Shown here: one piece after another, positions 1 through 23,215 of the stretch
How positions within the stretch are numbered: the stretch's first letter is position 1
Layout of the letters: every line of letters starts with the position of its first letter
IMG/VR virus record: IMGVR_UViG_3300025137_000309
Coordinates: 1 to 23,215 of that record
Reading direction: 5' to 3' (one strand)
Length of the DNA: 23,215 nucleotides
Origin: a virus
The notes under the pieces: model-generated
Told to the model about the DNA's origin: nothing
The model's database searches: none
The model's input: only the letters and a program-made list of their open reading frames with translations
Position numbers and translations under genes: made by a program

Positions 1-44
1 TCTACAAACGCAATTAAAACCATCGCTATAACAAGACCATACAT
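1..44 (-). CDS. Partial small membrane protein (start only)
   Basis: An ATG at 44-42 opens a frame that stays open to the window edge and reads MYGLVIAMVLIAFV. This is the start of a hydrophobic, probably membrane-spanning segment. It lies 43 bases downstream of the methyltransferase stop on the same strand and would be the next gene of the early operon. Only 14 codons are visible, so neither the length nor the function can be given, and it could be a chance frame. Confidence 0.35.
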   Translation of the reverse strand, partial: MYGLVIAMVLIAFV

Positions 45-87
45 ACGGTACTATATACGATGGGGTTGTTTTGTTTCCAAATTATGT

Positions 88-705
88 TTAAAACATTGTC
101 AGTTGCGCTTGGTGTCGTTTCAATCGCTTACACGTTGCCTCGTAATACTCAGTATCTAATTCACACCCAGTGAAGTCAAAGCCTAAGTTGTGACACGCTA
201 TCGCTATTGAGCCGCTTCCAAGATGAGTGTCTAAAATTTTGTCCCCTTCTTTTGCGTAGTTCATTAAAAGCCATTCGTAGAGCTTTACGGGCTTTTGTGT
301 GGGGTGTATTCTTCCAATTTGATTATTATCTATTTTTATTAAATTCGGTAATTTATCTTTTGAATACCAAGCGTATTCGATTTGACTCATAGTAGGCAAA
401 TAGACCATTTTATCCCAACAAATTAAGCCCCTACAACCAACACTCCAAAGAAAAGGAAAGTAGTTACCGCCCCAAATAATCTGATTTTTAGAAACTCTAA
501 ATAATTCTTTAAAATACTTATCTTTTGGAATTTCATTATCCCAATCGTGATTGTCCCACTTTTCAGATTGATAGTTTTTTCCCCCACCTCCGCTTGTTGT
601 TTTTTTACCTAACCCATAAGGAGGGTCAACAATAGCAAGTTCAAAGTGATTATCTGGATAACGAGCCATTAACTCCATATTATCCTCGTTCGTTAAGTTT
701 ATCAT
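88..705 (-). CDS. DNA amino-methyltransferase (N6-adenine or N4-cytosine)
   Basis: This 205-residue protein is an S-adenosylmethionine-dependent DNA methyltransferase of the N6_N4_Mtase type. The catalytic motif IV DPPY is at residues 27-30. It precedes the SAM-binding motif I (DTHLGSGS, 159-166), which is the beta-class order. An HPTQKP motif, characteristic of these phage and plasmid enzymes, lies at 134-139. Motif I has His-Leu where many members have Pro-Phe. The ATG shares one base with the stop of the upstream gene (TAATG). No restriction endonuclease is adjacent, so it is probably an orphan enzyme that protects phage DNA from host restriction or marks DNA for replication or packaging. 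DPPY suits m6A or m4C; m6A is the commoner result. The target sequence cannot be read from the protein. Confidence 0.9.
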   Translation of the reverse strand: MINLTNEDNMELMARYPDNHFELAIVDPPYGLGKKTTSGGGGKNYQSEKWDNHDWDNEIPKDKYFKELFRVSKNQIIWGGNYFPFLWSVGCRGLICWDKMVYLPTMSQIEYAWYSKDKLPNLIKIDNNQIGRIHPTQKPVKLYEWLLMNYAKEGDKILDTHLGSGSIAIACHNLGFDFTGCELDTEYYEATCKRLKRHQAQLTMF

Positions 706-1217
706 TATTTAGGGGTGTTTGGGTGTGGTATAAAGTCCCACCGTCCTTTCTTATCGGTGTCGTCTTCAGGTAAGTCTAAATCTTTAAGTAGCCTTTTCAT
801 AAGTTGACTTTGTTCTAAACTTAAAGGTTCAAAGGGTTCGTCTTTCTTTTGTGCCCAAAGTGTCTCCCTCCTTTGTGCGCGTTCCCCCTCGTATTGTTGG
901 AAAGCCTCCACCAGTTCGGGAAGCATAAGGCGTTCAAATTGTTTGCCGTATTTACCCGTCTTAAAATTCATCATTACGCACTTCCATTCTTCCAACTTCA
1001 TCGCGGGAAACTCGTGTATCAAATGGTCTACCGCTTCTATAATATGCTCCGTTTGTCGGATAGTTTTGTTGTAGTCCAGGTAGTCAAGTGTTCCTTTGAG
1101 TAAAGCGGTTAGGGCCGTGTGAGTTTCTTTCGGGCAATGCTTAAAAGCCGATCTAACATTTGTTCCCAGTTCCCACGCTTGGGAAGGGGTTATATTAGAG
1201 CGTGTCGAGATACGCAC
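705..1217 (-). CDS. Hypothetical protein, possible helicase-loader-like replication protein
   Basis: I do not recognise this protein with certainty. It is charged and mostly helical, with a Trp-rich core (MKLEEWKCVMMNF, then GKYGKQFERLMLPELVEAF) and a very acidic C-terminal third. It follows directly on the winged-helix initiator-like gene, which is a common place for a helicase loader or other DnaB-interacting factor. That role is inferred from position only. The start is uncertain. The longest ATG frame begins at 1328 (207 residues) but would overlap the upstream gene by 134 bases with a low-complexity N-terminus. I prefer the GTG at 1217 (170 residues, 23-base overlap); a TTG at 1235 is also possible. 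Confidence 0.7.
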   Translation of the reverse strand: MRISTRSNITPSQAWELGTNVRSAFKHCPKETHTALTALLKGTLDYLDYNKTIRQTEHIIEAVDHLIHEFPAMKLEEWKCVMMNFKTGKYGKQFERLMLPELVEAFQQYEGERAQRRETLWAQKKDEPFEPLSLEQSQLMKRLLKDLDLPEDDTDKKGRWDFIPHPNTPK

Positions 1218-1887
1218 TATACTCGTCAGTGTCAAACTTTTTATCTGTGCTTCTTTCTTTTGTAGGGAAGATTCCCTTCCATCCGTGGGCGATGGCGTAT
1301 TCGATGAGTTCAATGGATTTTTCTTCATTGTTGTCTGAGATTTTGTTGAGGTGTTTTAAAGCGGCTTGTTCCGCTACTTGAGATTTGTACGCAAACTTAT
1401 GCTCTACCTTCTTATAGTCCTTCCAAATACCCCAAAACTTTTGGAACCTGGAAGAATCAAAAGGCATAACCAAACCCCCTTTGTTAGTACTCTGTGTTAT
1501 ACTATGGTTGTTATATGGTATAGGTGAGTCATTTTTGGTTAATGCATTAGTCATTTTTGACAAATGGATACCACCAAAATCGGTTGTTCCATTTACCAAA
1601 GTGAACCACTTGGTTCTATCATAGCGTTTGTCGTTATAGTTGCCCGACATAATTGCACCGTCTTCTTCTAATTTGGTCAGTAGTCTACCTATCTTTCGGG
1701 CCGTCCAAAAGGGGAAAAGTTTACTAAAAGCCGTTTGGCTATTGTACGTCCAATACCTCTCGTCGTGGTAGTTCTTATCGTTGGCTTCGTTTTTCGCCAC
1801 CCAGTAGCGGAGGTGGTGAAGCAGTATTGCCCCATCCACTCCGTACTGATTAGCGTCTTTCGTTGAAAAAGTAAAGTAGTCTATCAT
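1195..1887 (-). CDS. Phage replication initiator-like protein (winged helix, O/DnaD-like)
   Basis: This 230-residue protein has an N-terminal winged-helix region. Its features include GAILLHHLRYWVAKN, RYWTYNSQTAF, then WTARKIGRLLTKLEEDGAI and DRTKWFTLV. That pattern recurs in phage replication proteins that bind the origin and recruit the helicase. A linker rich in Asn, Thr and Ser follows. The C-terminal segment starts FQKFWGIWKDY and resembles the DnaD/DnaT-like tail of replisome organisers. The start at 1887 is chosen because its ATGA overlaps the upstream stop by four bases; an upstream ATG at 1923 would add 12 unconvincing residues and a 40-base overlap. An origin might lie within or near this gene, but I saw no clear iterons. 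The assignment rests on motif pattern and neighbours. Confidence 0.72.
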   Translation of the reverse strand: MIDYFTFSTKDANQYGVDGAILLHHLRYWVAKNEANDKNYHDERYWTYNSQTAFSKLFPFWTARKIGRLLTKLEEDGAIMSGNYNDKRYDRTKWFTLVNGTTDFGGIHLSKMTNALTKNDSPIPYNNHSITQSTNKGGLVMPFDSSRFQKFWGIWKDYKKVEHKFAYKSQVAEQAALKHLNKISDNNEEKSIELIEYAIAHGWKGIFPTKERSTDKKFDTDEYSAYLDTL

Positions 1888-2114
1888 CCTTGCAAATAAC
1901 GCTCGTGATGCATTACCTCCCAAACTATTTCTGAGGCCGTTACATTTTTATCCTTTATAATTTCGGGAGAATGTTTTAACATACCGCGCGGGTTTCTTAC
2001 GATCCAAGTACGAACCGTTTCGGGGGTTACCCCTAAAGAGTCAGCCATTCGGGTCTGAGTTCCGTAGTGCTTTCCTATAAACTCTTTCAAATCTAAATCG
2101 TTTCTTTTACTCAT
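1884..2114 (-). CDS. Small helix-turn-helix DNA-binding protein
   Basis: This 76-residue protein contains a Cro/XRE-like helix-turn-helix, approximately QTRMADSLGVTPETVRTW at residues 20-37, in which the second helix would contact DNA. It sits between the SSB-like gene and the initiator-like gene. It shares one base with the former (TAATG) and four with the latter (ATGA), so the three are probably translated as a coupled unit. It could be a regulator of the early operon or a replication accessory factor. Nothing in the sequence decides which. Confidence 0.7.
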   Translation of the reverse strand: MSKRNDLDLKEFIGKHYGTQTRMADSLGVTPETVRTWIVRNPRGMLKHSPEIIKDKNVTASEIVWEVMHHERYLQG

Positions 2115-2563
2115 TAGTTCTCAAATTCTTCGTTTCCAAGCGTTAGGTCTACGTTATCCAAATCCAAAGCATACTTCTTTAATTGCTTCGCTAATGCGAT
2201 GGCCTGACGAATGTCTACTTTGTCAGGACTATTTTGGTTCATCTCCCACTCTAAAGCTCTACCTATGGCCCACTCATTTACTATAATATCTTGGCGGTCT
2301 GAGTAACTGCCCCCGCCCGAAGTAGACGTAGAGTTACCAGGTGTGAAGTCGGGCCTATTTAGTTTCATCTTATTGCCATAGTTGGAGGCCGTTAAAGTGT
2401 ATTCTACCTCGTCGCCTTCTTTCCACCGATCTATTGTCTTTGCGGATACCTCACCTATTGAGCCATCTTCCAGTTGAATCTCGAAGGTGTACATCGTCGA
2501 GTTATCAAATTTACTTTGGTACGTGCCGTTATTTTGTACGGACTTTATTTTAGACTTTCCCAT
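2114..2563 (-). CDS. Putative OB-fold single-stranded DNA-binding-like protein
   Basis: This 149-residue protein begins with a beta-rich region (NGTYQSKFDNSTMYTFEIQL, then DGSIGEVSAKTIDRWKEGDEVEYTL) that has the look of an OB fold. A Ser/Thr/Gly linker follows at about residues 77-88 (STSTSGGGS). Next is a helical segment and a strongly acidic tail ending EEFEN. An OB core plus flexible linker and acidic tail is the architecture of bacterial and phage SSB proteins. Its place at the head of the replication cluster fits this. It is not a canonical SSB by sequence, and an alternative is an OB-fold recombination or accessory factor. It has its own 55-base upstream gap containing promoter-like sites. 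Confidence 0.6.
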   Translation of the reverse strand: MGKSKIKSVQNNGTYQSKFDNSTMYTFEIQLEDGSIGEVSAKTIDRWKEGDEVEYTLTASNYGNKMKLNRPDFTPGNSTSTSGGGSYSDRQDIIVNEWAIGRALEWEMNQNSPDKVDIRQAIALAKQLKKYALDLDNVDLTLGNEEFEN

Positions 2564-2585
2564 TTTATTTATTTTAAGGGTTTAA

Positions 2586-2612
2586 CAAATTTATCTTTAT
2601 TAAACAAAGATA
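2586..2612 (-). promoter_or_regulatory. Candidate Bacteroidetes-type promoter elements
   Basis: Reading the minus strand, two perfect matches to the Bacteroidetes -7 element TAnnTTTG occur in the only gap of this operon: TATCTTTG (2612-2605) and TAAATTTG (2593-2586). The second would place transcription starts about 15-20 bases before the ATG at 2563. No convincing -33 TTTG at the usual distance is visible, so this is a candidate only. Confidence 0.35.
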
Positions 2613-2618
2613 ATATCT

Positions 2619-2852
2619 TTATTTCTCTTTATTCTTTTTTATTCTTGCTTTTAAAGTGTTATCTATAAATTTCATATATTCTTCGAAATCCCAAGCGTCG
2701 TGGAAGTGGTAACCCTTTTCGTCCATCTCTTCTATAAAAGCGTCGAACTGGCCTTCTTCGGTAAAAGTTCTGATAAACATATTAGGCGACTTACAATCGG
2801 GCATACCCTTCGGGGTAAAAGCAAACTTAAACTTCCCAATATTATTCTCCAT
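2619..2852 (-). CDS. Small hypothetical protein, 77 residues
   Basis: I do not recognise this protein. It has an aromatic-rich core (MFIRTFTEEGQFDAFIEEMD, then GYHFHDAWDFEEYMKFI) and a lysine-rich C-terminus. It is predicted soluble, without signal peptide or membrane segment. Its ATG shares one base with the stop of the 53-residue gene upstream (TAATG), which supports both starts. It belongs to the run of small early genes before the SSB-like gene; such genes in phages often encode host-interaction proteins, but nothing here shows that. Confidence 0.7.
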   Translation of the reverse strand: MENNIGKFKFAFTPKGMPDCKSPNMFIRTFTEEGQFDAFIEEMDEKGYHFHDAWDFEEYMKFIDNTLKARIKKNKEK

Positions 2853-3013
2853 TATTTCTTAGTCCTTGCGTTTACTATTGAATCTTTATAGTCGGACCAA
2901 ATACGCATAAACTCCGCCTCAAATTTTTCTTCGGGGGTTATTGCTTTATTGGCTATGTACTTACGCCACTCATCAAAGTTTTTACTTGGATCGCTTGGGT
3001 AGGTCGTTTTCAT
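2852..3013 (-). CDS. Small hypothetical protein, 53 residues
   Basis: This short frame fills the gap between two other small genes exactly. Its ATG (3013-3011) overlaps the upstream stop in ATGA, and its TAA shares a base with the downstream ATG. The product begins MKTTYPSDPSKNFDEWRKYI, is charged, contains two Trp residues and ends in a Lys-rich tail. The perfect nesting of start and stop is the main evidence that it is real. Function unknown. Confidence 0.72.
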   Translation of the reverse strand: MKTTYPSDPSKNFDEWRKYIANKAITPEEKFEAEFMRIWSDYKDSIVNARTKK

Positions 3014-3195
3014 ATTGATTCTTTTAAAGTATTTAAAACATCGTTTATACCTTTTAAGTACGCCTTGGCTTCGGCATACCTGGAGTCGGACTGTGGCGAG
3101 TTTTTATCGTCCATAAGGCGACGAAAGTAATAGCGTTCGTCTGAGGTCGCTTCGGCGACGAGACGTACAAGTTTGTCTTTTAGTTCTTTGTTCAT
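3010..3195 (-). CDS. Small hypothetical protein, 61 residues, first gene of left operon
   Basis: This 61-residue protein is charged and helical (KELKDKLVRLVAEA, then a Tyr/Arg-rich YYFRRLMDD and a C-terminal helix YLKGINDVLNTL). It is the promoter-proximal gene of the left minus-strand operon and overlaps the next gene by ATGA. The region just upstream (3196-3286) is the divergent intergenic region shared with the plus-strand operon. It may be a small early protein. No known family is recognised. Confidence 0.65.
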   Translation of the reverse strand: MNKELKDKLVRLVAEATSDERYYFRRLMDDKNSPQSDSRYAEAKAYLKGINDVLNTLKESI

Positions 3196-3226
3196 ACCGC
3201 AATATAACTGATAACATCCCTACTAC

Positions 3227-3234
3227 CAAATTAA
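3227..3234 (-). promoter_or_regulatory. Weak promoter-like site for the left operon
   Basis: On the minus strand 3234-3227 reads TTAATTTG, five of six fixed positions of TAnnTTTG, located 32 bases upstream of the first gene of the left operon. No clear -33 element accompanies it, so the call rests mainly on the divergent arrangement, which requires a promoter here. Confidence 0.25.
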
Positions 3235-3236
3235 CC

Positions 3237-3270
3237 TTTGCTTTTCTTTAGGTTTATTTGTGTACATTTG
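3237..3270 (+). promoter_or_regulatory. Candidate promoter of the plus-strand operon
   Basis: A TTTG at 3237-3240 is followed after 22 bases by TACATTTG at 3263-3270, a perfect match to the Bacteroidetes -7 consensus TAnnTTTG with near-consensus spacing. Transcription would start around 3277, about ten bases before the ATG of the 32-residue micropeptide. It overlaps the divergent control region of the minus-strand operon, so both directions could be regulated together. Confidence 0.5.
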
Positions 3271-3286
3271 TAGAAACAAACAAAAT

Positions 3287-3385
3287 ATGCCACACAACCA
3301 GTCAGACCGAAAACAAATAATGATTACATTTATAGTGTTTGTAAGCGGTGTTATTTTTTTAACCTTTTTACTTTCCTTAGTATGA
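3287..3385 (+). CDS. Single-pass membrane micropeptide, 32 residues
   Basis: An ATG directly after the candidate promoter opens a 32-residue frame. It has a polar, charged start (MPHNQSDRKQ) followed by about 20 hydrophobic residues (IMITFIVFVSGVIFLTFLLS) ending LV. This is a clear single transmembrane helix, probably with the N-terminus inside. Its TGA overlaps the ATG of the next gene (ATGA), which argues that it is translated and coupled to it. It may be a leader peptide for the operon or a functional membrane micropeptide such as a superinfection or lysis modulator. The sequence does not decide. Confidence 0.6.
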   Translation: MPHNQSDRKQIMITFIVFVSGVIFLTFLLSLV

Positions 3386-3753
3386 TTACCAATTTCGAAA
3401 GGGAAACCCACGAGCTTAACGGCTACGAACTAAATAAACTTCTACCTATTATAGTACAAGGACTATCGACTAAAATAGGAAAAGAAAAAGCGATCACTAA
3501 TAAGGCTATTTGTAAGGCGATGAAATCTCAAGGGTATAAACTCAACGATGCACGTCTTAGGAAGCTCATACATCACATTAGAGCGCACGACCTTATCCCT
3601 TACCTTATAGCGACGTCAAAAGGCTACTACATCGCTACAAATGGGCAAGAGGTCGAAGACTACATTAAGTCTTTGTCTGAGCGCATTAACTCTATTCAAT
3701 TTGTTAAACAATCTTTAGAAAGACAATATGCTAACCCACGGATCGCTATTTAG
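3382..3753 (+). CDS. Small winged-helix-like protein, possible regulator
   Basis: This 123-residue protein has an N-terminal segment (ELNGYELNKLLPIIVQGL) followed by KAITNKAICKAMKSQGYKL, NDARLRKLIHHIRAHDLIP and a short beta-like stretch (LIATSKGYYIAT). That order fits a winged helix, with a recognition helix in the Arg/His-rich segment and a wing at GYYIA. It shares four bases with the micropeptide and 26 with the cytosine methyltransferase downstream. A DNA-binding role in controlling this operon or modulating the methyltransferase is plausible but inferred. Confidence 0.65.
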   Translation: MITNFERETHELNGYELNKLLPIIVQGLSTKIGKEKAITNKAICKAMKSQGYKLNDARLRKLIHHIRAHDLIPYLIATSKGYYIATNGQEVEDYIKSLSERINSIQFVKQSLERQYANPRIAI

Positions 3754-4543
3754 CGGAATAGGAGGTTTTGACCTGGCTTCCGAATGGATGGGGTGGGAAA
3801 ATGTATTTCATTGCGAATACGACCCATTTTGTCAAAAGGTCCTTAAACACCATTTCCCAAACTCAAAACTATACAAAGATGTCAGAACATTCGACGCGAC
3901 AAATTACCTTGGACGAGTTGATATCCTCACGGGAGGGTTCCCTTGCCAACCATTCTCATCAGCGGGAAAGCGAAAAGGAACAGAAGACGAACGCCACTTG
4001 TGGCCCGAAATGCTTAGAGTCATTCGGGAGGTTTCCCCTCGTTACGTCGTGGGCGAAAACGTTCGCGGGTTACTTAATTGGTCGGGGGGATTGGTATTCG
4101 AAGAGGTGTGCGCTGACCTGGAAAATGAAGGCTACGAAGTCACACCGTATCTACTTCCAGCTTGCGGTAAAAACGCACCCCACCGAAGAGATCGAATTTG
4201 GTTTGTTGCAAACTCCAACGAGTGTAATGACAGACGAACATCCCGACAAGATGAGAGCGAGGGTAGCGAAGAACGGCTACAAAAACGGAACGAAGTACGG
4301 GAGTTTAGTCAGTCAGGTAAAGTATTCGGGGATGTTCCCGAGTGGAAAAACTTCCCAACTCAACCCCCTCTTTGTGGAGGAGATGATGGGCTTCCCCGAA
4401 AATTGGACGGTATCACCTTTCCAAAGTGGAGGAAAGATAGTATAAAGGCCTATGGCAACGCAATCGTTCCCGCCGTTGTTTTCGAAATTTTTAAGGCTAT
4501 TCAAAAAATGGAAGACCTAAAGAACCAAGAAGAAGAAGTTTAG
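3728..4543 (+). CDS. dcm: DNA C5-cytosine methyltransferase
   Basis: This 271-residue protein is a complete-looking DNA (cytosine-5-)-methyltransferase. It has motif I LFSGIGGFDLA (7-17), the catalytic motif IV GGFPCQPFSSAG (69-80) with Cys73 as nucleophile, motif VI VGENVRG (108-114), motif VIII RRDRIWF (153-159) and motif X YGNAIVP (242-248). It transfers a methyl group from SAM to cytosine. With no nuclease nearby it is likely an anti-restriction or self-marking enzyme. The stretch from about 163 to 205, where target recognition should lie, is unusually charged and low in hydrophobics. This coincides with a second open frame embedded in the gene. It is on the opposite strand from the structural and replication genes, suggesting separate timing. 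Confidence 0.95.
   Translation: MLTHGSLFSGIGGFDLASEWMGWENVFHCEYDPFCQKVLKHHFPNSKLYKDVRTFDATNYLGRVDILTGGFPCQPFSSAGKRKGTEDERHLWPEMLRVIREVSPRYVVGENVRGLLNWSGGLVFEEVCADLENEGYEVTPYLLPACGKNAPHRRDRIWFVANSNECNDRRTSRQDESEGSEERLQKRNEVREFSQSGKVFGDVPEWKNFPTQPPLCGGDDGLPRKLDGITFPKWRKDSIKAYGNAIVPAVVFEIFKAIQKMEDLKNQEEEV
3879..4445 (+). CDS. Embedded overlapping ORF inside the cytosine methyltransferase gene
   Basis: This 188-codon frame lies wholly inside the methyltransferase gene, in the +1 frame. The frame opens at 3768, but I choose the ATG at 3879 because the sequence becomes protein-like there (MSEHSTRQITLDELISS). Features include KCLESF, TSWAKTFAGYLIGRGDWYSK, CALTWKMKATKSHRIYFQLA, FGLLQTPTS and, near the end, LNPLFVEEMMGFPENWT. 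The Trp, Cys and Gly content looks like a folded protein, not a random shadow. I recall the same motif string from proteins linked to phage Dcm genes but could not check. The MGFPxNWT segment resembles motif IX of M.HhaI-type enzymes. Function unknown; a methyltransferase accessory or specificity partner is a guess. Overlap could also be an uninformative by-product of the methyltransferase frame. Confidence 0.5.
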   Translation: MSEHSTRQITLDELISSREGSLANHSHQRESEKEQKTNATCGPKCLESFGRFPLVTSWAKTFAGYLIGRGDWYSKRCALTWKMKATKSHRIYFQLAVKTHPTEEIEFGLLQTPTSVMTDEHPDKMRARVAKNGYKNGTKYGSLVSQVKYSGMFPSGKTSQLNPLFVEEMMGFPENWTVSPFQSGGKIV

Positions 4544-4552
4544 TGTATATTT

Positions 4553-4588
4553 ACACAAGCACGAAGGAAGGATAACCTTGTGCTTTGT
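4553..4588 (+). terminator. Stem-loop after the methyltransferase gene
   Basis: AAGCAC (4557-4562) pairs with GTGCTT (4580-4585), and AAGG (4564-4567) pairs with CCTT (4576-4579) across a one-base bulge. The loop is eight bases. It begins 13 bases after the methyltransferase stop and is followed by TGTTTG, a weak U-rich tract. It probably ends the plus-strand operon in the convergent intergenic region. Confidence 0.55.
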
Positions 4589-4595
4589 TTGAGTT

Positions 4596-4674
4596 CCCCC
4601 TTGCCGTTTAGTTTAGTCGACAAAGCTAATTAGTTTTCCAAATGGGATAACCCCAAAGGCGAACGGTAGGGGGG
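4596..4674. other. Long-range stem enclosing a structured region between convergent operons
   Basis: CCCCCTTGCCGTT (4596-4608) is complementary over 13 positions to AACGGTAGGGGGG (4662-4674) when two G-U pairs are allowed on the plus strand. The enclosed 53 bases contain a CTAATTAG palindrome and a GGGATAACCC hairpin. The G-run can alternatively pair in GGGTTTCAAAACCC (4672-4685). There is no strong U-tract on either strand, so this is not a plain terminator. It may be a structured RNA, a bidirectional terminator or a protein-binding site. Confidence 0.4.
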
Positions 4675-4717
4675 TTTCAAAACCCATTAAAAAAGCAAAG
4701 GAAGTTTAAGGAGTAGT

Positions 4718-5512
4718 TTATAGCACTCTACTTTCTTTCGCTTTCTTTTCCCCTAAAGGCATTAAGACATTTATCGCGGTATGGCCTCCTAAAACAACAC
4801 CGCATCCTATCGCTTGTCTTTTAAAGTTCTTGGCATAGGCCGCCGCATAGGTAGAGGCATCTACACCACAACCTACTTGCATAGCAAAGATGCGGTATTT
4901 CCTTCCTACCAAATGTTCACAATATGCCTGAGTGTGAATATGACCGCCAACGCTTGACATTAGATCGTTTTTTGCACGGGTTCGTGCCGTGCCTCCTTCG
5001 CCGTGGGTATATTGTACGTCGTCATATACTACACGCTCAACCCAGTTCCAATCTGTACCGAGGACTTCGTTGTATGACTTTATCCACCTGGCGGGAATAT
5101 CAGAGTCAAACGCGCGACGCATAATCAGACGATCATGATTGCCAATTAAAATATCCACTTTTTTATCGCATATTTTAGCGAACGCATCGCGGTATCTTGA
5201 GAGTCTTTTAATTGCTCTGTCCAGTTCTTCACCCCCTCCAAACCCGTCAGGATCGGTCGGGTGAAAGCTCGAATAATGATTATCGACGGCATCGCCAATC
5301 ATTAAAATTTGATTACAATTCCACTTCTCGTAGGTGTCTACAACGAACTTTAGATAGCCGTCTAAATCAAACGGGCAATGTAAATCACCCACTACAAGTA
5401 TCCTCCTTTCCTTTTTGGTTAGGTGTTGGAACGCCTTGAGCTTCTTTCCTTTTAGTCTTGGTCTAACGTCTTTCAAAGAATGATAGGCATAGTGGAACAA
5501 TACCCACCACAC
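4718..5512 (-). CDS. Calcineurin-like metallophosphoesterase
   Basis: This 264-residue protein carries the full metallophosphoesterase motif set: GDLHCPF (42-48), GDAVDNH (73-79), GNHDR (124-128), TH (169-170) and GGHIH (189-193). These residues bind two metal ions and hydrolyse phosphoester bonds. Phage members of this superfamily act on nucleotides, nucleic acids or phosphoproteins; the substrate here is not readable. It is the last gene of the large minus-strand block, after the lysis genes. The ATG at 5512 overlaps the upstream gene by 50 bases, so the true start may be a later codon such as the TTG at 5476. The motif region starts at residue 38, so the shorter form would still be complete. 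Confidence 0.88.
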   Translation of the reverse strand: MWWVLFHYAYHSLKDVRPRLKGKKLKAFQHLTKKERRILVVGDLHCPFDLDGYLKFVVDTYEKWNCNQILMIGDAVDNHYSSFHPTDPDGFGGGEELDRAIKRLSRYRDAFAKICDKKVDILIGNHDRLIMRRAFDSDIPARWIKSYNEVLGTDWNWVERVVYDDVQYTHGEGGTARTRAKNDLMSSVGGHIHTQAYCEHLVGRKYRIFAMQVGCGVDASTYAAAYAKNFKRQAIGCGVVLGGHTAINVLMPLGEKKAKESRVL

Positions 5513-5678
5513 AAAGCACCACCCCCTTCCATTCTATCTCCCCGTCCATTGATGCCAGTGCGTAGGTTACAATTAAACCCCCAAGGGTTCGTTTAGCACT
5601 CCATTTTCTTAACCCTCCCTTGTCACGAAAGATTTCCGTAAGGTCGAATTTCGATAAAAGAGCTAACGTCTTCTTCAC
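5463..5678 (-). CDS. Small two-helix membrane protein, holin-like
   Basis: This 71-residue protein starts with GTG, which overlaps the upstream TGA in GTGA. After a basic N-terminus it has two hydrophobic segments, TLGGLIVTYALAS and GVVLCVVGIVPLCLSFF, separated by a short acidic loop, and ends ERR. Size, two membrane spans, charged C-terminus and position two genes after the endolysin fit a class II holin. Another small membrane gene stands between them, so either one or both could make the pore or antiholin. The holin call is inference from topology and context. Confidence 0.6.
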   Translation of the reverse strand: MKKTLALLSKFDLTEIFRDKGGLRKWSAKRTLGGLIVTYALASMDGEIEWKGVVLCVVGIVPLCLSFFERR

Positions 5679-5830
5679 TTGTTCCTTCCCAAAATAACCG
5701 CATTGAATACTCGTCTGATAATATCCAATATCCCATCGTCTTTGGTTGTTTCAGTTAAGGCAGTGTAAGACCCCAAAAAAGTAATAAGGGCAAGTGTCAA
5801 CTCTACCCAGTTTGTAGTAAAAAATTCCAT
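5675..5830 (-). CDS. Small single-span membrane protein, holin-like
   Basis: This 51-residue frame starts at the ATG 5830-5828, one base after the endolysin gene ends, and its TGA overlaps the next gene's GTG. It reads MEFFTTNWVE, then a hydrophobic helix (LTLALITFLGSYTAL), a charged loop (TETTKDDG) and a second amphipathic helix (ILDIIRRVFNAVIL) ending GRNK. This pattern is common for small membrane proteins of phage lysis cassettes. The exact nesting between two genes supports the call. A holin or antiholin role is inferred. Confidence 0.65.
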   Translation of the reverse strand: MEFFTTNWVELTLALITFLGSYTALTETTKDDGILDIIRRVFNAVILGRNK

Positions 5831-5831
5831 T

Positions 5832-6299
5832 TTATCTATTTATTAAATCGCCAAATTTATCCCGCATATTAAACGACGGGCAGTCCTTGGCTTTGTTATG
5901 ATCGTTGTGACCGCTTAATTTTAATTCTCCGAAAAATACTTCTAACATCTCAAAGAGGTTTCGAAATGCTTTCTCTTGTTCTTTGGTCATTGTATCCTTA
6001 GATACAAGTACCGTTTTAGACTTTGGTTTTTCCTTATCTAAAGACTTCTTAATTTTCTTATCTACACCTCCACAATATGCCACTCCGATACTTCCGTAGT
6101 TATTGCCCCAGGTGTGCGCTCCAACCTTGTCGATATGCCTACCCCTTTCTATTGTTCCGTCTTGGTGAATAACGAAATGGTATCCGATGTCTGACCACCC
6201 CCTTTCCTTTACGTGCCACCTTCTAATCTCTGCAACCGTTAAATCGCGGTCTTTAGGTGTAGCCGTACAATGTAAAATTACCGATTTTATTTCCCTCAT
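5832..6299 (-). CDS. Endolysin, N-acetylmuramoyl-L-alanine amidase (Amidase_2)
   Basis: This 155-residue protein is a T7-lysozyme/PGRP-type amidase that cuts the bond between MurNAc and L-alanine in peptidoglycan. Expected zinc ligands are His10 (ILHCTAT), His131 (SGHND) and Cys140 (KDCPSF). Tyr40 (IGYHFV) and Lys138 match the catalytic residues of T7 lysozyme by position. GTIERGRHIDKVGAHT is typical of the family. A lysine-rich insert at about 79-103 is unusual. There is no signal peptide, so release would depend on a holin. The start at 6299 is chosen because its ATGA overlaps the upstream stop; the upstream ATG at 6350 would add 17 unrelated residues. Confidence 0.93.
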   Translation of the reverse strand: MREIKSVILHCTATPKDRDLTVAEIRRWHVKERGWSDIGYHFVIHQDGTIERGRHIDKVGAHTWGNNYGSIGVAYCGGVDKKIKKSLDKEKPKSKTVLVSKDTMTKEQEKAFRNLFEMLEVFFGELKLSGHNDHNKAKDCPSFNMRDKFGDLINR

Positions 6300-6496
6300 T
6301 TTATTCCTTTTTCTGCGAGTAGAATTTTGATGTCTTGCATCCCCACGCATAGTTCTTTTAGTAAAGTTTTTACCTCCCCTTCTTGTTTTTCAAGTGAGAA
6401 GATACGAGCTTTTATTTTCGTTACGTCGTTAGTCATTTTTATCCAAGTACCAAGGATACCGACAAAACAAGATACCCCTATTCCGATTATTTCCAT
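6296..6496 (-). CDS. XhlA-like or inner-spanin-like membrane coiled-coil protein
   Basis: This 66-residue protein has an N-terminal membrane helix (MEIIGIGVSCFVGILGTWI) followed by a charged heptad-like segment (TNDVTKIKARIFSLEKQ, GEVKTLLKELCVGMQDIKIL). One membrane anchor plus a coiled coil just before an endolysin is the plan of XhlA-type haemolysin accessory proteins and of inner-membrane spanins. The start at 6496 shares a base with the upstream TAA (TAATG); an ATG at 6568 exists but lies inside the preceding gene. Which of the two functions it has is not determined. Confidence 0.65.
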   Translation of the reverse strand: MEIIGIGVSCFVGILGTWIKMTNDVTKIKARIFSLEKQEGEVKTLLKELCVGMQDIKILLAEKGIK

Positions 6497-7044
6497 TATG
6501 CATCTACCATTACGTATGAAAAATATACATCCATAGTCCAACCTCCGTTGAAAACATCTGAACACCAAATCTGAAACGGTTTGTTAGTAATTGAAAAAGT
6601 CATTGTTTCGCTATTTCCAGCAGAATTATTACCACCGAAACAAGCAGTAACAGTTCCACTTGATACACCGTTCATCCAGTCACGCGCTTCCCCCCAACGG
6701 TCATTTGTTGTAGAAGATGCGGCATCCCACCCCATTCGTAAATCATCGGATGAACTTTCGTTAGACCCTGCGTGAGTAGCTACGCAAATTACTGAAATAG
6801 GCATAACAATCTTTGATGCTTCCGCAGCTTTTAAAGTTATAGGTGTATTGTCATACTTCATAGCTAATACATTGGCATTGCTTAGAGAAACTTTTACCGT
6901 TGTAGTTCCACCACCGCCACCCGTTAGGTTAGCTACGGTTATCTTTTTTGTTTCCGCAGTTCCCGACACATCCACAATTGCAAGTACATCGTCCGAAGCT
7001 GGGGACGTTAATGCCGCTAAAGCCGTAATCTTCTTGTTTGCCAT
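6496..7044 (-). CDS. Small virion fibre or decoration protein
   Basis: This 182-residue protein begins with MANKKITALAAL, DDVLAIVDVSGT and ETKKITVANL, the N-terminal pattern of many phage fibre and head-decoration proteins that attach to the virion. A run of five glycines (about 42-46) then leads into a beta-rich, Ser/Asn/Thr-rich C-terminal domain with GWDAASST, DVFNGGWTMDVYF and an aromatic end. The modular build suggests an attachment part, a flexible hinge and an exposed adhesive or decorative domain. It lies between the connector-like gene and the lysis cassette. Confidence 0.6.
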   Translation of the reverse strand: MANKKITALAALTSPASDDVLAIVDVSGTAETKKITVANLTGGGGGTTTVKVSLSNANVLAMKYDNTPITLKAAEASKIVMPISVICVATHAGSNESSSDDLRMGWDAASSTTNDRWGEARDWMNGVSSGTVTACFGGNNSAGNSETMTFSITNKPFQIWCSDVFNGGWTMDVYFSYVMVDA

Positions 7045-7114
7045 CTATATACTCTTTTAGTTTTTGTTCGTTTTTCTTAGCGGGTTTGTATTTACCCCTC
7101 TTTTTATCAATCAT
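6929..7114 (-). CDS. Possible small overlapping gene with Cys-rich tail
   Basis: This 61-codon frame starts with an ATG overlapping the stop of the upstream connector-like gene in ATGA, the same coupling used across the window. The first part is a basic peptide (MIDKKRGKYKPAKKNEQKLK) in the otherwise empty 66 bases before the fibre gene. The second part runs out of frame over the fibre N-terminus for 116 bases and is Cys-rich (RCTCNCGCVGNC). The start is believable, but the overlapping tail may be accidental. I am unsure it is a real gene. Confidence 0.35.
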   Translation of the reverse strand: MIDKKRGKYKPAKKNEQKLKEYIDGKQEDYGFSGINVPSFGRCTCNCGCVGNCGNKKDNRS

Positions 7115-7674
7115 CTATACTTAATTCCCGCACCCGTTAAAAAGGCTTCAAGTCTTAGATCGGTAACGTTATAATCTAAGTTCATACCTTGGGTGTAGTT
7201 GCTTGTCGTAGGCGATAAATCGGCTCCCGTATTACTCGTGTACTCAGGAAACAAATCCGAGTTTTCACACAAGTAATCTATTAACCTTTCGCGGTAAAAA
7301 GTCGCCATATCTAACGCTTGGTCCATTAAAGGTTTAAGGTCGTCAAAGGTAGCCGCAGTACTCTGTTCCGAGTTCATTACTACCACCGCGTTGTTAACAA
7401 AGCGAAGGCGTAGAAAAGGCACTAACTGAACGAAAGAATACTGAACGGTAGAAGGGATAACATACGTGTCTAAAAGGGTTTCGTAGTTACCCGATACTGA
7501 ACCCCCGTCTACATCAGCACATAACTTATCATATAGCTTTGTACCTAATACGGGAAGTATCCACCTTTGTTGGGCCATAAAAACATAAGGACGAATTAAA
7601 TCGTCGTCTACCGATCCACCGATAGCGGTATCTCTTTTTAGTCTGTTTGCTGATACGAAAAGTGCTTGGCTCAT
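7111..7674 (-). CDS. Head-tail connector-like structural protein
   Basis: This 187-residue protein is largely helical, with LKRDTAIGGSVDDDLIRPYV, AQQRWILPVLGTKLYDKL and a long helical middle section. This resembles the small connector proteins of Bacteroidetes phages, comparable in place to HK97 gp6/SPP1 gp15-type adaptors. These sit below the portal and join head to tail. It lies six bases downstream of the portal gene, which supports the role. The C-terminus is Asn/Thr-rich and probably flexible. The family is recognised only by general likeness. Confidence 0.55.
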   Translation of the reverse strand: MSQALFVSANRLKRDTAIGGSVDDDLIRPYVFMAQQRWILPVLGTKLYDKLCADVDGGSVSGNYETLLDTYVIPSTVQYSFVQLVPFLRLRFVNNAVVVMNSEQSTAATFDDLKPLMDQALDMATFYRERLIDYLCENSDLFPEYTSNTGADLSPTTSNYTQGMNLDYNVTDLRLEAFLTGAGIKYR

Positions 7675-7680
7675 TTTTTA

Positions 7681-9468
7681 TTAATTATAGTATCCATTGT
7701 TAGGCATATCACGAGGTCTTCTTGCTACCTCCCTTGGGTTTGTCGGGATTCTAACCGCATCGCGCTCGTTTGGTGGAAGGTCTGTTATTAGCCTACGCGC
7801 TTCATTCACAGTGATTTTCTTGTTATCCTTTTGCAAGTACGTAACTCTTTCCCACCAGTGAAAACAATTGGGGCCTCCTTTATAAAACCAAATGTCATAC
7901 GTTGCACCCCCGTCAATTCCGAAACCTGGGTTAGCACCATACCCCGCAATAATATTCTCTTTTGTGTATACCTTTCCCGCCCTTATCATATCCGAGCAAA
8001 AGTCCCTTTGAGGTTTATGCGTGTTCCTATCGGGTGCGTATTTATAACGTATTTTTATTAGTTCGTTATCTTGGTCACTTTCCCCCTTGCCATCGTTTCC
8101 CGTACTTGGTATAACTGAGGCAAATTTAAATAAGGCGTCCATAACGGGTTCGGATTCTTCACTTGCTTCACGCGTGTCAATCTTCTCGTAGTTTTTGAGT
8201 ATGTCTTCTTCGTCCTCTCCTAACTCTATCAGTTTATCCGCAAACTTAATTTGGTCTTTTTGGGATACTTTACTCATACACTGGTGGCTCATCTTTTCAG
8301 AATCTACCCCCTCCTTTTCTTGCTCGCCTTCGTCAAGTGTATCTATAACGTCCAAGTCTAAGAAGTCAGCGGGTTTAGCCGTGATAAAGAATATGTCCAA
8401 CTCAATGTCGTTAATAGAAAACAACTTCCCGAAAGCCTTTAAGATTATATCCTGAAAAGGAACTACTACGGTGTTATTGAATAGGCTATATGAGTCACGC
8501 AGTTCATCGGCGTTATTTCCAAACCCCGATCCCTCCGACTTAACGCCAAAGATTAAAGGACTAACCACGCGGTGTGCCGTTATAATCTTTTCACTTACGA
8601 GCTTAGAAAGGTACTCGTACATCCCGTCTGCCCCGTTTTGGGTAATGGGTGTAAATTCGGGCGCGGTTTCGTCTCCATCGTTGAACGTAATAAGGATACG
8701 TCCCGCGTTATCTGCTCCCGTAAATTTCTCAATAACCTTTTGCTCTATCACTCGACGTTCTTCGTGTGTTGGAACTCCGTTCTTAAAACTCAAAAGCATA
8801 GAAGGAAAGAACCCCCTACGAATGTTGTTTAAGTGAAATTCCGAAATCTCGCGATCCAATTCCGCGTAGTTAGTTCCACCCGCGTAGTCAGGCAAAGCGT
8901 AATAGTGAAACGAAGGTGTGTATCTTTTAATCTGTAGGCACGTAGAGGCCGTCGTACGGTCTTCGTTAGAGAAGGCTTTAATGGCCTTTTCTTTGGCTCT
9001 ATTATCCGTCCAGTCCGACTTGTAATAAAACTCGCTTATTACCCCCTCAGAATCGGCTATCCCGCTTCTCATAGTGTGAACGGGTAGGTGTTTTATACAA
9101 GCGATGCGAGTTCGGGCAGTATTCCAAATTACGTTCAAGTAACACATCCCGTAAAGTTTAATATCAAAAGCCACCCTTTGTAGTAAGTCTTCGTCACTTT
9201 TGCGAAGTAAATCTTGTAGGCGTATCCATTGTTCGCGCTTCCCGTCGGACTCGTCCTTATCGGTAGCGTCTAAACCTCCTCCGTATATCATATCGGCCAC
9301 GCCGTTAATTATCGCCCCGTTGGTAGAACTGGAAAGGAAAAGGTCACGTAGGTATTCCCCATACATATCGTCTAAACCATACGAGACAAACTTTTGCCCT
9401 TGCTTCTCACGAAACAAAGGTATCTCTTGATCGGCGTAGTTAATTACACTAAAGTTATCCTTCTTCAT
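7681..9468 (-). CDS. Portal protein with C-terminal extension
   Basis: This 595-residue protein has the features of a phage portal. They include an N-terminal clip/wing region with NGAIINGVADMIYGGG (about 50-65), a middle section with AFDIKLYGMCYLNVIW, EFHLNNIRRGFFPSMLLSF and RVVSPLIFGV, and an acidic region (LDEGEQEKEGVDSE, ELGEDEED). It would form the dodecameric ring for DNA entry at one capsid vertex. From about residue 475 there is an extra domain with RDFCSDMIRAGKVYT, GFGIDGGATYDIWFYKGG and NCFHWWERVTY, whose conserved-looking Cys and His suggest a metal site or a MuF-like ejected/structural module. Its ATG shares a base with the upstream stop. The portal lies far from terminase here. 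Confidence 0.82.
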   Translation of the reverse strand: MKKDNFSVINYADQEIPLFREKQGQKFVSYGLDDMYGEYLRDLFLSSSTNGAIINGVADMIYGGGLDATDKDESDGKREQWIRLQDLLRKSDEDLLQRVAFDIKLYGMCYLNVIWNTARTRIACIKHLPVHTMRSGIADSEGVISEFYYKSDWTDNRAKEKAIKAFSNEDRTTASTCLQIKRYTPSFHYYALPDYAGGTNYAELDREISEFHLNNIRRGFFPSMLLSFKNGVPTHEERRVIEQKVIEKFTGADNAGRILITFNDGDETAPEFTPITQNGADGMYEYLSKLVSEKIITAHRVVSPLIFGVKSEGSGFGNNADELRDSYSLFNNTVVVPFQDIILKAFGKLFSINDIELDIFFITAKPADFLDLDVIDTLDEGEQEKEGVDSEKMSHQCMSKVSQKDQIKFADKLIELGEDEEDILKNYEKIDTREASEESEPVMDALFKFASVIPSTGNDGKGESDQDNELIKIRYKYAPDRNTHKPQRDFCSDMIRAGKVYTKENIIAGYGANPGFGIDGGATYDIWFYKGGPNCFHWWERVTYLQKDNKKITVNEARRLITDLPPNERDAVRIPTNPREVARRPRDMPNNGYYN

Positions 9469-9932
9469 TATGGGTATATAAATTGTTCTGTGGTGGGAGA
9501 GTATTCGTTAAAGTCAGGTGTCACTTCTTCCATATTCCCCGCATAGTCTCGGACGTATGCTAAACCCGTTTCAAGCAATTTTGTCGATGCTCCAGGTACG
9601 GCAATTGGTGAGGTTTGTTCATATATGTTGTAAGTATAAAACCCCATTGGGTAGGTGTCATACTTGCCCGCAGCGTCGTAGAATTTAATTTGCCCTAAGT
9701 TAGGGCTTGTAGTTATAGCAGAAGGGAAAACGGTAAAAGTCATTTTTGTATATCTTCCATTGTTTGCCACTACACTTGTGGGGATAAAGTACAACGTATT
9801 TTGCGAACCCAAAGAAGTTAATTGTACTAAGTAATAAACACTCGCTTGTGCAATAGTTTGAACATCTGCTGCGGTTACATATATACTCTGTTCTACCGAC
9901 TCTGTACTTGAAGCGTTTTGTATTTGTAGCAT
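9468..9932 (-). CDS. Hypothetical virion structural protein
   Basis: This 154-residue protein begins MLQIQNASSTESVEQSIYV and is beta-rich, with aromatic patches (TLYFIPTSV, KMTFTVFP, MGFYTYNIYEQT). The all-beta look and the position between the capsid-associated genes and the portal suggest a head or tail structural part. It ends in the TAATG that starts the portal gene. I chose the ATG at 9932, because the longer frame from 9995 runs through a terminator-like hairpin. No specific family is recognised. Confidence 0.6.
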   Translation of the reverse strand: MLQIQNASSTESVEQSIYVTAADVQTIAQASVYYLVQLTSLGSQNTLYFIPTSVVANNGRYTKMTFTVFPSAITTSPNLGQIKFYDAAGKYDTYPMGFYTYNIYEQTSPIAVPGASTKLLETGLAYVRDYAGNMEEVTPDFNEYSPTTEQFIYP

Positions 9933-9952
9933 TGTTATTTTTACTCTAAAAT

Positions 9953-9993
9953 GAAAAAGGGAAGATAGCGACTTGCCACCTTCCCCTTTCTTC
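9953..9993 (-). terminator. Internal intrinsic terminator in the structural operon
   Basis: On the minus strand AAAGGGGAAG pairs with CTTCCCTTT (one bulged G) around a 15-base loop and runs straight into TTTTTC. This is the shape of a rho-independent terminator. It stands in the 75-base gap after the gene ending at 10008. It could lower transcription of the portal and downstream genes relative to the capsid genes. Confidence 0.55.
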
Positions 9994-10007
9994 AAAAACC
10001 ATTGTTT

Positions 10008-10610
10008 TTATGCTGCTGTAATTGTCAAAGCTGACTCGTCTGCCAATCCATCGAAAGGATACTTCGCTGTACTTACTCCCGCTGAAGCAGGGATAATGTA
10101 CAAAGGTGCTTGCTCTTTAGCCGTGAAGCTCAAGGTAAGACCATTCATTTCCGAACGTCCCGCACCCGTAGCGATAGAGTCGCCACCAGTTAGATAGCAT
10201 CCGTCTGTTATCCCCATTAGGTACACGTTATCGTTTGAGTCTTGCACGAAAATCTGTGCGCGATTCTTAGATATTAGACCAAGTTGGAAAAGGTCAGCGG
10301 CTACAACTTTGTGTAGAACAACGTCAAGCGTTTGATTCCACATCACCGATCCCGTCGCCTTATCCGCTTCTACTCCCGATTTGAAAGAAGAAAGGTCAGT
10401 TACGAGGTCGTACTTGAAAACCGTTACTTCACTTCCACTTGCTATATCCCAAGTAGCGAAACCCGCCGTTGTGATAGTGTAAGAAGAAACCGTTACCGTT
10501 GCTTTTGCAAGTATGTCAGAACAATACGAAGAACAAAAGTAAATAGCTTTGAGTCCTCCAATTGCATCACGGCAATCAATGCCCCGTGCGGCAGTTATGT
10601 TACAAGCCAT
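10008..10610 (-). CDS. Structural protein, possible major tail or capsid-associated protein
   Basis: This 200-residue protein starts with ACNITAARGIDCRDAIGGL followed by KAIYF, a pattern I associate with abundant virion proteins in Bacteroidetes phages. The rest is beta-rich and low in Lys/Arg, with ITDGCYLTGGDSIATG and LTLSFTAKEQAPLYIIP. Cysteines at the N-terminus (C3, C13, C26, C30) are frequent for a cytoplasmic phage protein. Coming 12 bases after the major capsid gene and before a terminator, it is likely made in large amounts. Tail tube, decoration or minor capsid roles are all possible. Confidence 0.6.
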   Translation of the reverse strand: MACNITAARGIDCRDAIGGLKAIYFCSSYCSDILAKATVTVSSYTITTAGFATWDIASGSEVTVFKYDLVTDLSSFKSGVEADKATGSVMWNQTLDVVLHKVVAADLFQLGLISKNRAQIFVQDSNDNVYLMGITDGCYLTGGDSIATGAGRSEMNGLTLSFTAKEQAPLYIIPASAGVSTAKYPFDGLADESALTITAA

Positions 10611-10622
10611 TTGATCTTAAAT

Positions 10623-11600
10623 TTAAGTAAAGTTAAATCCTACAACTCCGTCAGTTGCTACTCCCGTTTGTACTCCACACGCAAAACGCATAGATACACG
10701 TACATTGTCCGAACCATCAAACTGATAAGTAGGGATTAACTGAGCAGAAATATCAGCGGTGTAGCTGTTTGCACCTACAACAAGGTTGTCAGGGTAAGTG
10801 AATACCATAGCGTCGTAAGTGTTAGTAATTCCGTGAGTTGGGTAAACTGGGTAACCAAGGTAGTTAGCACCATCAAAAGATTGGTTGTAACCTGGGCCAG
10901 TGTTTTGCGTTGCCATAGCTTGCAAGAAGAAAGCGTATGCTTCATACGATACGTAGAACCCACAACCTGGCTTTTGTAAAATACCTGGTTTGTTAGCTGC
11001 TGCCGAAAATACTACGTCCATAGCTGTAAGAATGTTGCCTGCTGTCCAAGCTGCTGCGCCCGTGTCAGCCTCTACGAAGTCTTTGCAAGCACTTGCGTCA
11101 ATACCCGCTTCGTCAATCACCCCATTGTTAGAAAGGAATCCGACTCCGAATACGCCCGCCGCGTCACCTACCCATAGCTTTTCTTCAAGGTTAGTTCCAG
11201 TTCTTTCTGCTACTGCACCTAAAAGGAAGTCTGTCCAATTTACGGGAATATCGCCGTTACGTTGCATACGTCCGTTTGCGGCAATCCAAGTAGGGTACAT
11301 TGTACCTCTACAAATTTCCTCCATAACAGCTAAGTCTGCTGGGTTCAATACTTGCTCTGTTAAAGCAACGTTAGACCCGTCGTTAAAATTGCAATTTGCA
11401 GCCTGAATTGTGTCTGTTGTTGCAAGTCCTGAGATTACCGTCTTTCCAACGATACCTTCAAGAAATCTACATCGCCCTTTGGCGATAGTTTCCGCACCAA
11501 GAAGGGCGGCAGTTACGTAAGGCAAAGCCAACTCACCCGCGTAGGTGTTGGCTGTTGCATCAATGTCGAAGTCGTACTTCTTGTTTAATGATAAATTCAT
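10623..11600 (-). CDS. Major capsid protein
   Basis: This 325-residue protein follows protease and scaffold-like genes, the usual order for the major capsid protein. It has a helical N-terminal part (LALPYVTAALLGAETIAKG), an E-loop-like and P-domain section (QVLNPADLAVMEEICRGTMY), a cofactor-free beta core (GCGFYVSYEAYAFFLQAM) and an A-domain-like end (QFDGSDNVRVSMRFACGV). The predicted fold is HK97-like, but this is inferred from context and composition, not from a signature. Its ATGA overlaps the scaffold-like gene's stop by four bases, which would couple their production. Confidence 0.78.
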   Translation of the reverse strand: MNLSLNKKYDFDIDATANTYAGELALPYVTAALLGAETIAKGRCRFLEGIVGKTVISGLATTDTIQAANCNFNDGSNVALTEQVLNPADLAVMEEICRGTMYPTWIAANGRMQRNGDIPVNWTDFLLGAVAERTGTNLEEKLWVGDAAGVFGVGFLSNNGVIDEAGIDASACKDFVEADTGAAAWTAGNILTAMDVVFSAAANKPGILQKPGCGFYVSYEAYAFFLQAMATQNTGPGYNQSFDGANYLGYPVYPTHGITNTYDAMVFTYPDNLVVGANSYTADISAQLIPTYQFDGSDNVRVSMRFACGVQTGVATDGVVGFNFT

Positions 11601-12289
11601 CTGTGAGAATTGATAATGTGTAGCGCACGATCTACACCATTTAGATTAGATAAATCCTTCTGCTTGTGCTGAGCCGAAAGTTTGTTAGGTGAATGAGAAA
11701 CGCCCTTTGAACCAGGTGCGCCCTCTAATTTTTCAAGTCTTTTGCTAATTGCAGCAAACGCTTCTTCTAAGATTGGGCCTAAGTCTTCCGCAGTCTCATC
11801 AACTACAACTTTAACTTCTTCTTTTCCGTTATAAATATCCGATACAACTTGTGCAATTGCATCACGTACCGCTTCGGCAATTTGAGGGAAACGCTCTGCC
11901 AATACATCACGAACTTTGTCGTAATCCATTTCTTCGCGTACATCTTCCTTTTCGTCGTCGATTCCGTCACGGTAGCCTTCTTCTTCCGCTTCAGGGATAG
12001 TTTCCATTTCTACTTCAACGGCCACTTCATCAACAGCCACTTCATCTTCTCCCAAAGAAGCAAGACGAGAGTCTTCGTTAACGACTAATTTCGTGCCGTC
12101 TTCCAATGTGTACGTTCCCGCATCTAAGGGGGTAGCGTTTCCGCTATCGTCAAGAATACGTACCTCTACACCTACGTCCCACGACTCGGCTTCGGTAACG
12201 ATTACACGCCCGTCGTCTAAGCGACCTTCGGCGTAGAGCTTAGTTTTGGGCAAACCCATCACCTCGCGAATTTTTTGAATTGTTGTCAT
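11597..12289 (-). CDS. Acidic scaffold-like head assembly protein
   Basis: This 230-residue protein has a small N-terminal beta region (MTTIQKIREVMGLPKTKL, GTYTLEDGTKLVV). A highly acidic stretch follows (about residues 80-125, rich in Glu/Asp), then a helical segment (AERFPQIAEAVRDAIAQVV and a coiled-coil-like AFAAISKRLEKLE). The last part is basic and flexible, ending LHIINSHR. Acidic, coiled-coil, removable proteins encoded between the protease and major capsid genes are typical scaffolds. It would guide capsid assembly and then be cut out. No signature of a named scaffold family is visible. Confidence 0.65.
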   Translation of the reverse strand: MTTIQKIREVMGLPKTKLYAEGRLDDGRVIVTEAESWDVGVEVRILDDSGNATPLDAGTYTLEDGTKLVVNEDSRLASLGEDEVAVDEVAVEVEMETIPEAEEEGYRDGIDDEKEDVREEMDYDKVRDVLAERFPQIAEAVRDAIAQVVSDIYNGKEEVKVVVDETAEDLGPILEEAFAAISKRLEKLEGAPGSKGVSHSPNKLSAQHKQKDLSNLNGVDRALHIINSHR

Positions 12290-12340
12290 TTTGCAAAATT
12301 ATTACATAGATTAATAGAACTTTTTTTTATCCGTTTATTT

Positions 12341-13198
12341 TCAACCATATTTACTCTTTATCATACCGCAAATCTTCTCGGCTGTTTCCTTAGAACCATA
12401 CTCTGCAATTTGGTCTGCAATGCACTCGTCCCAAGGGTAAGCCTCTAAACTTTCCTTCGCACCAAATAGCGTTTGTCCGTTTAGTTGTAGGGTCGTGTAT
12501 CCCGTTTGGTTGTGAAACATCTCACCCCATAGCTGGGCGTCTTGTGATCGCTTAAATAGGGGCTGCCCGTTTAGGATCGCCGAAGGCTTAACCTCGTCCA
12601 AAAGGATAGACTTTAGTTCCGCTATAATCGTTGCGTCTTCGGGGCAGTTCTTACAAAGTTTCCCTTGTTTCATCTCTACCAACTTATCCGAGAAGTAGCC
12701 TTCAATAGAAAAACCGCGTACCTCTTTGGCTTTTACCTTCTCCCAAATGTCGTAGTTGTTTACCTTAACCGATAACATCCACGTACCAATTGGAAGTTCA
12801 AACCCATATAGTGCGCTCTTGTCTTTTGTAGAGTCCTCAATTAACCAAGACTCCACCACCGTTACCCCGTCAATTTTACTATTGTGTTCTAACGTGTGTT
12901 CGTTGGTCCTTGCCTCCCGCATAAAAAGTTCCATAGCGTGGCGTACTGTTTCCTTTGAAAAAAACACATCGTATTCTTCGTCGTTATCGTCTAACCTCAT
13001 TATCAACTTCTCAGGGATAAGGGCGGGGCCTATTAGAAGACGTTTGTCTTCGTCCATAGCAAAGGCCATCTTATTGTCTTTAACTGCGGATAGATATACG
13101 AAGTCGGTTTCTATTGCGGGAAACCTTACAAGACTAACTGCCTCTATTCCCGTAATTTCTTCGGACTCATCTATTAAAAGTTCTACTTGCTTTCTCAT
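12341..13198 (-). CDS. XkdF-like capsid maturation protease
   Basis: This 285-residue protein matches the XkdF-type phage serine protease plan. It has GPALIPEKLIMR (57-68), a strand with DVFFSKETV, NEHTLEH (99-105), VVESWLI (114-120), GTWMLSVKV (138-146) and RGFSIEGYF (161-169). His105 and Ser164 are likely catalytic residues. It would cleave the scaffold and capsid subunits during head maturation. A separate small C-terminal domain (about 250-285) contains YPWDECIADQIAEYG and a second Cys (KICGM), probably a distinct helical module. It follows the tape measure gene and precedes scaffold and capsid genes. Confidence 0.82.
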   Translation of the reverse strand: MRKQVELLIDESEEITGIEAVSLVRFPAIETDFVYLSAVKDNKMAFAMDEDKRLLIGPALIPEKLIMRLDDNDEEYDVFFSKETVRHAMELFMREARTNEHTLEHNSKIDGVTVVESWLIEDSTKDKSALYGFELPIGTWMLSVKVNNYDIWEKVKAKEVRGFSIEGYFSDKLVEMKQGKLCKNCPEDATIIAELKSILLDEVKPSAILNGQPLFKRSQDAQLWGEMFHNQTGYTTLQLNGQTLFGAKESLEAYPWDECIADQIAEYGSKETAEKICGMIKSKYG

Positions 13199-13231
13199 AT
13201 CTGTAAAAATGTCTTTTGCTTTTTTGTTTAT

Positions 13232-15043
13232 TTATAGCGTTGTGGCCGTTCGTATCTGTGCCGCTAATGCGTTTTGATCGGCCAACTGGCTTTGAACTAC
13301 ATACGCATTTATCGGGGAAATTGTCTCAGGTGATACCGCATCACGCATATCGGGGGTTAGTCCAAGCGTTGGAGCTTCTCGGTTACTTGCTGTTCCAAAA
13401 CCTCCACCACCACCACCACCACCATCCGTTCCAACCCCTTCGGCAGACGCTCCCGCTTGGTTCATGATTCCTTTAATAGAAGCAAAAGAACTTAAAGCGA
13501 TACCTATGGCAGTTGCAACAAAGCCAGGTGCTGCAAACAATCCCGCTGGTTGTGGCATCTTGGCCGCAGCCGATAGTCCTGTAGTTATAGCCGCTGCCAT
13601 TGCTTGTCCTTGCTGTAAAAGTATAGTAGCTATTGCCATCTTTCTCTTTTTCTGTGCAAACTTCTCCTCTATTTTAAGTACTTCTTCTTCCGACTTTGCT
13701 CCATTTATGGCTGCTTGTTTTTGGGCAGTTCCAATCGCTGATAAAGAAGATAATGTTGATGCCTGAAGACTGGCCCTTGCTTGTTTAATTTTTTGGTTTG
13801 TGGCTTCTTCTTGTTCTATTTTTTTAGCGTCTACTTCGGCTTGATCGGCGGCGGCTTTATCGTCTGCCGCTTTTTTTGCTGCGGCTGCATCTTCATCGGC
13901 CTTTAGTTGTAATGCCGCTAAATCATCTATAAGTCTTTGTTCTGCGTCTTTTAGAAGTTGGTCATTTGTTCCCGCTATTTCGACACGCTTATCAAATTGT
14001 TGTTGTAGTGCTAACTCTGCGCGTTCAAATGCAGAAAGGGAAAGGGCATAGAGTTCGTCTTCCAGTTTAATTTGCGCGGCAAGTTTTGCGGCGTCTATCG
14101 CGGCTTGTTTTGCTATGGCCGCATCGTCAATGACTTTTTGGTCGTCAATAGCTTTTTGTGCATCATCTATTCTCTTTTGTTCGGCGGCGGCATCAGCGTC
14201 TTTTAAGGTTTGGATTCTATTGGATTGAGTTTCCATAAAGGCAAATCGTTCTTCTTCTAATTTAAATACTGCGGCATTTGCAGCAATTAAAGCGTCTATA
14301 GTTTCTTTAGACCGATCCCCTTCAGATACTTTGTCTTTTAAAATAGCTTGTTCTTCTCTTGCCATTTCCACACGTAAATCAAACGCGCGTTTTTCGATAA
14401 CGTTTGCTTGTTTAATTAGTGCTATCCTTTCTTTGGTAGTTTTATTAGTATCCTTAGCATCTTGTAAAAGACGTTTTGTTTGCAACGAGGCCTTTGCTTG
14501 TATTTCTGCGCTACTTCTGTTTAAATTTTCTAATGCTTGTAACCTACGCTCTAACTCCATTGCCTTATCTATCGCGTCTTGCATAGAGCCTGGCAGTTTT
14601 GCCATTTCTTTGTTGTAGTTTTCAAGGGCTTTTTGCGTTCCACCAGTAAACAAACCAACAATAAATCCCCCCGCCGCTTTAAAGTATCCCGTCACTCTAT
14701 CTACTACAGCACCAAGTCCCGCCATCATAACTTTAAGTTTTTTGGCTTGTTCTTCGGAAGACAAAAACGCCGCGACTAAAGCACCAACCAAAACAACAAT
14801 AGCACCAATACCCGTAGAAATTAAAGCTACCTTTGTAAGTTTTAAGCCATTGATAAAACTTTTTGTTCCCTTATATGCTTTTATCATACCCGTAGCCGCG
14901 CCACCAGTAAACTTGTCGGTTAGACCAATAAGTCCTTCCATTCCACTTCCCGCATTTTTTATGCCCTGGTCTAAGGCATCTATATCTTTTGTAGCGTCTT
15001 TTGAACCCTTAACGTTAAATTTTACATCTACATTTTCAGCCAT
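13232..15043 (-). CDS. Tape measure protein
   Basis: This 603-residue protein is the likely tail-length ruler. It starts MAENVDVKFNVKG with KDATKDIDALDQGIK, typical of tape measure N-termini. It has a strong hydrophobic helix at about 72-95 (LISTGIGAIVVLVGALVAAF) and a long helical coiled-coil region rich in Ala/Glu/Lys/Gln (about 160-430). A second hydrophobic segment lies near 470-530, then a run of eight glycines. At roughly 1.5 angstrom per residue it would span about 90 nm, a short tail. Its first codons overlap the end of the preceding 59-residue gene by eight bases. Confidence 0.8.
   Translation of the reverse strand: MAENVDVKFNVKGSKDATKDIDALDQGIKNAGSGMEGLIGLTDKFTGGAATGMIKAYKGTKSFINGLKLTKVALISTGIGAIVVLVGALVAAFLSSEEQAKKLKVMMAGLGAVVDRVTGYFKAAGGFIVGLFTGGTQKALENYNKEMAKLPGSMQDAIDKAMELERRLQALENLNRSSAEIQAKASLQTKRLLQDAKDTNKTTKERIALIKQANVIEKRAFDLRVEMAREEQAILKDKVSEGDRSKETIDALIAANAAVFKLEEERFAFMETQSNRIQTLKDADAAAEQKRIDDAQKAIDDQKVIDDAAIAKQAAIDAAKLAAQIKLEDELYALSLSAFERAELALQQQFDKRVEIAGTNDQLLKDAEQRLIDDLAALQLKADEDAAAAKKAADDKAAADQAEVDAKKIEQEEATNQKIKQARASLQASTLSSLSAIGTAQKQAAINGAKSEEEVLKIEEKFAQKKRKMAIATILLQQGQAMAAAITTGLSAAAKMPQPAGLFAAPGFVATAIGIALSSFASIKGIMNQAGASAEGVGTDGGGGGGGGFGTASNREAPTLGLTPDMRDAVSPETISPINAYVVQSQLADQNALAAQIRTATTL
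13404..13424 (+). repeat. (CCA)7 microsatellite within tape measure gene
   Basis: Seven perfect tandem CCA units code, on the minus strand, for most of the eight-glycine linker near the C-terminus of the tape measure protein. Unit length is three bases, so slippage would lengthen or shorten the linker without breaking the frame. Confidence 0.8.
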
Positions 15044-15215
15044 TATTTCTTGCTTTTATGCCTTGTTTTATTTTCTTAAAAAACCCTTTAAACCCCGTAT
15101 CCTCAAAATATCCGTATAGGATTAAAGAGCTTTTGTCTTTGATTAATTCTTTGGTTTGTGCTATCCGTAAAACGTTGGGGATAGACTCGCCTACTTTGTT
15201 AATGTAATCTTTCAT
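15036..15215 (-). CDS. Small hypothetical protein, 59 residues, before tape measure
   Basis: This frame starts at ATG 15215-15213, which overlaps the stop of the large tail protein in ATGA, and ends TGA eight bases inside the tape measure gene. The product (MKDYINKVGESIPNVLRIAQ onward) is helical and basic, with a middle YGYFEDTGFKGFFKKIKQ segment and no membrane helix. The strict nesting between two long genes supports it. Its place directly before the tape measure is where tail assembly chaperones often sit, but no similarity to them is visible. Confidence 0.65.
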   Translation of the reverse strand: MKDYINKVGESIPNVLRIAQTKELIKDKSSLILYGYFEDTGFKGFFKKIKQGIKARNNG

Positions 15216-18200
15216 TCTTGTTCTAAATATTCCCCGTTTTCGGTTATCAAAAAGTCCCCGCCTTCGGTTAGAATTAAATTTACTAAGGTTTTAGGATACC
15301 CAAAGTCTACATAGGTTACCGCGCAATCTAAGTGCCAAGCCACAACAGAATCGGCGGGGCCAGTACACGTTATATTTACCCCTCGATTTCCTGCAAACCC
15401 CGCTTTACCCGCCGCACTTACTACGTCAACGGTGCGCGTTCCCGCGTCGGCATCGGCTTGTTTAAAGTCTAATTGTTCCCCTCCGTCGGTATTGACGGTT
15501 ATTGTTCCATCTACGTTCTTAACCATAAAGGTCCAAACGTTAAAAGAAGAAGAACCATAAGAACCCGATCCACCTGACAGAACGTGTGTTTGTACACTTA
15601 ACGCCCGAATCGTAAGACGGGCCATAGTATTGTAGGCTATCGGTATTCTTGAATTTGTGGCCTCTACACCCGTTGCGGTAGCGATACGCGCAGTGGTGTC
15701 TTCGCTTGTAGCATAGTACACAAAGTTTTTAAATACGGAGTTGGCTTGACTTTCTTTATTATTTCCACGTATAGAATGTTCTCCAAAGGTTGGGTTTATA
15801 TTAGGCACTCCTTTACTTTTACGAGAAGAAAAACCACCCTTTCCCTTTTCATCTGCCACACCTCCTACCGTGCCGTCGTTTGGGTTGCCGTGTGGATTCC
15901 ACCCCCCAAGTCCCGTAGTAGGGTCACCCGCACCGCCTCCACCGCCGCCATAGTTCCAATAGCAATTGTCATCAATCCAGTTATAGTGGTATGTATTACA
16001 ACAATTTTCACTTACCACCGTGGCCCCCGTTTCGTTATCTTGAAAGCCTACTATACCACTTGGAAACCAAGCGTAAGGCGTAGCGTTACAAAGGTCGGAA
16101 GGGTCAGGCAATTGCAAGGCCCCCACGTTGTTTATTTTCTTTAAGAGTTGTACCTTGGTAGGTACGTTGGCAAAAGGTTGAAAACCGCTAATTTTAAGCA
16201 CCCTATATGCGGTGTCTTCTATTACAATTTCGTCGTTGAACTCAAAGTTGTGTACATCCGATGCGGTAAGGTAAACCGAACAGTCTAAAACCCTCGCGGA
16301 TTTATCGTAGTAAGAAGTAAGGAACTTTTGCCAATAACGCTTGAAGTAACCTTCCGAGCTTGGTGTAGTACCAAAGATAGGACCACCCCAACTACCAGGT
16401 GTTTGAAACTGCCAATATAACATTGGAGAATCTACCGCCATTTGATTGCCCGCATTATAAAAAGGTAAACATAAGGGGTATTTGTACGACCCCGTTTGAC
16501 CTATGTAGATTTGAAAATTTAAATTTTGTAACCCGTTATGATAAAATAGTTTTGGTTTACAACTTGCAAGAGGCCCACCCGTGCCGTGTTTGTATCCTTG
16601 GTGGATAAGCAAAGTAGGGGCGTCGGTTAAAGAGCTATCGTCTTGACGCGGGACGGGGTTAACGCTAAAAGGTGAGAAGATAGATTTGTTTTCTAACGTT
16701 CCAGTCAAATAGTCCCCCGTTATATTTTGGGTATAGCTTCCAAATACACTTCCGTATGTCTCTTGGTTACTTACGTTCCTATTGTCTTCGTCTTCTAAGT
16801 CGGAATAGCTTATTAATTGCTTCTTGTATTTTGTGGTCGTAGTTATTGTCTGTTCTTGTGAAAGGTCTAATTTCTGAGTCCAGTCTTTTCGTGAGCCAAG
16901 GTCAATGTAGTCTTGCCAAGGCATAACGTTTAAAATTGTAGGCGTAGAAGTGTCCGAAATTATCGCTAAATTAAACCTTTGCACTATATCGGTAATAAAG
17001 TCCTTTTGTGAAATGTCGGGCATATTGGAAGGAATATCCGCTACTCCCGCCATACTGTTAGAACTCACTATTTTGACATAAGTACTACTTGCCATAAGGT
17101 CTACGCTATAACCTGATTCTACTACGGCTCGTGCCTGAAAGGTTATCTTTTCACCCGCCAAAGCATTAACACTCCAATAATAAGGGAAAGTATTAATTAT
17201 AGCCGTACCTCCATCGTTGCCTTCATAGTATTGCCACGGGGAAGAAAACACCGTGTTTGTTGCTCCACCGATTACGTTAGGCGTTTCTACATTTACTTTA
17301 ATTGATGCTCCTTGCGCTATAGACGAAGGTCCTGAGTTCCACCTTGTGACAAACACGCCCGAATACGCACCGTTATAGGGTACAATAAACTCACCCCCTA
17401 CATTCCAGTCGTCTCCTGAGTCATATAAAGAGGGTGGGTTACTACCATACCCCGCGCCCGTTTGAGTAGGGAAAAGGATTTCTTGCCACGAACCCGATGC
17501 CTCCCCGAAACTTCCCCAAGTTTTAATCGTAGCACTTGCAGTATTTGCAACCTGGCTTTGGTGGGCCGTTGTTATTGCAGTAGACTCCCGATCCGTTCCG
17601 AGAGTCATATATGCTTTGGTCCAAGCGTCGGAAGTAAGGAAAGCGTTATTTGTTAAAGAAAACCCCGCCGCTTTAATTATAAGTTCAAAAAGAGCTTTGA
17701 GTTGGATAGAAGGTCTAAGGTCTTGTGGTTGTAGAAATCCCGTTTCTGACAAACCACCATAACCCATACTATCAAGCTCCAAATACAAAAAGTTATAGTC
17801 CCCGACAAGGCCGTAGTCGATAATAGGAAAGACAATAGTACCTGCCCCTACACTCCCTTCTGTTACGTCATTAGATAAGTTCCAAGAGTCAACAATATTT
17901 GTATCGTTTACATTAACGTTGTAGGTGTCTACTAAAGCGGTAGAAGAAGCGGAAATCCTAAACACGTCGATCAGTTTTTTGTCTCCTAAAGCATTATAGA
18001 AATCCGACTCAGAACCAAGCACGACAATTTCGTATACTCGGCTTTTTAAGGAACACTTGAGAAGTTGAAACGATCCCGTAATTATTGGTATGCCATCTAC
18101 ACGAATGTCGCAAGGCGTTTTGATATTGGGGTCAAATACGGGGTAATCCGTAGTTAGTTCCAAGTCCGTTTCTACGTTTATATTGTAAAACTGACGGAAG

Positions 18201-18376
18201 AACTTATTGTTGTTATTTGTAAAGGGCAACGTAAAAGTCTGACTATAGGGACTACTTCGGCCCACCAAGTCCCCTATATCCCCCACCTCATAATTTAAAG
18301 ACACCTCCCCTTGATTCTGAATGTCTAATAAGAAAGGGTTTTGCGACCTTGAATTGTAACCGAATAACTCAATCAT
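15212..18376 (-). CDS. Large tail/baseplate protein, possible host-recognition protein
   Basis: At 1054 residues this is the largest product in the window. The N-terminal region (MIELFGYNSRSQNPF, VGDIGDLVGRSSPYSQTFTL) looks like the virion-attachment part of baseplate or tail-tip proteins in Bacteroidetes phages. The remainder is beta-rich and full of Asn, Thr, Ser and Gly, as in receptor-binding proteins. There is a Gly-rich hinge (GGGGGGAG, near 755) and a C-terminus with LILTEGGDFLITENGEYLEQ, a terminal motif I associate with phage fibres. Its ATG overlaps the upstream stop by ATGA. It probably forms part of the tail tip, and host-range determinants may lie in its C-terminal third. Confidence 0.6.
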   Translation of the reverse strand: MIELFGYNSRSQNPFLLDIQNQGEVSLNYEVGDIGDLVGRSSPYSQTFTLPFTNNNNKFFRQFYNINVETDLELTTDYPVFDPNIKTPCDIRVDGIPIITGSFQLLKCSLKSRVYEIVVLGSESDFYNALGDKKLIDVFRISASSTALVDTYNVNVNDTNIVDSWNLSNDVTEGSVGAGTIVFPIIDYGLVGDYNFLYLELDSMGYGGLSETGFLQPQDLRPSIQLKALFELIIKAAGFSLTNNAFLTSDAWTKAYMTLGTDRESTAITTAHQSQVANTASATIKTWGSFGEASGSWQEILFPTQTGAGYGSNPPSLYDSGDDWNVGGEFIVPYNGAYSGVFVTRWNSGPSSIAQGASIKVNVETPNVIGGATNTVFSSPWQYYEGNDGGTAIINTFPYYWSVNALAGEKITFQARAVVESGYSVDLMASSTYVKIVSSNSMAGVADIPSNMPDISQKDFITDIVQRFNLAIISDTSTPTILNVMPWQDYIDLGSRKDWTQKLDLSQEQTITTTTKYKKQLISYSDLEDEDNRNVSNQETYGSVFGSYTQNITGDYLTGTLENKSIFSPFSVNPVPRQDDSSLTDAPTLLIHQGYKHGTGGPLASCKPKLFYHNGLQNLNFQIYIGQTGSYKYPLCLPFYNAGNQMAVDSPMLYWQFQTPGSWGGPIFGTTPSSEGYFKRYWQKFLTSYYDKSARVLDCSVYLTASDVHNFEFNDEIVIEDTAYRVLKISGFQPFANVPTKVQLLKKINNVGALQLPDPSDLCNATPYAWFPSGIVGFQDNETGATVVSENCCNTYHYNWIDDNCYWNYGGGGGGAGDPTTGLGGWNPHGNPNDGTVGGVADEKGKGGFSSRKSKGVPNINPTFGEHSIRGNNKESQANSVFKNFVYYATSEDTTARIATATGVEATNSRIPIAYNTMARLTIRALSVQTHVLSGGSGSYGSSSFNVWTFMVKNVDGTITVNTDGGEQLDFKQADADAGTRTVDVVSAAGKAGFAGNRGVNITCTGPADSVVAWHLDCAVTYVDFGYPKTLVNLILTEGGDFLITENGEYLEQE

Positions 18377-19869
18377 CGTACCGTAGGTCTTTGTTTGCCA
18401 TATTCAAAATTGATTTGATAAGTAAACGGCCCTCCTTCGTTGAGGTTGTTTTTCCTTACCCAGTTCTTCCCCGTTATAGTTATAGGGATAGCCGAACCAT
18501 TGTAGTTGAGTAGTTGCACTTTTGGGGATAACCAAAGGTTCTCTAAAAAGTCTACCTCGTCTTCGTTGAATAGATCGGTGTGAGCTACCATAGTTTGACG
18601 AGCCGTAACTTGCGTGGTGGTCAGGCCACCCTCATCGCCTCGGTATGCAAATTGTATTCCAGTAGTCGCCGTTTCCCAATTTCCCGCCACCTGGTCAAAG
18701 GTCTTGCGTTCTATATTACTCGTGGTTCTTTGGTGCTTTAAAGCGAACGCTTGATAGTCCCACGCTCCAAGTGAGTTCTGCCAAGCCAATGTTACATAGT
18801 TATATTTATTCGAGCCGTTTAAAGACCTATAAATACACGAGGCGGGTTTAACCTCAAAGCGGTAGCAAAGGGATGCCATAGTAGATACCGTAGCGTTAGA
18901 AGGTACGGTAGTGCTATCGTCCATAAAGAAGACTTCGTAGTAGGCTACCCTTCCCGCGTTAAATTGTGTAGTGAATCCCACGTCTATTTCTTGGGACGTT
19001 AGGTTCTGTGGGCCAACGCCGAAGTATTGTAACTTTTCAAAGTCGTGGTCTGAGTCAGCGGGTGCAGCTCCACCGCTTGTACTTGCCGTAAAAAACGCAG
19101 CGTCAAGAACCGAGTCACTTGAATCATATAAAGCGACATACGCACTTACTGCGGTTGAACTTATAGGGGCAGCTCCCGCCATTAATACGCCCAACGTTCT
19201 CCATTCAAAGTTTGATACCTCTTGATTAATTACGCTAACGTTAGAAGCCAAAGTAGAAGTATAGTCAGCGGAAACAATCCTATCGCTTAGAATCTTTTTT
19301 GTCGAAGCCGTAGGGAAAAACGATGCGGTATATACTCCCGCATTTGTAGAAGAATAGATACCACCCTCGTCATACGTTGGAGACATTTGCATACCCGCAC
19401 TCATAATACAACTAACATACTGGTCTACCAATTGGTCGGCATAAACGGTAGGGGTTAGATCGGCAGAGGCCGCGTATTCTTCTCCGAAGTTTACTTTAAT
19501 CTTTCGGAAGTTGCTACCTTCGTTTTGTGTCCAAATTTTGGTTGTGGCGTTAGAACCCAAAGTGTGTATAGTATCGTTTACAAATCCCGCAGCAGAAGTG
19601 GAAGGGTCCCCCGTAGTTATAGACAAATAGTCGGCCACTATCTTATCTATACGAAATATCCCCGCACCCGCAAGGTTGGGTAGTAGTTTTATCCTTGCTT
19701 GTAGTTCGTAGGCATAGGGTGCAGTATTGCTCTCAACGTATATATCCGCAATAAACTTATATTTGTGGTTAGAACCTGGGTAGTTGGAAGAAGTAACTAC
19801 AAAGGTTATAGGTTCGAAGGCCCCGTGTACATATCCCGTACTCGGTCCGTATTCATTCGTCATACTCAT
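18373..19869 (-). CDS. Minor tail/baseplate structural protein
   Basis: This 498-residue protein is beta-rich, with FKYIAD-like KYKFIADIYV (about 41-50), LPNLAGAGIFRIDKIVADYL and a C-terminal NYNGSAIPITITGKNW and FTYQINFEYGKQR. The pattern suggests an immunoglobulin-like or baseplate beta-sandwich protein. It lies between the gp10-like tail gene and the large tail protein, and both junctions are ATGA overlaps, so the three are translationally coupled. The protein is likely a tail-tip or baseplate component. No specific family name can be defended from sequence alone. Confidence 0.55.
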   Translation of the reverse strand: MSMTNEYGPSTGYVHGAFEPITFVVTSSNYPGSNHKYKFIADIYVESNTAPYAYELQARIKLLPNLAGAGIFRIDKIVADYLSITTGDPSTSAAGFVNDTIHTLGSNATTKIWTQNEGSNFRKIKVNFGEEYAASADLTPTVYADQLVDQYVSCIMSAGMQMSPTYDEGGIYSSTNAGVYTASFFPTASTKKILSDRIVSADYTSTLASNVSVINQEVSNFEWRTLGVLMAGAAPISSTAVSAYVALYDSSDSVLDAAFFTASTSGGAAPADSDHDFEKLQYFGVGPQNLTSQEIDVGFTTQFNAGRVAYYEVFFMDDSTTVPSNATVSTMASLCYRFEVKPASCIYRSLNGSNKYNYVTLAWQNSLGAWDYQAFALKHQRTTSNIERKTFDQVAGNWETATTGIQFAYRGDEGGLTTTQVTARQTMVAHTDLFNEDEVDFLENLWLSPKVQLLNYNGSAIPITITGKNWVRKNNLNEGGPFTYQINFEYGKQRPTVR

Positions 19870-20456
19870 TTTACGTCTAAGTTTTTGTTATCTGATAGGC
19901 TCATTCTTATTGCGTTTGCTACGTCTTTTACCATTGCCATTTTTACCCACTTCATAGCTTTTGGTTTTAAGCGTTTTAACGTATCGGAAATAAAGAAGGT
20001 AGGCTTTAACCCTCGGTTATAGATGGCTCTTGATATTAGAAAGACCAAAGACTTACGGGGTGTAAATCTTCCTTGCGCATCGCGTGTTCCATCTATGCTC
20101 TTTTGTACTACCCATTTATCTATCGCCCCACGTAAACCCCTTGGACCTTTTCCACTTCCAAATTGAAAAGGCGACTCCGATTGTCTTGAAAATATGTTTC
20201 TACTTGCACCTTGCACCCCTTTATCTACAAACTCCCAGTAGTGAACTTGTGGGGTAATCTCTACAAAGTACCCGCCTTTATCTTCTCCAACAATTAAAGG
20301 CATAGAATTGTATAACGCACCCGTGTTTACCTTGTCTTGCATACGTAAAGAGATACGTGCGTTTTTACGCCACATCTTACCTATCTTATTAAGTGTCTTG
20401 GTTAGGTTTGTAAGCGGATATTCTACCCCTCCTATTTCCATTGTAAGTTTGGCCAT
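19866..20456 (-). CDS. HK97 gp10-like tail completion protein
   Basis: This 196-residue protein has the pattern of HK97 gp10-type minor tail/tail completion proteins. It has a helical N-terminus, VNTGALYNSMPL, then VHYWEFVDKGVQG (about 71-83), a basic middle section and KPTFFISDTLKRLKP (about 150-164) towards the C-terminus. Such proteins sit at the head-tail junction or act in tail completion. It is strongly basic overall. Its ATG shares a base with the upstream stop (TAATG). Confidence 0.72.
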   Translation of the reverse strand: MAKLTMEIGGVEYPLTNLTKTLNKIGKMWRKNARISLRMQDKVNTGALYNSMPLIVGEDKGGYFVEITPQVHYWEFVDKGVQGASRNIFSRQSESPFQFGSGKGPRGLRGAIDKWVVQKSIDGTRDAQGRFTPRKSLVFLISRAIYNRGLKPTFFISDTLKRLKPKAMKWVKMAMVKDVANAIRMSLSDNKNLDVK

Positions 20457-20917
20457 TAGCTATATGGTGCTATGCAAAGGTTGTTTGAATTTGAAACTTC
20501 CAAAGAAAGCGATCCACTCCACCCCGTTAACTCGTTATCGAAGCGCACGGTGAAAGGTGTACACGTTAGAGGTAGTTCAGCTTTGTAGTCATCGTCTACC
20601 GTCGTGTTGGTATTTGCCAAAGATTGTATGAACATATCTAAGACATCGTGGAGAATCTGCAAGGTGTCACTATAAACCTGGTTACGGTCTGTTAGGTCGG
20701 GTTTAATCATATCGGCTACGAGAAGTTCGAGGTCGTAGGATAGTATGCCATTATCAATACTTACCCCTAAAATTTCGCAATATAGGAAGGGGTATTGTGT
20801 TTGGTCTAACTTACCTATGTCTACTTCGTCTAAAGGCCCCGCGTGGAAATGTTGAAGTATTAAGTGCTTGTCGGCTATGGCCTGAAGCGTGTCTACTATT
20901 TGTACGTATGATTTCAT
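20456..20917 (-). CDS. Putative tail completion/terminator protein
   Basis: This 153-residue protein alternates helices and strands, with VQIVDTLQAIADKHLIL, YPFLYCEILGVSI, LSYDLELLVADMI and a C-terminal beta region with VRFDNELTGWSGSLSLEV. Size, fold outline and position just before a gp10-like gene match tail terminator proteins (gpU-like) that cap the tail tube. It starts by ATGA overlap with the 56-residue gene upstream. The role is inferred mainly from gene order. Confidence 0.55.
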   Translation of the reverse strand: MKSYVQIVDTLQAIADKHLILQHFHAGPLDEVDIGKLDQTQYPFLYCEILGVSIDNGILSYDLELLVADMIKPDLTDRNQVYSDTLQILHDVLDMFIQSLANTNTTVDDDYKAELPLTCTPFTVRFDNELTGWSGSLSLEVSNSNNLCIAPYS

Positions 20918-21084
20918 CTGTATTGTTCTACGTCGGGGGATTTGTTTTGTCTTCCCTTGTCTTGTTCATATGATAGATATGTAAAGGCCGATTCTATTTC
21001 TATTTCTGTGGCTGCTTCTATTTTTAAGGGGTCACCCCCCGCAAGGGAATGAATGATAACATACCACCCCCACTTCTCCGACAT
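20914..21084 (-). CDS. Small protein, 56 residues, possible gpT-like chaperone partner
   Basis: The frame begins at ATG 21084-21082, sharing a base with the upstream stop (TAATG), and ends in ATGA with the next gene. It reads MSEKWGWYVIIHSLAGGDPL, then an acidic helical part (IEIESAFTYLSYEQDKG). The W-Y-x-x-x-x-LAGGDP pattern recalls the second product of the G/GT tail assembly chaperone pair of siphoviruses. That pair is usually made by -1 frameshifting; here there is a separate start. Assignment is inferred. Confidence 0.6.
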   Translation of the reverse strand: MSEKWGWYVIIHSLAGGDPLKIEAATEIEIESAFTYLSYEQDKGRQNKSPDVEQYR

Positions 21085-21644
21085 TATGTTTCCTTCACCT
21101 CCACCACTAAAGAGTTGGCTGAATCGCTTGTTAAGGTCACGCCTATAGACAAAAAAAAATTGACGGCCCCAAGTACGATGTCCATCTTTAAATTGTCCCA
21201 GTAGTTGGGGAAGACGTCCCCCTTGTATTTCTCTATCGTGTAGAAATCTCCCCCCTCTGTTTTGATCGGTCGATATAGGATACTTAGAATCTCGTTTAGG
21301 TTATCAAAGAACCCACCCCCGCAGTACGTTTCTAAATCGGCAAACTCGCCCACCGTTAACTTGGATAGGTTCGGATGGAAGCCGTACTTCTTACCCTTAT
21401 ATTTTATCTTTGTACATAGCTCTTGGTTGTTCTCGTCGGCGTTATTAAGCCGAGAAATTATCTTGCCTATCTTCTCCAATTCTACAACGGTTAGAGTCGC
21501 TACTTGTTCTTTGGATAGGTCACACATAATAGATACGCTTTCTATTATCCACTCGGTAGAGTCTTCTTTAAATTCTATATCTGCAAGAAGTTTATACTGC
21601 TTGACGGTTATGTCAGCCAGTGAGTCGGGTACGGTTATTTTCAT
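21084..21644 (-). CDS. Putative tail assembly chaperone-like protein
   Basis: This 186-residue protein is mostly helical and acidic, with DITVKQYKLLADIEF, IIESVSIMCDLSKEQVATL, ELEKIGKIISRLNN, LTVGEFADLETYCGG and LNEILSILYRPI. This pattern (a ferredoxin/helical domain that binds the tape measure hydrophobic segments) resembles tail assembly chaperones, which are not in the mature virion. Supporting context is the 56-residue reading frame that follows and the tail genes downstream. The tape measure gene lies 6 kb away, further than usual. A 90-base non-coding gap with short repeats precedes it. Confidence 0.5.
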   Translation of the reverse strand: MKITVPDSLADITVKQYKLLADIEFKEDSTEWIIESVSIMCDLSKEQVATLTVVELEKIGKIISRLNNADENNQELCTKIKYKGKKYGFHPNLSKLTVGEFADLETYCGGGFFDNLNEILSILYRPIKTEGGDFYTIEKYKGDVFPNYWDNLKMDIVLGAVNFFLSIGVTLTSDSANSLVVEVKET

Positions 21645-21649
21645 TTTTT

Positions 21650-21722
21650 GGGAAGATTGGGAAGATTGGGAAAGTTTACGGTATTTGCGGTTTAAAAGGT
21701 GGTATGTACGGGTTTACGTAAA
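21650..21722. repeat. Short tandem repeats and palindrome between terminase and chaperone-like genes
   Basis: The plus strand carries GGGAAGATT twice (21650-21667) followed by a third partial copy, GGGAA (21668-21672). Some 40 bases further on is a 10-base perfect palindrome TTTACGTAAA (21713-21722). Together they occupy the 90-base gap 21645-21734, one of the few gaps in the late operon. They could be binding sites for a regulator or a packaging factor; nothing else is visible in this gap. Confidence 0.5.
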
Positions 21723-21734
21723 ACGTGCGTATGT

Positions 21735-22889
21735 TTAAGATATGTAATATTTTCCACTATAAGACGTTCCGATACGATTAATGCAAACGTATCTAACTGC
21801 GTCAATAAGGTGATTGTTTTTATCTAAGGGTTTACTAAGTTGGACTCCGTTGCGGTCTACCTCCCATCGGTAGTTCCTAAATTCCTTTTGTGCGTTTACG
21901 GAGTCTTTAAGGATATAAAGTTTGTGGCGTTTCATTATGTCGATACCTAACCGCACGGAGTCAGGCCCTTTCTTGGAAGGCTTTACGTTATGCCCTCGTC
22001 TGTGTAGTTCTTCTATCGACTTGGGTTCGGCACTATCGCAAATTATAGGCGTACGTTCCAGGTTGAGTTTGGCAAGTTCCTGACTTATGTCGCGGTTCGT
22101 CATTCCCGTTTTGTAAAGGTGTTCTTGAATGTACAAAGAATAGTCCTCGCGCCAAACAGAAACGAGCGCGGTGGGATCGTTGGTGAACCCCCAGTCCATT
22201 CCATAGGCTACGAGCTTGGCCCGTTCGGGTATAGCGTCTATCATTTGCCATTGTGGAAATATAGCGGCGGTATTTACGCCACGTTCCCCAAGTCCATAAA
22301 TACGCCAAAAGTTTTCGTCTGTTTCTTTAAAGCGTTCTATCTCGTCTATAACGGATTGTTCTAAGAAGGGATTGTCGAGGTAGGTAGTTTGGAAGAAGTC
22401 CACATCTTCGCGCTCTAAGACGTGTTCGTAAATCCAATGGTGCTCGTCCGAAGGGTTGTAATCTATAAGGATTTTTCCAGTCGTTCTAAGTAGGAGTTGC
22501 CTCCAATCTTCGAGGCTGATTTCATTACATTCGTTGACGTACAAAAGCGTTCTTTTACGGCCACGTAATTTGGCGGGCATATCGCAACTTATAAACTCTA
22601 TAAGGTTGCCGAATAGGTTATAGGTAGCGTTACTTTTATTGTGGTGTTCTTCGTAGTAGTTTCCCCCTTCGGTAAGTATCTGCATAAAGTCACGCATAAT
22701 ACTCGATCTTAATGCCGGGAATGTTTTGCGGACTATGGTAATGACTATCCCCGCACCCCTATTTTTAAAACAAAGTTCTATAATAACCTGACATAGTGAG
22801 AAGGTCTTCCCGCTACGGCTACCCCCTTGGTGGACTTGAATCTTTGCCTTAGATTTCTTTGCTTGGTAGTATGTCGTGGGTTGCATCAT
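21735..22889 (-). CDS. terL: Terminase large subunit
   Basis: This 384-residue protein is the DNA packaging motor. The ATPase domain has Walker A GGSRSGKT (22-29) and Walker B LLYVNE (115-120) with the catalytic Glu, followed by a coupling-like region (ILIDYNPSD). The nuclease domain (RNase H fold) has the metal ligands in GMDWGFTNDPTALV (Asp232), CDSAEPK (Asp285) and HLIDAVRY (Asp363). The length is compact for the family. It belongs to the Terminase_3-like group by pattern. Its start shares four bases with the upstream gene's end (ATGA), and a second ATG follows directly, so either could be used. Confidence 0.94.
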   Translation of the reverse strand: MMQPTTYYQAKKSKAKIQVHQGGSRSGKTFSLCQVIIELCFKNRGAGIVITIVRKTFPALRSSIMRDFMQILTEGGNYYEEHHNKSNATYNLFGNLIEFISCDMPAKLRGRKRTLLYVNECNEISLEDWRQLLLRTTGKILIDYNPSDEHHWIYEHVLEREDVDFFQTTYLDNPFLEQSVIDEIERFKETDENFWRIYGLGERGVNTAAIFPQWQMIDAIPERAKLVAYGMDWGFTNDPTALVSVWREDYSLYIQEHLYKTGMTNRDISQELAKLNLERTPIICDSAEPKSIEELHRRGHNVKPSKKGPDSVRLGIDIMKRHKLYILKDSVNAQKEFRNYRWEVDRNGVQLSKPLDKNNHLIDAVRYVCINRIGTSYSGKYYIS

Positions 22890-23095
22890 TTGACTAATTC
22901 AATGAAGTCTTCTACACAAGTGACACCAATCCACTTACCATCCTTTTGATACTTTTTTGCCTTTGGGTAATATGTCACCCCGTTGACTTTAAAAATTCCC
23001 GTACTTGGTTCGTAGAACTTAACCCCGCTTTCGTTGAATAACTTACGGAGTTGCTTTCGCTTCTTGGCGTTCTTACGTTTTTTAGTTTTCGTCAT
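22886..23095 (-). CDS. Small basic hypothetical protein between terminase subunits
   Basis: This 69-residue protein has a highly basic N-terminus (TKTKKRKNAKKRKQLRKLF), then a beta-rich part (VKFYEPSTGIFKVNGVTYYP, KWIGVTCVEDFIELV). The basic head suggests nucleic acid binding. Being placed between the terminase subunits, with 14 bases overlap with the small and 4 with the large, it may act in packaging. The function is unknown. Confidence 0.7.
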   Translation of the reverse strand: MTKTKKRKNAKKRKQLRKLFNESGVKFYEPSTGIFKVNGVTYYPKAKKYQKDGKWIGVTCVEDFIELVK

Positions 23096-23215
23096 CGAAC
23101 CAAGTAAACGGCTTCGGTTCGTTAATCTCTATTTGTTGCTTCTCTACATACCCCCGATTCTTTCCCTTGGTCTTTAAATAGAATATCGTACTACTGGGAA
23201 CCTTATCTTTTATTT
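23082..23215 (-). CDS. terS: Terminase small subunit, C-terminal part
   Basis: The frame is open at the window edge and ends with TAA at 23084-23082, giving 44 visible codons. The segment VPSSTIFYLKTKGKNRGYVE, then KQQIEINEPKPFTWFDDEN, matches the C-terminal region of small terminase subunits in Bacteroidetes phages. In those proteins a TIFYLKTK...GY pattern follows the DNA-binding domain. Its place just before the large subunit supports this. The DNA-binding part lies outside the window. Confidence 0.65.
   Translation of the reverse strand, partial: IKDKVPSSTIFYLKTKGKNRGYVEKQQIEINEPKPFTWFDDEN

Follow-up and report, generated by a model that had tools for sequence, protein, structure and literature searches.

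M.AquI and M.EcoHK31I are exceptions to the monomeric organization of C5-cytosine methyltransferases (MTases) (PMC3404938). In M.EcoHK31I (YGGCCR), motifs I–VIII and X lie in the larger chain, where the recognition domain has also been predicted, and only motif IX lies in the smaller one; in M.AquI (CYCGRG), the small chain holds the distal variable region together with motifs IX–X (PMC3404938). Within a mycobacteriophage methylase, the ShiLan domain has been described as a hidden HNH endonuclease and a mobile, homing-type insertion (PMC11855218).

Here we describe a locus in a 23,215-nt stretch of viral DNA (the window) for which an earlier note had pointed to a 188-codon frame embedded in a cytosine MTase gene and had raised the idea of dual coding. 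We read this locus, with a probability of roughly 0.78, as a nested two-chain C5-cytosine MTase in which the frame-0 product, alpha, would be the catalytic chain (motifs I–VIII and X) and the +1-frame product, beta, would contribute a variable, DNA-recognizing region and motif IX.

Two overlapping reading frames in the window

The alpha gene (3728–4543, + strand) is intact and encodes a 271-aa C5-cytosine MTase, identified by profile searches (PF00145, 6e-49; phrog_363, 6e-76) and by matches to PDB relatives. Alignments of relatives place motif I (FSGIGGF) at 3749–3769, motif VI (ENV) at 4055–4063 and motif VIII (HRRDR) at 4181–4195, all on the + strand; motif IV (PCQPFS, 3941–3958, +), which the beta N-terminus overlaps, falls in invariant alignment columns, and motif X (GNAIVPAV, 4454–4477, +) was located from the sequence and the alignment. 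Alpha was thus found to carry what characterizes a C5-cytosine MTase at motifs I, IV (PCQ), VI (ENV), VIII and X. Canonical motif IX is absent from this chain: no LTPRE..RLQGFP occurs in the 271-aa protein, and the IX-like element lies in the +1 frame. The PF00145 match stops at residue 196, most PDB profile matches stop at about residue 167, and the PDB relatives M.HhaI and M.HaeIII align to residues 2–167 only. An AlphaFold model of alpha is confident for the core and the motif X helix, with pLDDT <50 at residues 167–179, 185–210 and 212–219; nearly all of the frame-0 interval between motifs VIII and X (4226–4384, +) is predicted to be disordered, and selection counts (below) find it weakly constrained. 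In the +1 frame, the same interval encodes the variable region of beta and, by motif counts, its motif-IX-like element. Two neighboring genes were also observed: a 123-aa ORF (3382–3753, +; phrog_2113, unknown function) overlaps the MTase start by 26 bases, and this phage contig encodes one further methyltransferase, an N6/N4-type DNA methylase (PF01555), at 88–705 on the − strand.

The beta ORF (3879–4445, +) runs in the +1 frame from an ATG at 3879 to a TAA at 4443–4445, comprises 188 codons and, as had been remarked, ends 5′ of motif X. When synonymous codons of the MTase gene were permuted, this stretch was expected to hold a mean of 4.75 stops; it holds none (P = 0.0015), which bears out the observation of a long open frame inside an intact gene, while the +2 frame, with 14 stops against 11.7 expected under the same permutation, is as full as chance predicts. 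Upstream of this ATG, no stop interrupts the +1 frame back to a TTG at 3768. Since beta starts ~142–151 nt past the MTase start in relatives, the ATG at 3879 is taken as the start in the window. The profile search that had been suggested for the peptide returned phrog_1008 (E 2.7e-17); Pfam, NCBIfam and PDB sequence searches gave no family for it, and the Pfam search found no HNH domain. Near its N-terminus (3900–3920, +), beta carries a Q-x-T-L-D-E-L motif kept in the clade of the window, at the same site as the Q[LM][TSN]LF motif of many relatives; at its C-terminal end lies the motif-IX-like element LNPLFVEEMMGFPENWT (4359–4409, +), recognized by profile alignment to canonical motif IX and by motif counts. 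The +1 peptide motifs quoted in the earlier note are those conserved in relatives. Modelled alone, beta gave a poor AlphaFold structure (pLDDT 64, pTM 0.35), and Foldseek with this low-confidence model returned no meaningful match; such a result might fit an obligate partner, a fit to which we attach no evidential weight.

An open +1 frame under selection in relatives

A tblastn search with the beta protein retrieved at least 72 phage records, including Paenibacillus, Lactobacillus, Porphyromonas, Bacteroides and E. coli phages. For comparison across relatives, we assembled from among the matches listed 321 loci (8 phage, 233 viral and 80 prophage-type loci from bacterial genomes), which are mutually related, so that counts are not independent trials; some of the 233 viral loci were chosen by frame-0 MTase similarity alone. 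A beta relative overlaps the MTase region in all 321, and the register is +1 in 320 (241/241 phage and viral loci, 79/80 prophage-type loci); the sole exception, L306, has a frame-0 ORF that ends after motif VIII. No standalone copy of beta occurs among the 321. Under the codon-permutation null, the 241 viral and phage loci would hold 6.0 stops, with a probability of 0.003 of being open, and real sequences reach 161 bits with the embedded-family profile versus 52 for permuted ones, which means that frame 0 dictates about one third of the similarity in the +1 frame but not the remainder. In a broader sample gathered with general methyltransferase patterns, and hence picked by frame 0, 69 of 75 loci are open over motifs IV–VIII, and the motif-IX-like element is present in 66 of 75. 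T4-like HhaI-type phage enzymes served as the negative control and show 3–5 stops in the +1 frame against 4.1–5.5 by chance; streptococcal-type single-chain enzymes proved unusable for this purpose because they have a +1 ORF of their own over motifs IV–VIII. Among whole genomes drawn evenly from three phyla, hits to the embedded profile at E ≤ 0.001, some of which are weak, were obtained in 6/249, 16/249 and 5/247.

The statement in the earlier note that such proteins are inconsistently annotated beside phage Dcm genes proved accurate: relatives of beta are labelled “g62 / g50 internal gene” in Paenibacillus phages Lily and Rani, “putative Mte8-like protein” in E. coli phage K1H, and elsewhere “DNA methyltransferase” or “hypothetical”. 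Several single loci are of separate interest. In L048, L252 and L259, the +1 ORF is intact but frame 0 is interrupted by a stop between motifs VIII and X; these loci could be pseudogenes, errors or further splits. On one Roseovarius MAG chromosome (OX638333.1), a single nested pair occurs five times (L285–L289), with no difference in match score among the copies. In E. coli dcm (L445, 1400–2818), the +1 frame over IV–VIII has 1 stop versus 4.3 expected (P = 0.02). L003 and many long-variant loci repeat LLPTPTASD-like units in the variable region of beta, which suggests that these regions may grow by duplication.

Selection was assessed by OLGenie-style counts on disjoint locus pairs with Jukes–Cantor correction, so that the values are approximate. 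In 72 pairs at 60–70% frame-0 identity, +1 dNN/dNS is 0.52 before and 0.57 after motif VIII, compared to 0.95 and 0.90 in the non-overlapping 5′ and 3′ controls of the same pairs; in 34 pairs at 70–85% identity, the values are 0.44/0.39 in the overlap versus 0.79/0.77 in the flanks. Furthermore, changes that are synonymous in frame 0 and alter the +1 frame (dSN) fall in the overlap to 0.28–0.34 of their 5′ level in the 60–70% pairs, compared to 0.70 past the beta stop, and to 0.41/0.42 versus 0.97 in the 70–85% pairs. The 8 pairs above 85% identity do not suffice for a clear distinction between the regions, and pairs that include the window sequence, non-independent in that they share one sequence, agree with the overall picture. 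In frame 0 itself, constraint is strong through motif VIII and again at motif X, but nearly relaxed between the two (dNN/dSN 0.67–0.77), where the +1 frame is constrained. The +1 frame is therefore under purifying selection, with synonymous suppression limited to the overlap.

Start signals point in the same direction. An in-frame ATG lies 5′ of the +1 core in 86–100% of loci (null 28–38%), and a Shine-Dalgarno-like sequence precedes the beta ATG in about 60% (null 22–23%) of a Bacillota-rich genome set and of the streptococcal-type set, as in the site-and-start example TGACAAAGGAGGATTTTTATG. In the viral set that contains the clade of the window, there is no such enrichment (15% versus 12%). 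Bacteroidota in general rarely rely on Shine-Dalgarno sequences. Bacillota-type loci provide the +1 frame with a start codon and Shine-Dalgarno site of its own, from which we infer, indirectly, that beta is translated. Selection on both frames and homologues without +1 stops, both found here, are what a genuine overlapping gene pair would be expected to display, and at the level of sequence evolution dual coding of this locus, as first raised in the earlier note, is strongly supported.

Division of motifs between the chains and rival readings

A motif-IX-like element, LNPxFVExMMGFPxxWT, is present in 97% of +1 frames compared to 0.2% of permuted ones, and in a profile comparison it can be aligned to motif IX of canonical enzymes (RKLTPREC.RLQGFPDW) with P 5e-5 and a probability of 67% over a short stretch of similarity. 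This offers moderate support for a second chain that carries motif IX, as in two-chain MTases of the EcoHK31I/AquI kind. In a Brevibacillus locus (L314) and a Bacillota MAG (L306), frame 0 stops just past motif VIII and the +1 frame continues through the IX-like element into motif X (GNAVVP); this split is also seen in the mycobacteriophages Firecracker (gp6/gp5) and Tinybot (gp78/gp77), where each half is annotated “DNA methylase”. In all, motif X was seen shifted from frame 0 to the +1 chain in the split MTases L306, L314, L327 and L328. The family phrog_1008 is matched by beta of the window, Tinybot gp77, Firecracker gp5 and the K1H Mte8-like protein, and Tinybot gp77 also matches the single-chain family phrog_116, at positions beyond those matched by alpha. 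Motif X can thus sit in either chain, which would be expected if the two chains are pieces of one enzyme.

From these observations, the nested two-chain reading can be laid out as follows. Frame 0 would yield alpha, the catalytic domain, with the weakly constrained VIII–X stretch probably serving as an unstructured linker by which motif X is reached beyond the overlap; translation of the +1 frame would start independently within the gene and yield beta, whose C-terminal half would comprise the variable, DNA-recognizing region and motif IX. Beta very probably supplies the sequence-recognizing piece missing from alpha. We infer that the two chains associate and that both are needed for an active MTase, which would probably mark the phage DNA, either to guard it from host restriction or to serve regulation. 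Against a recognition part stands the N-terminal half of beta, which overlies motifs IV–VIII and cannot stem from an MTase recognition region; given the poor model and the lack of a PDB match, a recognition-domain fold is no more than putative.

The N-terminal half is also where a second conserved feature was found. A Q[LM][TSN]LF-type motif occurs near the beta start in 65% of genome loci (null 1.7%), in 90% of streptococcal-type (canonical) loci (null 3.5%) and in 24% of a third sample (null 0.6%), in the last at more than one position, including a mid position. Its distance to the frame-0 PCQ motif takes two different values in genome and streptococcal-type loci, which shows that it is not forced by frame 0. 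It was seen in L001, L004, L248–L282, L360–L386, L447–L521 and SG4 L331, with QLSLL/QLCLL at mid position in some. The motif fits what we take to be the consensus of bacterial sliding-clamp-binding peptides. The window has QITLDEL, and its clade QxTLDEL, where no clamp-type pentapeptide QL[SD]LF is found; a clamp-like motif is accordingly proposed for the beta family and not for the copy in the window. Furthermore, in 71 single-chain, motif-IX-bearing streptococcal-type MTases (L360–L439), a +1 ORF is restricted to motifs IV–VIII and is open in 68 of 69 (null 6.5 stops). The presence of this ORF in complete enzymes that have motif IX in frame 0 implies that beta is more than a motif IX carrier. 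In the complete MTases of streptococcal phages (e.g., L332, 1486–2619), the +1 ORF starts MTSQQYQMTLF and ends near SLSDILEE..FFLS, a segment that resembles TLAQLLDP..KYIL of Dcm frame 0.

Such features lend themselves to another account, in which beta is a real overprinted protein that acts mainly as a tether or regulator of the MTase, for instance by clamp docking through an N-terminal QLTLF, and is not a recognition part. The motif lies far above null in three samples and at several offsets from frame 0, and complete single-chain enzymes also have the +1 ORF over IV–VIII; QxTLDEL, however, does not fit the pentapeptide, the clamp-binding assignment is putative and made by consensus, and the conserved motif-IX-like end is left unexplained, so that we hold this account to be possible but on the unlikely side. 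A wider and still more tentative proposal, which we think doubtful, is that beta may be an ancient accessory chain, encoded in split and complete C5-MTase genes alike, whose Q[LM][TSN]LF motif would, in many lineages, bring the enzyme to the sliding clamp of the host, with phage DNA methylated during replication.

That beta might be an independent protein, in anti-defence or another role, merely sharing DNA with the MTase appears improbable: beta has no solved homologue, and its constrained N-terminal half has no MTase counterpart, but standalone copies are lacking among the 321 loci, motif X enters beta in split relatives and the motif-IX-like element is conserved. Of the two functions guessed at in the earlier note, that of MTase partner gains from the IX-like element, the shift of motif X and the homology to the second “DNA methylase” of mycobacteriophages; the anti-defence role found no supporting evidence in this analysis and is rejected.

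A programmed frameshift joining frame 0 to the +1 frame in one chain would restore the order of motifs in canonical enzymes as far as IX, with I–VIII followed by the C-terminal half of beta, but is very improbable given that motif X is encoded in frame 0, past the beta stop, and that the N-terminal half of beta, upstream of any junction, is constrained and in Bacillota-type loci has its own start and Shine-Dalgarno site. Least credible of all is a shadow frame conserved as a by-product of frame-0 codons: permuted sequences still reach 52 bits, but the 161 bits and lack of stops in real sequences, the synonymous suppression limited to the overlap, the Shine-Dalgarno enrichment in Bacillota-type loci and the chance-level stops of T4-like HhaI-type enzymes refute it at the level of sequence evolution.

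Implications and comparison with known systems

Whatever its function, the locus is a deeply conserved, statistically well-supported dual-coding gene. If the nested two-chain reading holds, many of the “Dcm” genes of phages and prophages would each yield a two-protein enzyme from one stretch of DNA, and their specificity determinant would have been sought in the wrong frame; as the second chain is often dropped or mislabelled in annotation, cloned phage MTases may fail without beta. Natural intermediates (nested, partly overlapping and split) could show how a recognition chain passes from one frame to another. With the clamp-like motif, a direct link between phage DNA methylation and the replisome becomes testable and, if clamp docking is real, a clamp-docked phage MTase would be a bacterial counterpart of DNMT1 on PCNA.

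Our literature search found no paper on this nested MTase family. New to us are the breadth of the nested arrangement, the QLTLF motif in many relatives and the +1 ORF inside complete streptococcal-type MTases. The small-chain ORF of M.EcoHK31I is, reportedly, itself nested in the gene of the large chain in another frame; if so, this kind of arrangement would have been known since 1995, and what is new would be how widely it occurs in phages, the evidence from its evolution and the intermediates with split chains.

As described, M.EcoHK31I has a like layout, in that alpha of the window has motifs I–VIII and X and a motif IX (here IX-like) occurs only in the smaller chain. Unlike M.EcoHK31I, whose recognition domain is predicted in the large chain and which belongs to a restriction-modification system, the locus has a frame-0 VIII–X interval that looks unstructured and lies on a phage contig. 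With M.AquI it shares the use of two chains, and the small chains of L314, L306, Firecracker and Tinybot likewise hold motifs IX–X; unlike M.AquI, the window keeps motif X in the large chain and has its small chain wholly nested. The phrog_1008 “DNA methyltransferase”, the Lily “g62 internal gene” and the K1H Mte8-like protein belong to the same family as beta; phrog_1008 members are annotated without a mechanism, and the Paenibacillus annotators noted only an internal gene. Like the ShiLan domain, beta is an out-of-frame ORF within a phage methylase gene; unlike that domain, it has no HNH match and is not an insertion but overlies the catalytic core itself.
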